Made by a program: the position numbers and the translations under genes. A DNA stretch of 64,000 nucleotides from Halopiger xanaduensis SH-6 (GTDB lineage: Archaea; Halobacteriota; Halobacteria; Halobacteriales; Natrialbaceae): the NCBI RefSeq assembly GCF_000217715.1, contig NC_015667.1:1-64000 (forward strand), in the 5' to 3' direction. This document shows positions 1 to 64,000 of the stretch, one piece after another; position 1 is the first letter of the stretch, and each line of letters opens with the position of its first letter. Under the pieces are notes generated by a model. That model was given only the letters and a program-made list of their open reading frames with translations. It ran no database searches and had not been told where the DNA came from.

Positions 1-69
1 ATTCGGGATGCTCTCGAACCATCTTCAGATGGATATTGAGATTAATATCAATACTATAAATACAGAATA

Positions 70-78
70 TTTATCTAA
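70..78 (+). promoter_or_regulatory. TATA-like box before the transfer operon
   Basis: An AT-rich stretch (positions 35-90) contains TTTATCTAA at 70-78, which fits an archaeal TATA box. It is about 60 nt before the first start codon at 139, so a short leader would be expected. This is inferred from composition and spacing only. Confidence 0.3.
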
Positions 79-138
79 TTCAAGATAGTCAGCAAACATG
101 TACCGGAACTCAGCCAATGCACACCTATACCCGCATGC

Positions 139-417
139 ATGATAACGAGGTCAGTAACCGTCGAAGAGATTCATGACCTGTACCTGATGTGGAACGACCA
201 TATCAACGCCTCCGCTCTCTATCGCCGCGCCCTCCGTGAGGAAATGGAAGTCCGCGGTGTTGACCCCAATGAACTCCGCGATCTTTTAGAGCGGGCCCGT
301 GAGCAGGGCTATACGCTTGAAGAGATCGCAGCGGATACGAACCGATTCGACGATCTCCAGTCGCTCGTTGAAGATCAGCAGAGCCGGCCAACGGCTGAAG
401 ACGCTACTGATGGTTAA
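139..417 (+). CDS. small acidic protein, first gene of transfer operon
   Basis: This 92-residue protein has no family I recognise. The middle (residues 21-60) is predicted helical, and the stretch NASALYRRALREE loosely recalls the C-terminal helix of ribbon-helix-helix or CcdA-like antitoxins. There is no signal peptide or membrane segment. It lies 6 nt upstream of the pilin-like gene and heads the tightly packed operon that runs to 14050, so a regulatory or accessory role in transfer is an inference. A second ATG at 135 is in another frame; 139 keeps the whole ORF. Confidence 0.6.
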   Translation: MITRSVTVEEIHDLYLMWNDHINASALYRRALREEMEVRGVDPNELRDLLERAREQGYTLEEIAADTNRFDDLQSLVEDQQSRPTAEDATDG

Positions 418-423
418 TCCGTT

Positions 424-837
424 ATGTCACAAGGCAAGTCTCCTTCCGACCTTGAGCATCGCACTGGGTCGCCCCTGACCGGCAGAATCACTCGACAGGC
501 CGTGCTCACGATCGTCTTCTTGGGTTTGTTCGCCGTCCAGTCGGTCACTGCGCAGAGTAACGCGGTCTGTAGCGCGGACAACCTTCCGAGCATGATTGAG
601 GGATTCTTCCAACTCACCACCGCCCTAGGAATCGTTGGCCTCGCCATCGTCTGGCAGGCAGACTCCCTCATCGAGATGTTCACCCTCCATCCCGAGCAGA
701 AGAAAGGCCTCAAACGCCACAAGCGCTCAGCGATGAAGTCCGCGGTCGTCCTCGTCGTCCTTGGCCCGCTGTATACGGTCGCTGGGTCGATGATGAGCCT
801 CCCGCTGGCGCAGTGCGTTGATCTCGTCCCCTGGTAA
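424..837 (+). CDS. small two-TM membrane protein, pilin-like
   Basis: The 137-residue protein has an N-terminal hydrophobic segment (about residues 27-43, ending in an ALA-like VTAQS cleavage context), a second segment at about 66-78 and a third at about 101-121. That topology and its position before VirB6-, VirB3- and VirB4-like genes resemble VirB2/TrbC pilin subunits. Two cysteines (in AVCS and AQCVD) lie on the predicted outside and could form a disulfide. No sequence signature proves pilin identity; the call rests on size, topology and neighbourhood. Confidence 0.5.
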   Translation: MSQGKSPSDLEHRTGSPLTGRITRQAVLTIVFLGLFAVQSVTAQSNAVCSADNLPSMIEGFFQLTTALGIVGLAIVWQADSLIEMFTLHPEQKKGLKRHKRSAMKSAVVLVVLGPLYTVAGSMMSLPLAQCVDLVPW

Positions 838-864
838 ACTGTCTACTATCCCCGACGTGAGCCA

Positions 865-2598
865 ATGAACCACCGAGTGCTCTCCGTACTCATGGCCGGA
901 TTGCTCGTGACGAGCATAGTCACGGGCATCGTCGCCGCTGACCCGCCGCAGCCAGGTACGGAGGAGAACGGACTCACCGAGAACGAGTCAGCGACACTCT
1001 GGTCGCGTGATTCAGATAACTACATCAGCCAGGAGGAGTACCGCCAGCGGTACGGCGAGAACCGCTCCGCCGTCCACCAGGTTGCGAATGGGACCGACGT
1101 CACGTTCAAACGACCGCCGGCGACCGCAGCGACGTGGACTCGGAACGACTTCGAGGACCTCGACGCCGGCGGAGCAGACACGTCCGTGCATCCGTCGCAC
1201 GCGGACCTCGAGGATGGTGTCTTCATCGATGATGCCCACGCCACGATCTTCGCGGTCCAGCCCTCCACACGGGGGCACCTCGAATCCGATGAGACACCCC
1301 TGTACATCGCGCCGAGCGGGACCATGCGGGGATTCATCGACTATCGCGTGCGGGTCCCGAACGGGAGTTCATCCGAGAACACGACCATTGAGTGGTCGCT
1401 CATGGAGCACAAAATCGATGAAGTCCAACTGAAGAAGGATGGCGAAACCATTGCGACGCAGGACGGGTCCCATACGCCAGTCCTCGACTACCAGGTCGAG
1501 GATGACTGGAGCGCGAATCTCTCGCTCGAAGCGGAAATCAGCGTCCGTCTGAAGAAGACCACTCGGTTCGACCAAGGCAACCGGACGGACGTCGACGTCA
1601 CCTACCGGACGGAATCACGCAACGTCTCGGACGCGATCGCCGTTGAGATCTACGACCTCTCGGCGTATCCTTACTACGCTGAGTACCCCAACGGCGATGC
1701 CGGCGTAGCGATCTTCCAGTCCCGCCTGTGGCAAGGCTATACTCTCACTGAGGATGACGATGCCCGGGTCCGCGGTGTCTGGCGGTTCTACACTGCTCGG
1801 AACACCAACTGGGACATGCTCGTTCAGTCTAATCAGACGGATAGGACCACGGTCGAGTCTGACGCGATTCCCGTGTACGTCCACGCGTATCCCTCACGCA
1901 TCGGTCCGCGCGCCGAGCCGGTTCGAGACGGCCCCAAACTCATCGAGACGTGGGGGACTGACCGCCCGTCACCGGTCGATTCCATCGGGGATAACGTCAA
2001 CATCGACATCGCCAACCAATCGTACACGACGACGTATGGCGTCGCCGTTCGGGCGGAGACCGTCGACCGTGAGGCGCTCCACGTCGCGGGGATCGTCCGT
2101 GGCGTGAACGCCTCGATCGCCGAGCCGGACGGGGGCTCCGAGCGACAGCTCCGGCGAAGTAACCTCACCGTGAAGGTCCACAAGCAGAACCAGTCACAGG
2201 CAACACTCCGGATCGAACTGCAAGACAATCAGACCGGCGCCCCAATCACGCTCGACGATACCCGCCAGTATCCGATTCGTGGAACGACTCGAAATGGATA
2301 CATCACCGTCGCAGATCAGCGTGTCGAGACCAACGAATCGGGTGTGGCAATCGTAACGATCGATGAGTCGGGGATTTACACGGCCAACTACCATCCGGGC
2401 TCGTGGCTCGGACATGATCCCGCATATGTGAGCGATTCCGCGACGGTCCGCTGGCACCCACTCGGAACCATTGAGGGCTGGTTCGCCCTCGTGTTCGAAG
2501 TTGGCTGGCAGCTCCTGCCGTTTTTCGTGATGTTCTATGCCGGCAAGCGACTCCTGCGGATGCTTGGCCCAGAAGACATTTTCCAACAAGAACCATGA
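865..2598 (+). CDS. secreted, C-terminally membrane-anchored surface protein
   Basis: The 577-residue protein begins with a Sec-type signal peptide (residues 1-25, VTSIVTGIVAADP), continues with a long acidic extracellular region rich in NxS/T sequons and beta-type sequence, and ends with one membrane helix (about 540-560) and a short basic tail (GKRLLRML). The family is not recognised. It overlaps the next gene by ATGA and sits within the transfer operon, so a role as a surface or mating-contact protein is inferred. A large secreted protein with a C-terminal anchor is a common haloarchaeal architecture. Confidence 0.65.
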   Translation: MNHRVLSVLMAGLLVTSIVTGIVAADPPQPGTEENGLTENESATLWSRDSDNYISQEEYRQRYGENRSAVHQVANGTDVTFKRPPATAATWTRNDFEDLDAGGADTSVHPSHADLEDGVFIDDAHATIFAVQPSTRGHLESDETPLYIAPSGTMRGFIDYRVRVPNGSSSENTTIEWSLMEHKIDEVQLKKDGETIATQDGSHTPVLDYQVEDDWSANLSLEAEISVRLKKTTRFDQGNRTDVDVTYRTESRNVSDAIAVEIYDLSAYPYYAEYPNGDAGVAIFQSRLWQGYTLTEDDDARVRGVWRFYTARNTNWDMLVQSNQTDRTTVESDAIPVYVHAYPSRIGPRAEPVRDGPKLIETWGTDRPSPVDSIGDNVNIDIANQSYTTTYGVAVRAETVDREALHVAGIVRGVNASIAEPDGGSERQLRRSNLTVKVHKQNQSQATLRIELQDNQTGAPITLDDTRQYPIRGTTRNGYITVADQRVETNESGVAIVTIDESGIYTANYHPGSWLGHDPAYVSDSATVRWHPLGTIEGWFALVFEVGWQLLPFFVMFYAGKRLLRMLGPEDIFQQEP

Positions 2599-3452
2599 CG
2601 AAGCACAATCCACACCTCAGCAGACGTACCGCCCTTCAAACAGTTTCTGGAGCCGCTCTCACGAGCATTGCTGGCTGTCTAAATACCAATGGGAACTCTG
2701 GAACGCCCAGCGATGGATCTCCCTCTTCAAACAGCCAAGGCCCTCTTCGGCGTGTCGTTGTTGATGGAACAACGCTTGTCGTCGAACTCTCGGAAGATGC
2801 TGACGTCGACCAAGTCAATCTAATCCAGCCGAATGGAGAACCGTTCGGCCAGCGTGATGTTGCTACAGGAGCACAACAAGTTACGTTCGAACTCGGAGCG
2901 TCCTATTCCCCTGGTGAGTATCATGTTATTGCGCTAGCGGGCGAAGAGACTGTAGAGGAGTCCTCTCTTTCCGTTCATCCAAATCTTAGAATTATGGAAA
3001 TAGGAATAGGGAAGAACCAGCCTGAAAGGATGTGGGATAGCTCAAGTGATAAGATCTCTAAGGAGGCCTTCGTATCTGTCGAAAACCGAGGTAATGGCCC
3101 GGATACGATAACGCAGCTCCTCTTCCTTGGCGATGTCCCCTATCCTTCAGATAAAGAGGGGACAAACTACGCCAACAACGAGGATATAAGCGGTATATAC
3201 GATCCCGAGAAGGACACAGAAGTTGAAGAGGTGGTCATAGGACCAGGAGAGCAGCTTACATTGTACAGTTACCGTTCCCCATTTGCCTTCGTTCGAGGAG
3301 ATGGGACCTCCTGTAAAAGCGAAGAACAAAATGGGGAGTTCGAGGTCATCCTGAAGACGCAAGTCGGCTCTAATCAGGTGTCAGAGACATACGGCATTCA
3401 CTACTCTGCTTCAGAAGAGTTCGATAATTGCGGAATTACGATCAGTGAGTGA
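2595..3452 (+). CDS. Tat-exported lipoprotein of transfer operon
   Basis: The 285-residue protein carries a twin-arginine signal (SRRTALQ, R10-R11) and a lipobox TSIAGC with the lipidated cysteine at C28, the usual haloarchaeal Tat lipoprotein arrangement. The rest is acidic and predicted mostly beta, with two separated cysteines late in the protein that could pair. Its start overlaps the preceding stop (ATGA) and the next gene starts at its own stop, so all three are translationally coupled. The molecular role is unknown. Codon use is less GC-biased than in the ATPase genes downstream. Confidence 0.65.
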   Translation: MTKHNPHLSRRTALQTVSGAALTSIAGCLNTNGNSGTPSDGSPSSNSQGPLRRVVVDGTTLVVELSEDADVDQVNLIQPNGEPFGQRDVATGAQQVTFELGASYSPGEYHVIALAGEETVEESSLSVHPNLRIMEIGIGKNQPERMWDSSSDKISKEAFVSVENRGNGPDTITQLLFLGDVPYPSDKEGTNYANNEDISGIYDPEKDTEVEEVVIGPGEQLTLYSYRSPFAFVRGDGTSCKSEEQNGEFEVILKTQVGSNQVSETYGIHYSASEEFDNCGITISE

Positions 3453-3457
3453 TAACA

Positions 3458-4519
3458 ATGGTAGACCTCATTGACGTTGTTTTAGAAGGTTTTAAAGACA
3501 TTGTCGACTGGGTTATCGGCCTTTTCATGGAGGGGTTGAACAACGGTTATGAGACCCTCACGGAGGAAATGTTTGGAACACCTACGCCAGAGACGGAGGG
3601 CGCATTTGTCTTTGGTGCCCCAACTAACGGTCCTTGGCCAGCAATACGTGATGCATTGGTCGGTGGGGAGATCATGCTTATCTCACTACTTCTACTGGTG
3701 ATGTGCGTTCAAGGCCGACACACAATTCGAATCTTCAATATTGGGAGCGCTTACGAAGCGAGACGAACGAAGAAAACTGCTTGGGTCGGTGCATTCCTCA
3801 TCATCACTTGGTACTGGGTGAGTATTCTTGGCCTCTACATCGTTGATGGATTCACGATTGCGTTGATGCCGAGTCTGGATTCTCTTGGTGATGCAATGTT
3901 GAACTTCCTCAAGGAGTCACTGACGAACCCTGGACTGGCATTCGTATTCGCAGTTATAGGGGGTCTCTCGATGTGGGCGCTTGAAGCACTGTATTACATT
4001 CGAGAGATTCTCCTTTATGTGTATGTCTACGGAATGCCGATAGCGTTCGCTCTCGCATACGGTAATATCCCGGTTCTTTCCGATATTGCGATGGGGTTTT
4101 CCAAACGATTTGTTCCGCTTGCAGTTCTTCCCCTTCCAGCAGCAGTCGTGTTCAAAGGATACGACCTTCTTTACTCAGAAGGCGCGCTTTCCCCAGATAG
4201 CGCATTTCTGAAGTACCTAGTCGCTGCTTCTCTCCCTCTAATTGCTCTCTATCTCACTTGGAAGACGTTCAAATTTGCAACCCCGCTGACAGCAAAAGTT
4301 CTCGGAGGGGCAACCAAGAGTGCAGCCCTCATCGGAGGTGTAGCTGCCGGTGCTTACGTCGGTAGCGCTGGCGTCGCGACAACCGCTGCCCGGTGGGGAC
4401 CAAAAGCCGCCGCAGGTCACGCTATCGCCCAGAAGGCGGCCGCACGAGGCACGAACAGCGACGAAGACAGCGAGACGCCATCGTATCGGCGGACCGAGAA
4501 CGACCCTGGAAGCTACTAG
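3458..4519 (+). CDS. polytopic membrane protein, VirB6/TrbL-like
   Basis: This roughly 353-residue protein has several hydrophobic helices (near 70-90, 110-135, 160-200, 205-240 and 260-290 of the product) and a small hydrophilic, Ala/Gly-rich tail. Position between surface proteins and VirB4-like ATPases, size and topology fit a VirB6/TrbL-type inner channel component of a type IV-like transfer machine. A GTG at 3449 overlapping the previous stop is an alternative start; I chose ATG 3458. No invariant motif is visible, so the family call is by context. Confidence 0.55.
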   Translation: MVDLIDVVLEGFKDIVDWVIGLFMEGLNNGYETLTEEMFGTPTPETEGAFVFGAPTNGPWPAIRDALVGGEIMLISLLLLVMCVQGRHTIRIFNIGSAYEARRTKKTAWVGAFLIITWYWVSILGLYIVDGFTIALMPSLDSLGDAMLNFLKESLTNPGLAFVFAVIGGLSMWALEALYYIREILLYVYVYGMPIAFALAYGNIPVLSDIAMGFSKRFVPLAVLPLPAAVVFKGYDLLYSEGALSPDSAFLKYLVAASLPLIALYLTWKTFKFATPLTAKVLGGATKSAALIGGVAAGAYVGSAGVATTAARWGPKAAAGHAIAQKAAARGTNSDEDSETPSYRRTENDPGSY

Positions 4520-4525
4520 CAACCC

Positions 4526-5647
4526 ATGTCAATAGATCAAGACGCAGCTGCACGGCGCATCATGGACCAGTTTGGCGAGGAAAGTCGTATCCCCTACCTC
4601 AATATCGATGAGGGTGACGTGGGTGTCCTGATCGCCTTCCCAATCGTTGGCCTCTTCCTAGCTGGACTCACCGGGATCGAATCGCTCGCTCTCCCGTTCG
4701 TTGCCGGCGGATTCGGCTTCGGCGTGGCGATCGTCTATGTCTCTCCCGATCATCTGAATGCGTGGACGTGGGCGAAGGATGTCTATCGATATATGACACG
4801 TCCCCAAGTAACGTTTAGTGCTCCAGAAGAGGCTGACAGTAGTACCAACGAAACGGAGCGGAACGAGGGCGGCCTCGCGAACTACACGCCGTTCAAGCCC
4901 GATGAACGGACGCAGGACCTCACAAACATCAAGCGGGCGTGGCCAGGCGCTGGTGCGATCCAACGCGCCGACGGGACGATGGAGGCGTTCATCGAAATCG
5001 ACCCAGATAACATGGACTTCGCGATGTCCGACGACTGGGCAGAACTCCAGGAAGCTGGCGAGGAATTCGCCAACAAAGAACTCGACTCGAAGCTCAAACT
5101 CCACGCGACAACCCGGTCATTCCCGGTGGATCAGATTACCGAGAACATCGAAGACCGCCTGAACGACGAGGACGTCAAAGAGAATCCCATCTTCCGGGAA
5201 CTCCTCGAGGAGTATCGGGAGACGCGGCCGAAAGAGATGCGTGAACGGGGGATCCAGCAGGTTCGCTATTACATCGGCGTTCAGGTCACGCCGCTGGAGG
5301 TCTATGATCGCTTCCGCGACGAGGGAACCCCTGCCGAGAAGCTGACTCAGTTCCCCGTTATCGGTTTCCTGTTTAACCCGTTCGTTACTCGTCGCGAGAA
5401 CCTCACCGACGTTGAGCGTCGCGCCCAGATGTTCGAGAAACTCGACAGCCGCATCAACGACGTGCGGTCCGAATTCATTCAGCAGGCCTCGGGGTGGTCG
5501 GCACGTCGGCTCAGCACGGTTGAGCTGTTCGTGATGAATATGGACTTCTGGAACGGCCGCGAACACGACTATGACGAGGCTGAACGGGTCGTTCGTGAAC
5601 AACCGATTATCGGCCACTCGTGCCGGGAGGATGCCCACGATGGGTAA
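4526..5647 (+). CDS. PrgI/VirB3-like membrane protein with cytosolic domain
   Basis: The 373-residue protein has two adjacent membrane helices (about residues 32-72) followed by a charged cytosolic region with mixed alpha/beta sequence. A short N-terminal double-TM unit in front of a VirB4-like N-domain is typical of PrgI/VirB3 proteins that dock VirB4 ATPases. The C-terminal region (about 130-340) resembles the non-catalytic part of VirB4/CagE proteins, while the ATPase motifs are in the next gene. It overlaps that gene by 8 nt. Split VirB3-VirB4 architecture is inferred. Confidence 0.5.
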   Translation: MSIDQDAAARRIMDQFGEESRIPYLNIDEGDVGVLIAFPIVGLFLAGLTGIESLALPFVAGGFGFGVAIVYVSPDHLNAWTWAKDVYRYMTRPQVTFSAPEEADSSTNETERNEGGLANYTPFKPDERTQDLTNIKRAWPGAGAIQRADGTMEAFIEIDPDNMDFAMSDDWAELQEAGEEFANKELDSKLKLHATTRSFPVDQITENIEDRLNDEDVKENPIFRELLEEYRETRPKEMRERGIQQVRYYIGVQVTPLEVYDRFRDEGTPAEKLTQFPVIGFLFNPFVTRRENLTDVERRAQMFEKLDSRINDVRSEFIQQASGWSARRLSTVELFVMNMDFWNGREHDYDEAERVVREQPIIGHSCREDAHDG

Positions 5648-7862
5648 CGTGATCCTCCAGACGAGCAGCGGTGCTGTCGCCGAGCTTGTGGAGTGGCTCT
5701 CAAACCCGACCTCAGCCGAAGGTGCGGCCCTCTACGTCGGGGTCGTAGTCGTTCTCACCGTCGGTGGGAAACTTCTCTGGGACCGGTATACCGAGGACGA
5801 TGAAAAAGAGGTCGAGTTCTCGGATCTGCTTGACGAAGAGACGCTGGAGGAAGGCGGGGCCGAACGTCGGTTACTCGACGACATCGCCGAGTCGCACAAG
5901 ACGGTCACCGCCCCGGCCGCTATCGAGTGGGAAACACGAGCCGCACGCGTTGGCGAGCAGTGGACAACGACGCTGTACATCGCGGACTATCCTGATTATC
6001 CCAACGATGGCTATCTGAGCGATCTTTTCGAGATGACCGACGTCCAGTTCGATCTGACGGCCCACATCACCCCGAAGAATCAGGAACGGGCACGGACCGA
6101 ACTGCAGGATATCGCCGACGATCTTCAGGTTGACGCCGATCTCGAACAAAGCGTCCGGAGTGCCTATCTACAAGAGCGTGCCAATGAAGCCGCAGCGACG
6201 TACACGGCCGTCGAGAATGGCGCGAGCGTCTTCGACCAGGGAATGTTCATCACGGTCCGGGCTGACGAGAAGGACGAGCTCAGGGACGCCGTCCAGAAGG
6301 TCAAGAGTGCGCTCCGCGACGACCCGGCCAACCTCACGCCGAAGACGGCGATCTGTCGACAGGATCTCGCCCTTCAGTCCGCCGCGCCCATCGGTGACAA
6401 CGAGTTCGGGCGGACGTCGATTGCGCTCGGCGGCGCCGTCGGTGCGTTGCTGTCCTCGCCGCACAACGCGACGATCCTCGAGGAGGGCGGCGTCGAGTTC
6501 GGGATTCACAAGGACAACCAGAGCCCGGTGGTCATCGACCCGTTCGCGCGAGACAACGGCTACGCGATGTTCACCGTCGGCGACACGGGGTCGGGGAAGT
6601 CGTTCAGTTCGAAACAGAACTTCATCCGCTCTATCGAGCAGAGCAAGGACCGAATCGGCATCATCCTCGAGCCGCTGAACAACTGGACCGGCGTCGCCGA
6701 AGCCCTCGACGCCAAACGCATCACAGTCGGCGGGACGCTCGGACTGAACCCCTTGGAGATTCGGGAGACGCCCGAGCACGTCCAGCGGGCGATGGGCGAG
6801 GACGCGAGCCCGTTCAACGAGAAGCTCGACGACGCGATGAGCTTCCTGACGAACTTCTTCGCGCTCCGCGGCATCTCGCTTGGCGACCGTCGGACGACGC
6901 TCGAACTCGGACTCAAGCGAGCATACAAGCGCAACGGGATCACCGATGATATCTCGACGCACAGCAACTCGAGCCCGACGATTCGTGATATGATGGACGT
7001 CTTCGAGGATATGATCGACAACCCCGAAGAGTTCGTTGTGCGGTCCGACGAAGAAGCCGGGAAGATCAAGAAGGACGCGACGTGGCTTCTCGATCAGCTC
7101 CGCCCCTTCGAGGAAGGTGGCCGTCACGCCAATCTTGGCCAGGAATCCGATTTCGACATCCGGGACGAGAAAGTCATCTACCTCGATCTCGCCCAGCAGG
7201 AGGGCAGCGTCGACAGCAGCACGGCACTGACAATGCAGCTGCTTATCTCACTGGTCTACGAGCGGGCGAAAGTTTCGGAGAAGGAGGTGGTGTTCTACAT
7301 CGACGAGGCGCGGTACATCATGCAGGATGCCGCGAGTCTGGCATTCCTCGAGACAGTCTTCCGGCACCACCGCCACCACGACCTCTCGATCCGACTGGTT
7401 ACGCAGACCGTCGACGAGTTCTTTGAGCACGCCGAGTCCGAGGCCATCCTCGATCAGTGTGCGGTCAAGCAGTTCCACCGCTTGGACGGGATGGACGAAG
7501 AGTGGTCCGATGAGTTCGGCCTGAACTACGCCCAGATGCGATTCGTCCAAGATGCCGTCCCCGGCAACGAGGACGCCGGCTTCTCCGAAGCGCTCGTCGG
7601 TGTCGACGGCGAGTGGCGCGGGATCAAGGTCAAAGCGATGCCCAAGGAGAAGCAGGTCATCGATTTCGATCCAACCTCCCAAGTTCGCTCCTCGTTACCG
7701 GGCGCCGGTGACAGCGCCGAGACCGAGATGCTGGAGTTCAAGGAAGAGCTCCAATATCGAGAAACGAACGGAACGAACGAAACGAGCGAATCGAACGAGG
7801 AACCAGACGCCGTCGGAGCTGAGCCAGATGGCGGATCTACGGAGGAGACGAACGATGGCTGA
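5640..7862 (+). CDS. VirB4-like conjugation ATPase
   Basis: The 740-residue product is a VirB4/TraC/HerA-type P-loop ATPase that would energise substrate transfer at the membrane. There is one membrane helix near residues 25-40. Walker A is GDTGSGKS at about 314-321. Walker B is VVFYIDEA with D555-E556, followed by a HRHHDLSIRLVTQ stretch typical of the sensor region. Start ATG 5640 is chosen because ATGGGTAA overlaps the upstream stop; an upstream in-frame ATG at 5571 would bury 76 nt of the previous gene. It couples to the next gene through an overlap at 7855-7862. The C-terminal tail is low-complexity (Asn/Glu/Thr). Confidence 0.8.
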   Translation: MGNVILQTSSGAVAELVEWLSNPTSAEGAALYVGVVVVLTVGGKLLWDRYTEDDEKEVEFSDLLDEETLEEGGAERRLLDDIAESHKTVTAPAAIEWETRAARVGEQWTTTLYIADYPDYPNDGYLSDLFEMTDVQFDLTAHITPKNQERARTELQDIADDLQVDADLEQSVRSAYLQERANEAAATYTAVENGASVFDQGMFITVRADEKDELRDAVQKVKSALRDDPANLTPKTAICRQDLALQSAAPIGDNEFGRTSIALGGAVGALLSSPHNATILEEGGVEFGIHKDNQSPVVIDPFARDNGYAMFTVGDTGSGKSFSSKQNFIRSIEQSKDRIGIILEPLNNWTGVAEALDAKRITVGGTLGLNPLEIRETPEHVQRAMGEDASPFNEKLDDAMSFLTNFFALRGISLGDRRTTLELGLKRAYKRNGITDDISTHSNSSPTIRDMMDVFEDMIDNPEEFVVRSDEEAGKIKKDATWLLDQLRPFEEGGRHANLGQESDFDIRDEKVIYLDLAQQEGSVDSSTALTMQLLISLVYERAKVSEKEVVFYIDEARYIMQDAASLAFLETVFRHHRHHDLSIRLVTQTVDEFFEHAESEAILDQCAVKQFHRLDGMDEEWSDEFGLNYAQMRFVQDAVPGNEDAGFSEALVGVDGEWRGIKVKAMPKEKQVIDFDPTSQVRSSLPGAGDSAETEMLEFKEELQYRETNGTNETSESNEEPDAVGAEPDGGSTEETNDG

Positions 7863-10800
7863 GTACCTGCGCGTCACACCGACATCCGAGCGACTCGATC
7901 CGGAGAGTATCCCCCGAATCCTCGACAGCCTCCACAAACTGACCACGCCCGACTCGTCAGGCCTCGGCGCGAAGTTGAACCCGCTCCGCAGTGAGACGCC
8001 ACTGCGATTCGAGTTCCTGGCGATAAGTGATGGCCCAGATGAGCCGGTGGAGTTCTTCTACGGCGCCGATGCGCACCTCGATACCCTCGAGAAGCGGCTT
8101 CGCTCGATCTATCCAGCCACGTTCGATATCGAACGCGTCGACGTCGATGTCGCTGCCCGGCTCATTCAGCCAGTCGAGTTCACACCACAGGAATTCGTCG
8201 AACACTACGAAGCCGGGGAGCTTCAATACGAGTTCGGCTCGGCGGAACAGTACGACCACCTTGACGAAGAGCCAGCAGACTTCGAGTCAGCCGACGCAGA
8301 CCCGGTTGTCGACGGCGGCACGATATCCACTGCAATTCCCGACCATCACGTTATCGCCGGAGAGTCTGTCCTTGAACTAGCCACGCCCGAGACACTCCCG
8401 GAGGACAAGGAGAAACCACCGATCGAGAAGCCGACGATGACCCCTGATGGGATGATTCTAGCGCGGCCAGCACCCGGCGCCGTCTCGCCGCTCGGGGTTC
8501 GATGGTGTGGTTCCGCGTCGCGGAAGCAGGACTGGATGACCTCGCTGACGCCGTTCACAGTGGAGGAAACGAACGGCGACCTCTCGTCGGTCGACCAACC
8601 GGGCGCAGCGCTCGCGTCGCTGATCGATCACCTGATGGAGGCGACAGCACCGACCGCGTTCCAGGTCGTCTTCCAACGGCGCTCGAGCTGGCAGTCTGAC
8701 GCGGAGGTGCGGAAAGAGGACCTCGTCGACGGCCGGGATACGTTCTTCCAAGAGGTCGTCGGATCGTTGCTCGAGGTTGAGGAGCAACGGAGCGACCAAG
8801 ACGAACGGCAGCTCAGTGAGGCTGTCGAGAAGCGAATCAAGTCTATCGACGCGAAAAACGCCAAACGGTCGTTCACAGTCAATATCCGGGCCATCGGCGT
8901 CCCCACCGACGATACCCGTGATGACCTCGATGGCCGGATGGACTCGCTCCTCCCCGTGTTCGACCCGCTTGATGGACCGTTCTACGAAGTCGAGGGGAAA
9001 CGCCTCCGGGACAGCGGCTTCCGTGAGAAAACCAAGGAGAAGAAGGCACGGGCGGCTCTCCAGCGCCTCCTCAACCGTGGACTGACGACGGGGCGTGGAA
9101 AGACACGGCCCGAGCTAGTTCTCTGTGGGACGGAGCTCGCCAACTTCGTCCTTGTCCCCTCCTCTGAACAGCTGACAGTCGAAGGGATACGCGGGACTCG
9201 AGCCGAACAGCAGAGCCGGAATCCGTTGCCGTGTCCCAATCCAGACCTGATTCAGCAATTCCAAGAAGGGATGGCTATTGGCTACGCACTCGACGAGAAC
9301 GGTGAGCCACGATCAGACCCAATCCGGATCCCACCAGACCTGTTGACGACACACTATGGCCGGTTCGCGTCGACTGGCGCCGGTAAGTCAAAGGCGATCA
9401 TCAACGACGCTCTTTCGCTTCGGGAGACGACAGGCGGTCCTGTCGTCATCGTCGATCCGAAGGGCGATGGGATGTGCGAGAATTACCTGCGCTGCCACTA
9501 TGACCAGTTCGGTGGCTTGGACGACGTCTATCAGTTCCGCGTCCCGGAGATTCTCCCTGCGTTCTCGTTTTTCGATATTCGCCCAGCCCTGGAAGCTGGA
9601 CGCAACCGGGAGGACGCGATTCAGGACAAGGTAGACCACTTCCACGACATCCTCCGAATGATTATGGGCCGAGAACAGTACGGCCAAGCATTCGTCGCCA
9701 ACGAAATCCTCAGCTACCTGATTAAGGCACTCTTCGACGAGGAGTACGGAAGCGACGTCTTCGGACTGGATGACCTCTTCGCCGCAGCTCTCCAGATGCA
9801 ACGAGAGCAAACTATCCCACCGGTGTCGGCGGACAACAGGAACGTCGAGGAGTCACTCACGCGGCATTTCGCGAAGGACGACCACCGGTTTCAGGTGTCG
9901 ATGGACGCCGTCGGAAACCGTCTAGACAAGCTCAGAGAAGACGCGCACCTGCGACGTATCTTCAGCCACGTCCCGAAACAAGACGATGACGGCGAGTATG
10001 TTGACAACCGCTTCGACTTCCGCGAGTTCCTCGACGAAGACGCCACGATTCTGTTCGACTTGGGCGATCTGCGTCCAGAAGCACAGCGGGCAATCACCCT
10101 CCTTCTGTTGAGTAATCTCTGGGACGCCGTCCAGGTTCGCCGGCGTGATGGAAAGACCGACTACGAGAACCTCACCAATCTCATCATCGAAGAGGCCGCC
10201 CCCGTGGCCTCGACAAAACTCGTCTCTGAGCAGCTGCTTCCACAGGGACGGTCGTTCGGCCTGAGCATGGGGCTGGTGATGCAGTTCCCCGGCCAGGTTC
10301 GAAATCGAAACGAGCGCGCCTACGACGAGGTCCTCAACAACATCAAGACAAAGCTCATCGGGAACATCTCCATCGAGCGCGACCTCGCCGAGTCGTTGGC
10401 CCACGAAGACCTGAGTCCGACTGATCTTCGAAATCGAGTCAATACGCTCCCCAGCGGAGAGTGGATTGCTCAACTCCCGAGCCCATCGTTTGGGAAGACA
10501 GGGCCTGCTCCGTTCTCAGTGAAACCGCTCCCGATAGCAGCGGGCCATCCAGAAAGCGATGAGCCGCTCTCTGTCGAACAGGAGGACCACTTCGAGACTG
10601 TGGCTCTTCCACGGCTGTCGGAACGTACACAGGCCCAGTACGGACTTGCTGAGACCCCACGCGAATCGGAGACAGCCGACGATGAGGGATGGGGGAGTAG
10701 ATCGAACGCTGGACAGTCGACATCCGCAGAGTCCGCTAACCCTGTGGAATCGACGCAGTCGTCTTTCATCGGACAGGCAGCTAGTGGTTCAGCAGCCGAC

Positions 10801-11661
10801 GAAGAGAAGGAGAAAGACGCGGATAACATTGATTCGCTGTTTGGAAATATGGGGTCCGTAGAGTCAGAAGAGTCAGCCACAGAAGAGAAGACGAACGCCG
10901 TCGACGAAAACGGATCGTCGCCAGTACAGGCAGATGGCGTAACCGTCTCCGATGACGAGCTCCGACGGCGCGGGCTCACTCACGACGACATCCGGTTCTT
11001 GACTCGCGTCCTTGATGTGATGAACAGGGACGCACCGAATCACGGACTCTTGGATTCAATGAGTGCGTTCAAGGACGACTTTGATAACTTGGACGTACAG
11101 CGGCTCATCGACCAGAACCTGCTGGAAGAAGGACGAGCCTGTAGTCGGAAGTACTACACCGTCCTTCCGGCAGGGCGTGAACTGCTCGGCCAGAAGCTCA
11201 AAGTCGGCCCTGGTCAGGGAGATATCGGCGAGAAGACGCCGCACAAGGTCGGTGTGAAGCTGCTCGAACTATGGTTAGAAGCGCGCAACGACGTCGTGCA
11301 GGTCGAACCCTACTATGAATACGACGAGGAGACGGTGTTCGACGTCGCCGCCTTCGACGCTGACGGAGAACTCATGTGGGTCGGTGAAGCAGAACTCCCG
11401 AGCAACAACAAACATGCGCCGGTCGACGACTACGACAAGCAGAGTGCGGTGGACGCAAACGCTGTCTGGGCATTCAATAGACGCGAGACAGCCGTTGAGG
11501 TGTTGGATCGGCTCGCGGAAGCTGACCGGATAGAAAACAATGTGAGTGGGCGTGCAGCCCGTCGCTTTTCGGATATTCGGGAAGCCGTCGAATCGTTCGA
11601 CGCAGAGGGGATGACGACGATTCGGAGCTTCAACAAGCTCGATGAGGGGTTCAATCCATGA
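7855..11661 (+). CDS. VirD4/HerA-like coupling ATPase with nuclease-like tail
   Basis: This 1268-residue protein is the probable coupling ATPase. It has a long N-terminal region, Walker A STGAGKS (about 506-512), a downstream VDPKGD strand as in TraD/VirD4 proteins, and Walker B LIIEEA with E779-E780. After a low-complexity linker (about 900-1030) comes a winged-helix-like segment (about 1039-1112). A final domain contains D1163, then GEAEL with E1178 and E1180 and a later lysine, which resembles the D-(x)n-E-x-E/K core of PD-(D/E)xK nucleases. ATG 7855 overlaps the preceding stop. The upstream in-frame extension to 7552 is arginine-rich and is a shadow of the VirB4-like gene. Confidence 0.75.
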   Translation: MAEYLRVTPTSERLDPESIPRILDSLHKLTTPDSSGLGAKLNPLRSETPLRFEFLAISDGPDEPVEFFYGADAHLDTLEKRLRSIYPATFDIERVDVDVAARLIQPVEFTPQEFVEHYEAGELQYEFGSAEQYDHLDEEPADFESADADPVVDGGTISTAIPDHHVIAGESVLELATPETLPEDKEKPPIEKPTMTPDGMILARPAPGAVSPLGVRWCGSASRKQDWMTSLTPFTVEETNGDLSSVDQPGAALASLIDHLMEATAPTAFQVVFQRRSSWQSDAEVRKEDLVDGRDTFFQEVVGSLLEVEEQRSDQDERQLSEAVEKRIKSIDAKNAKRSFTVNIRAIGVPTDDTRDDLDGRMDSLLPVFDPLDGPFYEVEGKRLRDSGFREKTKEKKARAALQRLLNRGLTTGRGKTRPELVLCGTELANFVLVPSSEQLTVEGIRGTRAEQQSRNPLPCPNPDLIQQFQEGMAIGYALDENGEPRSDPIRIPPDLLTTHYGRFASTGAGKSKAIINDALSLRETTGGPVVIVDPKGDGMCENYLRCHYDQFGGLDDVYQFRVPEILPAFSFFDIRPALEAGRNREDAIQDKVDHFHDILRMIMGREQYGQAFVANEILSYLIKALFDEEYGSDVFGLDDLFAAALQMQREQTIPPVSADNRNVEESLTRHFAKDDHRFQVSMDAVGNRLDKLREDAHLRRIFSHVPKQDDDGEYVDNRFDFREFLDEDATILFDLGDLRPEAQRAITLLLLSNLWDAVQVRRRDGKTDYENLTNLIIEEAAPVASTKLVSEQLLPQGRSFGLSMGLVMQFPGQVRNRNERAYDEVLNNIKTKLIGNISIERDLAESLAHEDLSPTDLRNRVNTLPSGEWIAQLPSPSFGKTGPAPFSVKPLPIAAGHPESDEPLSVEQEDHFETVALPRLSERTQAQYGLAETPRESETADDEGWGSRSNAGQSTSAESANPVESTQSSFIGQAASGSAADEEKEKDADNIDSLFGNMGSVESEESATEEKTNAVDENGSSPVQADGVTVSDDELRRRGLTHDDIRFLTRVLDVMNRDAPNHGLLDSMSAFKDDFDNLDVQRLIDQNLLEEGRACSRKYYTVLPAGRELLGQKLKVGPGQGDIGEKTPHKVGVKLLELWLEARNDVVQVEPYYEYDEETVFDVAAFDADGELMWVGEAELPSNNKHAPVDDYDKQSAVDANAVWAFNRRETAVEVLDRLAEADRIENNVSGRAARRFSDIREAVESFDAEGMTTIRSFNKLDEGFNP

Positions 11662-12542
11662 GCTGGCGCCAAGCTACGTGCGAGGAGATTTACAGGTACT
11701 ACACGGAGGAGTTCCCCTCGTACGTCGACGAACTCCCGTCGTTCATCACAGCACAGGGACCGAAACAGTACGCGCTCGCGTTTCGAGAACCCCACCCGGT
11801 ACGGAAAGACGGAGTCCCGGATAAGGACTTCATCCGACGAGACACCTGGCAAACGAACACCTCCAGAGAGCGGACCTCAGCAGCATTCCACGACTTCGAT
11901 GATATCCTCGAGTTCATCCGCAATCCAGCACGGAATGACCCACTCGGCCGGAGTGACTTCGCACTCGCAGATCCCGACCTGCTCGAGAAACCAGATCCAC
12001 GCCCTGATGCGGTCTACTACGCCCTCGATCACTGGGAACGGCCGTGGGTGCTTCTCGTCGATATCGATGCGAAAACGATAGCCCGAGAGCGAGCAGCGCA
12101 AGCAGTGCTGGACGAGGACGTTACAGAGGACAGTGAGGAACTGCTCGATGCCGCAGGGATTCTCGAAGCAGACCCAGCAGGCTACCCGTATTCTTTCGCG
12201 GATATCGAACGGGCCATTGAGTACGGTTTCGAGGTGCGAGATATCTTTGAGAACGATTTCAACGCCGAGGATACGATGGTAGTGTACAGCGGCCAGGGCG
12301 TTCACGTCTATCTCCTCGATACCGACCCTGCTCATCGATATGACGCCAAGAGTCGAGAAGTGCTGAACGACCTTCTGCAAGAAACCTACGAGATTCCCAT
12401 CGATCCAGTGGTTACCGCTGACCGTCGTCGAGTCGCCCGGCTCCCCTACTCATTGCACGCTGACGTCTGCAGTATCGTCACGCCGATAGAGAGCCCGAGC
12501 TTCGACATTCGGTCTGCAATACCGGAGGTCATCCAGTCATGA
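11658..12542 (+). CDS. PriS-like archaeo-eukaryotic primase catalytic subunit
   Basis: The 294-residue protein has the three motifs of the archaeo-eukaryotic primase superfamily: a metal-binding DxD in LLVDIDAK (D135, D137), SGQGVH as the SxH motif (about 210-215), and a late D-x-V-T-x-D followed by R-x-x-R-L-P-Y-S-L-H, as in PriS. It would synthesise primers for replication or for second-strand synthesis after transfer. It overlaps the ATPase gene upstream and the PriL-like gene downstream by ATGA, so all are one operon. It is shorter than cellular PriS and its N-terminus is divergent, suggesting an element-encoded version. Confidence 0.75.
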   Translation: MSWRQATCEEIYRYYTEEFPSYVDELPSFITAQGPKQYALAFREPHPVRKDGVPDKDFIRRDTWQTNTSRERTSAAFHDFDDILEFIRNPARNDPLGRSDFALADPDLLEKPDPRPDAVYYALDHWERPWVLLVDIDAKTIARERAAQAVLDEDVTEDSEELLDAAGILEADPAGYPYSFADIERAIEYGFEVRDIFENDFNAEDTMVVYSGQGVHVYLLDTDPAHRYDAKSREVLNDLLQETYEIPIDPVVTADRRRVARLPYSLHADVCSIVTPIESPSFDIRSAIPEVIQS

Positions 12543-14050
12543 GTCAATCGACCCCTGTCGAGGACGAGCGTACCGCCTACCGCGTCGCGACACTCCCGCT
12601 TGAATACAGCACGACACGCATCAACCAGCTGTTTACGCGGGGCTACAATCGCTACATCATCGACGGCGAAGACCAACCAGAAGACCTGTTGAACGACCTC
12701 GAGCGATTCGGGACTGCGGCGTTCAAAGAAGACGTCAGAGCCAATGCCGCAGAGGATCCCTTCGTCGACGAGCCGGGAACACTCGCCGTCCTCGCGACGT
12801 TGAGCGCGATCTGTGTCAAGGAACATCCGAAGTTCGAGCACGCCCCGCCTCGAAAAGTGCAGGTCCTCTACGATATTCGCGAGCTCTACGTCAACAATCT
12901 CGCTTCCCTCCTTCGAGAATTCGGTGATGGGAGTCTCCAACAGGATATCGCAGAGGTACTGTACGCGAAAGATCCCGGAGAGGATGGTCCGCATCCCGGC
13001 CGCGTTTGTACAGGGATCAAGGAGATGCCGGAATTCGGTGAGGGGTTGTATCTCGAAATTCCGATGGCCGCGGCATCAAGGAAATGCCTCGTTCACGCCG
13101 ATACTGAGCCCGGAGAAGCCGGGGTACTGCTCACTCGCATCAAGAACAACCGACTCTACGTTCCAGTCGGTGATTTTGACACGAAGTATCGCGAGTACGC
13201 CAGACGTGCGTTCAAGAAGCTCCTGCGAGTTCAAGAGGAGAACCTCTCCGAAGACCAGCTGACGTGGCTAACGACGAATGAGTCGGCTATCACAGAACGC
13301 ATCGACCGCTTCATCGAGACGGGGCACCACGACCGAATCTGGCGAGACTGGAACCCTGGTGAACGGACCATCCGTGTACTCCGGGACGCGATTCAAGCCG
13401 CTCCAGATGAGGTCGCCACGCTGGGGGATTTCCACTCGGCGAAGGAGCTGTTTGAAGCAGTGGAGGCGTACGACCCAGAAGCAGACTGGAAGCGAGACGT
13501 GTGTAATCGTATCTCGAGTCCGCGAAGCCTCGGGAACCTCCTCGCATCCCAGCGCGACCACCGGAGCTTGACCATTCGAGAGCACGGTAATACGAACCAC
13601 TATCGGGTTCAGAAGTCTTCGTGTGGCGTCCAGCCCCTCAACGTCGAGACAATTGAGGATCTGTTCGAACTCCCCTGTATGGCCAATATGGCCGAACGCC
13701 TTCACGAGAAGAAGCCAGTCCGAAAGGACCTGTACAACTTCGCCCGGATGGTGATGTGGCTGCCCCAGTATCAGGACAGCGACCTCGAGACCATTGTCAC
13801 AGATCTCAAGGACGTCTTCTCGCAGTGGCCGTGGTACGATGAACAGGTCACCGACTACCAAATTCGCTACGAGTTCTCGAACACGATTGAAGGCGATACC
13901 CCGCTTCCGATGAACTGCGATAACGACGATATGCAGCGGTACTGCATCGGACAAGATGAGTGTCCATACTCAATTTGGGGGAGTCTCCCGTTCCCCGATG
14001 AGATGTACGATCAACTAAGTGAAACCGAGGGTAACAGAAACGAGTTCTAA
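12539..14050 (+). CDS. PriL-like primase large subunit with Fe-S cysteines
   Basis: The 503-residue protein is a divergent primase large subunit. Four cysteines (C380, C460, C469, C475) have the long-short-short spacing of the 4Fe-4S domain of PriL. The segments between them (NFARMVMWL, YQIRYEF, CPYSIWGSLPF) match the helical pattern of that domain. It is translationally coupled to the PriS-like gene, so the two probably form a heterodimer. The N-terminal half is helical and acidic, without other recognisable motifs. It is the last gene of the operon; a 0.5 kb gap follows. Confidence 0.65.
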   Translation: MSQSTPVEDERTAYRVATLPLEYSTTRINQLFTRGYNRYIIDGEDQPEDLLNDLERFGTAAFKEDVRANAAEDPFVDEPGTLAVLATLSAICVKEHPKFEHAPPRKVQVLYDIRELYVNNLASLLREFGDGSLQQDIAEVLYAKDPGEDGPHPGRVCTGIKEMPEFGEGLYLEIPMAAASRKCLVHADTEPGEAGVLLTRIKNNRLYVPVGDFDTKYREYARRAFKKLLRVQEENLSEDQLTWLTTNESAITERIDRFIETGHHDRIWRDWNPGERTIRVLRDAIQAAPDEVATLGDFHSAKELFEAVEAYDPEADWKRDVCNRISSPRSLGNLLASQRDHRSLTIREHGNTNHYRVQKSSCGVQPLNVETIEDLFELPCMANMAERLHEKKPVRKDLYNFARMVMWLPQYQDSDLETIVTDLKDVFSQWPWYDEQVTDYQIRYEFSNTIEGDTPLPMNCDNDDMQRYCIGQDECPYSIWGSLPFPDEMYDQLSETEGNRNEF

Positions 14051-14547
14051 CGCAGACAGTCGATTGTAAGGTTCCATAGCATTCTTCAGAAGACGGGAGT
14101 GTAACGGATATTGTAATCTCGTCATGCACTTTTCAGGCCTTGTATCGCCCAATTTGAGCAAAAACGGAGGAGTCAGTAAAATCGATCTCACCCAACCCAT
14201 CATTTGTCGTCAGTCAGTTCTGCCAAGTCTCACCTATTAGGAGAATTAAATTCGTTTGAATTCGAGGGCCTCACCACCTCGTCAAGCACAATTCCGTCCA
14301 ATCACAGTATCTTAGCACTCGTCGAGGACATCAGTAACGGCTGAGAACTGCCCGACGGGCCTCTTGCTAAATATACGCCCGTTTCAATGTTCTCTGCACC
14401 TCCAGAATTGTCCAAAGGAAGGCTAGGGTATAACGGTGCAGGCGCCGCTGGCTCTCTCAGGCCGAGGGGCCATCACAGGGGTAGCGGAAGTACAGAAGTA
14501 TCAGACTTAGCGCATAGGTTGACAAGGTGTGTTTTTGTGGTGTCTGT
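14051..14547. other. intergenic gap after transfer operon
   Basis: No gene is supported here. The first half is AT-richer (for example an AATT-rich patch near 14241-14263) and could hold the transcription end of the long operon. The second half becomes GC-rich and leads into the hairpin element at 14548. Confidence 0.5.
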
Positions 14548-14573
14548 CGCCCCCGCGAGGGGGTGGCGGGGCG
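14548..14573 (+). promoter_or_regulatory. 11-nt-loop hairpin, copy a
   Basis: The stem CCCCG/CGGGG (14551-14555 with 14567-14571, extended by outer GC pairs) closes the loop CGAGGGGGTGG. T-rich TTTTTGT lies upstream at 14532-14538. The ATG of the downstream (frameshifted) gene at 14596 is 24 nt after the stem. It is a member of the repeated family described in the findings. Confidence 0.65.
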
Positions 14574-14595
14574 CATCACGTGCCCCCGATAGATG

Positions 14596-15035
14596 ATGGC
14601 TTCGGAACGACGCAGCAAGACACGAGCAGCGGATCACGCAGGAACTACCACTGACGGTGAGGCGCGTGGGCGGACCTCGAGGTGACGGTTCCGACCGACC
14701 GGGATCACGCGTCGGTCGTCGCCCTCGTGGAATGTGCTCTCGTCGAACTCACGCACGAAACCGTGGGAGCCGTCTTCATCTCCCGGCAGGTCGGGCGGTC
14801 GACGCGGACGCAGTACGTGGCGGCCGACAACGTCGGCGAGCAGTTCCAGAAGCGGCACTTCGCCGACCGACTGGGCTGGCACGAGACCACCGTCCCTCGA
14901 CGAACCGTTCGCGACGAGCTCATCACTCAGCTCACGCGGTCGGCATCAACGACGGCGGAGCGGACAGGTGAGAGAGCAGCCAGCGAGCCAGACACCTTTG
15001 TCGTGAAGCCAGTTCGAGAGCTCCGAACGCCGTAG
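14596..15035 (+). pseudogene. small conserved haloarchaeal protein, frameshifted
   Basis: ATG 14596 opens a frame of only 29 codons (MASERRSKTRAADHAG...). The frame one base over, open from about 14661 to 15035, reads on smoothly as WADLEVTVPTDRDHASVVAL. A single-base loss in the G-rich run at about 14667-14672 would explain the break. If the second part is used alone it could start at GTG 14682 (117 residues). The hairpin element 24 nt before ATG 14596 supports that start. Function is unknown; the product is acidic with no membrane segment. Sequencing error cannot be excluded. Confidence 0.5.
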
Positions 15036-15044
15036 CGGTTAGGC

Positions 15045-15086
15045 TTAACCAACATTCCGAACCGATACCGACACGGTGTTGGTTAA
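15045..15086. repeat. TTAACCAAC inverted repeat, copy 1
   Basis: TTAACCAAC (15045-15053) and its exact complement GTTGGTTAA (15078-15086) are separated by 24 nt, so the half-sites are about three helical turns apart. It starts 10 nt after the stop at 15035. The same pair recurs at 19964-20004. It could be an operator for a dimeric or tetrameric regulator, or a terminator-like structure. Confidence 0.55.
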
Positions 15087-15217
15087 CGTTGGGGCTGGAT
15101 CCACTCCCACGTCCCCACCCACCGCCCGACTTCTCGAGTGAGTGGGGCCTAGCGGCCGGTCGGCTCGAGCGGCCGTCGCGACGGGTTTTATCGGGCCGCT
15201 ACTCCTCGAGAGCGAGT

Positions 15218-15763
15218 ATGGTCGTCGTCGAGGAGGTCACCAAACTGAGCGAGCGCCGCGCCCAAACCTCGTCCGAGGCGTTTCCGGACGATGTGCTGGC
15301 GTCGATTCGGGCAGCCGTCGATGCCGTCCCGGCAAGCGTCTTCGACGGCTCGACGAAGCACACGGAGGTCGGCGGGTTCGATGCCGCGATCGCTGACGGG
15401 CTCTCGCAGTACGAGTACGAGGGGGACGCCGCCGGCGGCTACAACCCGAACTGTAAGCTCTGATCGCATCAGGGGTTTAACTACAGCGTCGACCTCTACG
15501 ACGCCGACGCCCGCATCGCCATCGAGGTCGAGAAGAGCGAGCGGAAGAACGTCAGTGACGACCTCCTCAAGTTCCAGAGGGGGTACCGCACCCAGAAAGA
15601 CGGCCGGCCGAAAATCGAGTTCGGCTGTCTGGTGGTGCCGGTGAACTATCTGGGGCAGCATAACCTCTACCAGCACAGCCTGACCAAGCTCGACTTCATG
15701 AAGGGCGTCCTGTTCATCGACGACGTCGCCGTCATCGGCTATCGCGATCCACGACCTGACTGA
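15218..15763 (+). pseudogene. PD-(D/E)xK-like restriction nuclease, in-frame stop
   Basis: The frame beginning at ATG 15218 reads to TGA at 15461-15463 and then continues in the same frame to TGA 15761-15763, giving about 181 residues if the internal stop is ignored. The region after the stop has V-D-L-Y-D, then IAIEVEKSER, a D-(x)n-E-x-E-K pattern of PD-(D/E)xK nucleases such as those of some type II restriction enzymes. A CGA to TGA change would create the stop. No methyltransferase is adjacent. Likely a dead restriction-like gene; readthrough is possible but there is no evidence for it. Confidence 0.55.
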
Positions 15764-15788
15764 CGCTGTCACTCCCGACTGTTTATCG

Positions 15789-15809
15789 GCGCCGGGAGGC
15801 GTGCAGCGC
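15789..15809 (+). promoter_or_regulatory. 11-nt-loop hairpin, copy m
   Basis: The stem GCGC(C)/(A)GCGC encloses the loop GGGAGGCGTGC, with TTTAT just upstream. It lies 27 nt before ATG 15837. The closing pair is a C-A mismatch, so this is a weaker member of the family. Confidence 0.55.
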
Positions 15810-15836
15810 GTGACCATGAGTGCTGCGTGACCCATT

Positions 15837-16127
15837 ATGCCTGGTCCCGATCCTCACGACGACACGAGTCGCGACCACGAACAGTTCGAGAAAGAACAGC
15901 TCGCCCAGGACCGCGACGCCGCCGGGGCCGATACGGCGGACGTCGACGACAGGACGGCCCAGAACCTGATCAACGACCTCATCGACGCGGACGTCGTCAC
16001 TCCGGTTCCTGAAGATCGCGTTCTGGTTCACGAGCCGAGCGGCACCGCATTCGACTCATCGAAACAGTTAGCCGTCTTCCACCGTGGCTGGACGGCCGGC
16101 CGCGACGCCGACGCGGAGGGCGAGTGA
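15837..16127 (+). CDS. small acidic haloarchaeal protein
   Basis: The 96-residue protein is unrecognised. The middle contains DDRTAQNLINDLIDADVVTP, a short amphipathic helix-strand pattern, and the end is aspartate/glutamate-rich. It overlaps the next gene at TGATG (stop 16125-16127, ATG 16127), so the two are translationally coupled. It is preceded by a hairpin element. Small cytosolic proteins of this kind are common in haloarchaeal plasmids. Confidence 0.6.
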   Translation: MPGPDPHDDTSRDHEQFEKEQLAQDRDAAGADTADVDDRTAQNLINDLIDADVVTPVPEDRVLVHEPSGTAFDSSKQLAVFHRGWTAGRDADAEGE

Positions 16128-16462
16128 TGCAGCAGACCCTCGTCGGCTGTGCGTTCTGCGACGCCCCGCCCGGCACCGAGACTGGCGAGGCCCACACCTG
16201 GGGACAGGACAAACGGGTCACTCACCCGATCTGTGTCGACTGCGCGATTCAGACGGAGCCGGATCCCGACGAGCGCGATCACGTCGCCTGTGACAGCTGT
16301 GGGCTGGTCGTCGACACGCTCGCGGCACTGACGCGGTTCCGGGTCGAAGTCGGGCATCTGGAAGGTCCGTTGCAGCTGTGCGCTCGCTGTAATCCGGGTG
16401 GCCTCGCGACGTACTGGACGCGCGACCTCGAGGACCATCTCGTCGCGACGCCGGCGGAGTGA
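16127..16462 (+). CDS. double zinc-ribbon small protein
   Basis: The 111-residue protein has four cysteine pairs: CAFC, CVDC, CDSC and CARC. They suggest two zinc ribbons or one treble-clef-like zinc fold. It is coupled to the upstream gene by TGATG overlap. No catalytic motif is visible; a nucleic-acid or protein-binding role is inferred from the zinc motifs. The start is ATG 16127, the only one consistent with the overlap. Confidence 0.6.
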   Translation: MQQTLVGCAFCDAPPGTETGEAHTWGQDKRVTHPICVDCAIQTEPDPDERDHVACDSCGLVVDTLAALTRFRVEVGHLEGPLQLCARCNPGGLATYWTRDLEDHLVATPAE

Positions 16463-16510
16463 CCCCAACACTCTTTACTAATTCGCTGTAAACTGTAATC
16501 AATAACCACC

Positions 16511-17110
16511 GTGTCACGCACCTCAAACCGCGCCGACGGCGACATCGTCCAGGACTTCCTCTCGGTCGCGGACCTCCTCGAGAAACCACAGCTCGCCCAG
16601 CTGTACGCGTACCTCGCTCGGGAGGGGGAGGCGACCGTCCAGGACGTGATGGACGACCTTGAGCTCGCCCAGGGGACGGCCTACAGCTACGTCAACCGGC
16701 TCGTCGACGCCGGCGTCGTCGACGTCACCGACGACAAGCAGCCACGCCGGTACGCCGCCCGGGAGATCGACCTGACCGTGACGACCGCCGCGGGCGACCG
16801 CAAATACACGATCACGCCGGCGCTCATCGACGCCGTTGGCCGCCGTGAGACGGACGCCGACATCGACACCTACATCGACCGCCACGGCGTCGCCGGCCTC
16901 GCGACCGCGCTCACCTACGCCGTCGCTCGTGAGCGTGGAGAAGTGACCCACCGGCTGATGGCGGAGGATCTTGACATCTCGCCGCTGGCTGCGGAGATGA
17001 TCCTCCAGGCACTCCGGCCCGTCGTCCACGAACACTACGACATCGAGGAGGCAGGGGCAGGACTCGACGAGTTGGACATCGACGACGGCGACGGCGCTGA
17101 CGACGTGTGA
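16511..17110 (+). CDS. winged-helix regulator of a PIN-like pair, copy 1
   Basis: The 199-residue protein has a winged HTH in residues about 15-75 (LLEKPQLAQLYAYLAREG, then TAYSYVNRLVDAGVV as recognition helix), a beta wing, and a helical C-terminal half. GTG 16511 is the start; a TATA-like TTTACTAAT about 30 nt upstream would make the transcript nearly leaderless. The PIN-like gene starts inside its stop codon (GTGTGA). The second copy at 18461-19045 has the same layout, so this is a two-gene module in which it likely acts as antitoxin or repressor. Confidence 0.65.
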   Translation: MSRTSNRADGDIVQDFLSVADLLEKPQLAQLYAYLAREGEATVQDVMDDLELAQGTAYSYVNRLVDAGVVDVTDDKQPRRYAAREIDLTVTTAAGDRKYTITPALIDAVGRRETDADIDTYIDRHGVAGLATALTYAVARERGEVTHRLMAEDLDISPLAAEMILQALRPVVHEHYDIEEAGAGLDELDIDDGDGADDV

Positions 17111-17616
17111 GCCGGCTCCACATCGCCGACACCGGCCTGTTCGTCGCGATGGGACAGCCCTCGAACAGCCGCTATCAGGCCGTTCGGCGGTTCGCTCGCC
17201 GGAACGACGTCACATTCGTCCTGCCCGAACGGGTGTACGAGGAGCTGACCATCGACGAGCCCGACGTCGAGGCGCCACCCATCGACGCCGCGATCGACGA
17301 GGGCTGGGCGACGGTTGCGGCGCCGCTCGAGTTCTCCGAGCCGGTCGTCTCGCGGGTGATGGACGGCGTCCAGCGGTACATCGCGAACGCCGACGACCGA
17401 CCCGCCGACGAGGTCGAACGTGCCGACGCCGCCCTCGCCGCCCTAACTGCCCAACACCTCAGCGCGGGAACGGCGACCGAGGTGTATATCTACACGACCG
17501 ACGTCGCGGCCGGTGAAGGGGCCGAAACCGTGCTAGCGAGCGAGGGGTACGGTGACTCAGTGACGTTCGTGAATGGCTTTCGGTTCATTGAGGACTTGGT
17601 CGCAGGGGATAGCTGA
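17107..17616 (+). CDS. PIN-like domain protein, copy 1
   Basis: The 169-residue protein looks like a PIN-type ribonuclease: IADTGLF places the first acidic residue at D8, RVYEEL supplies the second conserved acidic helix, ERADAALAALTA the third and YTTDVAAGEGA the fourth. PIN proteins are frequent toxins that cleave RNA. The gene starts with GTG overlapping the stop of the wHTH gene. Lack of a close canonical VapC match makes the toxin role an inference. A paralogue lies at 19057-19587. Confidence 0.6.
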   Translation: MSRLHIADTGLFVAMGQPSNSRYQAVRRFARRNDVTFVLPERVYEELTIDEPDVEAPPIDAAIDEGWATVAAPLEFSEPVVSRVMDGVQRYIANADDRPADEVERADAALAALTAQHLSAGTATEVYIYTTDVAAGEGAETVLASEGYGDSVTFVNGFRFIEDLVAGDS

Positions 17617-18072
17617 CGCTTCTCCAGATATAGGCCTACTCTACCTGTAGAATCAGCCTGTACCACCAGAGATCTATTTCTGTTCTACTGGATTTTCGTT
17701 TTGATAGTAATGAGGGGCGTGGAGATCACCGGTATGTGGAACCGGTGATCCCCACCTCTCTGACGTTCGAATCGGTTAGTGTAGCACCGCGGACGACGGT
17801 GCAAGACGTTCGTCGGCAGCGAGGTGGGTCCTGAGGTGTGGGCGTGGTGGACGCAACTGATCTTCCCACCGCAATCACCCATTTTAGGCTGACCTAATGA
17901 AAATTTCCGGATACTAACAAGTACTAGTCTCGAGCATCTCAATGTCGAGAAGGCGATCTGTGGTCAGCTCCCGTTCTCATCGCTAAAGCTCTGGGTCGGC
18001 TTGCTCGTAGGGGTAGAAAACTCGGTCAGTTCGACACTACTTAAGAGATCGTCACGGTTGACGTTTAAGCGA
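17617..18072. other. gap with strong hairpin
   Basis: No gene is supported. The arms GATCACCGGT (17724-17733) and ACCGGTGATC (17741-17750) form a perfect 10-bp stem with loop ATGTGGA, extended by GTGG/CCAC after an A-C mismatch. CCCACCTC (17751-17758) can also pair with GAGGTGGG further downstream. This is one of five structured loci proposed as possible non-coding RNAs; a TATA-like AT stretch lies near 17690-17710. Confidence 0.45.
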
Positions 18073-18285
18073 GTGTGTATCTGCCTCGAGACGACACTTG
18101 AGCAGAAAGACGAGCGCATCGAGGAACTCGAAGCAGAGAATCAGGCCCTTCGAGAGGCGCTTACAGCCCGTAAGGAGCAACTCGAAGACCGTGATCAGTC
18201 ATCGGCGGTCGAGGACACTGAGGTCGCTGACGGTGCGGACTCGATCTGGAACCGGACGAAGCGGCTACTTGGGGGAGAGAAGTAG
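18073..18285 (+). CDS. short coiled-coil protein
   Basis: About 70 residues, with an uninterrupted heptad-like stretch rich in Glu/Leu (EQKDERIEELEAENQALREA) and an acidic then basic end (NRTKRLLGG). GTG 18073 is chosen because a TATA-like CTTAAG at about 18040 is 30 nt upstream, implying a leaderless transcript. The longer frame from 18001 would start inside the promoter. Function unknown; it could be a small oligomerisation or membrane-peripheral protein. Confidence 0.45.
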   Translation: MCICLETTLEQKDERIEELEAENQALREALTARKEQLEDRDQSSAVEDTEVADGADSIWNRTKRLLGGEK

Positions 18286-18460
18286 TTTCTGCACCGTTGG
18301 TTGGGTTTATCACCTCCAGAATTGGTGGAGAGTTCGAAGATGACTACACGCAGCTCATGGGACACCTTGGAGTCATCCAGAAGACGATCCTTCAGTTCTC
18401 AGGAATCAAGAGGCGGTATGACCCCAAGCGTTATTGCCTAATACACGAATCATGAATTGT

Positions 18461-19045
18461 ATGTCGAAAGCTGCCGGCGATCCCGAGCGAGCCGTCAACG
18501 GTCTGTTGTCGGTCGCACAGCTATTGGAGGAGCCGCGGCTCGCACGGCTCTACACCTTCATCCTTCGAGAAGGGGAGATCACTATCGACGATATCGTGGC
18601 CAAGCTGGATATGCCACGGACGACAGCATATTCCGACACTAGCACACTCGTTGAGCTCGGAGTGCTCACTCGAGACGAGGAACAAAAGACGCACACCTAT
18701 TCGGCAGTCCCGATCACACTCACTGCGAATCTGGATGGGAATGAGTATACGGTTACTCCAACGCTCATTGAAGCGTTCGGTCGAGCCCCTCGAGATCAGG
18801 ATCTAGATCTCTTGCTCGAGAAATATGGACTTGGAAAGCTCGCCGCTGCCCTCACGTATGCCATCCCGTACACGGAAGGTGAACTGTCGGAACGAGTGGC
18901 GGCTCGAGAGCTTGATTTCCAGTATGCGTTTGGTGTCGCTGTACTGCAGGCGTTGCGAGATGTCGTCCTAGACATGAAGTCAATCGATCCGTATTTCGAC
19001 GAGATTCGGAACGCCCGTGAACAGCCACCAGAAGCTGAGGACTAA
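18461..19045 (+). CDS. winged-helix regulator of a PIN-like pair, copy 2
   Basis: The 194-residue paralogue of the 16511 protein shares LLSVAQLLEEPRLARLY, a wHTH with TTAYSDTSTLVELGVL, and the same helical C-terminus. The two differ at many positions, so the duplication is old. ATG 18461 aligns with the start of copy 1; ATG 18452 is an alternative. The PIN-like partner follows after 11 nt. The gene is AT-richer than copy 1, consistent with separate acquisition rather than recent tandem duplication. Confidence 0.65.
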   Translation: MSKAAGDPERAVNGLLSVAQLLEEPRLARLYTFILREGEITIDDIVAKLDMPRTTAYSDTSTLVELGVLTRDEEQKTHTYSAVPITLTANLDGNEYTVTPTLIEAFGRAPRDQDLDLLLEKYGLGKLAAALTYAIPYTEGELSERVAARELDFQYAFGVAVLQALRDVVLDMKSIDPYFDEIRNAREQPPEAED

Positions 19046-19056
19046 AAGCGAAACAG

Positions 19057-19587
19057 ATGACTGAGTCGTTTGACGTGTTTCAGGAGTCAGGAGCGTGGGT
19101 TGCAGATACGGGACTGTTCGTTGCGTGTGGGCGACAGCAGCACAACAAGTACACTGCACTCGAGCGATTCGCTCGACGAAACGACCTTACATTCGTCATT
19201 CCCCAGCGTGTTTATGACGAACTTGGTGGCGCGCCAGATCGAAGTACGCCGGGACAGACACCGATCAACAGCGCTATCGAAGCAGGCTGGGTCAAGGTGG
19301 CAGGTGAACCAGACTACACAAACAGTGTCGTTTCACGGGTGATGGACGACGTGCGGACGTTCATTGCTCACTCGTCAAACAGAGCCGAAGATACGATTGA
19401 AAAAACTGACACTGCACTCGCTGCAGTCACTGTTGAATTGCTCGATACGGGAGAAAGCGATTTTGTCTGCGTCGTAACAACCGATACCGATGCTGGAGAA
19501 GGCGTTGTATCCGCTCTCGAAGCGAATGGGTTCGCGAACCGTGTTCAGTGGAAAGATGGATTCGAACTGATTGACGAGATCACCTGA
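19057..19587 (+). CDS. PIN-like domain protein, copy 2
   Basis: The 176-residue paralogue of 17107-17616 has the acidic positions in VADTGLFVA (D17), RVYDELG, EKTDTALAAVT and TTDTDAGEG. It follows the wHTH partner as in copy 1. Probably an RNA-cleaving toxin-like enzyme whose activity is held by its partner; this is inferred from domain and gene order. The stop is closely followed by a PadR-like gene on the same strand. Confidence 0.6.
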   Translation: MTESFDVFQESGAWVADTGLFVACGRQQHNKYTALERFARRNDLTFVIPQRVYDELGGAPDRSTPGQTPINSAIEAGWVKVAGEPDYTNSVVSRVMDDVRTFIAHSSNRAEDTIEKTDTALAAVTVELLDTGESDFVCVVTTDTDAGEGVVSALEANGFANRVQWKDGFELIDEIT

Positions 19588-19628
19588 GGTTGCGGAATCC
19601 TTATCCTCGGATAGACAGAAACCCCGAT

Positions 19629-19922
19629 ATGTTCGATTTGACAAAATTCCAGCGGGACCTCTTGTACGTGATCGCCGGCCAGGACGAGCCACACGGACTC
19701 GCGATCAAAGACGAACTCGAAGAGTACTACGAGAAAGAAATTCATCACGGCCGGCTCTATCCAAATCTCGATACTGTCGTCGACAAAGGCCTCGTCGAGA
19801 AGGGAGAACTCGATCGACGGACAAACTACTACACCATCACTGCTCGTGGCCGGCGTGAACTCAAAGCCCGCCGAGAGTGGGAAGATCAGTACGTCGGCGA
19901 ACTGCTCTCAACAGCGGAATAG
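19629..19922 (+). CDS. PadR-like winged-helix regulator
   Basis: The 97-residue protein matches the compact PadR wHTH: FQRDLLYVIAG, then IKDELEEYYEKEIHHGRLYPNLD with the typical 'xxGxLYxxLxxL' helix, and a wing (RRTNYYTITARGRREL). ATG 19629 gives the normal PadR N-terminus; the in-frame extension to 19590 adds 13 unrelated residues. Haloarchaeal PadR-like proteins of this size are usual. It is followed 42 nt later by the second TTAACCAAC inverted repeat, which could be its operator. A decayed copy lies on the minus strand at 20780-20929. Confidence 0.7.
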   Translation: MFDLTKFQRDLLYVIAGQDEPHGLAIKDELEEYYEKEIHHGRLYPNLDTVVDKGLVEKGELDRRTNYYTITARGRRELKARREWEDQYVGELLSTAE

Positions 19923-19963
19923 TCACGTATCCATTGCGGAAGTCGGAGTAGAGGGGTACCGTC

Positions 19964-20004
19964 TTAACCAACAATCGCTCGAGTCTTCGTCTTCCGTTGG
20001 TTAA
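19964..20004. repeat. TTAACCAAC inverted repeat, copy 2
   Basis: TTAACCAAC (19964-19972) and GTTGGTTAA (19996-20004) are separated by 23 nt, matching copy 1 at 15045-15086 in half-site sequence and almost in spacing. The spacer sequences differ, so the half-sites are the conserved part. Confidence 0.55.
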
Positions 20005-20215
20005 TAGTATCACAACGGTCTCGATGGGATGCCGTTATCGGCTGGACAGTCTGTTGTTGGAACTGATAGCTGATGAGGGCCATTAGTTTCAGTTTCACCG
20101 TGGTTGGATCGCCTATATACAGCACCACGGACAAACCAACGGTAGAGGGGGAACCATACTACTACCACTCTGTCGCAGTCACACGCTCTTCCCCTCACAC
20201 CAGTAGCTTCAACGT

Positions 20216-20368
20216 ATGTCCACGACAAACTCGCCATCGCTCGGCACCTGTCCGTTCTGCCACGCCGAGATCACATCCAGCAACGTGATCCTCGAGTACG
20301 AGACAGCGACCGGACCGACAGTATACGCTGAGTGCCCTGAATGCCGCGACGTCGTGACCCCGGAGTGA
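20216..20368 (+). CDS. 50-residue zinc-ribbon protein
   Basis: ATG 20216 opens a 50-codon frame with two CxxC knuckles (CPFC and CPEC) about 30 residues apart, a classic single zinc ribbon. Third codon positions are GC-rich as in neighbouring genes. The next micro-gene starts 7 nt after its stop. A role as nucleic-acid-binding or regulatory protein is inferred from the fold only. Confidence 0.6.
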   Translation: MSTTNSPSLGTCPFCHAEITSSNVILEYETATGPTVYAECPECRDVVTPE

Positions 20369-20375
20369 CCACCCT

Positions 20376-20528
20376 ATGCTGTTTGTAGCTGTGAACTGGC
20401 TACTGGATCTGGTGAGCCGGAATGAAGTGGTGTCCGAGTGCCGGCACTGCGGTACCACCGTCGACAGCGATACCGAAACCTGTCCTGCATGCGGCGCAGA
20501 CGCGATCGTCCAGTATCAGATTCCCTGA
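20376..20528 (+). CDS. 50-residue zinc-ribbon protein with hydrophobic start
   Basis: ATG 20376 to TGA 20528 encodes 50 residues: a hydrophobic N-terminus (LFVAVNWLLDLV) and then CRHC and CPAC, a zinc ribbon. The three small genes 20216, 20376 and 20533 follow one another with gaps of 4-7 nt, so they form an operon. The hydrophobic start may pack on a partner or a membrane. Confidence 0.55.
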   Translation: MLFVAVNWLLDLVSRNEVVSECRHCGTTVDSDTETCPACGADAIVQYQIP

Positions 20529-20532
20529 CCTC

Positions 20533-20760
20533 ATGCCAGAACACTACGAGCAAATATTGGAGATTGTAGCGGAGAATCCAGGATGCACTGTCGACGATAT
20601 TGAGGACTTGGTAGCGGATCACAGTAGCACTGATACCGATATTCCCGCCCTCCTCTCAGAGGCAGTGAGTAACGACGATCTTCTCGAGTTCGACGACCAG
20701 TACTGGGTCATGCGGACAGGCAAGTACCGGTTCGACCGGTACGACCACCCGGAAACGTGA
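20533..20760 (+). CDS. small winged-helix-like protein
   Basis: The 75-residue protein has a helix-turn-helix-like N-terminus (ILEIVAENPGCTVDDIEDLV) and a short strand pair (FDDQYWVMRTGKYRF), a minimal winged helix. ATG 20533 is 4 nt after the previous stop; the longer frame from 20422 would overlap the zinc-ribbon gene and is a shadow. It probably acts with the two zinc-ribbon micro-proteins. Confidence 0.55.
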   Translation: MPEHYEQILEIVAENPGCTVDDIEDLVADHSSTDTDIPALLSEAVSNDDLLEFDDQYWVMRTGKYRFDRYDHPET

Positions 20761-20779
20761 CGCTCCTGGATAGCCAGCG

Positions 20780-20929
20780 ATGTATTTCCGGGTGGAGTCG
20801 GCCGTGAACGATCTCCTTCTCGAAGTCGTTCTCGAGTTCCGCCTTGATTACCAGCTCGTACGGTTCCTCCAGGCCTATCGAAAGTAGAAAAATTCGATGA
20901 GCTCCGGCGTTAGCAGGTGTACCAGCCAC
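20780..20929 (-). pseudogene. PadR-like fragment
   Basis: Read on the minus strand, this stretch gives IGLEEPYELVIKAELENDFE then KEIVHGRLHPEI, clearly related to residues about 9-45 of the PadR-like protein at 19629. The remainder of the domain is lost in a different sequence. It is a truncated duplicate in inverted orientation about 1 kb from the intact copy. Confidence 0.55.
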
Positions 20930-20931
20930 CA

Positions 20932-21091
20932 GATTTATTCTAAGTTGGAATCAAATCCGGATGTGGCGAGGGGGACTACCTACTGGATCTCGGTAGGAGG
21001 CCCAGACCAACGACAGGGACCTCGCCGCGGATGATCGGGATCATCCCACGATCAACATATCACCCACCATCGTCCGTCCCCCCGGATGGAC
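20932..21091 (+). ncRNA. candidate structured RNA, family member B
   Basis: The TATA-like TTTATTCTAAG lies at about 20934. Helices: P1 GGCGAGG/CCTCGCC (20965-20971 with 21020-21026) enclosing P2 CCTAC/GTAGG (20979-20983 with 20993-20997); P3 GGATGAT/ATCATCC (21029-21035 with 21040-21046); a CACCCACC linker; P4 GTCCGTCC/GGATGGAC (21072-21079 with 21084-21091, one G-T). The same order of helices, with different stem sequences, occurs at 21689-21820. A single-stranded GACAGG segment before the 3' strand of P1 is shared. Confidence 0.5.
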
Positions 21092-21183
21092 ACCCACCCC
21101 ACCACCTACCATAACCACCGATACACCGTCTCCTTGCGGTGTTTTTGCTGCTACTTGATATTGAGAGAGGTTATCAGAACCCG

Positions 21184-21549
21184 TCACAAGAGCTCCGTGC
21201 AGCTATCAATGAACGTCGCCAACTCCCGTGCTGCCTCACGTTCGAGTGAGACAGCGACACCTTCGTTTTCGCTTTCTCGAAAGTGGATTAGAACGCCATG
21301 TTCGTGCAGCTCCACCGATGCTTGGGCTGCACCTATTTTTGGATACTCCTCTTCACGAACGATTGGTTCGATCGTTCGCGCACGGTCGATCAGCTGTGGA
21401 AGTACGTCATGGAGTTCTTTCGTCGCGATATCGTCTCGGAGATACAATGGTTGCCAGTCATCGGCAGTATAACTGAATGCTGATCGAAATGTATTGCCGG
21501 CGCGGTCGTGAATCAACCGGACAAGGTCCTGATATTCGGGTTTGACCAT
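21184..21549 (-). CDS. conserved haloarchaeal protein of unknown function
   Basis: The 121-residue acidic protein begins MVKPEYQDLVRLIHDRAG and contains FSYTADDWQPLYLRDD, a pattern I associate with a family of small haloarchaeal proteins of unknown function. ATG 21549 is chosen because the upstream extension to 21642 is basic and unlike the rest. It is a single-gene unit, convergent with the micro-gene operon at 20216-20760. No membrane or metal motifs are seen. Confidence 0.6.
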   Translation of the reverse strand: MVKPEYQDLVRLIHDRAGNTFRSAFSYTADDWQPLYLRDDIATKELHDVLPQLIDRARTIEPIVREEEYPKIGAAQASVELHEHGVLIHFRESENEGVAVSLEREAARELATFIDSCTELL

Positions 21550-21640
21550 ACAGGGTGTTCTGATTCCCCGTGTTTGATTTTTGTCTCCTCTGATTCTAAT
21601 TGACTCGTGAGAGTGTTGACGCGCTCGAGATTTAGATACC

Positions 21641-21820
21641 AAATATATTGGCCAGTGTACCTATGGCCATCACTGACCGACTGATAAATGACGAGGGGGA
21701 TGGGGGACATCTGTCGTTGCCAGACAGGTCCTTTGGCCCGAAGACAGGTCCTCCTCGTCACTGTTCCAACGGTCCGATCGTTGGGGGCACCCACGACCAC
21801 CGGCTCATCCCGCCGGTGGT
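21641..21820 (+). ncRNA. candidate structured RNA, family member E
   Basis: The TATA-like AAATATATT lies at 21641-21649. Helices: P1 TGACGAGG/CCTCGTCA (21689-21696 with 21753-21760) enclosing P2 CTGTC/GACAG (21711-21715 with 21723-21727); P3 CCAACG/CGTTGG (21766-21771 with 21779-21784); a CACCCACG linker; P4 ACCACCGG/CCGGTGGT (21796-21803 with 21813-21820). Helix order and linker match member B while stems carry compensatory differences, which supports a real RNA fold. The rest of the 21550-22015 gap shows only AT-rich promoter sequence near 21970. Confidence 0.5.
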
Positions 21821-21970
21821 CTCAACATCCATCGCGGCTATCCTTCAACCTCGTCGTTCCGAGGCATTACTGCATTGTCAACGTCGGTAGACATCCGCTT
21901 GTCTTCGGGCGAGTCGGCGTCCATATATGATCCATTCTGCTGCAGTACTACAGGATCACACGTATTCACT

Positions 21971-21980
21971 TATTTATTAG
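21971..21980 (+). promoter_or_regulatory. TATA-like box for the SNase-LTD gene
   Basis: TATTTATTAG lies about 36-45 nt before ATG 22016, in an AT-rich stretch, consistent with a promoter giving a short leader. Confidence 0.4.
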
Positions 21981-22015
21981 TAGAACTAAAGATGTAGTAG
22001 GCATATGTGTATCCT

Positions 22016-23425
22016 ATGTCAGAGGATTCTAAACTTAAGAAAATCTGTGTCTATGGTTTTGGCATCCTCATGTTGCTGGGAGGTCTTGGCGGCATGTTCG
22101 AAGGAGGATTAGGGTTGCTTGGCGGGCCAATTCTTATCGTCACATCTCTACTTCTAATTCCCAAAACTCGCCCACTCATCACAGATGCTATTGATTCAGC
22201 TGGTGGCCCTGACCTGAGTACAGTAGGGCGCGGTGCATTCATCGGACTCATCATTGTCGGATTTGTCGTTGGCGGGGCACTACTTCCCGCAGCCGATACA
22301 CAAGAAACGGAAGGTGTGGAAACACCACCATCACCATCTAATTCGACTGATTCTCCTGATTCTACATCTGAACCATCATCTGGCGATCTCGACTCTACAT
22401 CAGACTCATCAACAGACGAATCAACGGATTCACTAGGTTCGTCATCGGACGATTCATCAGGCACATCATCAGGAGATAGCTCGGATTCACCTTCTGAGGT
22501 CTCCAGAGACGACTCTTCTGGTGATACCACGAGTGAGTCTCCTGACGACTCTACGTCCGATTCTTCTGATCAATCTACAGATAGCGGCCAGGAAACCTCA
22601 TGGACGGTTACAGTTCTATCTGTAACAGATGGAGACACGATGGACGTTCGGATGCCTGATGGCAGCACAGACACAATCCGTCTGCTGGGCGTCGATACAC
22701 CTGAGACTAGTGCTGGGAACACAGACCCAACAGAGTGGGAAGGTATCCCGGATAACGCGGACGGACGAGAGTGGTTAGAGCAATGGGGTAGTGAAGCCAG
22801 CGAGTATGCAGAAGAGCGTCTTGCTGGCGAAGAGATATACATCGAGGTGGATGAGGAGTCCGACCGACGTGGTACGTATGATCGCCTACTCGTGTATGCA
22901 TACCAGTCTGAGTCTTCGTCAACGTCGTTCAATCTCAGACTCATCGAGAATGGATATGCACGGATGTATGATAGCCAGTTCTCACAGCGTTCAACCCACC
23001 AATCGGCAGAATCCGAGGCACAAAACAACAATGTAGGCGTCTGGGATTACTCCGGGTCCTCAAGTCCACCATCTGGCGACGGCGGCAGTCAAGACGGTGA
23101 TATCGTAGTATCAACCATCCATGCTGATGCAAATGGCAACGACCACGAGAACCTAAATGATGAGTACATCGAACTTACGAACGAGGGACGCTCGTCTGTG
23201 GATATGACTGGCTGGACTATATCTGATGATGCGGACCACACGTACCACATCCCATCTGGGTTCACACTCGATGCAGGCGAATCTGTGATTATCTACAGCG
23301 GAAGTGGATCAGATACCGATACAGAGCTATATTGGGGCTCTGGGAGCGCAATATGGAACAATAGTGGAGATACCATTATCGTGACGAACGCTGACGGCGA
23401 GACTGTCATCAACCGGGAATACTAA
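22016..23425 (+). CDS. membrane-anchored thermonuclease with lamin-tail domain
   Basis: The 469-residue protein has three parts. The N-terminus has hydrophobic helices (about 10-48 and 73-92). A long Ser/Asp linker (about 100-190) follows. Next is a staphylococcal-nuclease (SNase) domain from W196, with DGDT, IRLLGVDTPE (catalytic Arg, Asp, Glu) and RRGTYDRLLVY (second Arg). From about 362 there is a lamin-tail (LTD) beta-sandwich: EYIELTNEG, MTGWTISDD, GESVIIYSG. The topology places the nuclease outside the cell, for degrading extracellular DNA or defence at the surface. ATG 22016 is preferred to GTG 22007. The linker encoding is AT-richer than the neighbours. Confidence 0.85.
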   Translation: MSEDSKLKKICVYGFGILMLLGGLGGMFEGGLGLLGGPILIVTSLLLIPKTRPLITDAIDSAGGPDLSTVGRGAFIGLIIVGFVVGGALLPAADTQETEGVETPPSPSNSTDSPDSTSEPSSGDLDSTSDSSTDESTDSLGSSSDDSSGTSSGDSSDSPSEVSRDDSSGDTTSESPDDSTSDSSDQSTDSGQETSWTVTVLSVTDGDTMDVRMPDGSTDTIRLLGVDTPETSAGNTDPTEWEGIPDNADGREWLEQWGSEASEYAEERLAGEEIYIEVDEESDRRGTYDRLLVYAYQSESSSTSFNLRLIENGYARMYDSQFSQRSTHQSAESEAQNNNVGVWDYSGSSSPPSGDGGSQDGDIVVSTIHADANGNDHENLNDEYIELTNEGRSSVDMTGWTISDDADHTYHIPSGFTLDAGESVIIYSGSGSDTDTELYWGSGSAIWNNSGDTIIVTNADGETVINREY

Positions 23426-23625
23426 TCCTCAGCCAGCAATATACTCTATCTCATTGCTCTCTGAGTTCTGGGACTAGACAGCGTCATAATCTATCTCACC
23501 TGTCCGCTTCTGGTTCATCAACATCAGATTTCTCTACAATATAAGGAATGTGTTACCAGTCGATAGGTATATTCTCTCCCAATGATTTCTTTTGTAGTAT
23601 ACAGTTGGGGGATTGGAAACTGTTC

Positions 23626-24837
23626 ATGTTTGACCAGAACTGTTTCAGGAGCCAGATAGCTGTTATCGTGGTCGCCGTGATGCTGGTCCTTGCGGGATGT
23701 AGTACAGGAAGTAATCCAGGAGCAGACAGTGCGTCTGACTCCCAAGAAGCAACGACAGTGGCGGTAGAGACTGCGGCGGATGATACGTCAGACTCCGGTG
23801 AACCGGATATGACGATGCATCGGCCGAAGGAGGGGCAGAACCTTACAGAGTACAGTGACGATCTCGGTGCTGACGGAGCTGGACTGAACAGTTCGGAGCG
23901 GGAGAGAGTCAAAGATTTGGTTGTCGGATTCTACAATGATCTGCCGGAGAACGAGTCCGAACGCCGTGACCTCCTCCTTGACACGGCTGACAAACACTGT
24001 GCGTTTGAAGAAAATTACACCAGTCGCGTGAACAAGTCCGCGCTCGAGGAGAATGGGTCCGACATGGACAACGCGGTGCGGCGGGCGCATTACGGGGCGC
24101 AGATTGCGAACGAGTTCAATGGACAGGTCCCGGTCGAGCCGTTTGCGGATATCCGGAGTGGGACAGGTGATGTGACGAAGTATGCGCCGCTGGTCGGAAG
24201 TTACAATCAAATGAGTGAGGCAGCATGTAATGCCTCGGAGGAGCGGACGGATGCGGCGATCCAGGACTACCAATTTGCGACGTTGATGTTTGGGGTGGAT
24301 GCGGCGTTGATCTCGACTGGGGCGTTTTACCGGCCGGCGTTCGTGGGGACACGGTTCACGGCGAACAAGGCCAGCCAGGTCGGGTTGTACCGATTGCGGT
24401 ACATGTGTGGTGACCGGTGCTGGGCCTTGGCGATGAGTGAGGTCCACGTCACATATCGGACGTCGATGGCAACCATGACCTCGAACCTGCTGCGGCAGGC
24501 CGGAGAGATGGGAACCAAGTTGAGCCGGGAGGATCTGGAAGTGGTCGCAGCGGAGTACGATACCGATGTGGAACAGATGCTGAACGAGGTGAACGCGTCG
24601 ACGGCATCAGAAGCGTTGGAATCTGCAGCAGCTGACCTTACAGAATGCGGTGATACAGTCCTCGAGTCAGATGATGCTGACAATGGTGACAGCAGCAGTG
24701 ATGGGATCTTGGGCGGTGGCGGTGGTAATGACGGCCTCTTTGGAGGTGATGGAGTTGATGCCGGTGATGTCGTAGAGAAAGGCGAAGATACGCTGAATAA
24801 GACGGCGGAAGCAGCGGAGGATTGCCGAGATCCGTGA
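23626..24837 (+). CDS. lipoprotein of unknown function
   Basis: The 403-residue protein starts with a Sec-type lipoprotein signal (AVIVVAVMLVLAGC, lipidated C25), followed by a Ser/Asp-rich spacer, a helical domain with paired cysteines (KHCAFEENY, CGDRCW) and a Gly/Asp-rich C-terminal part. ATG 23626 is chosen because it gives a normal signal peptide; the upstream frame from 23548 adds 26 residues with an untypical sequence. The family is not recognised. Its position 200 nt after the SNase-LTD gene suggests both belong to a surface-protein island. Confidence 0.6.
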   Translation: MFDQNCFRSQIAVIVVAVMLVLAGCSTGSNPGADSASDSQEATTVAVETAADDTSDSGEPDMTMHRPKEGQNLTEYSDDLGADGAGLNSSERERVKDLVVGFYNDLPENESERRDLLLDTADKHCAFEENYTSRVNKSALEENGSDMDNAVRRAHYGAQIANEFNGQVPVEPFADIRSGTGDVTKYAPLVGSYNQMSEAACNASEERTDAAIQDYQFATLMFGVDAALISTGAFYRPAFVGTRFTANKASQVGLYRLRYMCGDRCWALAMSEVHVTYRTSMATMTSNLLRQAGEMGTKLSREDLEVVAAEYDTDVEQMLNEVNASTASEALESAAADLTECGDTVLESDDADNGDSSSDGILGGGGGNDGLFGGDGVDAGDVVEKGEDTLNKTAEAAEDCRDP

Positions 24838-25594
24838 GGTCGGTCATCACGTAGAGTAGATCGTGTTGCTATCCTGGGTTTACTCGTCGAAGTGTCACTT
24901 TGTCTACTGAGAATTCTAAAGAATACTTGTTTGAAAGCCCCTGGCAGGCTCGAGTCCCGCGCCTCGCTGCGCTCCTCTCAGGTTGCGGTGCTTGCGTCGG
25001 CGGGGTTCCTCGAGCCTGCCAGCCCCTTTTAGTCCCACCAACGTGGAGAAATCAGCCAGCCACCGTTAGGTTGGGGTTCAATCGTAGCGACCGGCACGCC
25101 CCGCTCGCCGCTGCCGCCCTCCGCGTCGCACACGGCTCACTTCGTTCGCCGTTTCGCGACCGACCATTCCGGGCTGCCTGCCTGCAGTCGCGGGCGGGCT
25201 GCCGGGCTAAAATGCATGTGCCCTCGACGCCAGCGGGTAAGCCCGTCGGTTGCGCCCCTCGCGGGCTTTCGCGTTCCAGCGCTTGATGCCGCCTGCGCTT
25301 CCCGCGCCACATGACGGCGCGGGTGCTCGGCGACAGTCGCGCTGGACACGGACCCGCCGTCCGGGCCGGACACGAGCGGGCTTACTCCGCTGGCCGCTCG
25401 CTCCGGGCGGATCGGCGCGCGGTGCTGGTTGGGGCCACCTCACTCAGGCGCGCTCTCGCTCGCGCCCAATAGGGCGCTCGCGAAGGCGCGAGCGAGAGCG
25501 CGCAGATGTGACTGTCGGTCGTAGTCGTCGGAAAACCGCGATGTTTGGGCATCGCGGTGGCGGCGCGTGAGCGCCTTCGGATCAGTGAGATCCA
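24838..25594. other. long GC-rich non-coding leader region with inverted repeat
   Basis: About 750 nt with no credible gene; frames are arginine-rich shadows. The arms CTGGCAGGCTCGAG (24941-24954) and CTCGAGCCTGCCAG (25009-25022) form a perfect 14-bp inverted repeat. Near the end, CCGCGAT/ATCGCGG (25537-25543 with 25551-25557) and GGCGC/GCGCC (25562-25566 with 25571-25575) are short stems just before the OB-fold gene. A comparable GC-rich leader precedes the gene at 56208. Confidence 0.5.
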
Positions 25595-26455
25595 ATGTCT
25601 AGTAAGAACTCGAGTAGCAAGGTCGTTACGGTCGATGAACAGGCATTCGAACATGCGGACGATCAGGCGGTCGATGAAGGCCGCTTCCCGGTCGTCGACG
25701 AGACGCCGGAGTTCGAGGCGACGGTGGAGCAGGAGACGCAAGCAAAAGTAGATGCGAACCACCCAGACGGGATCGCAGACACCAGTGGAGATCGGATCCA
25801 CGGCGCAACCCTGGCCCAAGAGGAGCGCATTCGGGCTCGAGAGGACGAACTCGAGCGAATCAGTGCCCAAGCCGAGCTCGGGCAGCAGGATGGTCGGGCG
25901 TGGCGCACCCGGAAGAAGGTCAACGAAATGCGTCGCGACGAGCAGACGGACACACGGGCCGATCCTCGAGCAAAACTCGAACAGGAGACGCTAGCAGAGG
26001 TCAATCAATTCGCGCAACGGTTGGCGGACGACGTCAACAGTAGCTACACACGAGCCGTCATCGCGAAGCGCATCGCCAGTCGGATCCTCGAGGGTGCAGA
26101 GCTGTTCGAGGCAGTCATGGAGACAAAAGACGAGATGCTGAACGAAGCCGGAACGATCGTTCCGATCGGGCAACTCGAGGATGTCGATCGTGGCGAGGTC
26201 AGCGTTGAAGGTCGCATCATCGAACTGTGGGAACCTGCCTGTCCCAGTCAGCAGCAGGTCGGGTTGATCGAAGACGATAGCGGGAGGACGAAGCTGACGA
26301 ATTGGAAGGCCTCTCGGGCACCGTGGATCAAAGAAGGTGAGCGCGTGCGCATTCACGGGGCAGCGAAAAACTGGTACGAGGGACGCGTCTCACTGGCAAT
26401 CACCGGGTGGACTACGATCCACTTCCCGGAGCGTGACCGCTGGTGGGAAGCGTAG
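25595..26455 (+). CDS. OB-fold ssDNA-binding (RPA-like) protein
   Basis: The 286-residue protein has an acidic, helical N-terminal two thirds and a C-terminal OB-type domain: GEVSVEGRIIELWEP, VGLIEDDSGRTKLTNW, and then VRIHGAAKNWYEGRVSLAIT with a final aromatic FPERDRWWEA. These are the strand pattern and terminal motif of haloarchaeal replication-protein-A-like proteins on plasmids. It probably binds single-stranded DNA in replication or transfer. A decayed copy of the last 40 codons is at 27811-27939, and a 52-nt 3'-flank repeat is shared by both. Confidence 0.65.
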   Translation: MSSKNSSSKVVTVDEQAFEHADDQAVDEGRFPVVDETPEFEATVEQETQAKVDANHPDGIADTSGDRIHGATLAQEERIRAREDELERISAQAELGQQDGRAWRTRKKVNEMRRDEQTDTRADPRAKLEQETLAEVNQFAQRLADDVNSSYTRAVIAKRIASRILEGAELFEAVMETKDEMLNEAGTIVPIGQLEDVDRGEVSVEGRIIELWEPACPSQQQVGLIEDDSGRTKLTNWKASRAPWIKEGERVRIHGAAKNWYEGRVSLAITGWTTIHFPERDRWWEA

Positions 26456-26516
26456 CCATCGTGTCTCCCCTTCATTTTTGCTGTGCGCCGGACCGACCCG
26501 AACCCCGCCACCCCAC

Positions 26517-26568
26517 CCTCCGCTCCGTGCTCGCTCTCTCCAGTCGCTGTGCGCGCAGCCACAACCTC
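26517..26568 (+). repeat. 3'-flank repeat of RPA-like gene, copy 1
   Basis: The 52-nt segment beginning CCTCCGCTCCGTGCTCGCTC and ending ACAACCTC is nearly repeated at 28000-28051. T-runs just before both copies (about 26473-26478 and 27955-27961) look like archaeal terminators. A similar T-run and GC-rich flank follow the gene ending at 56747. Confidence 0.55.
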
Positions 26569-26634
26569 TGTTCTCAAATACGATTTATTCTAAGAATCAG
26601 GTGAAAGCGCATCAGACTTCGGTGAGTCTATCTG

Positions 26635-26654
26635 GCCCCGCAAGGGGTGCGGGC
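26635..26654 (+). promoter_or_regulatory. 11-nt-loop hairpin, copy b
   Basis: The loop GCAAGGGGTGC is enclosed by GCCCC and GGGC arms (26635-26639 and 26651-26654, one bulge), followed by a second small stem GGCGC-atga-GCGCC. The HNH gene starts 24 nt downstream at 26679. Confidence 0.55.
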
Positions 26655-26678
26655 GCATGAGCGCCTAGGATACAACAG

Positions 26679-27641
26679 ATGACAGATGAGGACTATTTCA
26701 TCTGCGATATTTGTGGTGAACGCTTTGAGACGAAGAATGCATTAGGAGGCCATGTTAGTGGCCATAGTCGTCGAATACCGGACAAACAGCTGCTGGCTGA
26801 ACTTGACCGTCTCGAGGACGAGTTGGGACGTTCGCCGACAATTAGAGAGATGGACGAGTTAGGGGACTACTCAGCAGCGACATACAAAGAGCGTTTTGAC
26901 AGTTGGACAAACGCACTCCAGTTGGCTGGGTACGAACCGATTCAAGAATATCGCGTTTGCAAAGAAGCAATCCTTGACGAAATAGTCAGCTTAGCAGACC
27001 CGCACGGTAAGCCACCGACGGCCACTGAAATGCGATCCAGAGGAGAGTATTCGGTCAAAGTCGCGCAGAATCATTTTGGAAGCTGGAATGAAGCGTTACA
27101 AGCCGCCGGATACGATCCCCATCATCGGCATCGTATCTCCGATGAGGAATTACTTGAAGAAATTCACCGGCTTGTCGACGAGTTAGACAAAGTACCGACC
27201 GCCCAAGAAATGAGTGATCACGGCCAGTATTCACATCGTCCCTATTTCCGGCGGTGGGATGGTTGGCAGGCTGCAGTTCGGGCAGCAGGGTATGAACCGG
27301 TTGGTCGTCCTTCTGGTCCAGACAATTACAAATGGAAAGATCAATCAGCGCACGAATGGTGTGGATACGGAGATAACTGGAAGGAGCAACGATTGAAGGC
27401 TCTCAAACGCGACAATTTCACCTGTCAAACACCCGGTTGCGAGAGGACCCAAAGAGCACATCGTGAAGAATTTTCGGTAGGACTCAACGTTCATCATATT
27501 CGGCCCCTCAGTGCGTTTGGCGAAGCCGAAAGCGAAGTCAACTTTGAGCGAGCAAATCAACTAGAAAACCTTGTGACAGTCTGCGTCGAACACCACTACC
27601 TCTGGGAGAGGGTTTCACCGCTGCGGCTGGACACGCGGTGA
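26679..27641 (+). CDS. HNH endonuclease with C2H2 finger and repeats
   Basis: The 320-residue protein has a C2H2 zinc finger at about 7-27 (ICDICGERF ... HVSGH) and then three copies of a roughly 57-residue helical repeat (each with a 'PTxxEM' motif and a 'F/WxxWxxALxxAGY' end), known from homing-endonuclease-associated repeats. A C-terminal HNH domain starts at C249 (CQTPGC, LNVHHIRPLSAFG, NLVTVCVEHHYLW). The repeats and finger bind DNA and the HNH cuts it. It lies between the intact RPA-like gene and the decayed copy, which suggests it is involved in or hitchhiked with that duplication. AT-richer than its flanks. Confidence 0.8.
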   Translation: MTDEDYFICDICGERFETKNALGGHVSGHSRRIPDKQLLAELDRLEDELGRSPTIREMDELGDYSAATYKERFDSWTNALQLAGYEPIQEYRVCKEAILDEIVSLADPHGKPPTATEMRSRGEYSVKVAQNHFGSWNEALQAAGYDPHHRHRISDEELLEEIHRLVDELDKVPTAQEMSDHGQYSHRPYFRRWDGWQAAVRAAGYEPVGRPSGPDNYKWKDQSAHEWCGYGDNWKEQRLKALKRDNFTCQTPGCERTQRAHREEFSVGLNVHHIRPLSAFGEAESEVNFERANQLENLVTVCVEHHYLWERVSPLRLDTR

Positions 27642-27696
27642 GCAAACTACTGGTCTAACAGAAAGGGGTGTGGTCGGGGATCATATCAACAGCTTA

Positions 27697-27804
27697 CTAC
27701 TCGTCAGCGATCTCAAACCCGGCCTGTTCGAACGCTTCGACTAACCGATCGTCCCGAGCTGCAGTCTCGAGCCATATCTCGTCTCCCGTGTCTTGCCAGC
27801 GACG
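27697..27804 (-). pseudogene. C-terminal gene fragment on minus strand
   Basis: Read on the minus strand the stretch encodes 35 residues, RRWQDTGDEIW, LETAARDDRL and VEAFEQAGFEIADE, then TAG at 27697-27699. The acidic composition and clean stop look like a real C-terminus, but it is cut off at 27804, where the RPA-like fragment on the plus strand begins. Parent gene unknown. Confidence 0.35.
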
Positions 27805-27810
27805 TACACC

Positions 27811-27939
27811 GAGGTCAGAGAGGGTGACCGGGTCCGGTTCAGGGCCGCGGCGAAGAACTGGTACAACGGTCGGTGTTCGATCGCGCTCACCCGGTGGTCG
27901 GAAGTCCAGTTCCCAGAGCGCGACCGGTGGTGGGAGTAG
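27811..27939 (+). pseudogene. 3' fragment of RPA-like gene
   Basis: The plus frame EVREGDRVRF, RAAAKNWYNGR, CSIALTRW and VQFPERDRWWE followed by TAG aligns with the last 40 residues of the 25595 protein. No start or upstream OB strands remain. With the 3'-flank repeat at 28000-28051 it marks a second, truncated copy of the whole module. Confidence 0.65.
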
Positions 27940-27999
27940 CCGGTCGTCGTCCCCTTTTTTTGATTGGAGCCGGACCTACCCAACCCCCGCCGCCCCTGC

Positions 28000-28051
28000 C
28001 CTCCGCTCCGTGCTCGCTCCCTACGGTCGCTGCGCGCGCAGCAACGACCTC
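28000..28051 (+). repeat. 3'-flank repeat of RPA-like gene, copy 2
   Basis: Second copy of the 52-nt segment at 26517-26568, with the same position relative to the end of the (here truncated) RPA-like frame. About 1483 nt separate the copies, with the HNH gene inside. Confidence 0.55.
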
Positions 28052-28527
28052 ATCCAAGCTAGATTTGAGTAACTAGTAGATCACTTGTTAGCTGCTATGT
28101 GAACACAGACGGTTTTTCTATCGTTTATTAGATCTATATCAATAGGTGTTAAGATAGAATAATGAGTTTCTTAGCTCTGCATTGCGGACTAAGAGTGAAA
28201 GATGAATATGAACACGGATTTCTGGAGTTCGTATGCATATCGTAGAGAGTAGTATTCAGAGAGTGTATGCCCAGGGATGCGGGGATGAAAAGCTTAGTAA
28301 AACCCGTTTCAGACGAACACTTGTCGGGTTAATGCCTTTGGGTGCCGAACACCCTGAAAAATCTCTACGGATTCAAGTACAAAGATGCGGCCAACTCCGG
28401 CGGTGTCATCCGGCGATCGTCAAGATGATCAAGCCGATCCCGCGCTCGCCTGTGTTTATCCGCTGGCCGCTACCCGCTTCGTCAAGTACGACGTTGAGCC
28501 GCGCAAAATGCAGGGAGTAGTTCCTGA
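28052..28527. other. gap before JAB-E1 gene
   Basis: The first 180 nt are AT-rich and contain nothing recognisable. The second half has short open frames on the plus strand (up to 95 codons) that change frame repeatedly and match no family I know; possibly the remains of a gene. It also holds the 3' untranslated region of the minus-strand operon. Confidence 0.35.
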
Positions 28528-30186
28528 TCAGCGGGCGTCTGGATTTTCAACGCGCAGATCGGGATCTTCACCCGTATCGAGATCGACATAGTCGCCAAGC
28601 CCGACCGTCCGGGCCTTCTCGCAGTCGTCTTTACAGCGGGTACGCCGGTTGCCGTCCGTCGTCAGCCACTTCATCTCGCCCGTACTCGGTCGGTAGATCT
28701 GACGCCCCGCAAACGTCGACGTTGATGTCCCGACGATGAGCGCATGGAATCGCTCCATCATCAGCGACGCCACCATGCCGTTCGTCGTCACAACGCTCGG
28801 GTCACGCAGCTCGTCGCTGCCGTCGTCGGCCTCGCCGGGCTCCCGCTGCACGTAGAGTCCACCGTTGTCAGCCCTGTCTCGCGGCGGCTGGCGATCCCGG
28901 ACGACGCCGGAACTCCGGTCGCCCTGCTTCCACGCCTCAAGGCAGTGGAGACACGCTAGGCCCGGGCCTGCGGTCTCGACTGTGGACCGCGCGCCCGATG
29001 CGAGTTCGTCCGTCTCCTCGTTGACGCGGAGGTGCGTCCCGCCTGAGATAACGGGAATGAGGTGGGCGTACGCCAGGCGGTCGATGACTTTCTGGACCCA
29101 GTGGGGGTCTGCAGCGTTCAGAATCACGTCGCAGTCTAGGAGCGCGCCGAGCGCGCTGTAGTCGTCGTTCCCGCGCTCGACGACGCTCCCGTGAACCGCT
29201 CGCGCCTGAAAGCCAGGCGCGGTCGCGGCCTTCTCCGCGATGTCACGGGCGAGCTCGGCCTTCCGGACGTTCGACCGGGCGTCCTCGGGAGACGCACCGT
29301 AGGCGCGGTTCAGGTTTGCCTCCTTGAGGTGGTCGAAGTCGACGAACACGGCGCCGCCGACGCCGAGCCGTGCGACCTGCTCGGCGAGCAGCGACCCGAC
29401 ACCGCCACACCCGACGACGGCAACGCGGATACCGCTGAGCCGGGCCTGCCCACGCTCACCCCACAATTCCAGCGTGCTGTCATGGGCGACTGTGCCGGTC
29501 CCGAGGCCGGGACCGGCCGGGCCCTGTGCGCTGAACGCGGTCGAGAGCTTCTCGAGATACGGCCCATCCCTAACCCTCTCGATCGGGGAGGCACCGAGGA
29601 CGCGGATGGCGGTCGCCTCCGTCCTCTGCGGCGGTGTGCCAGCGGTGAAGTCGTAGGCGCGGAAGCTCCACTCCGGCTCCACGGTTTCCCGCCGCGGCCG
29701 GCTAGCGATGATGCCGGCGCCGAATGGGCGGTCGGCGCCCAGGAACTCGGCGTCGGACTCCAGCCGCATCGGATCGGCCTCCAAGTCTGGCTTGGAGGGG
29801 TACGCGCTCCATCCGGGGTGGGAGTGGAAGTATGCGATGCCCTTCCGCGGGTCGTGCTCGATGGTATCTTTCGCTCGCGCCCTGTACGCCGGGCTAAGCT
29901 TCAGACTCCCGTCGCGGATGTGGACATCGTCGTCGGTCTCCGGGGGGATGACGTCCTCAACGATGTACGTGACCCGGGAGTCGCCGGTGCTACGCGTGAG
30001 CGTCGCGATCACGCCCTGCTCGTAGCGGTCGGGCTGGTACTCCGATCCCTCCGGCTCCCGGTCGGCGTACTCCGGTCGGAGGTGGCCGTACAGCGTCTGC
30101 TTGACGTCCTGGGTGATGGCGACGTGGAACTCCTCGGCCTCCCGAATGGGGTACGACTCGGGGAGCGCGTCGTCGCGTCCGCTCAT
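28528..30186 (-). CDS. JAB peptidase-E1 activating enzyme fusion
   Basis: The 552-residue protein fuses two enzymes of ubiquitin-like systems. Residues about 15-180 form a JAB/MPN metalloprotease with an exact JAMM motif: E77, HSHP (H121, H123), then S131 and D134. Residues about 250-480 form a ThiF/E1 adenylating domain: VVGCGGVGS (259-265), VDFD (283-285), and NLNR (291-294). Two cysteine pairs (CLHC, RCKDDC) may hold zinc or provide the thioester cysteine. It would process, adenylate and pass on the ubiquitin-like protein of the same operon. It overlaps the E2-like gene by ATGA. Confidence 0.85.
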   Translation of the reverse strand: MSGRDDALPESYPIREAEEFHVAITQDVKQTLYGHLRPEYADREPEGSEYQPDRYEQGVIATLTRSTGDSRVTYIVEDVIPPETDDDVHIRDGSLKLSPAYRARAKDTIEHDPRKGIAYFHSHPGWSAYPSKPDLEADPMRLESDAEFLGADRPFGAGIIASRPRRETVEPEWSFRAYDFTAGTPPQRTEATAIRVLGASPIERVRDGPYLEKLSTAFSAQGPAGPGLGTGTVAHDSTLELWGERGQARLSGIRVAVVGCGGVGSLLAEQVARLGVGGAVFVDFDHLKEANLNRAYGASPEDARSNVRKAELARDIAEKAATAPGFQARAVHGSVVERGNDDYSALGALLDCDVILNAADPHWVQKVIDRLAYAHLIPVISGGTHLRVNEETDELASGARSTVETAGPGLACLHCLEAWKQGDRSSGVVRDRQPPRDRADNGGLYVQREPGEADDGSDELRDPSVVTTNGMVASLMMERFHALIVGTSTSTFAGRQIYRPSTGEMKWLTTDGNRRTRCKDDCEKARTVGLGDYVDLDTGEDPDLRVENPDAR

Positions 30187-30767
30187 GCTGCCCCCTCTGC
30201 TCCGTCCAGCCGCAGGAGGTACTGCACGATGCTGTGGGCGTCGGCGAGGTCACGCATCTGTTCGGGCTGGCGGTTCATCTTCGACCACCGCCAACTGAAC
30301 GCTATCGCGCTTTCCTCGTCAGCGACCTCTAGAACCTTTTCGACCTTGTCGTAGTGGCTGTCGCTCGGCTTGGTGAACGTATTACGGCACTGGATGACGC
30401 CGGCGTCCTGATCGTCGACGGTGACGGCGGGCGTCATCATCATCCAGTGCGGGTCACTGCCGTCGAACGACTGGTCGACGAGGATGTAGAGTTCCGCGGT
30501 GGGGTCGTCCCACCGCTCGCTGTACGCGTGAAGCTCGTACTCGCCGAGCCAGATGAGCGCCTGGTTGCCGTACGTCTCCACGACGGTCGGCTGCCCGTGC
30601 TCACTGTCGCGCTCGCGCTGGAGAGCGTGCATGGCGCCCTGGAAGTCGTCGTCCAGATCCTCATCCGGGACGGTGGCCGGCGGTAGCGGGCACGACTTGT
30701 TGTAGTTACCCCCGTGCCCGCCGCCGTCGCCCACTTCCGTGGTGGTCTGGTCTTCGTCGACGGCCAT
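30183..30767 (-). CDS. E2-like conjugating protein (Prok-E2 type)
   Basis: The 194-residue protein fits prokaryotic E2-like proteins found beside E1-JAB genes: a strand-rich core (HAYSERWDDPTAELYILVDQ), a proline/tryptophan-rich turn (PHWMMMTPAVTV), a cysteine after it (QCRNTF) and a late helix around FSWRWSKMNRQPEQM. The family assignment comes from this pattern and gene order rather than a fully conserved motif. It starts 1 nt after the stop of the ubiquitin-like gene and overlaps the JAB-E1 gene, so the three are co-translated. Confidence 0.65.
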   Translation of the reverse strand: MAVDEDQTTTEVGDGGGHGGNYNKSCPLPPATVPDEDLDDDFQGAMHALQRERDSEHGQPTVVETYGNQALIWLGEYELHAYSERWDDPTAELYILVDQSFDGSDPHWMMMTPAVTVDDQDAGVIQCRNTFTKPSDSHYDKVEKVLEVADEESAIAFSWRWSKMNRQPEQMRDLADAHSIVQYLLRLDGAEGAA

Positions 30768-30768
30768 G

Positions 30769-31338
30769 TTAGGAGTTACCCGGAGTGCGGGGCTCGCTGT
30801 TGAACCGTTCGACGCCGGGGTCGCTGAGGTCCACCTCGTCGTCGCCGCTGTAGGTGTTCTCAGTCCCGACCTCGACGAGTGCGTCGTCGGTATTCTTGCC
30901 GAACCGGCCGAGGATGGTCTCGGCGGTCGGGGTTGCCTCGTCGAAGAACTCGATCGGCTCGTTGTCGACCTTCACGCCGTAGCGGTCGCGAGCGTCGACG
31001 GCGCGGTCCTCGATGGTCTCGATGGTGTCCTCGAGGTCCTCGACCTCGCGGAAGAGGTCGGGGTCGGCACCGCCGGTCGCGAGCGTCTCCTGCAGGTCGT
31101 TGATGTCGTCCTGCGCGGCTTGGACGTCCGATTCAAAGCCATCAGGAAGCGACCCGTCGGCGTGCTTTACAGCGTCTTCCAGGACCTCCACGTCGTCCTC
31201 GACAGTCTCGAGGTTGACGAGGGCGTTCGCGGGAATGTCTTCTTCGACGGACTCGATGATGTCCTGGCCGCTCTGAATGGACTCAGCGAGGTCGTCGAGA
31301 TCTGTACCTTCGGTCGAACCGTTGTGATTTCCGCTCAT
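30769..31338 (-). CDS. coiled-coil ubiquitin-like protein (multi-ubiquitin domain)
   Basis: The 189-residue protein has an acidic coiled-coil N-terminal two thirds (about 12-118) and a C-terminal beta-grasp domain (about 119-180): YGVKVDNEPIEF, then PTAETILGRFG, typical of the multi-ubiquitin domain of prokaryotic conjugation operons. Only one domain copy is present, and the end (RTPGNS) lacks a terminal Gly-Gly. ATG 31338 is supported by an AGGAGC Shine-Dalgarno (31345-31350 on the complement, 6 nt away). The in-frame extension to 31389 is basic and dismissed. It is the probable modifier of the operon. Confidence 0.7.
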   Translation of the reverse strand: MSGNHNGSTEGTDLDDLAESIQSGQDIIESVEEDIPANALVNLETVEDDVEVLEDAVKHADGSLPDGFESDVQAAQDDINDLQETLATGGADPDLFREVEDLEDTIETIEDRAVDARDRYGVKVDNEPIEFFDEATPTAETILGRFGKNTDDALVEVGTENTYSGDDEVDLSDPGVERFNSEPRTPGNS

Positions 31339-31573
31339 GTTTGAGCTCCTGTCTCCTTTGACCCGGAGACATTGGGCCGACCGGGGCACTGCATTCGCCG
31401 CTATGACAGTCCCTTCTGCGGGTTCGCGAGTGACGGAGTAGTCACTCGGAACCCGTAGTAGAACGGGTCCGATTGAGGGGCGGGCACGTACCGGTCATCG
31501 CCGTCGCTCGACTCGCGTTCCGGTCGTGGTTATTCCCGCCGACCTCCTCCCGCGGAGTCGCGGTGAGCGGAGG

Positions 31574-31900
31574 TTGCCAGTGGAACGGTGGGTAACCAAC
31601 CCAGTTACGGGTAGGGGTGTCTGCATTAAAAATCTTTCGTGGATACTTAAAAGTTCACCAAATGGGAATTAGAAGTGGGTTAGGCAGAAAACCGACCCCC
31701 GGGTAGCCCTGTTTGGGTCCCAGAGGATGCTGAGTAATACTTTTACTTTCACTCCGGTACCGGAAGGGTTTTTATACTTGTTCCGAGCCGGATTGGCACG
31801 GAGTGAAAGTGTCTGATTCACGAACCAAAAACGGCAGCTCAGCTACTCAACTCGGGGTCTGGTGGGGAAAACAACAATCGCCCCACCGTTCCACTGGCAA
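31574..31900. repeat. 19-bp perfect terminal inverted repeat, 327-bp element
   Basis: TTGCCAGTGGAACGGTGGG (31574-31592) is repeated as its exact complement at 31882-31900. The 327-bp unit has no ORF. The ends resemble the termini of a miniature transposable element, but no target-site duplication is evident and no related copy occurs in the window, so an operator or structural role is equally possible. Confidence 0.5.
31745..31810. repeat. 12-bp inverted repeat inside the 327-bp unit
   Basis: ACTTTCACTCCG (31745-31756) and CGGAGTGAAAGT (31799-31810) are exact complements 42 nt apart, with a TATA-like TTTTTATACTTG between them. This arrangement suits a pair of operator half-sites flanking a promoter. 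Confidence 0.5.
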
Positions 31901-32121
31901 TCAGTTCTAACGCTCCATCATTAATAAGAGTATCGGGTGACCCGACGCCTTCTGTCGATTCTCCATCTGCAATGATGGGGGGTTCTCACCACTTAAGTCC
32001 CTTGCTGGTAGAAAACCGGTCAACTACTGCGTAGACAGAAGCTTACACAACCAGATGTACGGGGCTAAAGGTCGATACTAATGCTCTTGATCCGCTCGTG
32101 TGCTAATAGTAGATGACATTA

Positions 32122-33270
32122 CTAACTAAAGTCAGTAAGTCGTTGATTTTGGGGTTTAAACTCAATTTCATACTCTTCCTTAAATCCTCGATCTGAATCA
32201 CCTCGGTCAACTCTAATCTTATCTTTTGTTTCAAGGGTTTCCAAGGCACTACGACAGTGTGGTTCAACGAGGTCCGTTCGACGATACGTGTATTTGAGGA
32301 GATCCCCGAAAGTTACCGTTGACCCATCGTATACGTCTAAAAGTCGTTCTCGGAGCTCTTTCACGCGAATGTCTTCGGAGGCAGTAGCTTCGAAGAGATT
32401 AGTTTGCTCATCTTCATACCCATAGTGGTCAGACCCTAAATAAGCGAAATTATCATCATCCCCCTCATTGAACATGACATCTTTCATAACTTTAAATCCC
32501 TTAAAATGATTTGTAGCATGAATTAGATAATATAAAGTGACATCTTTATCAGGGTGTTTCATTTGGAAGGGGAACACGTATTCCACATCTGCATCCGACT
32601 TCAGTTGCGATACGTATAATTTCAATATTTCCTCTTCTTGCTTTTTCCGATCCGAATACTGCCGAATGTCCTTCCAGTCATCAGATCCGAAGGCTCGTGT
32701 TATGGTTTCCGCTTTCTCGTTATCATTTAAGAAGCGACGGATTTTATCGACCATGAAATTAAAGAAGACCTCATTACCACTTTCTTGGATATTCATAATT
32801 TTAGAGATGATATTGAATGGAGTACCAGAATAACCGAAGGGATCAATGAAAACCATACTGGGGAGGTCAGAATAAGCATCCGACTCTAGAACAGGTAGTG
32901 CGATCTCCTCAAACTTCTCATTGAAACAGGTATGCTTGATCTTATTTTCGTTTTCGCATCCTTTAACTTTCTTATCCGTTTCATCTTTCAGAATCTCGTA
33001 ATTATCAAAATCATAGTCGTTGAATGTACAGTGGAAAGTATCAAAAACATCGCCATTTCGATCTGCTACATCAATCGCGAGAAGAGGAGAGCCAGGTTCA
33101 CCATCTTCATATCTCGCTCGACCCGCGAAGCCATCAAAATAGTGGACTTCTGGATTCGCGCTGCTCACAATGCGAGTCCAAGTTGTCAAGTATTTCCTGA
33201 GGATCCGATGTTTCACTTCGGTATGCTCCTTCATGTGCCATTTCTCAGGATCAGAATCGTCAAGAGGCAT
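32122..33270 (-). CDS. tcmP: TcmP-like three-Cys-motif partner protein
   Basis: The 382-residue protein matches TcmP: WHMKEHTEVKHRILRKYL, YFDGFAGRARYEDGEPGSP (the glycine-rich SAM-binding-like loop), FIDPFGYSG (an [N/D]PF-type motif) and a helical C-terminal part. TcmP proteins are methyltransferase-like and are named for occurring next to radical SAM proteins with the three-Cys CxxxCxxC motif; exactly such a gene lies 106 nt upstream. The gene is markedly AT-rich compared with the flanks, indicating transfer. Substrate unknown. Confidence 0.75.
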   Translation of the reverse strand: MPLDDSDPEKWHMKEHTEVKHRILRKYLTTWTRIVSSANPEVHYFDGFAGRARYEDGEPGSPLLAIDVADRNGDVFDTFHCTFNDYDFDNYEILKDETDKKVKGCENENKIKHTCFNEKFEEIALPVLESDAYSDLPSMVFIDPFGYSGTPFNIISKIMNIQESGNEVFFNFMVDKIRRFLNDNEKAETITRAFGSDDWKDIRQYSDRKKQEEEILKLYVSQLKSDADVEYVFPFQMKHPDKDVTLYYLIHATNHFKGFKVMKDVMFNEGDDDNFAYLGSDHYGYEDEQTNLFEATASEDIRVKELRERLLDVYDGSTVTFGDLLKYTYRRTDLVEPHCRSALETLETKDKIRVDRGDSDRGFKEEYEIEFKPQNQRLTDFS

Positions 33271-33376
33271 ACTGGTGGAAAGGTATTACCTGTAGATACA
33301 GGGAGTAGGTATATGATTCTGTTGGGAAAAAGGAATTAATTGTACCAATACCAAAATAGGATACGACAGTTCTGAC

Positions 33377-34426
33377 TTACTCCACTTGAACAGGACACGT
33401 CGGTGGTGCTGTAGAAGGCGTCTCCCGCTCCGCAAATTCCTCTGGTGACTGCCGATCGCGCCACGATTGTAACCACACCTGCTCTTCATCAGAAACGTGC
33501 TTTATCAACTGTTTATCCGGCCACAGATGCACCGGCAACCCTAGCTCATGACCGATATCCTGGACCCACTGCAGATGATTCGTCGCGTATTCAACCCACC
33601 GCTCACGGTCACGGAGTTGGTCTAACTCCTCTGCCAATTCCTTTTGACCTGCATCTCGAGCGGCCTGTACAGTCATTTCGAAGTTCCCACCACGGGGATT
33701 GATTGGTTCGTGGAAGACAACTGCTGGATCACACTCCGCCAAACGCTCAAGTTGCTCACGAAGGTCATCCTTGTTCTGCGTTGGATAGGTTGGACTCATA
33801 CTCACGAACGTCTGCACCCCATGTTCGTTGAATTCTTTGAGTCCGCGAAGACGGTGTTCCGGTGCTGGGGCATTCGGTTCGATAGCAGCTACTTGATCGG
33901 CATTCATACAAGGGATTGACGAGCCAATCGTGACGTATTCACCACCCTCGATAAATACATCCACATCCTGAAGTGCAAGAATTGGATTTCGCGTTAGAAC
34001 GCGCGTGTACTTCTCGTGGCTCGTAAGTGCCTGAACAACGTTACGCGTAATTTTTCCTGCCTTTCCATCCATATAGCAATCGGTAGAAAAGGAAACACCA
34101 ACGACACCGCGACCACGTCTCGTTTTGTTCCACTTCCGCTTACGATCGAGATGTGCGTCAAGTCGCTCGCCAAGTCCATGTCGGTAGAGGACATAACTCC
34201 CCCACTCTTTCTGGCCGTTCTCCACATCCACCTCTTTCTCAAGCATATCTGGGCGGGTACGGATGTTCGGCGTTGACGGGACGTAACAGAATTTGCACCC
34301 GTGCCGACAGCCAGTGGCAACGTTAACGACGTAGTCACAGAGATGCTTGCTGTTAAGTCCAGATTCACTGAGGATCGCCTTCGTTGGGTCGTCCCCAGTT
34401 CGTACTTCGTCGTAATCCTCAGACAT
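33377..34426 (-). CDS. radical SAM protein, TcmP partner type
   Basis: The 349-residue protein is a radical SAM enzyme: CRHGCKFCYVP gives the CxxxCxxC cluster (C40, C44, C47). Downstream strands (GVSFSTDCYMDG, VLTRNPIL, TIGSSIP, VSMSPTYP, VVFHEPINPRGGN) follow the barrel of the Gp37/Gp68-like three-Cys family related to spore photoproduct lyase. Its partner tcmP-like gene follows on the same strand. A divergent paralogue starts 139 nt away on the plus strand. A role in nucleic-acid modification or repair linked to defence is inferred. Confidence 0.75.
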   Translation of the reverse strand: MSEDYDEVRTGDDPTKAILSESGLNSKHLCDYVVNVATGCRHGCKFCYVPSTPNIRTRPDMLEKEVDVENGQKEWGSYVLYRHGLGERLDAHLDRKRKWNKTRRGRGVVGVSFSTDCYMDGKAGKITRNVVQALTSHEKYTRVLTRNPILALQDVDVFIEGGEYVTIGSSIPCMNADQVAAIEPNAPAPEHRLRGLKEFNEHGVQTFVSMSPTYPTQNKDDLREQLERLAECDPAVVFHEPINPRGGNFEMTVQAARDAGQKELAEELDQLRDRERWVEYATNHLQWVQDIGHELGLPVHLWPDKQLIKHVSDEEQVWLQSWRDRQSPEEFAERETPSTAPPTCPVQVE

Positions 34427-34565
34427 TATTGTAATATGGAAATACTATCACTCGGCGCACAAAATTCTTGCTAGTCAATAGTGGTTTCTCTTCTATTTTC
34501 ACTTTCACTATACTAGGCTCACTCCCTTTGGGTTACGAATAGAACACTAAGACGAGGCGATTCAT
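34427..34565. promoter_or_regulatory. divergent promoter region between radical SAM genes
   Basis: The 139-nt AT-rich spacer separates two start codons facing away from each other (34426 on minus, 34566 on plus). TTTTCACTTTCACTATACTAG (about 34495-34516) contains a TATA-like part toward the plus gene; TTCACTTTCAC resembles the half-site found at 31745. Confidence 0.4.
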
Positions 34566-35912
34566 ATGGAGCTTACTTGGGAAGCGGGCGACAGTTGGTT
34601 CGAACGAACATATGCTGTGGAGAACGATGACAATCAGACAGTCGAAACGCTCGGAAGCCAGCCGACCCTCAACGAGCTCCGTAAAATTGAGCGCCAATAC
34701 GGCGATCCGACTGAACGATTAGATCTGTGGCAAGCAGGCCTTCTCTGTGCTGACTGTAGTAGTGAGATCAACGATCGGTTCGCGGCCAATCCAGCAGGAG
34801 AGATTCTTTGTTGGGATTGTGCGATGGACACTGACAGTACAACGCAAAACGGGCTCCGTGTCAATACTGATCCGACGAAATCGGTGATGAGCGAGTCTCA
34901 TCTTCATACAAAGAGTCTCTGTGATCACGTTATCAATGTCGCAACCGGTTGCCGTCATGGGTGCGAGTTCTGCTACGTACCAACAACCCCAGCAATTGAC
35001 AACCGAGACGGAATGCTCACGGACCAAGCCGATGTCAATGACCCACAGATTGACTGGGGCAGTTATCTACTGTATCGCGACGATCTACCGGAACGACTCC
35101 ACCAAGTCCTTGAGAATCGTGATCCGAGTGAACGAAAGCAAACAAAACGAGGACGCGGTATTGTTATGCTCTCAAGCGGCACCGACTGTTACCAAGATCG
35201 TCGAACTGCTCAGATCACGCGAGGCGTTGTGACTGAACTTATAACTCACGACATTCCGGTGCGGATCCTCAGTCGTAGCCCAGCGCTTGTTCGCGATATT
35301 GATCTCTTCCGAGTAGCTGGCGACCGCATTACAGTTGGGTCATCGATTCCGTCATTTGAGGCGCCACTTGTCAAGGCGATGGAACCAAACGCTTCACCGC
35401 CGATCAAGCGCTGGGAAGCTCTTGATCAACTCCAGCAGGCAGGTGTGCCAGTCTTTGTCTCAATGTCACCAACGTATCCAACGATGGATGAAGACGACTT
35501 CCACGAGCTACTAAGCTACTTCCGAGCGCTGGGAGAGATCGTTGTCTTCCATGAACCAATCAACCCTCGTGGAAAGAACTTCCAGCAGTGTCTAGAAGCA
35601 GCTTCTGACTCCGGCTACGATGAAGTTGCTGCAGAACTCCAACAAATGCGTGACGACCGTCAGTACTGGGTCGAGTACGCACTCGAACAACTAAATACGG
35701 TCCAACAAGTGGCAACACGGTTTGACGGACTACACGTCCACTCATGGCCTGACGATGAACTCATTCGATCGACGAGCGGACAACTGCAATCAAAACTCAA
35801 GGCGATGCAACAAGCCGTTTCACCGGAGTCGTTTGGGCCGATTAAACCAGAAAGTCAATCATCCCAGTCTGAACTATTGGAGAGTCACCAGTCGTTCCAA
35901 CAACTAATATAG
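34566..35912 (+). CDS. radical SAM protein with N-terminal zinc-binding extension
   Basis: The 448-residue paralogue of the minus-strand radical SAM protein has the cluster CRHGCEFCYVP (C129, C133, C136) and the same barrel landmarks (MLSSGTDCYQDRR, RILSRSPAL, TVGSSIPSF, VSMSPTYP, VVFHEPINPRGKN). It adds about 90 N-terminal residues holding two cysteine pairs (C61, C64, C82, C85), a probable zinc ribbon. The C-terminal 30 residues are Gln/Ser-rich. It is transcribed away from the other copy, so two related enzymes surround a shared control region. Confidence 0.75.
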   Translation: MELTWEAGDSWFERTYAVENDDNQTVETLGSQPTLNELRKIERQYGDPTERLDLWQAGLLCADCSSEINDRFAANPAGEILCWDCAMDTDSTTQNGLRVNTDPTKSVMSESHLHTKSLCDHVINVATGCRHGCEFCYVPTTPAIDNRDGMLTDQADVNDPQIDWGSYLLYRDDLPERLHQVLENRDPSERKQTKRGRGIVMLSSGTDCYQDRRTAQITRGVVTELITHDIPVRILSRSPALVRDIDLFRVAGDRITVGSSIPSFEAPLVKAMEPNASPPIKRWEALDQLQQAGVPVFVSMSPTYPTMDEDDFHELLSYFRALGEIVVFHEPINPRGKNFQQCLEAASDSGYDEVAAELQQMRDDRQYWVEYALEQLNTVQQVATRFDGLHVHSWPDDELIRSTSGQLQSKLKAMQQAVSPESFGPIKPESQSSQSELLESHQSFQQLI

Positions 35913-35990
35913 TCTAGAACAGGTCGCGTTTCCAGTACCGATATCTGCTTTTCAATTACCTCATTTCGTGAGTTTTAACTGGAGATTTTC

Positions 35991-36013
35991 GCGCGGAGAT
36001 AGGGGTGGGGCGC
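35991..36013 (+). promoter_or_regulatory. hairpin resembling the 11-nt-loop family, copy o
   Basis: GCGC (35991-35994) and GCGC (36010-36013) enclose a 15-nt loop containing ATAGGGGTGG, preceded by TTTTC. The loop is longer than in other copies and no gene starts within 100 nt, so this may be an orphan or decayed member. Confidence 0.35.
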
Positions 36014-36029
36014 TGTAATTTTTTTGCGC

Positions 36030-36045
36030 TGTCGCCTTGGCGACA
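36030..36045 (+). terminator. TGTCGCC/GGCGACA hairpin near T-run
   Basis: A perfect 7-bp hairpin with a TT loop follows a run of seven T (36019-36025). It lies 120-130 nt after the radical SAM gene and before the next hairpin element. It could end transcription or be part of a leader; the T-run precedes rather than follows the stem. Confidence 0.35.
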
Positions 36046-36089
36046 CGCATCTAGACAGAAAGAGCGAACCATTCGGCGTAGTTTGTTGT

Positions 36090-36112
36090 GCGCCTGAGAA
36101 GGGTGCAGGCGC
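36090..36112 (+). promoter_or_regulatory. 11-nt-loop hairpin, copy c
   Basis: A perfect stem GCGCCT/AGGCGC (36090-36095 with 36107-36112) closes the loop GAGAAGGGTGC; TTTGTTG lies upstream. ATG 36140 is 27 nt after the stem. Confidence 0.7.
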
Positions 36113-36139
36113 GTTTGAGACTGTGCCTGTGTGGAAATC

Positions 36140-36292
36140 ATGACGCAGCAATCTCACCGATCCAGAAACTCGAGCAACGCGTGTCTAAATCCAGCCTGTG
36201 AAAACAAGACGCCGACAGTCTATTGCTCGAGAGCCTGTGCGGTATCGCATCAGGATCAGATTCGACTCACCATCGACGACATCGATGCATGA
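36140..36292 (+). CDS. 50-residue zinc-finger protein
   Basis: ATG 36140 to TGA 36292 encodes 50 residues with CLNPAC and, 10 residues later, CSRAC, a small treble-clef or zinc-knuckle pattern (C-x4-C ... C-x3-C). The next gene starts at ATG 36289 inside its end (ATGA). A related tiny zinc-finger gene with the pattern C-x4-C ... CSDRC is at 57633-57797, also behind a hairpin element. Function unknown; possibly a DNA-binding co-regulator. Confidence 0.6.
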   Translation: MTQQSHRSRNSSNACLNPACENKTPTVYCSRACAVSHQDQIRLTIDDIDA

Positions 36293-36663
36293 TCCTCGAG
36301 ATACAGCAGATCCAGCACCATCACATCGTCCTCGAAGTGGATACCGAACTCTGCAACACAGTCGTATCAGCGTGCAAACTGCGCAGTGAGTGGTTTACAA
36401 AGTCTGGCGACGAGACAGTCGGTGACCGACTCGAGACGATTGCGACGATCTGGATGGCCGGCCGTCATCACGGATACGTCACCACTCGCGTTGCATGGCT
36501 CGAACTCGCCGCCGATGCCTGTGACTGGTATACTCGAGTGCTTCGCCCCTCGAGTGAAGACGAACTCGCACAACGAGCGACTGATGCCTGCCGACAGCTT
36601 CGAAGCGTGGTTCAAGAATATCGGTTAAGAAGTAAGTCCAATATCGGATTCTTGGAAACGTGA
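36289..36663 (+). CDS. small helical protein coupled to zinc finger
   Basis: The 124-residue protein is unrecognised. It has a beta-type start (ILEIQQIQHHHIVLEVDTELC) and a helical remainder with several Trp/Cys residues (TIWMAGRHHG, ACDWYTRVL). ATG 36289 overlaps the stop of the zinc-finger gene, so both are translated together. The frame upstream to 36223 overlaps that gene and is not used. Confidence 0.5.
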   Translation: MILEIQQIQHHHIVLEVDTELCNTVVSACKLRSEWFTKSGDETVGDRLETIATIWMAGRHHGYVTTRVAWLELAADACDWYTRVLRPSSEDELAQRATDACRQLRSVVQEYRLRSKSNIGFLET

Positions 36664-37188
36664 TCTCAGAACGGATTCACTAAGCAACTCAGTCCTAAGA
36701 TTTGGCCAGGGTAGGTTCCTGTTCCAGACAGTACCCTTGCCCGGAACCCGGGAGAAATACAGTTTCAGTGAAGAGCGCAACCCCCGATAAGGTGCCTTAC
36801 GGGTTCAATGAAATGCTGTTACATACGTCTGTAACAGTTATCTGTAATATCCTACAAAAGATTCGACCGAGTATCGGTTGCGAATTCAATTACGGTAGAG
36901 ATTGAAGACGCATCGATCCCAATTGGGCTACTCGAAGTACAATTCGAATACTCGGAGTATCAAAACCAAATTTAATCGTCTTAAGCGTCTGGCGTCGCTA
37001 TTTCGATATAAATGCCACAAAGCAATTTTGTTTCTCTCAAGCGCTAATCCCTATACTATAAGTGACTAGCAGCCTACAATCAAGTTGGAAGCTACGTCCC
37101 ATGTAGCCGCGGGGGCATGCGTTGAAATGTCCCGGGTGTCACAGCACCCGAGACGTGGCTTCCATCCCATAACCGGGATCTGAAAGCC
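36664..37188. other. gap with candidate structured RNA C
   Basis: No gene is supported. The first 350 nt are AT-rich and featureless. CTATACTATA (37051-37060) is TATA-like, and 26 nt on begins TGGAAGCTACGTC (37086-37098), which pairs with GACGTGGCTTCCA (37152-37164, one mismatch). GGGTG/CACCC forms an inner hairpin near 37134-37149. This looks like an independently transcribed structured RNA or a structured leader for the next ORF. Confidence 0.45.
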
Positions 37189-37467
37189 ATGTTTCGATTG
37201 CTTCTGACGGGATATAAACGTCCCGCACGTCAGTCGTATCGTCCTCGAGTAACCATCAGCCGAGATACTGTCCAGCACTGGTTAGGATACGCTGGACAAT
37301 TCTGCTCGAATCGATGGGAGGTTCACGCTGATACGGCAGGTGGGCACAGATGGTCTGGTGATGCAATCAACCACCAGGTCCAGCGAGAGTTATATGAACT
37401 CGAGTCTCTGAAAGCAACCGCCAACCTAGCTGGAAAGCACTCCGGTGTCGAGGTGCTCGAGCGATGA
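37189..37467 (+). pseudogene. degenerate zinc-finger/small-helix fusion
   Basis: The 92-codon frame contains GYAGQFCSNRWEV, which lines up with GFAGRFCSDRCEV of the zinc-finger micro-gene at 57633; the last metal cysteine is replaced by Trp and the first CxxxxC pair is gone. Its end (VQRELYELESLKATA) matches the separate gene 57797-57997. Thus two genes that are separate in the other copy appear fused and decayed here. It overlaps the next gene by ATGA and may still be translated. Confidence 0.45.
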
Positions 37468-37772
37468 CTGGCGATGAGCGTGGTCCCAATCCACACGACG
37501 CCCCAGATTTCGACAGAGCGGTTGAGAGTGATGTCTCAGTACCGGAGACAAAATATGGCAATCGGGGAGATCGTCCAGAACGACATGCTGCCGATGACGG
37601 GACTCCACCCATCGACGACCTTCACGAGACGCTCCTCGAGATCAGGCACACACTCCAGCAACTCGAGGCGCAACTCCCTGAGCCATTGTCGCTTACTGTG
37701 GCAACCAACGAGTTAGACGTGACTGCAGATGCCTACGCTCGAGTAGGATCCGACTCTCGAGACAGGTCCTGA
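37464..37772 (+). CDS. small acidic protein, paralogue of 57990-58289
   Basis: The 102-residue protein starts MTGDERGPNPHDAPDFDRAV and holds LQQLEAQLPEPLSLTVA, nearly the same as the protein at 57990 (LQQLEAQLPEPLSLTDA). It overlaps the upstream frame at ATGA. Acidic N-terminus and a helical C-terminus; no motifs with known function. The paralogues show the operon occurs twice in the window. Confidence 0.55.
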   Translation: MTGDERGPNPHDAPDFDRAVESDVSVPETKYGNRGDRPERHAADDGTPPIDDLHETLLEIRHTLQQLEAQLPEPLSLTVATNELDVTADAYARVGSDSRDRS

Positions 37773-37812
37773 GAGTCCGGTTGAACGCTTTAGTGAACCA
37801 CCTCGAGTCATA

Positions 37813-37858
37813 AGGCGCTCGGCCTGCTCCGCCTGTAGACTCCGCGAATCGTTTTTTG
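37813..37858 (+). repeat. 46-nt direct repeat, copy 1
   Basis: AGGCGCTCGGCCTGCTCCGC... ending CGAATCGTTTTTTG is repeated at 44529-44574 with only 4 differences. At the second site it runs directly into a hairpin element and a gene; here no hairpin follows, suggesting loss of a cassette. Confidence 0.6.
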
Positions 37859-38009
37859 AATCGATGCAGTCCTAGCAAGGTCAAAGGAACGAACGTCAAC
37901 CGGAAGTATCTCGACGCACGCAGGAAGAGCCGCGCCCAATTGCTTGTTCCTCAAACTCGCTACGAAACCATCTAAAGAAATAGTCTGAAAATATTCAAAT
38001 ATGGTATAT

Positions 38010-38777
38010 TTAGATTAGGTCAGGTAGAAGAAAATCACGCAGAGAGTCCTCTATTTCTACATCATTTGGGTCAATATCAACATCATTTGTAAGGAGGAGG
38101 TAGCTGGAGCCCTCTACTGAAATGAATTGAGTTGGTGCATCAGGATTCGTCCCATGCTGGTCATGGTGATTAGTGAGAATCTTTTCAAGCCCATGGCTGA
38201 ACTGAGACGAATCTTCTTCAATTAATCCAGCAAGGGCTATCTGCAATCCATCGTACTTTAGGTATTCATGATCAAGATCAGAGAGTTTCTTGTTCCAGGA
38301 GATAGCTTGAGATTCATTTCCATCAAGATACGCTGCTAATGCTGATGCATGATAGAGAACATTCGAAAAGTCATAATGATTATCAATAATCCATTCGTGA
38401 TCGAGGTCATAGGTATGTGAGATCGCATCATCAATATACGTATCTTGCTGGGATAGAATTGCTGCATAAAGTGTATCAGAGCATTGAGTTGGCTGATGCC
38501 ATTGATAGGAGTCCTCAATGCTATCTTCGTATTCATCTACGATCTCGATGATCTTCACCGAGTGGTTTGCTGCCCGACCAAACCACGACAATGCTTCATC
38601 GAGGTTTCCAAGAAGACTTTCGCAGATACCGACACCGAGAGCACTATCTGCTATTCTCCCTTCTACAAAGGGGAGAGACTCAGTGACAACTTCTCCCCTT
38701 TCTATACGATTGTGATTCCTCTCATAGTCCTCTAACTGGGTCTCCCGTTGATTTCGAATCGTCTCTTCGGTACTCAT
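38010..38777 (-). CDS. Imm49-like immunity-type protein
   Basis: The 255-residue acidic helical protein resembles the Imm49 group (immunity proteins of polymorphic toxin systems): ALSWFGRAANHSVKI, SDTLYAAILSQQDTYI, FSNVLYHASALAAYLDGNESQA and a C-terminal VDIDPNDVEIEDSLRDFLLP. The call depends on this overall pattern; no strict motif exists. No toxin gene is adjacent, so it could be an orphan immunity gene or belong to a different stress system. It is AT-rich compared with flanking DNA. Confidence 0.5.
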   Translation of the reverse strand: MSTEETIRNQRETQLEDYERNHNRIERGEVVTESLPFVEGRIADSALGVGICESLLGNLDEALSWFGRAANHSVKIIEIVDEYEDSIEDSYQWHQPTQCSDTLYAAILSQQDTYIDDAISHTYDLDHEWIIDNHYDFSNVLYHASALAAYLDGNESQAISWNKKLSDLDHEYLKYDGLQIALAGLIEEDSSQFSHGLEKILTNHHDQHGTNPDAPTQFISVEGSSYLLLTNDVDIDPNDVEIEDSLRDFLLPDLI

Positions 38778-39029
38778 CGCTGTTAACCGATCTTAATTAG
38801 CCTGACCCCTTCAATTCCTACCCGTTAATACTCTTTGTAACCGTCTTCCCGTCCTTGGGGTGATTCTGAATGACAGTTATTTCTTTCCTGAGATCCCCAG
38901 TTGCTTTGGCATCTTTAATTGCTGTCTTTGTGGATTCGTCTAGTCGGCACAGACACTGCAGTTATTTACTTCCGAGCGTGTGCTCGTCGCAACTGAGAAA
39001 GGGACACACTGAGTACATCCAACAGAGCA

Positions 39030-39200
39030 ATGGCGTCCAGCACCGATTCTTCGACGGGGGTTGACGACAAGGTCCGCCAGCTGTATGAGCGGTATCAGGC
39101 GGGCGAGAGCGACACCGAACGCCGCGAGAGCGCCCTTGAAATGGGGAAGCTCGACGGACGCCGCCACGCGGAGATCTACGCAGCACTCGAAGACGAGTGA
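39030..39200 (+). CDS. 56-residue small acidic protein
   Basis: ATG 39030 to TGA 39200 encodes 56 residues with a helical stretch (VRQLYERYQAGESDTERRES) and GRRHAEIYAALEDE at the end. GC-rich third positions support coding. No known family; the size and RxxYERY helix suggest a regulatory or antitoxin-like peptide, but this is not proved. Confidence 0.5.
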   Translation: MASSTDSSTGVDDKVRQLYERYQAGESDTERRESALEMGKLDGRRHAEIYAALEDE

Positions 39201-39340
39201 CCGGTCCTTCTTTCAGGCCACCGTATCTATAACTGGCGACCAGCTGGTTTCCGATCTCAGGAGCAGTACTTTCCCCTTCTCGAAAACAATAGTTGACGAC
39301 TCGGACGCTCTTTTGCGATGACCGCGATCGCGAACTCCGA

Positions 39341-39814
39341 ATGCGGTACTACCCGGTCGACGGAGCGCTGCATATCGAGGAAGCAGCCGACGATCTCCTG
39401 TTCGGTTGGCACACCGTCGCCGTGTACGAGGGCGACGACCTCGAGTCGCTGGTCCACAATGACCGCGCAACGTTCACCGACGTACTCAAGACTACGATGG
39501 GCACGACAACCTGCGAGGGGATCAAATTCGACATCGAGTTCGCTGATCTCGAGACTCACGCGAAGCTGTTCCACTGCGATACCTGCGACCATCGGTCGAT
39601 CGTTCCTGGTAGCGTGGACGGTGACTGGCCTGACTGTTGCGACCGTCTGCAGCGCCGTAACAGCCCGTTGATTAATCGAAACGCCGTCGTCGATATTCTG
39701 CCACACCGTTCACGAAAAAGGCTCGAGGGGACAGGTCATTTCTATCTCGACATGCACGCGGACCTGCGCGAGACGCTGGATAACGAGGACGAGGTCACGG
39801 AGACGCCGAGCTGA
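39341..39814 (+). CDS. conserved haloarchaeal protein with zinc-type cysteines
   Basis: The 157-residue protein has FHCDTCDH and later PDCCDRL, which may bind zinc, within an acidic alpha/beta sequence (MRYYPVDGALHIEEAADDLL at the start). The frame is open back to 39293, where a TTG directly follows a TAG; it would add 16 residues including RTLFCDDRDREL, so either start is possible. Unknown function. Confidence 0.5.
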   Translation: MRYYPVDGALHIEEAADDLLFGWHTVAVYEGDDLESLVHNDRATFTDVLKTTMGTTTCEGIKFDIEFADLETHAKLFHCDTCDHRSIVPGSVDGDWPDCCDRLQRRNSPLINRNAVVDILPHRSRKRLEGTGHFYLDMHADLRETLDNEDEVTETPS

Positions 39815-39840
39815 CAGGGCGAGTTAGGAGAGTGGTCGGC

Positions 39841-39988
39841 ATGATCGTATACTACGTGAGTGGCGACGCCTTCGACGGCTTCGCGCCGAACCCACGGAGT
39901 CGCGGCATTCATCCATCTTGGCGACGCGTGGGCGTGGCCGAACCGCAACGGTGCCTTCGACATCGAATATCCCACACTCGTTCGATGA
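39841..39988 (+). pseudogene. frameshifted small protein
   Basis: ATG 39841 reads MIVYYVSGDAFDGFAPNPR, then the neighbouring frame continues as THGVAAFIHLGDAWAWPN and NGAFDIEYPTLVR with TGA at 39986-39988. Joining both frames near 39893-39905 gives a plausible 48-residue protein. A single-base indel would explain this. Confidence 0.4.
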
Positions 39989-40241
39989 GGCGGTGGCCGA
40001 CGCAGTCGGAGGCGAACTCGGCATTGAGACAGGGCTGACCATCGTCGACGTGCTCAAGGCCTGCTACCGAATCTTTGAGTTTAGTGGCATCCTCGCAGTC
40101 GACGTCTACGTTCTCCTCTCGCGCGTGCTCGAGTACGGCCGCGACGCATTCGGCACACACTGCTACGTCGTTGCGGAGGTGACACTGTTCTCGAGCGACG
40201 GAAACTACGAGTTCGTGGTAGGGGGTAGCCAGTTTTCGCAA
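39989..40241 (-). pseudogene. possible cysteine-containing gene fragment
   Basis: The minus-strand frame reads HELVVSVAREQCHLRNDVA, then VCAECVAAVLEHAREE followed by an acidic stretch. It looks like a haloarchaeal protein but has no ATG or GTG start, only TTG at 40241. The plus strand in the same stretch is also open. The coding strand is uncertain; I treat it as a probable remnant. Confidence 0.3.
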
Positions 40242-40339
40242 ATGCTCTTTGTTCTCGCACTGTCTCCTGTTAATTGTATAGTTCCGAGAATATAGAAAGA
40301 AATTAATTCGCAGCGAAATGACTGGTGTGGTTTCAATCC

Positions 40340-41116
40340 ATGCCAGACCACAAAGTTAGCCAAACACGGCGAACCGTACTGAAGTCGGCTGCTGGACTGA
40401 GTGTTCTTACCATCGGTTTTGAAGCTGGGGCCGGTACTGCTGCAGCCGATCCAAGTCAATTCAAACTAGGAACCGTTCACTTTGTTGAGGCAAGGGAAGA
40501 ATATGATGCTCCCTCCGATGCCCCTGTGATGGCTCGGACTGGAACGGCAGGATATGCGCTTGACCAATCGCAAGATGTGGTAACGCTAACGACTGCGCCG
40601 GTCTCGGCATTTTCGAAACAGAATGTCGTCATTTCTGCCGGTGGCGACTATTATAGCCCAGAACAGGCGATCCCAATTACAGAGTCCGATCGGAAGCTTC
40701 CGGTTGATACCAACTATCGCGAACTGAACGCCCGATACGCAGTTGTCGATCAAATCGAGTCAAAGCCGCCTGTTAGCGTTCAGGTAGAGAAGGATAACCT
40801 CCAGATGAGTAGTAGTGGCATTGACCTTGAAGTCCCCGTTGGTGAGGAAGTAGAGGGTACAGGAGATTCAGTCTCCATTGCATCTTCTGGAACTTCTGTA
40901 ACTCCTGACCGCAAGCTTCAGGTCCGAAACCATGGCGAAATGACGGTCTTTGGCCATGAAGATTATTTAATCCTCCCAACGGAATCCGATGATTCCTATG
41001 CACAGGCTCGTGTCGCATCGCTTCAGTCACTTGTAGATGAACATGTTCGAGAGATAGAAGATGTTGACCTGATCGCAGTGCCAAAAGATGTTGATATTGT
41101 GAAAGGAGGTGAATGA
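40340..41116 (+). CDS. Tat-exported protein upstream of metzincin-like protease
   Basis: The 258-residue protein has a Tat signal (SQTRRTVLKSAAG, R10-R11) ending in AGTAAADP; there is no lipobox cysteine, so the product is probably released or bound by other means. The mature part is acidic and beta-rich. ATG 40340 is chosen to place the twin arginines normally; the frame upstream to 40325 adds five residues. It overlaps the protease-like gene, and a perfect Shine-Dalgarno lies in its last codons. It may be an inhibitor, chaperone or partner of that enzyme. Confidence 0.6.
   Translation: MPDHKVSQTRRTVLKSAAGLSVLTIGFEAGAGTAAADPSQFKLGTVHFVEAREEYDAPSDAPVMARTGTAGYALDQSQDVVTLTTAPVSAFSKQNVVISAGGDYYSPEQAIPITESDRKLPVDTNYRELNARYAVVDQIESKPPVSVQVEKDNLQMSSSGIDLEVPVGEEVEGTGDSVSIASSGTSVTPDRKLQVRNHGEMTVFGHEDYLILPTESDDSYAQARVASLQSLVDEHVREIEDVDLIAVPKDVDIVKGGE
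41105..41112 (+). promoter_or_regulatory. strong Shine-Dalgarno choosing start 41119
   Basis: GGAGGTGA is fully complementary to the haloarchaeal 16S rRNA tail. It is 6 nt before ATG 41119 but directly abuts ATG 41113, so the second ATG is the likely start. Confidence 0.65.
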
Positions 41117-41118
41117 TA

Positions 41119-41886
41119 ATGCAACAGACTATCGAAACTAAGGAAGTTAATGGGCAAACAGTTGAGATCACCAGGGTTGATGGTGAAGTCAAAACAGCAA
41201 CGATTCGCTCTGATGAGAGCGATCGATATACTAGTGCAGCATCGAGCGATGTCGGGACACAATTTGTCGGGACAGAATCCTTATGGGACAATATGGACTA
41301 TAACAAAATGAGTCAGATTCTGTCTTGGGTTTCTGATGCGTGGAACTCCCACATTGAAGATGATGGAGACTATGATTCATGGTTCACAGCCCAAGGTCCA
41401 GCAGGGGTAACAATTCCAGAAAGTGAACTTTCTAACTCAAGCGATCTTGGTGATCGCTTGAGTGATGCCGATGAATGGTTGCGCGATAATGAAGGGGATT
41501 TCTATGATGGTCCCTCTTCTATTATCGTTGTTGACTATCACGGTGATGATGACAATACCTATGGCATTGGGTATGTTGGAAGAGCTGGTGAAAGCTCCTA
41601 TAAAAATGCTTTAGTAGATGTTCACCATGAAGATAACAATAATCTCCCATCGGAGCTTTCAGAAGTTGAATCAGAGGGTGTCGCCTTCCATGAACTGCTT
41701 CATATATATGATGCTACTCATCCTTCTGATGTGAGTACTCGTTCGGGGAACCCTGACGAAATCAGTATTATGTATAGTTGGGATGGCGTTTCTTGTAGTG
41801 ATAATGGAGACACAGAACAAATTGTTGAGTGGGTGAGCGACTGTACGGAGGGTAGTGTACACTCTTACATTGATTCGAATTTCTAA
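41119..41886 (+). CDS. metzincin-like zinc metalloprotease
   Basis: The 255-residue protein contains HELLHIYDATH (H191, E192, H195, H201), the HExxHxxxxxH zinc site of metzincins, with Asp at the position normally held by Gly, and a later IMY at about M218 that can serve as the Met-turn. No signal peptide is seen, while the coupled upstream protein carries a Tat signal, so export could be as a complex, or the enzyme may act inside. The start is fixed by the Shine-Dalgarno at 41105. AT-rich gene in an AT-rich island. Confidence 0.65.
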   Translation: MQQTIETKEVNGQTVEITRVDGEVKTATIRSDESDRYTSAASSDVGTQFVGTESLWDNMDYNKMSQILSWVSDAWNSHIEDDGDYDSWFTAQGPAGVTIPESELSNSSDLGDRLSDADEWLRDNEGDFYDGPSSIIVVDYHGDDDNTYGIGYVGRAGESSYKNALVDVHHEDNNNLPSELSEVESEGVAFHELLHIYDATHPSDVSTRSGNPDEISIMYSWDGVSCSDNGDTEQIVEWVSDCTEGSVHSYIDSNF

Positions 41887-42020
41887 CGCCTGACCTACTA
41901 CGTTAGCCAGCGAACAAACAATATTTTCTATACAAGAGAAGAAATATGAATGAACTCTTATATTAAATATCTCTTTTACCTTGTCCTAGATTTATTGTGC
42001 TAGGCCTGAATAGTAGTGAT

Positions 42021-42521
42021 ATGGAACGACGAGAATTCGTCACTGGTACAGGATTGGTTCTCGCGGCATCGATTGCTGGCTGTTTAGGGAATGAGGATGG
42101 TTCACCAGAAAATGAATCTGAAAATAGCACTGATACTGAGTCTGATCAGAACCCTGATAGAGATGAAAACAATAGTGAAGAGCCTCTACAATCCGACGAG
42201 ACCCGACCATCCATTTCTGAAGATCCTCGCGATATATTGTTGAAAAATTACCATAACCAGTCACACACTATCGATATCCAAGTTAATGTTGATAATGAAT
42301 CGGTTCATGATGGAGAATATGAATTAGAGGAAGGTAGCTCTGACAACATTAAGCGGATAAGTGACATTGTTAACGAGACGGGAACTTATTCAATCACTGC
42401 TACGATTTCAAAGAATAAAACAGAGGAGTTAGAGTGGGATGCAACTAATAATTCATCAAATGTAGCTGTTTATATTACTGAAGATGAAGAATTAGACATC
42501 CGGCCTGATCAATCTATGTAA
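42021..42521 (+). CDS. Tat lipoprotein, small
   Basis: The 166-residue protein has a Tat signal (MERREFVTG, R3-R4) and lipobox SIAGC with C21, then a Glu/Asn/Ser-rich linker and a beta-rich domain (HTIDIQVNVDNESVHDGEYEL, GTYSITATI). This fits small haloarchaeal surface lipoproteins with a beta-sandwich. ATG 42021 gives a normal signal; the upstream frame adds eight residues. It follows the metzincin-like gene by 134 nt. Confidence 0.6.
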   Translation: MERREFVTGTGLVLAASIAGCLGNEDGSPENESENSTDTESDQNPDRDENNSEEPLQSDETRPSISEDPRDILLKNYHNQSHTIDIQVNVDNESVHDGEYELEEGSSDNIKRISDIVNETGTYSITATISKNKTEELEWDATNNSSNVAVYITEDEELDIRPDQSM

Positions 42522-42820
42522 TATACTAATATCGTATAGAACCTTCCAATCTCATCCGTTTCTATTTACTTATTACTCGTTGGACGCTTTTTCAACTTAT
42601 GCTAGCTGTACTGGCCTCATCGGGGATCCACAGGTCATAGAGTCCCCCTCTTGTAAAATGGCCGAAATGATTAAATACTCAACCATATAATTGCATGGCA
42701 TGCCCTCCATTGGGTATAACCATAAGAAACATTCAATTACGGACAAACCGAATTTTATCACTCTATTACAACCAAATATGTGCGTGGGGATAGAAACAGA
42801 TTTTTTGGTGAGGTGATTAG

Positions 42821-43618
42821 ATGGATACTAACTCTCTCGCTGATACTCTTCTCAAGAGATTTGATTGTCTTCAAGAGATCGTCAAACAGCCTGCTGAAAA
42901 GAGAACTCTTGTGGCCTCTTTAGAGATGCCTCGTTCAACCCTTGATGATGTAGTCCGCGAACTAGAACAACAGAATCTTATTGAATACCAGGATGGAAAA
43001 TGGCATCCAACGACGTTCGGAAGACTGGCCTATCAATCGCAGAAGGAGCATATTGAATTCCTTACTGATCTAGAAAAATCTAAGTCAATAATAGAGCCAG
43101 TAGACCCAAATTGTCCACTCAGTCCAGAATTTATTCAATCTGCAGATGTTCATGAACCCCATCCAAATGTAGCTGGTGACCTGATGGCAGTGGTAATTGA
43201 TGAGATTCAAGATTCAACTGAGATTCGCATAGCAACACCACGTGTGGTAGCGGGATACCACGATCAATTCTACCAATCATGTATCTCAGATGAGAAGGAC
43301 TCAATCGAAATAATTCTGCCAAGGAAGGTCTATAACTGGTTATCTTCTGAATATCCTGAAGATGTTAAAGAAATTAGTGAGCTATCATCTCTCAAAATTC
43401 TTTGTGCTGAAATCCCATTTTCATTTGGCCTTACTATCGTTGATAATATGACAGCAATTGTGGTCGTTTTCGCTGAACGCGGCATATTTGGCCTGATCAT
43501 TAACGATACAGACTCTGCATTAGATTGGGCTAATGAAGTTTATGCACAAATACGAGAAAATGCCATTCCTATCACAGCATCTGAAGAGGTGGGTCAAGAA
43601 CTATCTTACTCCGAGTAA
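42821..43618 (+). CDS. wHTH regulator with FilR1-like ligand domain
   Basis: The 265-residue protein has an N-terminal winged HTH (residues about 5-75; MPRSTLDDVVRELEQQNLI as the recognition region) and a C-terminal alpha/beta domain as in FilR1/DUF1724-type regulators of archaea (RIATPRVVAGYHDQF, ILPRKVYNWL, FGLTIVDNMTAIVVVFAERG, then DTDSALDWANEVY). Such regulators respond to small ligands or stress. A TATA-like ATTAAATAC is near 42670, about 150 nt upstream; the remaining 42522-42820 spacer has nothing else. AT-rich compared with flanks. Confidence 0.7.
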   Translation: MDTNSLADTLLKRFDCLQEIVKQPAEKRTLVASLEMPRSTLDDVVRELEQQNLIEYQDGKWHPTTFGRLAYQSQKEHIEFLTDLEKSKSIIEPVDPNCPLSPEFIQSADVHEPHPNVAGDLMAVVIDEIQDSTEIRIATPRVVAGYHDQFYQSCISDEKDSIEIILPRKVYNWLSSEYPEDVKEISELSSLKILCAEIPFSFGLTIVDNMTAIVVVFAERGIFGLIINDTDSALDWANEVYAQIRENAIPITASEEVGQELSYSE

Positions 43619-43682
43619 CGAGATCTGTAAATAGATCACAGTAGCATCCTCAGCTGAGGCAGTTGTCTCTTCTGATGATTGC

Positions 43683-43979
43683 TCAACTTTCCCGAGTGGG
43701 TGGACTTTGAGAACAGAGAGTTCCTCGTGGTGGACCTAAGAGATGTGCGCCCGCGGTGATGTCTTGTCTGATGTCGAACTCTGAGAGTTGATTCATCTGC
43801 TCGTCAGAAATGTTGCACGAACGATCCAGTGTCGCGATTTCCTCCTTACCGAATCGCAGCAGGATCTTCGTCTCCATGTTCAACCGGAGCGGCTTGTAGA
43901 CGTCATTCAACTTCTGTGGGATTCGAGCATCAATATCCGTCTCAAGCCGTCTACGTTGAGAGGAAGAAGATTGTCTGTT
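43683..43979 (-). pseudogene. HerA/ATPase-like C-terminal remnant
   Basis: An open frame without a credible start. Its sequence pattern (a strand with 'LLRFG', a helix with 'DEQMNQLSEFDI', and a final glycine-rich 'AGAHLLGPPRG') resembles the last 90 residues of archaeal HerA-type ATPases. The assignment is weak and rests on pattern alone. Confidence 0.3.
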
Positions 43980-44528
43980 GGAGCGTCTTGATGGTATCCT
44001 TGTACCGGACATCAGTCAGTTTATTCGGTGCGAGAGAGTGTTCTGGTACGAGTCAGAACAGACTTACTGGCGCTGTAGACTTTTGGATATTATCCGTCAG
44101 ATGGACCAGAGTAAATATGTGTATATCCGGTAGAAGTCCAAATGTTGTATGAAGCATCAGTACTCTATAATTCGTGTGACGAGAGTTACGTGTCTACTGG
44201 TTAATTAAGTAGGAGAAAGTCGCTAGATTACTTCATAATTCTCATTATGGAAGATCCACCCCGTAGAATTCGTCCGACTCGGGGAGATAGTCGTCATCAT
44301 TCTCGGCAGGTGTCTCGAGGTATCAGAACAGAGCTTCGATTTCGTATTCAAGTCCGTACTTCGTCGCTCGTTCTTGGAAACCATCTCGTTGACGTCGACG
44401 CAACTGAGCGACAGCAGACAGTACGAGTGATGGTGGCTGTCGTCGATCAACAACATGTGACAGCAGAGTTCCGCCGGCGAGTCTTCTTCTAGGTCCTTAA
44501 GAGTGAATCGTCTTGGGGTCAAGCCTTG

Positions 44529-44574
44529 AGGCACTCGGCCTACCCCGCCTGTAGGCTCCGCGAATCGTTTTTTG
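44529..44574 (+). repeat. 46-nt direct repeat, copy 2
   Basis: Matches 37813-37858 with 4 differences in 46 nt and ends in CGAATCGTTTTTTG, directly followed by hairpin copy k and the SWIM gene. The T-run is the T-rich flank seen before most hairpins, so the repeat extends the leader region upstream. Confidence 0.6.
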
Positions 44575-44575
44575 T

Positions 44576-44596
44576 GCGCCAAGAGGCGTGAGGCGC
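44576..44596 (+). promoter_or_regulatory. 11-nt-loop hairpin, copy k
   Basis: A perfect 5-bp stem GCGCC/GGCGC (44576-44580 with 44592-44596) closes the loop AAGAGGCGTGA; TTTTTTG lies immediately upstream. ATG 44622 is 25 nt after the stem. Confidence 0.65.
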
Positions 44597-44621
44597 GATT
44601 CCGTCCGCCTCGAGATCAGTG

Positions 44622-45185
44622 ATGAGTACTGACCGACCGATTCAGAGCGAGACGCATCGAGAGCGGTCGACTGACGACGAATTCACAAACGACCGTTCCC
44701 AGCACTACCCAGGTGATACCGCTCGCCTGAACGGACACGAACTCGTTGCGATCGACGAGTGGCTCCCCGGCAAAGCGCCGTCACCCTACGACATCGACCT
44801 CACAGATAGCTACGAGTATCGGACCCGCTACTGGCGCTGCAAGAACTGCGGTCAAGAGCGCAACCGGCGCGACGAGTTCACGACCCTCTGTGAGGACCCG
44901 CAGCCACAGACCCCGCTCGAGGCCGGCGGGTACTCGATCGACGAGCCACGGACCCGCCGAGCCCTTACCGAAGCGATCGACGCCCACTTCGCTCACCCGG
45001 GACCGATCTACGAGGTCGTCAGCGAAAGCGAGAGCACGTACAAAGTCAACGTCGATGAGGAGACGTGCACTTGCCCTGATTTCGAACAGCGCCAACCAGA
45101 CGGCGGCTGCAAGCATCTGCGCCGTGTCGACCTCGAGATCCGGACTGGGCTTGTCCCGGACCCAGATGGAACCTTCCAACGATGA
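44622..45185 (+). CDS. SWIM zinc-finger protein
   Basis: The 187-residue protein has an internal CKNCG pair and a C-terminal SWIM motif: YKVNVDEETCTCPDF with a C-x-C, then GGCKHLRRV with C-x-H. SWIM domains bind DNA or proteins. The N-terminal 60 residues are polar and disordered-looking. ATG 44622 is preferred; GTG 44619 is one codon earlier. The hairpin element lies 25 nt upstream. Similar SWIM proteins are frequent on haloarchaeal plasmids. Confidence 0.7.
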   Translation: MSTDRPIQSETHRERSTDDEFTNDRSQHYPGDTARLNGHELVAIDEWLPGKAPSPYDIDLTDSYEYRTRYWRCKNCGQERNRRDEFTTLCEDPQPQTPLEAGGYSIDEPRTRRALTEAIDAHFAHPGPIYEVVSESESTYKVNVDEETCTCPDFEQRQPDGGCKHLRRVDLEIRTGLVPDPDGTFQR

Positions 45186-45466
45186 GACTCTCGAAAATTT
45201 TTGCTAACTGGGTTAACTTGCAGAGCAAGCGCCTGTACGACCGTATCTAGATCGACTCACTGCCGAATTCGACACTGTTTGACAGCGACGTGCCGAGCCA
45301 CGCGAGGCAGGTCCACTCATCCCCACTCGATGTTATCGAACACTCCCAGTGCCATCCACACTGTCGAGTGGGATACCCTGTTGGATTCGATGGACGAGCT
45401 TTCCCTGCTTGTACCCTTTTCAACGGGGACGTTTCTTAAGAGCCAGTAATAGTACCATTAGGATAA

Positions 45467-46300
45467 CTACTCCTCGTCACCCTTCCATGTGACGGTCCGG
45501 CCCCATGTCGTCGCCTTCCCCCAAAGGCCAGATCGCATGCACTCCAGTTCGACGATTTGAGAGTTGTCAACGAAGAGGTTTATCTCCGGGCCGAAGTTCT
45601 TGATGTACCACTCGAACATCTCAGGTCCAGGCGCCTCGAAGACAAGGTTCTCGATTCCAAGCCCATTCGCAATCTGGTAGGCGACATCCGTCCGCCACTC
45701 GTTGACCTCCTCGGTTATGCCCTCCGCCTCGACCATCAGGAGGTCCGCGCCCGCCTCCAGATGGCGTTTCCCCTCCTCGAGAGCCTGCTCGGGGTCCTGC
45801 TGGCCCTGTTCCTCGAGGACATCCGGGTCCGTCGCACCGCCGGCACCGAACTGGACGTTGATCTCGGGCTTTGGATCGATCTCGTAGTCCTCCGCGACGA
45901 TCTCCGTCATCCGCACCATGTCGTCTGTCCCGATGGCCAGGAAGCCACTTGAGAGTTCTACGATGTCGAACCCGAGCCGCTCGGCCTCCTCGAAGTACTG
46001 CTCGACCTTGTCGTTGTCGCGGACCAGGACGTTCTCGACGTAGCCGCCAGTCGAGACTTTAACGTCGTACTCGTGGCAGATGTCGATTAACTCCGTCACC
46101 GCCTCCTCAGGCATCAGCGCGAAGGACCCACCGCTGAACTTGTAGATATCTACATACTGTCCCATCGTCTCTAGAAGGTCACGAAGCTCGCGCGGGCCCA
46201 TCGGATCGTAATACGGCCCACGGATCTCCGTGATCCCCTTCTCTCTGGGCTTCTCCTCGCGCTCGTTGTGGTGTAGGAATTCGAACGTACGGTCTACCAT
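45467..46300 (-). CDS. ComA-like phosphosulfolactate synthase family protein
   Basis: The 277-residue protein fits the phosphosulfolactate synthase (ComA) family: REKGITEIRGPYY, YVDIYKFSGGSF, VSTGGYVENVL, LGFDIVELSSGF, KPEINVQFGAGG, LLMVEAEGITE. ComA joins sulfite and phosphoenolpyruvate in coenzyme M synthesis; haloarchaea do not make methane, so a related sulfonate or carboxylate reaction is more likely here. It and the next minus-strand gene (MmgE/PrpD) are 128 nt apart and probably act in one pathway. Both are GC-rich like chromosomal genes. Confidence 0.75.
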   Translation of the reverse strand: MVDRTFEFLHHNEREEKPREKGITEIRGPYYDPMGPRELRDLLETMGQYVDIYKFSGGSFALMPEEAVTELIDICHEYDVKVSTGGYVENVLVRDNDKVEQYFEEAERLGFDIVELSSGFLAIGTDDMVRMTEIVAEDYEIDPKPEINVQFGAGGATDPDVLEEQGQQDPEQALEEGKRHLEAGADLLMVEAEGITEEVNEWRTDVAYQIANGLGIENLVFEAPGPEMFEWYIKNFGPEINLFVDNSQIVELECMRSGLWGKATTWGRTVTWKGDEE

Positions 46301-46428
46301 AATACGATTGTAGCTTCGCTCTCTGAGTCCTTAGTGAGAGGGGGGTGACCAGTTCGATCCGCAATTGAGGGGTGTCATCTGCCGCAGACCGAAGAACAGG
46401 AACAGCTGGTCACCCTCTATCCAGCGAG

Positions 46429-47793
46429 TTATACAACATCTTGGGCCAGCAGGGTAACGAGGTCGGTGACGGTTGTCGACTCCAAGTCCTTAACTGTTGC
46501 AACGATATCGTCCCGGCGATCCTTGTCGAGTCTAGTGCCGGCCGTGTCGTGGAACTTCGTTTCGACTTGATTCCAACTCATCGGATTCGTTGGATGGCCT
46601 TGGAAGGCATCCTTCTCGACCACGTGAGTAGTACCGTCGTTAAGTTCGACCGTCACGCGGGCGGGCATCTCCCCAGCTTCAAACTGTTCAGTGAATTCTT
46701 CGTCCTCCTCAACGGTGACGTGCCGGAGGAGATACTGGACGTCATCTTGGATGATGCGGTCGGGCTCATACTGGGTGTTACCCATCTCCCGGTCAAGCAG
46801 CGCCGCTGCCAGCATATACGGTAGCGAGTGGTCGGCCTGGGCCTTCGTCTCGACCGTATGGCGATCGCCCTCACCGCCACCGATAATGAGCTTAGCACCG
46901 GCGAACGTTTCTAAATCAATGAGTTTCACGTTACTTCCATCGAGATCCTCTTGCTCCGCCAGTTCGATAACGCCTTCAACGGCAGACTGGGCGTACGTTT
47001 CAGCGACATATCGCTTCGTCATGACGTCATGGACGCGCGTGCAACCTGGGTCAAGGTCAACCTCGAACTCGCCGCTGATGGTCTGCTTCCACCCCTTTTG
47101 CCCTTCGAAGAGGTCCTTGGGTCCCTCCATCCCGTCACTGGCCAACAGGGCTGCATAGACGGCATTGCGGGCAGCATTGGCCGAGGCGATGCCCTTCCAC
47201 TCGTTGATGCCGCCGGTACGAGTTACACGAAGGGCGTTGTGAGCGGTGCCGGCGATGCCGATGGCGTCCCTGGTCGTCTCGACATCGAGGTCGAGTACCT
47301 TCGCGACGCCGCAAACCGCCGAGAGTACCGTGTGAGTCACGTGGTCCCATCCTTTGTCTCTGACAGGAGCATTCCAAGCGAGTTCGCCTTGGACCTCGTA
47401 GGCGACACCGATACCTTCCAAGAGTTCCTCGCCAGAGGCATCAACGACCTCGGCAGCAGCGACGACCGCACCGATGTTGTCGCTCGGGTGGGGCGTCTCG
47501 CCGGGCGCGAGAAAGGAGTCCATGAAGTCGAGATAGCGCGTCAGCGCGGTATTGTGCATCGCGGCGCCGACCGGCGATGCGGTCTCGCCACGCCCCCAGA
47601 GCGTACAGTCATCGCCAGGATTAGCACGCTGGACTGTCTGGTGGACGACCTCCACCGGCTCCGCTCCAAGAGCATTGATCCCGATCCCGACCGAGTCGAG
47701 TACTCGCTTTTTTAGTTCCGTCTGCGTGTCCTCGGAAAACTCCTCAGCAGAGACTTCTTGGACGAACTCGGCGAGTTCCTCAGTCGTCGTCAT
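46429..47793 (-). CDS. MmgE/PrpD family dehydratase-like protein
   Basis: The 454-residue protein matches the MmgE/PrpD family (2-methylcitrate dehydratase and relatives): LKKRVLDSVGIGINALGAEP near the start, AAMHNTALTRYLDFMDSF, PSDNIGAVVAAAEV, GIAGTAHNALRVTRTGG, RYVAETYAQSAVEG. Length is normal. Family members hydrate or dehydrate small carboxylic acids. Linked to the ComA-like gene on the same strand; the combined pathway is not known to me. The start ATG 47793 is the first of the frame. Confidence 0.8.
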   Translation of the reverse strand: MTTTEELAEFVQEVSAEEFSEDTQTELKKRVLDSVGIGINALGAEPVEVVHQTVQRANPGDDCTLWGRGETASPVGAAMHNTALTRYLDFMDSFLAPGETPHPSDNIGAVVAAAEVVDASGEELLEGIGVAYEVQGELAWNAPVRDKGWDHVTHTVLSAVCGVAKVLDLDVETTRDAIGIAGTAHNALRVTRTGGINEWKGIASANAARNAVYAALLASDGMEGPKDLFEGQKGWKQTISGEFEVDLDPGCTRVHDVMTKRYVAETYAQSAVEGVIELAEQEDLDGSNVKLIDLETFAGAKLIIGGGEGDRHTVETKAQADHSLPYMLAAALLDREMGNTQYEPDRIIQDDVQYLLRHVTVEEDEEFTEQFEAGEMPARVTVELNDGTTHVVEKDAFQGHPTNPMSWNQVETKFHDTAGTRLDKDRRDDIVATVKDLESTTVTDLVTLLAQDVV

Positions 47794-47967
47794 ATCTCTG
47801 AGTACGGTTGCTCGCGGGAAACTCCTTTACCCAGCATTCATCTAGAAAGGACGCAGTCGATTCATCTGCTTCCGTTCTTAGATAGACGCAGTTGTAGCCA
47901 TAGTTTTGCCTGCAGGGTAGGCTCCGCCAACGGTCACACTCAGTAGCATTCTCGAGGCGGTTTGTTG

Positions 47968-47986
47968 CCCGAGGAGGGGTGGCGGG
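47968..47986 (+). promoter_or_regulatory. 11-nt-loop hairpin, copy d
   Basis: The stem CCCG/CGGG (47968-47971 with 47983-47986) closes the loop AGGAGGGGTGG; TTTGTTG lies upstream at 47961-47967. ATG 48018 is 31 nt after the stem. Confidence 0.6.
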
Positions 47987-48017
47987 GCGGCCAGTCAGGT
48001 GCCTCGTCGGAGAAACG

Positions 48018-48965
48018 ATGGCTACGGATCAGACCGTCAGCAGTCGCTCTACTCGAGACGCATCGCAACAGTCGCAATCGACACTGTCATGTCCTGAGTG
48101 CAGTGGCACTCTCGTCACAGCGAACCGCGAAGCGCACTGTCGAGAGTGTGGCTTGATCGTCGACGAAAACCAGCTCGACCACGGTCCCGAATGGTTCGCC
48201 TCGGAGGCAGACTCGAGCCGACGTCGAACGGGGGCACCGCTCACTGCAGGACGGCACGATCGCGGACTGTCGACCGAGATCGGCAGATACAGAGATGGAC
48301 AGGGAAACACACTCTCGGGGCAAAAACGCCGTCAGCTCAATCGCCTTCGACGCGAACACCGACGCAGCCAATGGCGGTCAAAGCGTGAGCGGAATCTGGC
48401 GACTGGCCTCGGTGAAGTTCGTCGACTCGTAAGCGCGCTTGGGTTATCCGACTCGTTGCGGGAACAGGCGTGTTCGCTCTTTCGGCGCGCTCAAAAAGAA
48501 GACCTCTGTCGTGGACGATCACTCGAGGGAGTCGCAGCAGCCAGCGTGTATGCAGTATCTCGCTGTAATGGACTCGGGCGGCCCCTCGAGGAGATCAGTC
48601 AGGTAGCAACGTGCTCACGATCACAGCTCGAGTGTGCCTACTCGGCAATGAACACCGAACTCGAGCTTCCGACAGCAGTTCCACAGCCCAAAAGCGTTCT
48701 TCCCCGACTCGCAACCGAACTGGGCGCACCAGACGAAATTCAGTATCGGGCACTCGAATTAGCGACGATCGCAGCGAACGTAGGGATCACAACTGGACGT
48801 CACCCGCACGGATTCGCTGCCGCCTGTCTGTACAGAGCGGGCCAGGAACGCGGTTGGATGACTTCACAACAGGAACTCGCTGCAGTATCGAACACGTCGC
48901 CAAAAACGATACGAGCACACAGGGACACGCTTCTCGAGGTCTTAGAGGATCAGGAGAAGGGATGA
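48018..48965 (+). CDS. tfb: transcription initiation factor TFB-like
   Basis: The 315-residue protein is a TFB (TFIIB homologue). It has an N-terminal zinc ribbon (C25, C28, C41, C44; CPECSG, CRECGL), a B-finger-like linker (RRTGAPLT, HDRGLSTEIG), and two cyclin repeats (RLVSALGLSDSL, and VLPRLATELGAPDEIQYRALEL), the last with HGFAAACLYRAG and a helix-turn-helix TSPKTIRAHRDTLLEVL. Haloarchaea carry many TFB copies that redirect RNA polymerase. ATG 48018 fits 31 nt after a hairpin element; upstream frame to 47979 is not used. The last third is duplicated and decayed at 50748-51086. Confidence 0.85.
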   Translation: MATDQTVSSRSTRDASQQSQSTLSCPECSGTLVTANREAHCRECGLIVDENQLDHGPEWFASEADSSRRRTGAPLTAGRHDRGLSTEIGRYRDGQGNTLSGQKRRQLNRLRREHRRSQWRSKRERNLATGLGEVRRLVSALGLSDSLREQACSLFRRAQKEDLCRGRSLEGVAAASVYAVSRCNGLGRPLEEISQVATCSRSQLECAYSAMNTELELPTAVPQPKSVLPRLATELGAPDEIQYRALELATIAANVGITTGRHPHGFAAACLYRAGQERGWMTSQQELAAVSNTSPKTIRAHRDTLLEVLEDQEKG

Positions 48966-49108
48966 CGACCTCGAGGACCGTCGCGGTCACGAACTTTCGC
49001 GGGCCGATGTCGTCGGGGCCTTGATGGCGAACTTCGAACAGAACCTCGAGGATACCCGCAGCAGTTCCGTTCGACGATGTGGCGGCCAGTGAACCTGCGG
49101 TTCCCGAG

Positions 49109-50266
49109 CTAGTGATCCGGCCTTCTCTCGAGGATGTCGAAGATATCGATTGCTTTGTACTCTTGATTCCGCTGTTTGCCAGTTGTCTCGACGAGGACAC
49201 CGTCGGATATTAACTCCTCGATAGCGTTATACGCAGTTTGTCGACTGACGTCGAACTCGTCTTGGACATCGTTGGCAGTGAAGTACGGCATATCGAAGAC
49301 GCCCCGTGCAAGGCGATGACTCGTTTTCTGGTGTGGGTACCGTTGCTCATAGTCGCGCCGGAGTTCCATCAACCGCTGTGTCCGCTTATACGAGTCCCGC
49401 GCCTGTTCCTCGATCCCTTCGATAAAGAACGTGATCCAGTCGTGCCAGTCCCCGGTTTCGCTTACGGCGCGCATCTTTTCGACGTATTCCTGCTTGTTGC
49501 GATTGAAGTAGGCGCTCGGATAGAGATACGGCTCGCTCAGATACCCTACAGCACAGAGCTGTAATACGATGAGAATGCGACCAAGTCGGCCATTCCCGTC
49601 TTCACAGGGATGAACCGTTTCGAACTGATAATGCGTAATCGCGAGATCAATGAGCGGGTGATATTGACCGCCCATCTGGATATATGTCTCTAGAGAGTCC
49701 ATCAGCTCGGGAACCGATTGGTGCGGCGGCGGAACGAACGGGGGCTGACTGGCGTACGGTGAAGGAAGGTGGACATCGATCGTCCGCCATTCTCCCACGA
49801 CCTCGCCTTCATTGCGAACGTTTTCGAGGAGCAATTCGTGGAGCGACTGGAGGAGGTCGAGCGTTATCAGCTCCCCCTGTTTGATCGCGTCGAATCCTCT
49901 CTGAAGGGCGCGTTCGGCGTTCAGGACCTCCTGCAAGTCCCGGCTCACGTCGACGTTTTCGTCTTGGCCGGTCTGTGTGTGATGGGCGTATACCTCGTCC
50001 ATATCGACATCAGCACCCTCTATTTCAGCAGTCTCGACGGCCTCGAGTCGGACGAGGGATGTATAGAGGACCGGTGAGAAATCGACGGTTGGACTGATCC
50101 CGTCGATTCGGCCGAGTTGAAAGGACGCATCGGCGATAAGCTCCGTGAGTTCATCGTCGACATCAATTCGTGTCGAGAGGGGGAGTTTCTCTGGAATGTA
50201 GTATGGATGTGGATGAGACTCGCGATAGTGGCCGGGTGCCTCTTCCGGAAGTTCTCGAGTCGGCAT
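49109..50266 (-). CDS. Fic-domain protein, probable AMP-transferase
   Basis: The 385-residue protein has the canonical Fic motif HPCEDGNGRLGR (219-230; Cys replaces the usual Phe) preceded by TDIA-type helices, and an N-terminal inhibitory motif TAEIEG (79-84, the [S/T]xxxE[G/N] alpha-inh motif). A C-terminal wHTH-like segment (VQDEFDVSRQTAYNAIEEL) follows. Fic proteins transfer AMP to target proteins; the inhibitory helix keeps activity low. The wHTH tail may let it autoregulate. Divergent neighbours; no separate antitoxin gene is visible. Confidence 0.8.
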   Translation of the reverse strand: MPTRELPEEAPGHYRESHPHPYYIPEKLPLSTRIDVDDELTELIADASFQLGRIDGISPTVDFSPVLYTSLVRLEAVETAEIEGADVDMDEVYAHHTQTGQDENVDVSRDLQEVLNAERALQRGFDAIKQGELITLDLLQSLHELLLENVRNEGEVVGEWRTIDVHLPSPYASQPPFVPPPHQSVPELMDSLETYIQMGGQYHPLIDLAITHYQFETVHPCEDGNGRLGRILIVLQLCAVGYLSEPYLYPSAYFNRNKQEYVEKMRAVSETGDWHDWITFFIEGIEEQARDSYKRTQRLMELRRDYEQRYPHQKTSHRLARGVFDMPYFTANDVQDEFDVSRQTAYNAIEELISDGVLVETTGKQRNQEYKAIDIFDILERRPDH

Positions 50267-50539
50267 TTGACTATACCACGAGTTCCAGCTTGTTAATCAT
50301 ATTGCTCTTAAACCGATTTGATTACTGGGCTCTGAGAGGGGACTCGATCAAAATACGAGGCGCGAGTTTTGGAGAACGTGGCGCCATCCACCACCGTACG
50401 CAAACCGACCGTCGAATTGATCGGACTAGAACAGTGGTTGTTGCATATCACCGTAGACTGCCATCAGCTACGTCGGCTACCTGCGGTTCTGGCGCGCTCT
50501 TATATCTGAATTCGGCCGGTTGGTCGGAATCGTTTGGCG

Positions 50540-50755
50540 ATGAATTTCGATCAGACTACGCAGGCCCTGATTGACAGCGACGTGTGGACGGATGTCGAAA
50601 TGGTCGCGAACGGCTATCTCACCCCGTACCTCGTCGATACGGCGACAGGTACGATGCTCCCGTTCAAAGTGTTTGGTATCGGCGGGATGGCTCTCGGCGA
50701 AATGGTCGTTAACAACCGTGCGTTCATCCTCGGTTCGGGCCCGTTCGTCGTCCCT
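50540..50755 (+). pseudogene. truncated small gene joined to TFB fragment
   Basis: ATG 50540 (or 50534) starts MNFDQTTQALIDSDVW, then VANGYLTPYLVDTATG, MLPFKVFGIGGMALGEM and FILGSGPFVVP, after which the sequence changes into the TFB-like fragment in another frame. The family is unknown; the gene seems cut by the recombination that brought in the TFB piece. Confidence 0.4.
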
Positions 50756-51086
50756 CGAATGTGCGTATTCGGCGATAACACCGAACTCGAGCTTCCGACA
50801 GCTTCCACAGCCCAAAAGCGTTCTTCCACGACTCGCAACCGAACTGGGAACTCCAGACAAAATCCAGCATCGGGCGCTCGAATTGGCGGCACTTGCAGAG
50901 GACGCCGGGATCACGATTGGAGGTCACCTGCATGGATTTGCTGCAGGCTACCTGTACAGAGCAGGCCAGAAACGCGGTTGGATGGCTACACAGCAGGAAC
51001 TCGCCGCAGTATCGAACACGTCGCCGACAACGATTCGGTCACATAGGGACGCGCTTCTCGAGGTTTTGGAGGTTCAAGAGAGATAA
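50748..51086 (+). pseudogene. 3' fragment of TFB gene with frameshift
   Basis: From about 50748 the plus frame gives SSLECAYSAITPN, then PQPKSVLPRLATELGTPD, HGFAAGYLYRAGQKRGW and TSPTTIRSHRDALLEVLEVQ, closely matching residues about 204-313 of the TFB at 48018. Short deletions between 50770 and 50810 break the frame relative to the parent. Only the second cyclin repeat and HTH remain, so it is unlikely to function. Confidence 0.65.
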
Positions 51087-51132
51087 TGACCTCGAATTTA
51101 AGTAAGAAGCCGCAGCCAACGCCAGTGGACCA

Positions 51133-51990
51133 ATGGATCAGCGAGAACACGACCACCAAGAGTTACGTCCGCTCGGAGAAGCCTCACCCGCTGTCGATCA
51201 CGAACTCGAGGAGAACCACGAGAACGCGCATCGAACAGAGCCTAGTACCGCCGGCAATTCGATCCAAGCTACCCAAAAGCGAGAGACCGAGTCTAAATGT
51301 CGATCATGTGGGGCATCGATTCCATCAGACCGAACGAAATGCCTGTTCTGTCTGACCGAGCGTATCGACCCTCCAGATGAGGCGACTGACGAGGCCACTG
51401 AGAATCTATTGAGTATTGTCTTCATCGTCGTCCCTGCACGGACTCGTTACGAGGCTATAGCAAAGGGAACAGCCGCCTGTCGAAAACTAGTCGCTGACGA
51501 CGGGCCGATCGATGGGTACCAACTCGTAGCCGATATTGACGAGCCGGCACCGCAGCTCGACGAACGTTGGACGTCACTCCCATCAGCCGCCAGTCGTAAC
51601 TCTGAACCAGGGGAGCAGTTGCTCGAGCAACTCGAAGACGTCGTGGACGAAGATAGTGCAAGATGGTCAGCAGTCGGTAGCGAGTTCCCGATTCTGTACA
51701 ATGAGTGGGGAGACGCCACTGACGACAGCGAGGAATTATCTGGACTCGAGGATCCATATCAGTGGGTCGTCCCCGCACTTGCGCTACACGAATCCTCCCG
51801 ATCAAATCAAACCACGCAACCAGAACCGAGTATTCCACGAAAGACGCGACTCTGTTGTCGCCACTGCGACGAAGAGACAATTCACGTCTTCGACGGCCGT
51901 GATACTGCGTCAAATTCTTCAGTCTCATCACCACCCATCTGGGAATGCAACCGATGTAGCACTCCTCGTCATGGCCCAGCCCTCGAGTGA
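51133..51990 (+). CDS. zinc-ribbon protein of unknown function next to TFB fragment
   Basis: The 285-residue protein has one zinc pattern near the middle (CRSCGASIPSDR, CLFC) and another at the end (CRHC, CNRC), with an acidic helical region between (IVFIVVPARTRYEAIAKGTA, EQLLEQLEDVVDED). It is not a known enzyme. ATG 51133 opens the frame; the overlapping frame from 51086 (MTSNLSKKP...) is an alternative reading of the start. Its position behind TFB sequence, as in several haloarchaeal plasmids, suggests a transcription-linked role, by inference. Confidence 0.5.
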   Translation: MDQREHDHQELRPLGEASPAVDHELEENHENAHRTEPSTAGNSIQATQKRETESKCRSCGASIPSDRTKCLFCLTERIDPPDEATDEATENLLSIVFIVVPARTRYEAIAKGTAACRKLVADDGPIDGYQLVADIDEPAPQLDERWTSLPSAASRNSEPGEQLLEQLEDVVDEDSARWSAVGSEFPILYNEWGDATDDSEELSGLEDPYQWVVPALALHESSRSNQTTQPEPSIPRKTRLCCRHCDEETIHVFDGRDTASNSSVSSPPIWECNRCSTPRHGPALE

Positions 51991-52312
51991 AAACACACGA
52001 GCAATTGTTCAGTGTCACTGATGACAAGTACAGGTCAAGCAGGTAACGGAACGACGACCGATCTATCCGAAGGATATCAGAAACCACCTGCTGAATACAG
52101 AGGATGAATTCAGCACGGCATCTTCGTTTGTCACACCGAAAATGGCGGACTATCTGCTCACTACACGTGCGTATTTAGTAGATAATCTGTTCTCATTTCA
52201 TCTTACCTTGGGTCCAATATAGCGCTCAGAATGGTAGTGTCTTCTCTTCACGGAGGATCAATCGAACTCCTACCCCAGAAGCACTATTGGTGACAGGAGA
52301 CTAATATTCTGT
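51991..52312. other. gap with repeat copy
   Basis: No gene is supported. It contains the first copy (52086-52180) of a 95-nt repeat that returns at 52830-52923; the rest is AT-rich and could hold the promoter of the next gene. Confidence 0.4.
52086..52180 (+). repeat. 95-nt diverged repeat, copy 1
   Basis: The segment from CCTGCTGAATACAGAGGATG through a TCGTTTGT core to a TATTTAGTAG end matches 52830-52923 in order and in most positions. It flanks the 52313 gene on its left. It may be a vestige of a mobile-element end. Confidence 0.5.
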
Positions 52313-52621
52313 ATGACTAAATGGATTGAGGTTACGACTGAGGAAGGGCCGGACGGAAACGCCACAGAGCGTGTTCCAAAAGAGTGGTATGAACACAATC
52401 AACGCGCTAAGCGCGTTCTTCAGACGTTACGCGATCAATTCAGTGATACGGAAGGAGTTACCGGAACTGGGTTGGGGAAAGGTAAGCGAGTTATTGCAGG
52501 TAAAACTTGTTTCCAACCCGTAGTCTACGCTGAAGAAGAGGTTGCAGATGAGATTCCTGATGAAGTTGATGGAATACCTATTCGAATTGAACCACCAAGA
52601 GGCGATTTCGTACTTGATTAA
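52313..52621 (+). CDS. small protein with GTG-type protease-prodomain-like motif
   Basis: The 102-residue protein has a helical start (KEWYEHNQRAKRVLQTLRDQF) and TGLGKGKRVIAG, VVYAEEEVADEIPDEVDGIPIRIE, a strand-helix pattern also found at the N-terminus of some trypsin-like protease or chaperone-associated proteins. The protease domain itself is missing. Possibly a stand-alone domain. It lies between the two 95-nt repeats. Confidence 0.5.
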   Translation: MTKWIEVTTEEGPDGNATERVPKEWYEHNQRAKRVLQTLRDQFSDTEGVTGTGLGKGKRVIAGKTCFQPVVYAEEEVADEIPDEVDGIPIRIEPPRGDFVLD

Positions 52622-52829
52622 GACTTCATCCTTCCAGAACGTCAGTTCGCAGGTGTTACTTGCTATTCGCCGCCCTTTCTTCCGATCAGGAGAGAGGCGA
52701 ATGCTCTGATCAGTAAACAGCCTGTACTGAGCGATCTCCACTTTCGCAAATCGGACCTGATCTCATGCGACATTCGCGCCATCTATTCAGCAAGGCCTGA
52801 TCGAACTACCGAACCACTGATAAGAGCGA

Positions 52830-52923
52830 CCTGCCGCATACAGAGGATAAGTTCAGCACCACACCCTCGTTTGTTTCACGCAGAAACCGGTGAACCTCCT
52901 GTACACTACATATGTGTACTAGA
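52830..52923 (+). repeat. 95-nt diverged repeat, copy 2
   Basis: Begins CCTGCCGCATACAGAGGATA, contains TCGTTTGTTTCACG and ends TATGTGTACTAGACG, as in copy 1. Between copies are 649 nt with the small gene 52313. No transposase is present. Confidence 0.5.
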
Positions 52924-52996
52924 CGCTCATTCAGAGACGCCATCCCAAAGATAGCAGGAGATGACGTTTTGTATTCGGTCTCTGCTACCAAGGGCC

Positions 52997-53158
52997 ATGG
53001 GGAATAATTCGAAGTCAGAAGATTCCAACGAAGAAGGCCTTGACGCTGCGAAAGACGAGATAGATGAAGAACCAGAGCCTGGGCTTGGTCCGGGTGCTGA
53101 TGGCGATGAGGAGGACGCAGAGAACGACTCAGAAACCAACGCGGAGAACGATAAGTAA
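52997..53158 (+). CDS. very acidic 53-residue protein
   Basis: ATG 52997 encodes 53 residues almost wholly Glu/Asp/Asn/Gly/Ser with no hydrophobic core (DEEPEPGLGPGADG). Acidic low-complexity proteins occur in haloarchaea, but the sequence could also be a fortuitous ORF. No ribosome-binding site is evident. Confidence 0.3.
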   Translation: MGNNSKSEDSNEEGLDAAKDEIDEEPEPGLGPGADGDEEDAENDSETNAENDK

Positions 53159-53309
53159 AGGTAGTACAGTTATCGGGAGCAGGACCCGATACTTCTGAAT
53201 ATCCTGTCCGGGTGTGGATACACCGCGGTCAGGGTGACGCAAGTAGATGGACCATCTCATCAAATTCCGCATAGCAACGTTATAGGAGCCTCCTTACTGA
53301 TTACGGGTA

Positions 53310-54830
53310 ATGGGCTTTAGGAACCGGAGATACTCCGATGTTTCTGGGAGGAAATTTATTGTAGCCCTCGGTGGGATTTTTGTCGCACTCGTAGTCAGCT
53401 ATCCGTTCCTCCCCATTGTCAACGATTCATCGTCCGAACTCTGGGTTGTACTTGGTATTTTAGTTGGTATTCCAGGTCTCGTCCTATTGTACGGTGGCTA
53501 TCGGTTGCCCCAAACCGACATCCGCTCTGAACTCTATCCTACCGTCGGCAAGTGGTGTCTCCGCGGTATTGTGGTAGGTTTCGCTATCATGCTGCCTATC
53601 GTTCTTGCCAGTGACGATCCAAATATCGTCGGAAATACACTCTTGCTCACGGCACTGGGCAGTCTCGCGGGCTTCGGCGCAGGTATGTACGACGCGCAAG
53701 CCAAAACGCGGCAACTCGAACTTCAAGAAACAATCGATCAACTGGAAACCTCGAATGAACGCCTTGAACGACACCAGCAGTACACTGACGATATTCTTGA
53801 CGCAATCGATGACGTGTTCTATGTTGTAGACGAAAACGGATCTCTTGAACGGTGGAACCAAAGCCTCTTAGAGGTATCTGGCTACACAGCAGAGGAAATA
53901 TCATCAATGACTGCAGCCGACTTCTTCCGGAGCGACGACCGTGATGCAGCCATGGATGCGGTCCGCAAAGGCTTTGAGAGCGGTTCGGTAGATGTAGAAC
54001 TCAAGCTACGCACAAAGGACGGCGATACCGTCCCCTTCGAGTTCGTTGGATCCACGCTCAAGAACACATCCGGAGACCCTGTTCTGGCTGGCATCGGACG
54101 TGACGTTTCGGACCGGGTCGAGCGTGAACAGCGGCTCGAAGAGTCCAACGAGCGGCTCGAACAGTTCGCCTACGCTGCCTCCCACGACCTTCAGGAACCA
54201 CTTCGGATGGTGTCGAGTTATCTGCGCTTGATCGAGGACCGAGCCGACGAGGAACTAACCGAAGAGACCGAGGAATTTCTCGAGTTTGCCGTGGACGGGG
54301 CCGACCGCATGCGTGACATGATCGACGGATTACTGGCGTACTCACGCATAGAGACCCAGGGAGAGGAACTCGAACCGGTCGACCTCAATGAAGTAATTAG
54401 AGACGTGCGCGACGACCTCGAGATGCGTATAACTGAAAGTGATGCCGACGTAAATATCGAGGAATTGCCTCGTGTGGTAGGAGATAAACATCAGTTGCAT
54501 CAGCTATTTCAGAATTTATTGAGCAACGCGATTGAGTATAGCGGGAACGAGCCGCCACAGGTGCAGATTTCCGCCACTCAGACCGATTCGATGTGGGAAA
54601 TATCGGTTCAGGACGAGGGGATCGGGATTGAGCCGGATGAACAAGGTCGTATCTTTGAGGTATTCCAGCGGCTTCATTCCCGGAACGATCACGAGGGCTC
54701 GGGTATTGGTCTGGCAGTGTGCGAGCGAATCGTCGAACGTCACGGCGGCGAGATTTGGGTCGAATCCGAGCCAGGCGAGGGAGCGACGTTCTCATTTACA
54801 CTTCCAGCGGAAGATGAGTATGACCGCTGA
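53310..54830 (+). CDS. membrane PAS-histidine kinase
   Basis: The 506-residue protein has four membrane helices in residues about 15-125, a coiled-coil segment (about 130-155), a PAS domain (about 155-275; VFYVVDENGSLERWNQ), then a HisKA dimerisation helix with H292 (AASHDLQEPLRM) and a HATPase domain (N-box NLLSNAIEYS, DEGIGI, GSGIGLAVCERIVE). It would sense a signal and phosphorylate a response regulator; the regulator gene directly downstream is frameshifted. The kinase itself is intact. Confidence 0.85.
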   Translation: MGFRNRRYSDVSGRKFIVALGGIFVALVVSYPFLPIVNDSSSELWVVLGILVGIPGLVLLYGGYRLPQTDIRSELYPTVGKWCLRGIVVGFAIMLPIVLASDDPNIVGNTLLLTALGSLAGFGAGMYDAQAKTRQLELQETIDQLETSNERLERHQQYTDDILDAIDDVFYVVDENGSLERWNQSLLEVSGYTAEEISSMTAADFFRSDDRDAAMDAVRKGFESGSVDVELKLRTKDGDTVPFEFVGSTLKNTSGDPVLAGIGRDVSDRVEREQRLEESNERLEQFAYAASHDLQEPLRMVSSYLRLIEDRADEELTEETEEFLEFAVDGADRMRDMIDGLLAYSRIETQGEELEPVDLNEVIRDVRDDLEMRITESDADVNIEELPRVVGDKHQLHQLFQNLLSNAIEYSGNEPPQVQISATQTDSMWEISVQDEGIGIEPDEQGRIFEVFQRLHSRNDHEGSGIGLAVCERIVERHGGEIWVESEPGEGATFSFTLPAEDEYDR

Positions 54831-55278
54831 GCATGGAATTGATTATCGGTTGACATTCTCTTTGTTGAGAATAATCCTGGCGACATACGCCTCACGAAAG
54901 AGGCGTTCAAGGACGGACAGCTCGCGAACACACTCCACGTTGTCAGAAACGGTGTCGGTGCCCTTGATTTCCTCTTTCAACGAAATGACTACGCCGACGT
55001 ACCGCGCCCCGATCTCGTGCTATTAGACCTTAACATCCCCCGAAAAAATGGCGAAGAGGTGCCTGAAGAATTTCACGAGGATCCGAACTGCAGGCGTATT
55101 CCAGTAATCGTCCTCACGGGCTCGGAAGCCAAAACAGACGTCGTCAAGTCCTATAAACTGTGCGTGAATGGCTATCTAACAAAGCCGGTTGATCCTACAA
55201 GTTTATCGAATGGTACAGGAGTTAGAGCGGTTCTGGCTCTCGATAATGCGGTTAGCGGCTGATTCTGATCTCGATTGA
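54820..55278 (+). pseudogene. response regulator, two frameshifts
   Basis: ATG 54820, overlapping the kinase end, reads MTAEHGIDYR; after a one-base loss near 54847 the main frame runs VDILFVENNPGDIRLTKEAF, PDLVLLDLNIP (phosphorylation Asp), PVIVLTGSEA and GYLTKPVDP. A second shift near 55196-55206 is needed to reach the normal C-terminus VQELERFWLSIMRLAAD with TGA 55276-55278. It is a single-domain receiver of the type usually encoded with haloarchaeal kinases. Probably non-functional, unless base-calling errors explain both shifts. Confidence 0.7.
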
Positions 55279-56207
55279 GAAGCGGTGTGTAGTCAGCATC
55301 CCAGCCGAATATAACTACAACTTGATAAAATCCTCAGCGATCAGTTCGCATCTGAGCTGAGCAGAGAGACTACCGTTGATTCGATACGATACTACACTCA
55401 GCTAGATTCATCCCATGCCGGTCTGACTCGACCTCGAACCGCACCGCAGTCCTCCCGTTTCCTTCGATTATCGCGCGTCGGCAGATCAAACAGATCTGCC
55501 TCTCGGGAGTCTTGCTCACCCGCCTGGACCACGGACGGCCGGTTGCTCACGGACATCGTTGCGTTCGCGGCGGGCCGTCCGCGGTCCAGACCGCTTCGTT
55601 GGCGATTCCGGGCGCGAAATCGAAGTCCAGGTTCCGACGCGCTCTGCGAGCGCACGGACCTACGGGAGACGACATCTTCCCACCTCCCTCCAGTCGTCTC
55701 TCTTGCGCGTGACTCCGTGGCACAACCTGCTGGCGAGAGCGACTTCCCGCGCGACCTGCCCGCGCGAGCCCCTTCTCTCAGCCAGCAGGCGTGCACACTC
55801 CGTCCCGCTCTGCGGAGACGGCTCGGCGTTCGATCTCCGTAGCTGCGGGCCCCAGCCCGCCGACTCACCGAGTCGCCGTGCTGGGACTCCTCGCTGACGG
55901 ACGTCGAAACCTGTGCCGCCTACAGGGTTTCCCACAAACGTGTCCGTTTGATCGGGATGGAGAGTCGCTCCCCTTGAAGTGGTCGGTGCAGCGTTTGCCC
56001 GCGCAAGCGCGGTTTGCCGCTGAACTGCGAGGCATCTCGTCTCACCCTGCGCCAGCCAGCGGACTCCTCGTCTGAAACCGAGCTTCCGCTGCCTTCCGAG
56101 GGATCGACGAGACGACCGACATCAAGGGGAGCGCCTCGAAACTGCCGGATGAACTCGCGTCGGGCCGGGTGGCGGCTGTCCGGGCCGGTGCGGGTGCGGA
56201 GTGAATC
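55279..56207. other. GC-rich non-coding leader with inverted repeats
   Basis: About 930 nt. The first 120 nt are mixed-composition. After it come GGCAGATC-aaaca-GATCTGCC (55480-55500) and a 17-bp inverted repeat with one mismatch (55524-55540 with 55573-55589). All six frames in 55400-56200 are arginine- or serine-rich without haloarchaeal acidic composition, so no gene is called. The layout (long GC-rich leader with an inverted repeat, then a gene) recalls 24838-25594. Confidence 0.5.
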
Positions 56208-56747
56208 ATGTCTGTCGACAATCGACGTTCGATCAGTGGCATCGCTCGCGATCAACAGGCAATCAGCGTTGACGGCTCGCTCGAGGGGATGTTCGAGCCG
56301 GATGGGGCGTTGCGACCAGCGGAGCAGATCGTCACAACGGGTAGTCAGGAGCCGACATCGCTCGAGGAGTGGCTCGAGGCAGTCGCACCGGATCGATTGG
56401 CGCGGATCGACGAGCGGGTGGACGAACTACCCGCGACGCGAACGGAGTTGATCAATCATCACGTCCAAAAGATCCTCGAGGAAGCCGAGGCGGATGGACG
56501 GACAGTCGCACCACGTCCCAAACTCGAGGAGCCGACACTCGTAATCACGTACCATCAGCGCGAGCGAGAGCCGATCATGGCCGAGTCGGCGGACGATGAT
56601 CCAGATGTCGACTCGATGGTTGACTGTCCCAAGTGTGGAGAGAGGGTCGAGACGCGAACCGAGTTGAAGCAGTTGCGATCAGCGGACGAGGCAGAAACGC
56701 GGATTTACCACGGTACCTGCGGGTGTACGTGGCGGGAAGACGATTGA
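56208..56747 (+). CDS. acidic protein with C-terminal zinc ribbon
   Basis: The 179-residue protein has an N-terminal region (IARDQQAISVDGSLEGMFEP, a phage-tail-like turn), a helical middle (VDELPATRTELINHHVQKILEE), and a C-terminal ribbon with DCPKCGER and GTCGCTW. Unknown family. The gene follows a roughly 800-nt GC-rich leader and is followed by a T-run (56759-56763), similar to the layout of the RPA-like gene at 25595. A role in DNA metabolism is inferred from this parallel only. Confidence 0.5.
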   Translation: MSVDNRRSISGIARDQQAISVDGSLEGMFEPDGALRPAEQIVTTGSQEPTSLEEWLEAVAPDRLARIDERVDELPATRTELINHHVQKILEEAEADGRTVAPRPKLEEPTLVITYHQREREPIMAESADDDPDVDSMVDCPKCGERVETRTELKQLRSADEAETRIYHGTCGCTWREDD

Positions 56748-57564
56748 GTGTCGCCCTCGTTTTTGCTGGTGTGCCTCGGTCACCGCCACCGCCCACCACC
56801 TCCACGGTCCGGACTGCTCACGGCCACGGGCCGTTGCGCGGTCGGGCTTTCGCTTTCTGATGTTTCACGGCAAACTGACCTGCAGTATTTTACTACTTGC
56901 TTTTTTGGAAGTTGTGTAACGTTTTCTCGCAGCTGTGGGTGTCTCCGTTGAGACATCGCCTAGTGTGGTGGAACATGCTTAAGAATCATCGCGAACGCTG
57001 GGACGACTAATTCCCTGTTTCCATTAGAGTATTGAATTGTGTGGGTAGAACAACCAATATATAGTCGCACGGACACGCAGGCATCATGGAGAGTAACAAG
57101 CGTAGGGAGCCGCCCTACGCTTGCACCTTCTACAGGTACAGGCGATTGGGACGTCGTCAAGGGTGTAGTGCAGGTCTCGCCGGGGTGAGCCTGTATCGAT
57201 TCAATGATCCACCTCACCGTCGACGTGGTCCGGGGTTACTCCCATGTGCTGAGGTGGATCATCTGCATGTGAGAGAGTTACACGGTTAGCTGTTCGGCCG
57301 ACGACTTCAGGCAGTCGATGCCCGCATGCGAATAGTCGATACGAGGAACATCCAGACAATTCACTGGACCCGATCAAGCACTCTCTCAGCCAGAACTAGA
57401 CCAACACCACGGACAGACTCGAGCCGTTCGCGATCCGTTTCTTGGGCCCACGAACTCGGGCACTACTATTCACCGTGAGTCGTGATTCAGATTAGACTCT
57501 CTATCCGTGTCTTTTGTCGACCCCTGAAGGGTGGGGGCTGTACCTCAGCCCACCGAGAGAAGTC
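56748..57564. other. gap with candidate structured RNA D
   Basis: No gene is supported. A terminator-like TTTTT follows the preceding gene. AATATATAG (57056-57064) is TATA-like; from 57086 the sequence forms CAAGCGTAGGG/CCCTACGCTTG (57097-57107 with 57113-57123) and GATCCACCTCA/TGAGGTGGATC (57206-57216 with 57250-57260), both perfect 11-bp stems. A structured transcript of about 175-200 nt is plausible. The last 200 nt before the next hairpin show nothing. Confidence 0.45.
57521..57537 (+). promoter_or_regulatory. 11-nt-loop hairpin, copy e
   Basis: CCC/GGG (57521-57523 with 57535-57537) encloses the loop CTGAAGGGTGG; TTTTGT lies upstream (57512-57517). The next ATG (57565) is 27 nt downstream. 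The stem is short, so this is a weaker copy. Confidence 0.5.
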
Positions 57565-57636
57565 ATGATTGTCGAACAAACCGTGATAGCAGACGCTGAG
57601 GCACCTCAATACCCAGAGCGTGGTGGTCCCAGATGA
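57565..57636 (+). CDS. 23-residue leader-like peptide
   Basis: ATG 57565 to TGA 57636 encodes 23 residues (MIVEQTVIADAEAPQ...). It lies between hairpin copy e and the zinc-finger gene and overlaps that gene's ATG (57633) by ATGA, so it may be a translated leader peptide that couples translation. No family is known. Confidence 0.4.
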   Translation: MIVEQTVIADAEAPQYPERGGPR

Positions 57637-57797
57637 GTACGCAAAACGAGTGTCGGCTACCGACCTGTTCTGCATCTGCTCGCAATCGGTCGGGGTTCGC
57701 TGGACGCTTCTGCTCAGATCGATGTGAAGTCCGATACGACCACCTCAAAGCGGATGCTCGAGATGCCAAACTAGACGCAGAGACGGAGGGCTACTGA
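57633..57797 (+). CDS. 54-residue zinc-finger protein
   Basis: ATG 57633 to TGA 57797 encodes 54 residues: CRLPTC and then FCSDRCEV, a four-cysteine zinc finger like that of the gene at 36140. It overlaps the leader peptide upstream and the next gene downstream (TGATG), so three or four micro-genes are translated together. The degenerate form of this gene is seen at 37189. Probably a small nucleic-acid-binding protein. Confidence 0.55.
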   Translation: MSTQNECRLPTCSASARNRSGFAGRFCSDRCEVRYDHLKADARDAKLDAETEGY

Positions 57798-57997
57798 TGC
57801 TCGAGCAGCGTGATCACCGCAGCAAGCGATTCGTGATCGATGACGTCGGTGACAGTGGGTCGTCAAGTGAGCGTCAATGTCCTGGTGAAGAACTCGAACA
57901 ACAGATCCAGCAAGAGTTCCGTGAACTCGAGCGTGCAAAAGCAGTTGCTGGACCTGCCGGAGAACATCTGACGTCGAGGTGCTCGAACGATGACTGA
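57797..57997 (+). CDS. small helical protein of zinc-finger operon
   Basis: The 66-residue protein has an acidic N-terminus and a helix LEQQIQQEFRELERAKAVA. It starts at ATG 57797 in the stop of the zinc-finger gene and overlaps the next start at 57990. A fused, decayed version appears at 37189-37467. Unknown function. Confidence 0.5.
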   Translation: MLEQRDHRSKRFVIDDVGDSGSSSERQCPGEELEQQIQQEFRELERAKAVAGPAGEHLTSRCSNDD

Positions 57998-58289
57998 TGA
58001 TGAGCGCAGCCCCGATCCACATGACGTCCCTGGCTTCAATAGAGCAGTTGGTGTTGATGAGCCGGTACTAGATACGGAATATGGTGATCAGGGAGTCTGC
58101 CCAGAACGACGTGCTACCGATGGCGGGAATCCGCCCGTCGACGACCTCCACGGTGCACTCCTTGAGACAAAATATGAACTGCAGCAACTCGAAGCACAAC
58201 TCCCGGAGCCATTGTCGCTTACCGACGCGATCAGAGAATTAGACGCAACTGCAGACGCCTACAGTCGCCTCAGATTTAATGATCAGTAG
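57990..58289 (+). CDS. small acidic protein, paralogue of 37464-37772
   Basis: The 99-residue protein shares LQQLEAQLPEPLSLTDA and most of its length with the 37464 protein. It overlaps the upstream gene by 8 nt. Structure prediction by eye: disordered acidic N-terminus, one long amphipathic helix, a short tail. Function unknown; conserved together with the zinc-finger gene, so it is probably a partner. Confidence 0.55.
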   Translation: MTDDERSPDPHDVPGFNRAVGVDEPVLDTEYGDQGVCPERRATDGGNPPVDDLHGALLETKYELQQLEAQLPEPLSLTDAIRELDATADAYSRLRFNDQ

Positions 58290-58360
58290 AACCACTGGAA
58301 TGTGACTTCTAACTACGTTTTTGTCCCCAGTCACAGAGGAGCTTCTGAGCGGGTTTTTCT

Positions 58361-58380
58361 CCCCCAGAAGGAGTGCGGGG
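58361..58380 (+). promoter_or_regulatory. 11-nt-loop hairpin, copy f
   Basis: The CCCCC/GGGG arms (58361-58365 with 58377-58380) close the loop AGAAGGAGTGC; GTTTTTCT lies just upstream. ATG 58418 is 37 nt after the stem. Confidence 0.6.
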
Positions 58381-58417
58381 CGATCCAGTCCGGGTCGCCC
58401 TGCGAGGTGATCGTTCG

Positions 58418-59048
58418 ATGGGACATCGCGCACTCGTTGCGTACGAACGGACCGATGGACAGTACACGCTCCACTACAGTCACTGGGGCGCGGCGAACCT
58501 GAAGCTCAAACACCGAATTTCGGCTGAAACCCCGTTCGGTGGCGAGGGCACCGATTCCAAGTGGGCGAAACAGCTCTTCGCGGAGTTGGCCGATGGCCTC
58601 GAGGCAGATGCCGTCGACGGTCGTCGAGCCGAAGCCCCGCGCCACCGGGCTCACCCTCGACGAGATCGTCGCTGGCCATCTCGACTACCTCCACCACGAG
58701 GCGTTCTTCGTGGTGTCGACGACGTTCGAGGTGACCGCCTACCGGACGCTGTGGTTCGGCCTGCAGTACGATTCGGAGACAGTCGAACAGGGAGAGACAG
58801 TCGGGAACGGCGCGCTCGCGACGGTGCGCTGGTACGACGGCGAGCCGGTCGGCGACGGCTACCTGCAGGGACAGTTCGCGGCCCTCAAAGACGTCGTCGG
58901 CGACATGCTCGACAAGGGCGTCTTCACGCCGTCGACGGCGAGACAGTACCTGAAACGGAAGCTGGCCGAGCGAGTCGGAGACCGACAGGAGCTGCTCATT
59001 CCGACCGGGGAATCACCCTTCGAGAAGGCGAGCCTCAACCACTCCTAG
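58418..59048 (+). pseudogene. conserved haloarchaeal protein, frameshifted (DUF6735-like)
   Basis: ATG 58418 opens MGHRALVAYERTDGQYTLHYSHWGAAN and continues to about 58612. After a shift the neighbouring frame goes on PRATGLTLDEIVAGHLDYLHHEAFF, then TAYRTLWFGLQYDSETVE, WYDGEPVGDGYL, to TAG 59048. Together they form one protein of about 209 residues whose pattern I recall as the DUF6735 family of haloarchaea. The frame change lies between about 58607 and 58625. Either the gene is dead or the shift is a base-calling error; the protein's function is not known. Confidence 0.6.
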
Positions 59049-59081
59049 TTCGATCTGCTTCGTGGCAGCTGCTGTATTTCA

Positions 59082-59103
59082 GGGGTCGGAATGGGTGAGC
59101 CCC
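59082..59103 (+). promoter_or_regulatory. 11-nt-loop hairpin, copy n
   Basis: GGGG (59082-59085) pairs with CCCC (59100-59103), with a T-A pair and one bulge closing the loop CGGAATGGGTG. Here the G-rich strand is on the 5' side, opposite to other copies, a natural covariation test. ATG 59123 is 19 nt downstream. Confidence 0.6.
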
Positions 59104-59122
59104 GTCATAGGCTCGTGATTCG

Positions 59123-59539
59123 ATGACCTCAGACGACGACCCGTTTCACGACTGCGAGTTGGATCCCGAGGCGATCCTCGGGACACACACCTTCGAAGAC
59201 GTCCTATTCACCGACGAGACAGAAACCCCGGTGAACGTGCTCACCGGCGAGACACCGGCACATTCGCAAGCAACCGTCGAGGAAGCGAAGGAGTTCGCTG
59301 CGAGTATCGACATGGAGACGCCCCAAATCGCGCTCCCCGCATCCGTCGAGTCGCAGGTCGAAACCCAGAGCAAGCCCTACACGGCAGCCGCATTCTTCCA
59401 CTTCAAGGCAACTGGCTCGCTCGCACGCCACCGTGCTTACCACGCCGCCTACGAGTCGGACGCGTTCGCCGTCGACTTCGAGGCCGACTACGAATCGGGC
59501 GACCTGACCATCACTGTCGAACGAGCGGACGAATCCTGA
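59123..59539 (+). CDS. conserved haloarchaeal plasmid protein
   Basis: The 138-residue acidic protein is not recognised. It has an N-terminal half with several Thr/Asp turns (LFTDETETPVNVLTGETPAH) and a C-terminal helix-strand region (AAFFHFKATGSLARHRAYH). It sits in a run of small genes each preceded by a hairpin element (59.0-63.5 kb), where gene order is likely conserved among haloarchaeal plasmids. Cytosolic by composition. Confidence 0.55.
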   Translation: MTSDDDPFHDCELDPEAILGTHTFEDVLFTDETETPVNVLTGETPAHSQATVEEAKEFAASIDMETPQIALPASVESQVETQSKPYTAAAFFHFKATGSLARHRAYHAAYESDAFAVDFEADYESGDLTITVERADES

Positions 59540-59567
59540 GTATCACCGTCACGAGCAGGTTTTTCGA

Positions 59568-59590
59568 GCGCCGGCGATGGGTGCCGGCGC
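59568..59590 (+). promoter_or_regulatory. 11-nt-loop hairpin, copy g
   Basis: A perfect 8-bp stem GCGCCGGC/GCCGGCGC (59568-59575 with 59583-59590), of which the outer 6 bp enclose the 11-nt loop GCGATGGGTGC. TTTTT lies just upstream. The distance to GTG 59618 is 27 nt, to ATG 59645 54 nt. Confidence 0.7.
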
Positions 59591-59644
59591 AGTCGGGGAG
59601 AGCGAGCAACGACCCCGGTGCGTCGGCGCTTTGAGGTGTTCGAG

Positions 59645-60136
59645 ATGCATATGGTGATTTACGCACTGGTAGAGGCATCGACGTACGACGACGCGCTGGC
59701 CACCGGAAAGTCGGTGTTCGACCGCCTGGTCGGCGCGGACCCACACGCCGGCGCCGTCTTCGATTACTACGTGACCTTCGACGAGGAGGACACGTCCGTT
59801 GCGGGGAAGGCGCGGTGGGGCGAGCTCCCGACTGCAGCTCCCGTCGACTCCGACGACGGCCAGGATCTCCTCGAGCGTGGCTGGGAGGCGACGAAGGAGG
59901 AATTCGAGCGGAATCTCGACCGGGTGAAAGAGGCCATCAACGAGCTCTCAGACGAGGAGATCATGCGCGACGAGGACCTCGCCCGGCATGCCTTCCACAA
60001 GGTCGGTGCGTACGACGGCCCGACGATCTTCCTGTACACCGAACACGGAACCAGCATTCGCCACCGTGGACAGTTGGACCGACTCCTCGAGGAGAGTGAA
60101 GAGCTCTGGATCGTGCCCGCTGACGTCCACTTCTGA
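59645..60136 (+). CDS. conserved haloarchaeal protein, plasmid-type
   Basis: The 163-residue protein starts MHMVIYALVEASTYDDALAT, then GKSVFDRLVGADPHAGAVFDYYVTFD, and has acidic helices (EEFERNLDRVKEAINELS) and a C-terminal strand-rich part. I recall close relatives in other haloarchaeal plasmids but no function. GTG 59618 would extend it by nine basic residues and fits the usual spacing from the hairpin; ATG 59645 fits the usual start of the family. It is followed by 60140 after 3 nt. Confidence 0.6.
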   Translation: MHMVIYALVEASTYDDALATGKSVFDRLVGADPHAGAVFDYYVTFDEEDTSVAGKARWGELPTAAPVDSDDGQDLLERGWEATKEEFERNLDRVKEAINELSDEEIMRDEDLARHAFHKVGAYDGPTIFLYTEHGTSIRHRGQLDRLLEESEELWIVPADVHF

Positions 60137-60139
60137 ATA

Positions 60140-60505
60140 ATGCCTCCCATCACCAACTGGCGACGCGAGAGCCGCTCGCCGACACTCGCGTATCGGAACA
60201 CCGAGACCGGTGCGCGAGCCATCCTGCATCGAGCGCCGGATTCCTACCGGTACACGTGGCGCGGGGTGATTCTCGTCGACGGCTACCCGGTCTGGTCGCG
60301 GGGATACGAGACGAAGGATGCGACGTCGTTCCGTGACGAACTCCGGGAGCGGCCCACCCCGGAACTCAGCTGTCCGGAGTGTCCGAACGACGACGTTCGC
60401 GTCGGCGAGAAGGCGGCAGACGGGGCAAATGTCCAGCGGTGGTACGACTGCCCCGACTGTGGATACGAAGCCCCCTCACGCATCGTCTACGGCGCCGAGC
60501 GGTGA
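60140..60505 (+). CDS. conserved haloarchaeal zinc-ribbon protein
   Basis: The 121-residue protein has a basic N-terminus (PPITNWRRESRSPTLAYRN), a WRGVILVDGYPVWSRGY core and a C-terminal ribbon: CPECPNDDVRVGEK and CPDCGYEAPS. It is 3 nt after the previous gene, so it is in the same operon. It may bind DNA or RNA; unproved. Confidence 0.55.
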   Translation: MPPITNWRRESRSPTLAYRNTETGARAILHRAPDSYRYTWRGVILVDGYPVWSRGYETKDATSFRDELRERPTPELSCPECPNDDVRVGEKAADGANVQRWYDCPDCGYEAPSRIVYGAER

Positions 60506-60534
60506 GTGGGTGAGCGCTGGGCGCTGTTTTTCGG

Positions 60535-60557
60535 CCGGGCACGAGGTGGTGGCCCGG
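60535..60557 (+). promoter_or_regulatory. 11-nt-loop hairpin, copy h
   Basis: A perfect 6-bp stem CCGGGC/GCCCGG (60535-60540 with 60552-60557) closes the loop ACGAGGTGGTG; TTTTT lies upstream. ATG 60578 is 20 nt after the stem. Confidence 0.65.
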
Positions 60558-60577
60558 ACGGCCGGGTTAGTCAACCA

Positions 60578-60973
60578 ATGAGTCTCGAAGTACTTGACCG
60601 ATACAGTGAGGCACTGTTCGAGTTCCTCTGGTGCCCCGTCTGCGGGCAGGAGGTCTTCACTCACATCCCCTTCGAGGGGGTGTTCTGCAAGAACTGCAAC
60701 ACCCAGGTCGAATTCCAAGAATCCCGAGAGACACGCGGCTACGAGGAGGCCGTCCTCGCCTGCTTCGATTCTACAACGACCTGGAATCTCCACGTCGACG
60801 AGAAACTGCGTCGCGACCTGCCTGATGGGTCGGCGCGGGTGAAGATCTTCGGCGCACCAGGCGCTTACGAGGTCGATTGGTGGAGTCCAGAGCCGGGTGA
60901 GGACTGGGAACCTGTCGAGCGCGGCGAGTTCGACGACGTCGAGGAGCCTGAGGAAGTCTCCCACCTAGCGTAG
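60578..60973 (+). CDS. conserved haloarchaeal zinc-ribbon protein
   Basis: The 131-residue protein starts MSLEVLDRYSEALFEFLWCP and contains CPVCGQ and CKNCN, a zinc ribbon, followed by acidic helix and strand segments (LHVDEKLRRDLPDGSARVKI). ATG 60578 is preferred over the upstream frame from 60506, which overlaps the hairpin. Similar proteins occur widely on haloarchaeal plasmids; function unknown. Confidence 0.6.
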   Translation: MSLEVLDRYSEALFEFLWCPVCGQEVFTHIPFEGVFCKNCNTQVEFQESRETRGYEEAVLACFDSTTTWNLHVDEKLRRDLPDGSARVKIFGAPGAYEVDWWSPEPGEDWEPVERGEFDDVEEPEEVSHLA

Positions 60974-61039
60974 CGAGAAAATTTTCGTTGTGAGATTGAG
61001 AGGACCACTTATCGGAGTAGAGGGTGTAAGTGAAAGTGT

Positions 61040-61327
61040 ATGCCTGAAGAAGTCCTGTTCAAATCCGAGAGTGCCCAGAGCCGAGACGAAATCGCGTCGT
61101 ACCTCCGGAACGTCGCTGAAAAACTCGAAAAGGGAGATTCGATCACCCTGAGGGCGGGGGAAGAGTCCGCCACGATGGACCCTCCGGAACGTCCGACATT
61201 CGAAGTCAAAGCCGAACGGGAAGGTCCGGCCGATGGCCCTGGAGAGCTGAGCATCGAGTTCGAACTCGAGTGGGATGAGAATAGTGAGAGTGCTGAAGGA
61301 GGAACGGGGAATCTGGAAATCGAGTAA
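61040..61327 (+). CDS. amphi-Trp domain protein
   Basis: The 95-residue protein matches the amphi-Trp domain: MPEEVLFKSESAQSRDEIA, LRNVAEKLEKGDSITLRAG, RPTFEVKAERE, LSIEFELEWDE. This small domain is common in haloarchaea; it has no known enzymatic activity. The upstream region has GTGTAAGTGAAAGTGTATG, which resembles the half-site GTGAAAGTG seen at 31805. Confidence 0.75.
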   Translation: MPEEVLFKSESAQSRDEIASYLRNVAEKLEKGDSITLRAGEESATMDPPERPTFEVKAEREGPADGPGELSIEFELEWDENSESAEGGTGNLEIE

Positions 61328-61349
61328 GTAGCTGGCATCAGTGTTTGTG

Positions 61350-61376
61350 GTGCGCCGGTGATGGGCGCCGGCGCAC
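61350..61376 (+). promoter_or_regulatory. 11-nt-loop hairpin, copy i
   Basis: A perfect 8-9-bp stem GTGCGCCG/CGGCGCAC (61350-61357 with 61369-61376) closes the loop GTGATGGGCGC; TGTTTGT lies upstream. ATG 61395 is 18 nt after the stem. The longest stem of the family. Confidence 0.7.
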
Positions 61377-61394
61377 TCGTGCCGGCGAGTATCG

Positions 61395-62009
61395 ATGTCG
61401 ACACGGAGTCAGCTACGGTTTGTGCAACGAGTCGAACAGACCAGTGAAACCGATGGCGACGCCGACCGCGTCGCCCAGGTGTATCGACATTCGGACGGCT
61501 ACCCGGCAAGCGTGCTTCGCGATCTTGCGCAGTTGAAGGATCTTCTCGACGCGACCTGTGCCGAGCGAGGACCGGGGTACACGGCAGCGTCGTTTGTGTT
61601 CCTCGACAAGCTCTCGACGATCGACTTGTATCTGGATGGTGACCCAGACCGACCGATCGACGCAGCACAGCCAGCGGATCTCCTTGACCCGTCCAATATG
61701 GAGCATCTGGACCAGCCGCTGTTCCTGCTGGGCCACGGCGTCGAAAATCCGGCCGACGGCATCCACGGCGACGAAGAGTACCTCTACGTCGTCGAACTCC
61801 CGACCCGGAACCCGTTCAAGGACCCCTCCGAGTGGACCGTCAAGGTGAGTGGTCATTCCGCGTTCCCCCGGTGGGATGGCCCGACCGAGGAAGCCTTCAA
61901 GCGGGCCAGCTGGCAGTTCCACGGCCTGCTTGAGCACGCGCTCGAAGAGCTAGTCGCTGAGCCGGCGGAACACCGAGGCCGTTCAGATGATGCCGCCGAT
62001 GACGAGTAG
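61395..62009 (+). CDS. conserved haloarchaeal protein of unknown function
   Basis: The 204-residue acidic protein has mixed alpha/beta sequence (STRSQLRFVQRVEQTS, QVYRHSDGYPASVLRDLAQ, YLYVVELPTRNPF, FKRASWQFHGLLEH). No cysteines or membrane helices. It is convergent with the Mrr-like gene and overlaps its 3' end by 27 nt (61983-62009). It begins 18 nt after a strong hairpin element. Confidence 0.6.
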   Translation: MSTRSQLRFVQRVEQTSETDGDADRVAQVYRHSDGYPASVLRDLAQLKDLLDATCAERGPGYTAASFVFLDKLSTIDLYLDGDPDRPIDAAQPADLLDPSNMEHLDQPLFLLGHGVENPADGIHGDEEYLYVVELPTRNPFKDPSEWTVKVSGHSAFPRWDGPTEEAFKRASWQFHGLLEHALEELVAEPAEHRGRSDDAADDE

Positions 62010-63347
62010 TCCGACGATGAGCAGCAGCGTCGCGGCCACGCTCCCCCCGGCCAGCCACTTGTTCTCCATCGCCTTTTCGTGAAGCGGCATCTCGGTGTAC
62101 TCCTCGCGGAACGCTTCGAGATTCTCCTCGTCGTAGAAGTACTTCGTCTTCAGTGCGAACCGTTCCGTCACCGCACAGCCCGTACAGACCGGCTCGCCTT
62201 CCAGCCGCTCCGTTTTCGTGTGGCTGGTGCAAGCGATGGCCCCGCAGTTCGGACAGTAGGTGTACGTCTCATCGACGCCGCTCGTGTCACAGTGGACACA
62301 CCGATGGATGCCGTCCTCGCCGGTCACTCGTGACGGGCCTGCCGCGTAGTACTCGTAGGGGTAGGTGTACTCCTGGAGTTCGGTCGTCTGGCGAACCTCG
62401 GGGAGGTATACTGGTTCGATCGACTGCACGGAGATGTCCGAGCGGGTCGGTTCGCAGGTTTTGTTGTAGGTGACGTTGTTGTCGCCGGTGTAGGTCACCG
62501 TCGTCATGTGGTGCTGCTGGAGTCGCTCGACTGCCCACTCCTTGTACTCCGTCTGAGTCTGCCCGAACCTGCGCTCCTCGACGTCGTCGAACACCTCTCC
62601 GAACTGCTCGGTATCGAGGTCAACCGTCGCGTGAAGGTTCTCGGTGACCAGCGTTGCGACGTCCTCGTCCGCGACTTGTGGCTGCCCGCGTTCGGCGTGG
62701 GCGACGAATCGCGATCGGTCGTTGATCCGGTGGATGACGCCCACCGACGTTTCGAAGACGGCGTTCGTGTCCGCGGTGACCGCGACCACTGGGCGGAACG
62801 TCACCGCCGAATGCGGTTCTGGGAGGTCGGCGCCCTCGATGTTCTCGATATCGCGGAACGCCTCCGTGACTGGCGCGTCAACGTCGGCGGCCGGGTCGTA
62901 CGGGCGTAGGGTCTCGTCACAGAGAATCTCGATGCGACCGTTGTAGAGGTCGAGGCCGATCTCGTCGGCAATCTCTCGGATGTCATCGCCGTCGAGCAGT
63001 TCAATTGGATGGGGGTCGTCGTTCTGCTGGAGGCGGTCGGCGTACTCCTGGGCAGGGTTCGTGAACCGGCCGGTCGTGACGACCATTCCGCGTTTGGGGC
63101 CGTCGAAGTCGAACGTCGCGATCGCCGAGTGGAGCTTCTGGACGACCGGCCGCCCGACCGTCCCCGTGTGCTTGCACTCGACGATGATCGCGCGCCGCCT
63201 GCCGTCGACGACCTCCTCCATGATGACGTCGCGACCCTCGTCAGCCGTTCGGTCGGCCTGGCGGACGTTCTCGTAGCCGAGGTTCCGGAACACGTCCTCC
63301 ATCACGTCCTCGAACTCGAACCCCGAGAGATCGTCCAGTACAGCCAT
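61983..63347 (-). CDS. Mrr-like nuclease with zinc ribbon and membrane anchor
   Basis: The 454-residue protein has an N-terminal Mrr-type PD-(D/E)xK nuclease: DEGRDV with D40, IIVECKH with E57 and K59, then RPVVQKLHSAI. A long central region follows, with a zinc ribbon cluster near 345-390 (CVHC, CPNC, CTGC) and one membrane helix at the C-terminus (about 428-452). Mrr enzymes cut modified foreign DNA. A membrane-anchored version is unusual and may act on incoming DNA at the membrane. ATG 63347 is preferred to TTG 63353. It is convergent with the 61395 gene. Confidence 0.8.
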   Translation of the reverse strand: MAVLDDLSGFEFEDVMEDVFRNLGYENVRQADRTADEGRDVIMEEVVDGRRRAIIVECKHTGTVGRPVVQKLHSAIATFDFDGPKRGMVVTTGRFTNPAQEYADRLQQNDDPHPIELLDGDDIREIADEIGLDLYNGRIEILCDETLRPYDPAADVDAPVTEAFRDIENIEGADLPEPHSAVTFRPVVAVTADTNAVFETSVGVIHRINDRSRFVAHAERGQPQVADEDVATLVTENLHATVDLDTEQFGEVFDDVEERRFGQTQTEYKEWAVERLQQHHMTTVTYTGDNNVTYNKTCEPTRSDISVQSIEPVYLPEVRQTTELQEYTYPYEYYAAGPSRVTGEDGIHRCVHCDTSGVDETYTYCPNCGAIACTSHTKTERLEGEPVCTGCAVTERFALKTKYFYDEENLEAFREEYTEMPLHEKAMENKWLAGGSVAATLLLIVGLLVIGGII

Positions 63348-63419
63348 CCTCAATTATGTGGACAGTACGTTGCAACTGCCAAATACGTTGCCGAACGCTA
63401 CGCTGTCCTGTTTGTTGAA

Positions 63420-63440
63420 CCCCCGAGTGGGGTGCGGGGG
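63420..63440 (+). promoter_or_regulatory. 11-nt-loop hairpin, copy j
   Basis: A perfect 5-bp stem CCCCC/GGGGG (63420-63424 with 63436-63440) closes the loop GAGTGGGGTGC; TTTGTTG lies upstream. ATG 63464 is 23 nt after the stem. Confidence 0.7.
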
Positions 63441-63463
63441 AATTCACTCCCCGTCACCGAATT

Positions 63464-63949
63464 ATGACAAATTCAGAGTACCCCTGGCGAGACGAATCGC
63501 TCCTCTACGAACTCTACTGGGAACAGGAGTTGAGCACGGTCGAGATCGCAGACAAACTGGGATGTACACAACAGACGGTCTCGAAGTGGATGCAGCGATT
63601 CGACATCCCACGTCGAGACGCACGAGCAGCGGCCTCGAACCAGCGACGGCATCCCGCCGTGTTCACCGACCGTGGCTACATCATCTGTGCTTCGAACTAT
63701 CGCGGGACAACAGACTCCGTCGGTATCCATCGGCTTGTAATGGTCGCAGAGCGCGGGTTCGACGCCGTCGCGGACAAGCACGTTCATCATAAAAATGGCG
63801 TCCGCTTTGACAACAGACCGGAGAATCTCGAACTCCTCAGTCGCTCCGAACACGCCGAACGACACGGCTTCGGTTCCAAGATTAAACCAATCGACCACAA
63901 GTGGGACGTGTCCGATCGCGAGCGAGACGAACGGGGGCGATTCAAATGA
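63464..63949 (+). CDS. HNH endonuclease with N-terminal HTH
   Basis: The 161-residue protein has an HTH (STVEIADKLGCTQQTVSKWMQRF) and a C-terminal HNH nuclease signature (HVHHKNGVRFDNRPENLELLS, SEHAERHG), with IHRLVMVAE before it. It resembles free-standing HNH homing-type endonucleases of phages and plasmids. It is the last gene of the window and is preceded by a hairpin element. Confidence 0.75.
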   Translation: MTNSEYPWRDESLLYELYWEQELSTVEIADKLGCTQQTVSKWMQRFDIPRRDARAAASNQRRHPAVFTDRGYIICASNYRGTTDSVGIHRLVMVAERGFDAVADKHVHHKNGVRFDNRPENLELLSRSEHAERHGFGSKIKPIDHKWDVSDRERDERGRFK

Positions 63950-64000
63950 CGACTGCATAGTCGTTGATGCTTAGAAGGCGGTATCTGCCGGCACCGAACA

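Follow-up and report, generated by a model that had tools for sequence, protein, structure and literature searches.

A probable Bub-like ubiquitin conjugation cassette with a folded leader region in the haloarchaeon Halopiger xanaduensis SH-6

What does a haloarchaeon do with an operon that encodes a ubiquitin-like protein (Ubl), an E2-like protein and a JAMM-E1 fusion, when the Ubl does not end in Gly-Gly? The question is raised by three genes, here called A, B and CD, within a window of 64,000 nucleotides of Halopiger xanaduensis SH-6 DNA. The window is the start of a contig of 181,778 bases in a genome of 4.36 Mb, and the contig is likely a large plasmid since it carries conjugation-type genes (TrbL/VirB6, a TraG-like P-loop protein and HerA). 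A preliminary description of this DNA assigned three ORFs to a single archaeal operon, as genes for a Ubl, an E2-like protein and a JAB-E1 fusion, with a 1-nt gap between A and B and an ATGA overlap between B and CD, and the ORF coordinates bear this out (Table 1). The span of the operon should be drawn further, to about 31632, taking in the leader and TATA-like box described below. The three genes probably form a mobile cassette encoding a Bub-like Ubl conjugation pathway.

Table 1. Positions of the cassette genes, proposed key residues and upstream elements in the window
Feature	Position	Strand	Basis
Gene A: Ubl precursor, 189 aa	30769..31338	-	ORF
Gene B: E2-like protein, 194 aa	30183..30767	-	ORF; BubB-family match
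Gene CD: fusion of N-terminal JAMM protease and E1 adenylation domain, 552 aa	28528..30186	-	
Ser158 of B: proposed nucleophile, E2 active-site position	30294..30296	-	Sole invariant column, n = 14 E2s; aligned on BubB serine
Gly187 of A: proposed C-terminus after loss of Asn-Ser	30778..30780	-	13 homologue tails; BubA end in PDB
Conserved, strongly folding 5' region	31339..31605	-	Fold z, DNA similarity, paired changes
TATA-like box (TTTTTAAT) upstream of leader	31625..31632	-	Sequence only

The best PDB match of CD is Citrobacter BubCD (E 4e-15). In Pfam, CD matches ThiF (PF00899) at 9e-29 and Prok-JAB at 7e-4, the latter below the cut-off. The JAMM residues are E56, H121, H123, S131 and D134. 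The last four are those named in the preliminary description, but its choice of E77 as the glutamate is ruled out, as that column varies among homologues whereas E56 is invariant in the rows that align. D134 aligns with D104 of BubCD, a residue that is mutated in PDB entries. The nucleotide motif of the E1 half is intact, as had been claimed: the glycine motif, R294 and K309 are all present, and the latter two correspond to MoeB residues named in PMC12355090. Of the cysteines in the E1, those kept throughout the family form two zinc-type pairs (412/415/518/522), with one more in LLDCD; the crossover loop contains no cysteine in the CD alignment, and the same loop is without Cys in BubCD. At two loci (L013 and L031) the second JAMM histidine is replaced by Gln (HTQ) and the Ubl tail after the Gly is kept (DGGKIAYE and DGGKIA); the JAMM protease may be altered there.

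B was checked by profile and AlphaFold, as had been proposed. A 14-row profile of B matches the BubB family in hhalign (95%, E 3e-8) and places Ser158 on the serine of the BubB WS motif, which we take to be the catalytic residue of Bub. In a 10-row E2 alignment the archaeal serine is offset by two columns from the bacterial serine, so that the superposition of the two serines rests on hhalign. Ser158 is the only invariant column in the alignment of 14 E2s; the E2s of L004–L011 have zero cysteines, and neither of the two cysteines in B of the window is conserved. No match was returned by a Pfam search with B or by a PDB sequence search with the E2 profile. An AlphaFold model of B from 3 rows (pLDDT 55) gave an uninformative fold search, and a model from 10 rows is also poor (pLDDT 57.5). 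Searched against 350,542 PDB chains, the 10-row model has BubB (9eae_C) as its top structure match, with prob 0.82, an rmsd of 2.0 over 54 columns and an E value of 0.42, which is not significant; this first place for BubB is supportive of the assignment, short of proof. The invariant Ser158, the cysteine-free E2s and an E1 without a crossover-loop cysteine suggest E2-serine oxyester chemistry. Other haloarchaeal Ubl/E2/E1 operons occur at L020–L023, L025 and L028 and at L018 and L019; they include E2s with a Cys motif (YCIH, WCVH) and a second serine-type group (FSWH).

The A protein has an acidic helical, coiled-coil-like region (about residues 1–115) and a single beta-grasp-like domain (about residues 118–189), in agreement with the single Ubl domain first described. 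The stalk is not universal, as A is short in L006, L009, L012, L015, L016 and L042. The C-terminal part matches Pfam Multi_ubiq weakly (E 0.05), and the three best PDB matches to a 13-row profile of the domain include multi-ubiquitin/BubA chains, also weakly (best E 0.029). All 13 aligned homologues end in a Gly and a tail of 2–5 residues, with ends such as PGNS (window), GSGRS, GGGNS, PGGYI, DGGKIAYE and GGGGFS, and the last residue of Citrobacter BubA in the PDB is Gly229. Given that every homologous Ubl ends this way, the missing terminal Gly-Gly would most simply mark a precursor for trimming by the JAMM protease. Of the alternative mode of processing or conjugation suggested in the preliminary description, the first half is not needed, since processing can be ordinary, with JAMM cutting off the few residues behind a single Gly, and this fits all the homologues, but conjugation is probably unusual, with Ser in the E2 active-site position and no thioester cysteine in the E1. 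Some distant bacterial relatives (L043–L046, L049 and L050) have Ubls that end in DDNS and lack the Gly, and their E2s carry an LSRR motif; these Ubl ends suit the trimming model badly.

By homology, bacterial Bub operons are the relatives of this haloarchaeal cassette. The cassette shares with the Citrobacter system (BubA, BubB and BubCD; PDB 9ea4, 9ea5, 9ea8, 9eae and 9eav) a JAMM-E1 fusion, a separate E2-like protein with a conserved serine, a plasmid-borne setting and an E1 that lacks the thioester cysteine of the crossover loop; its Ubl may be of the BubA/multi-ubiquitin type, at the weak match values above. It differs in its archaeal host, in having one Ubl domain, set on a coiled-coil-like stalk, where the bacterial Ubl has tandem domains, in unfused A and B and in its folded leader. 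Bub reportedly works via an E2-serine oxyester, in work attributed to Ye et al. 2026. The Bil (bacterial ISG15-like) defence operons likewise combine Ubl, E2, E1 and JAMM protease in one operon. Bil uses catalytic cysteines, including a cysteine-based E2, and separate genes, whereas the cassette has no conserved E2 cysteine and several homologues are cysteine-free. CBASS Cap2/Cap3 has an E1-E2 fusion beside a nucleotide cyclase; here the E1 is fused to JAMM and the E2 is separate, and no cyclase was found among the neighbours scanned. An archaeal Ubl, E1 and JAMM protease are also found in the haloarchaeal SAMP/UbaA/HvJAMM1 system, in which, to our knowledge, the SAMPs have a Gly-Gly end and no dedicated E2. 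The cassette E1 (P0003) scores 28.7 bits against the UbaA family, with a cut-off of 450, and is not a member of it. The UbaA of the host is encoded on another contig (C3), and the cassette would therefore be a separate pathway. The preliminary description linked similar bacterial operons to phage defence. Many bacterial Bub operons occur with CapW, CapH+CapP or CapK+CapS, and phage protection has not been demonstrated for Bub operons (PMC13373217). No conserved regulator gene adjoins the cassette in 18 neighbourhoods.

The cassette was at first called unusual, which holds in part: about 4% of the genomes sampled from the order carry it. An E1 match was found in 28 of 392, and the full-length type in at least 16. 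It occurs in at least 11 haloarchaeal plasmid records, and the annotated plasmid neighbourhoods show two small hypothetical genes and then a ThiF-family gene. In 16 of the 18 neighbourhoods the gene immediately upstream of the E1 is a B homologue, and the same three genes are present in a Thermoplasmata MAG (L042); the arrangement is therefore not chance. Beyond A, B and CD, no gene recurs in most of the 18. The stretch of similar DNA shared with a chromosomal copy in genome G343 begins at 28530 and breaks off at 31602, which would give the limits of the mobile unit. In the E1 tree the archaeal sequences fall together (93/95), with a Mycobacteroides sequence beside them on a long branch whose placement is unsure. 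No relative was found in the viral contigs searched, and four matches in a phage collection, which cover less than one third of the query, seem to be ThiF domains with no relation to it. At L093, the same place as L017 and L041, a second, broken CD copy (about 10977–11634; ~80% identical to that of the window) sits next to a divergent cassette of that genome, which is intact.

Other genes and repeats surround the cassette in the window. Two copies of a ~150-nt repeat (26416–26567 and 27881–28050) flank an HNH/zinc-finger gene, possibly as a small mobile element, and copies of it also lie near the cassettes in L036 and L088. On the other side, at 32122–35912, a TcmP gene (three-Cys-motif partner; a match to PADLOC candidate PDC-M30A) adjoins two radical SAM genes, and these are possible defence neighbours. 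An SNase plus lamin-tail-domain protein is encoded at 22007–23425, with a PADLOC SNc+LTD match.

Gene order, homology, the conservation of residues and leader and the folding of the leader are observations, from which we infer the target, the role and every reaction step. In the proposed cycle, the JAMM half of CD would cut the Asn-Ser tail off A and expose Gly187, which the E1 half would adenylate. Because the E1 is without a thioester cysteine, the Ubl would be handed directly to Ser158 of B, forming an oxyester, before it goes to an amine on a target. The JAMM protease may also take the tag off, and the coiled-coil part of A would render the tag bulky or oligomeric. The role would most likely be a plasmid-carried defence or stress response.

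The weak sequence matches of A and B count against a Bub-like pathway, and an E1 without a thioester cysteine is MoeB/ThiF-like. Both this E1 and the weak E2 score of B would suit adenylation without conjugation, in which A is activated to carry sulfur or to serve some other small-molecule purpose, with B acting as a scaffold or binding partner instead of as an E2. That explanation is unlikely, given that the 18 neighbourhoods show no recurring sulfurtransferase or cofactor gene, that B has BubB homology and an invariant serine, and that a dedicated JAMM protease suits a reversible tag. The same set of parts, Ubl, E2, E1 and JAMM protease, could also belong to a Cys-dependent Bil-type defence pathway that looks different through divergence only. 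This is very improbable: the lack of any conserved cysteine in the E2s, several of which are cysteine-free, contradicts it; B has Ser where the Cys-type haloarchaeal E2s of L022, L023, L025 and L028 have Cys (read by eye); and the E1, joined to JAMM in one protein, has BubCD as its best PDB match.

The region upstream of A is probably an mRNA leader of ~265 nt, and in 9 of 11 homologous loci TATA-like boxes lie 250–297 nt ahead of the ATG. About 277 nt upstream of A are similar at the DNA level to L089 (76%) and L086 (70%), and in part to L090 and L034; five cassettes have the leader in common, and two further cassettes weakly. In L086 the genes are better conserved than the leader (unit 83% vs leader 70%). 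The leader of L089 is better conserved than its genes, because the blastn match to the coding region is a 148-nt piece only. The leader of the window has a fold z of -4.6. In 75 control windows the mean z is -0.25 and the minimum -2.5; of 17 leaders, seven lie below that minimum, and two further ones have a z of about -2.3 to -2.4. A coding role is unlikely, as there are stops in most frames, with one open frame in L089. Rfam holds no match to the leader. When a covariance model of the leader was run on 12 whole genomes, the only strong matches were the sequences from which it was built. Outside the model, L035 gives a weak match (E 0.003 over 388 kb) and L037, in a targeted search, a weak match to the 3' part. 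L033 and L092 do not match the model, and L092 and L093 have folding leaders of their own.

The folded leader probably controls expression of A. In a five-row alignment 18 pairs are changed on both sides, a count that none of 500 shuffles reaches and that slid controls do not approach (at most 7). The RNAalifold covariation term is about zero, and the antisense strand folds nearly as well (column-shuffle z -5.4 vs -6.1). Together with the mobility of the unit, these last two results would also be expected of a DNA-level element, such as protein-binding palindromes or a recombination site. We regard such an element as possible, the lesser possibility, because the leader lies between a TATA-like box and the ATG, its pair counts exceed both sets of controls and, in L035 and L037, the match to the model stops precisely at the ATG. 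A broader proposal is made tentatively: that the structured RNA leader controls, or is physically used by, archaeal Bub cassettes, sensing infection or stress and setting the output of the coiled-coil Ubl, which would make the cassette an RNA-regulated, cysteine-free Ubl system.

The cassette looks to extend the recently described bacterial Bub system into archaea. Should the proposed pathway hold, serine-based, cysteine-free Ubl conjugation reaches from bacteria into Halobacteria and Thermoplasmata, a spread that bears on the evolution of ubiquitin chemistry. In Haloferax volcanii, 72% of protein-coding transcripts are leaderless (PMC4983044). Leaders are absent from most mRNAs of this host group, and the folded one upstream of A offers a candidate control element that is concrete and can be tested. 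Furthermore, Haloferax volcanii and similar hosts are genetically tractable and have a SAMP pathway of their own, so that both pathways could be compared in one cell.
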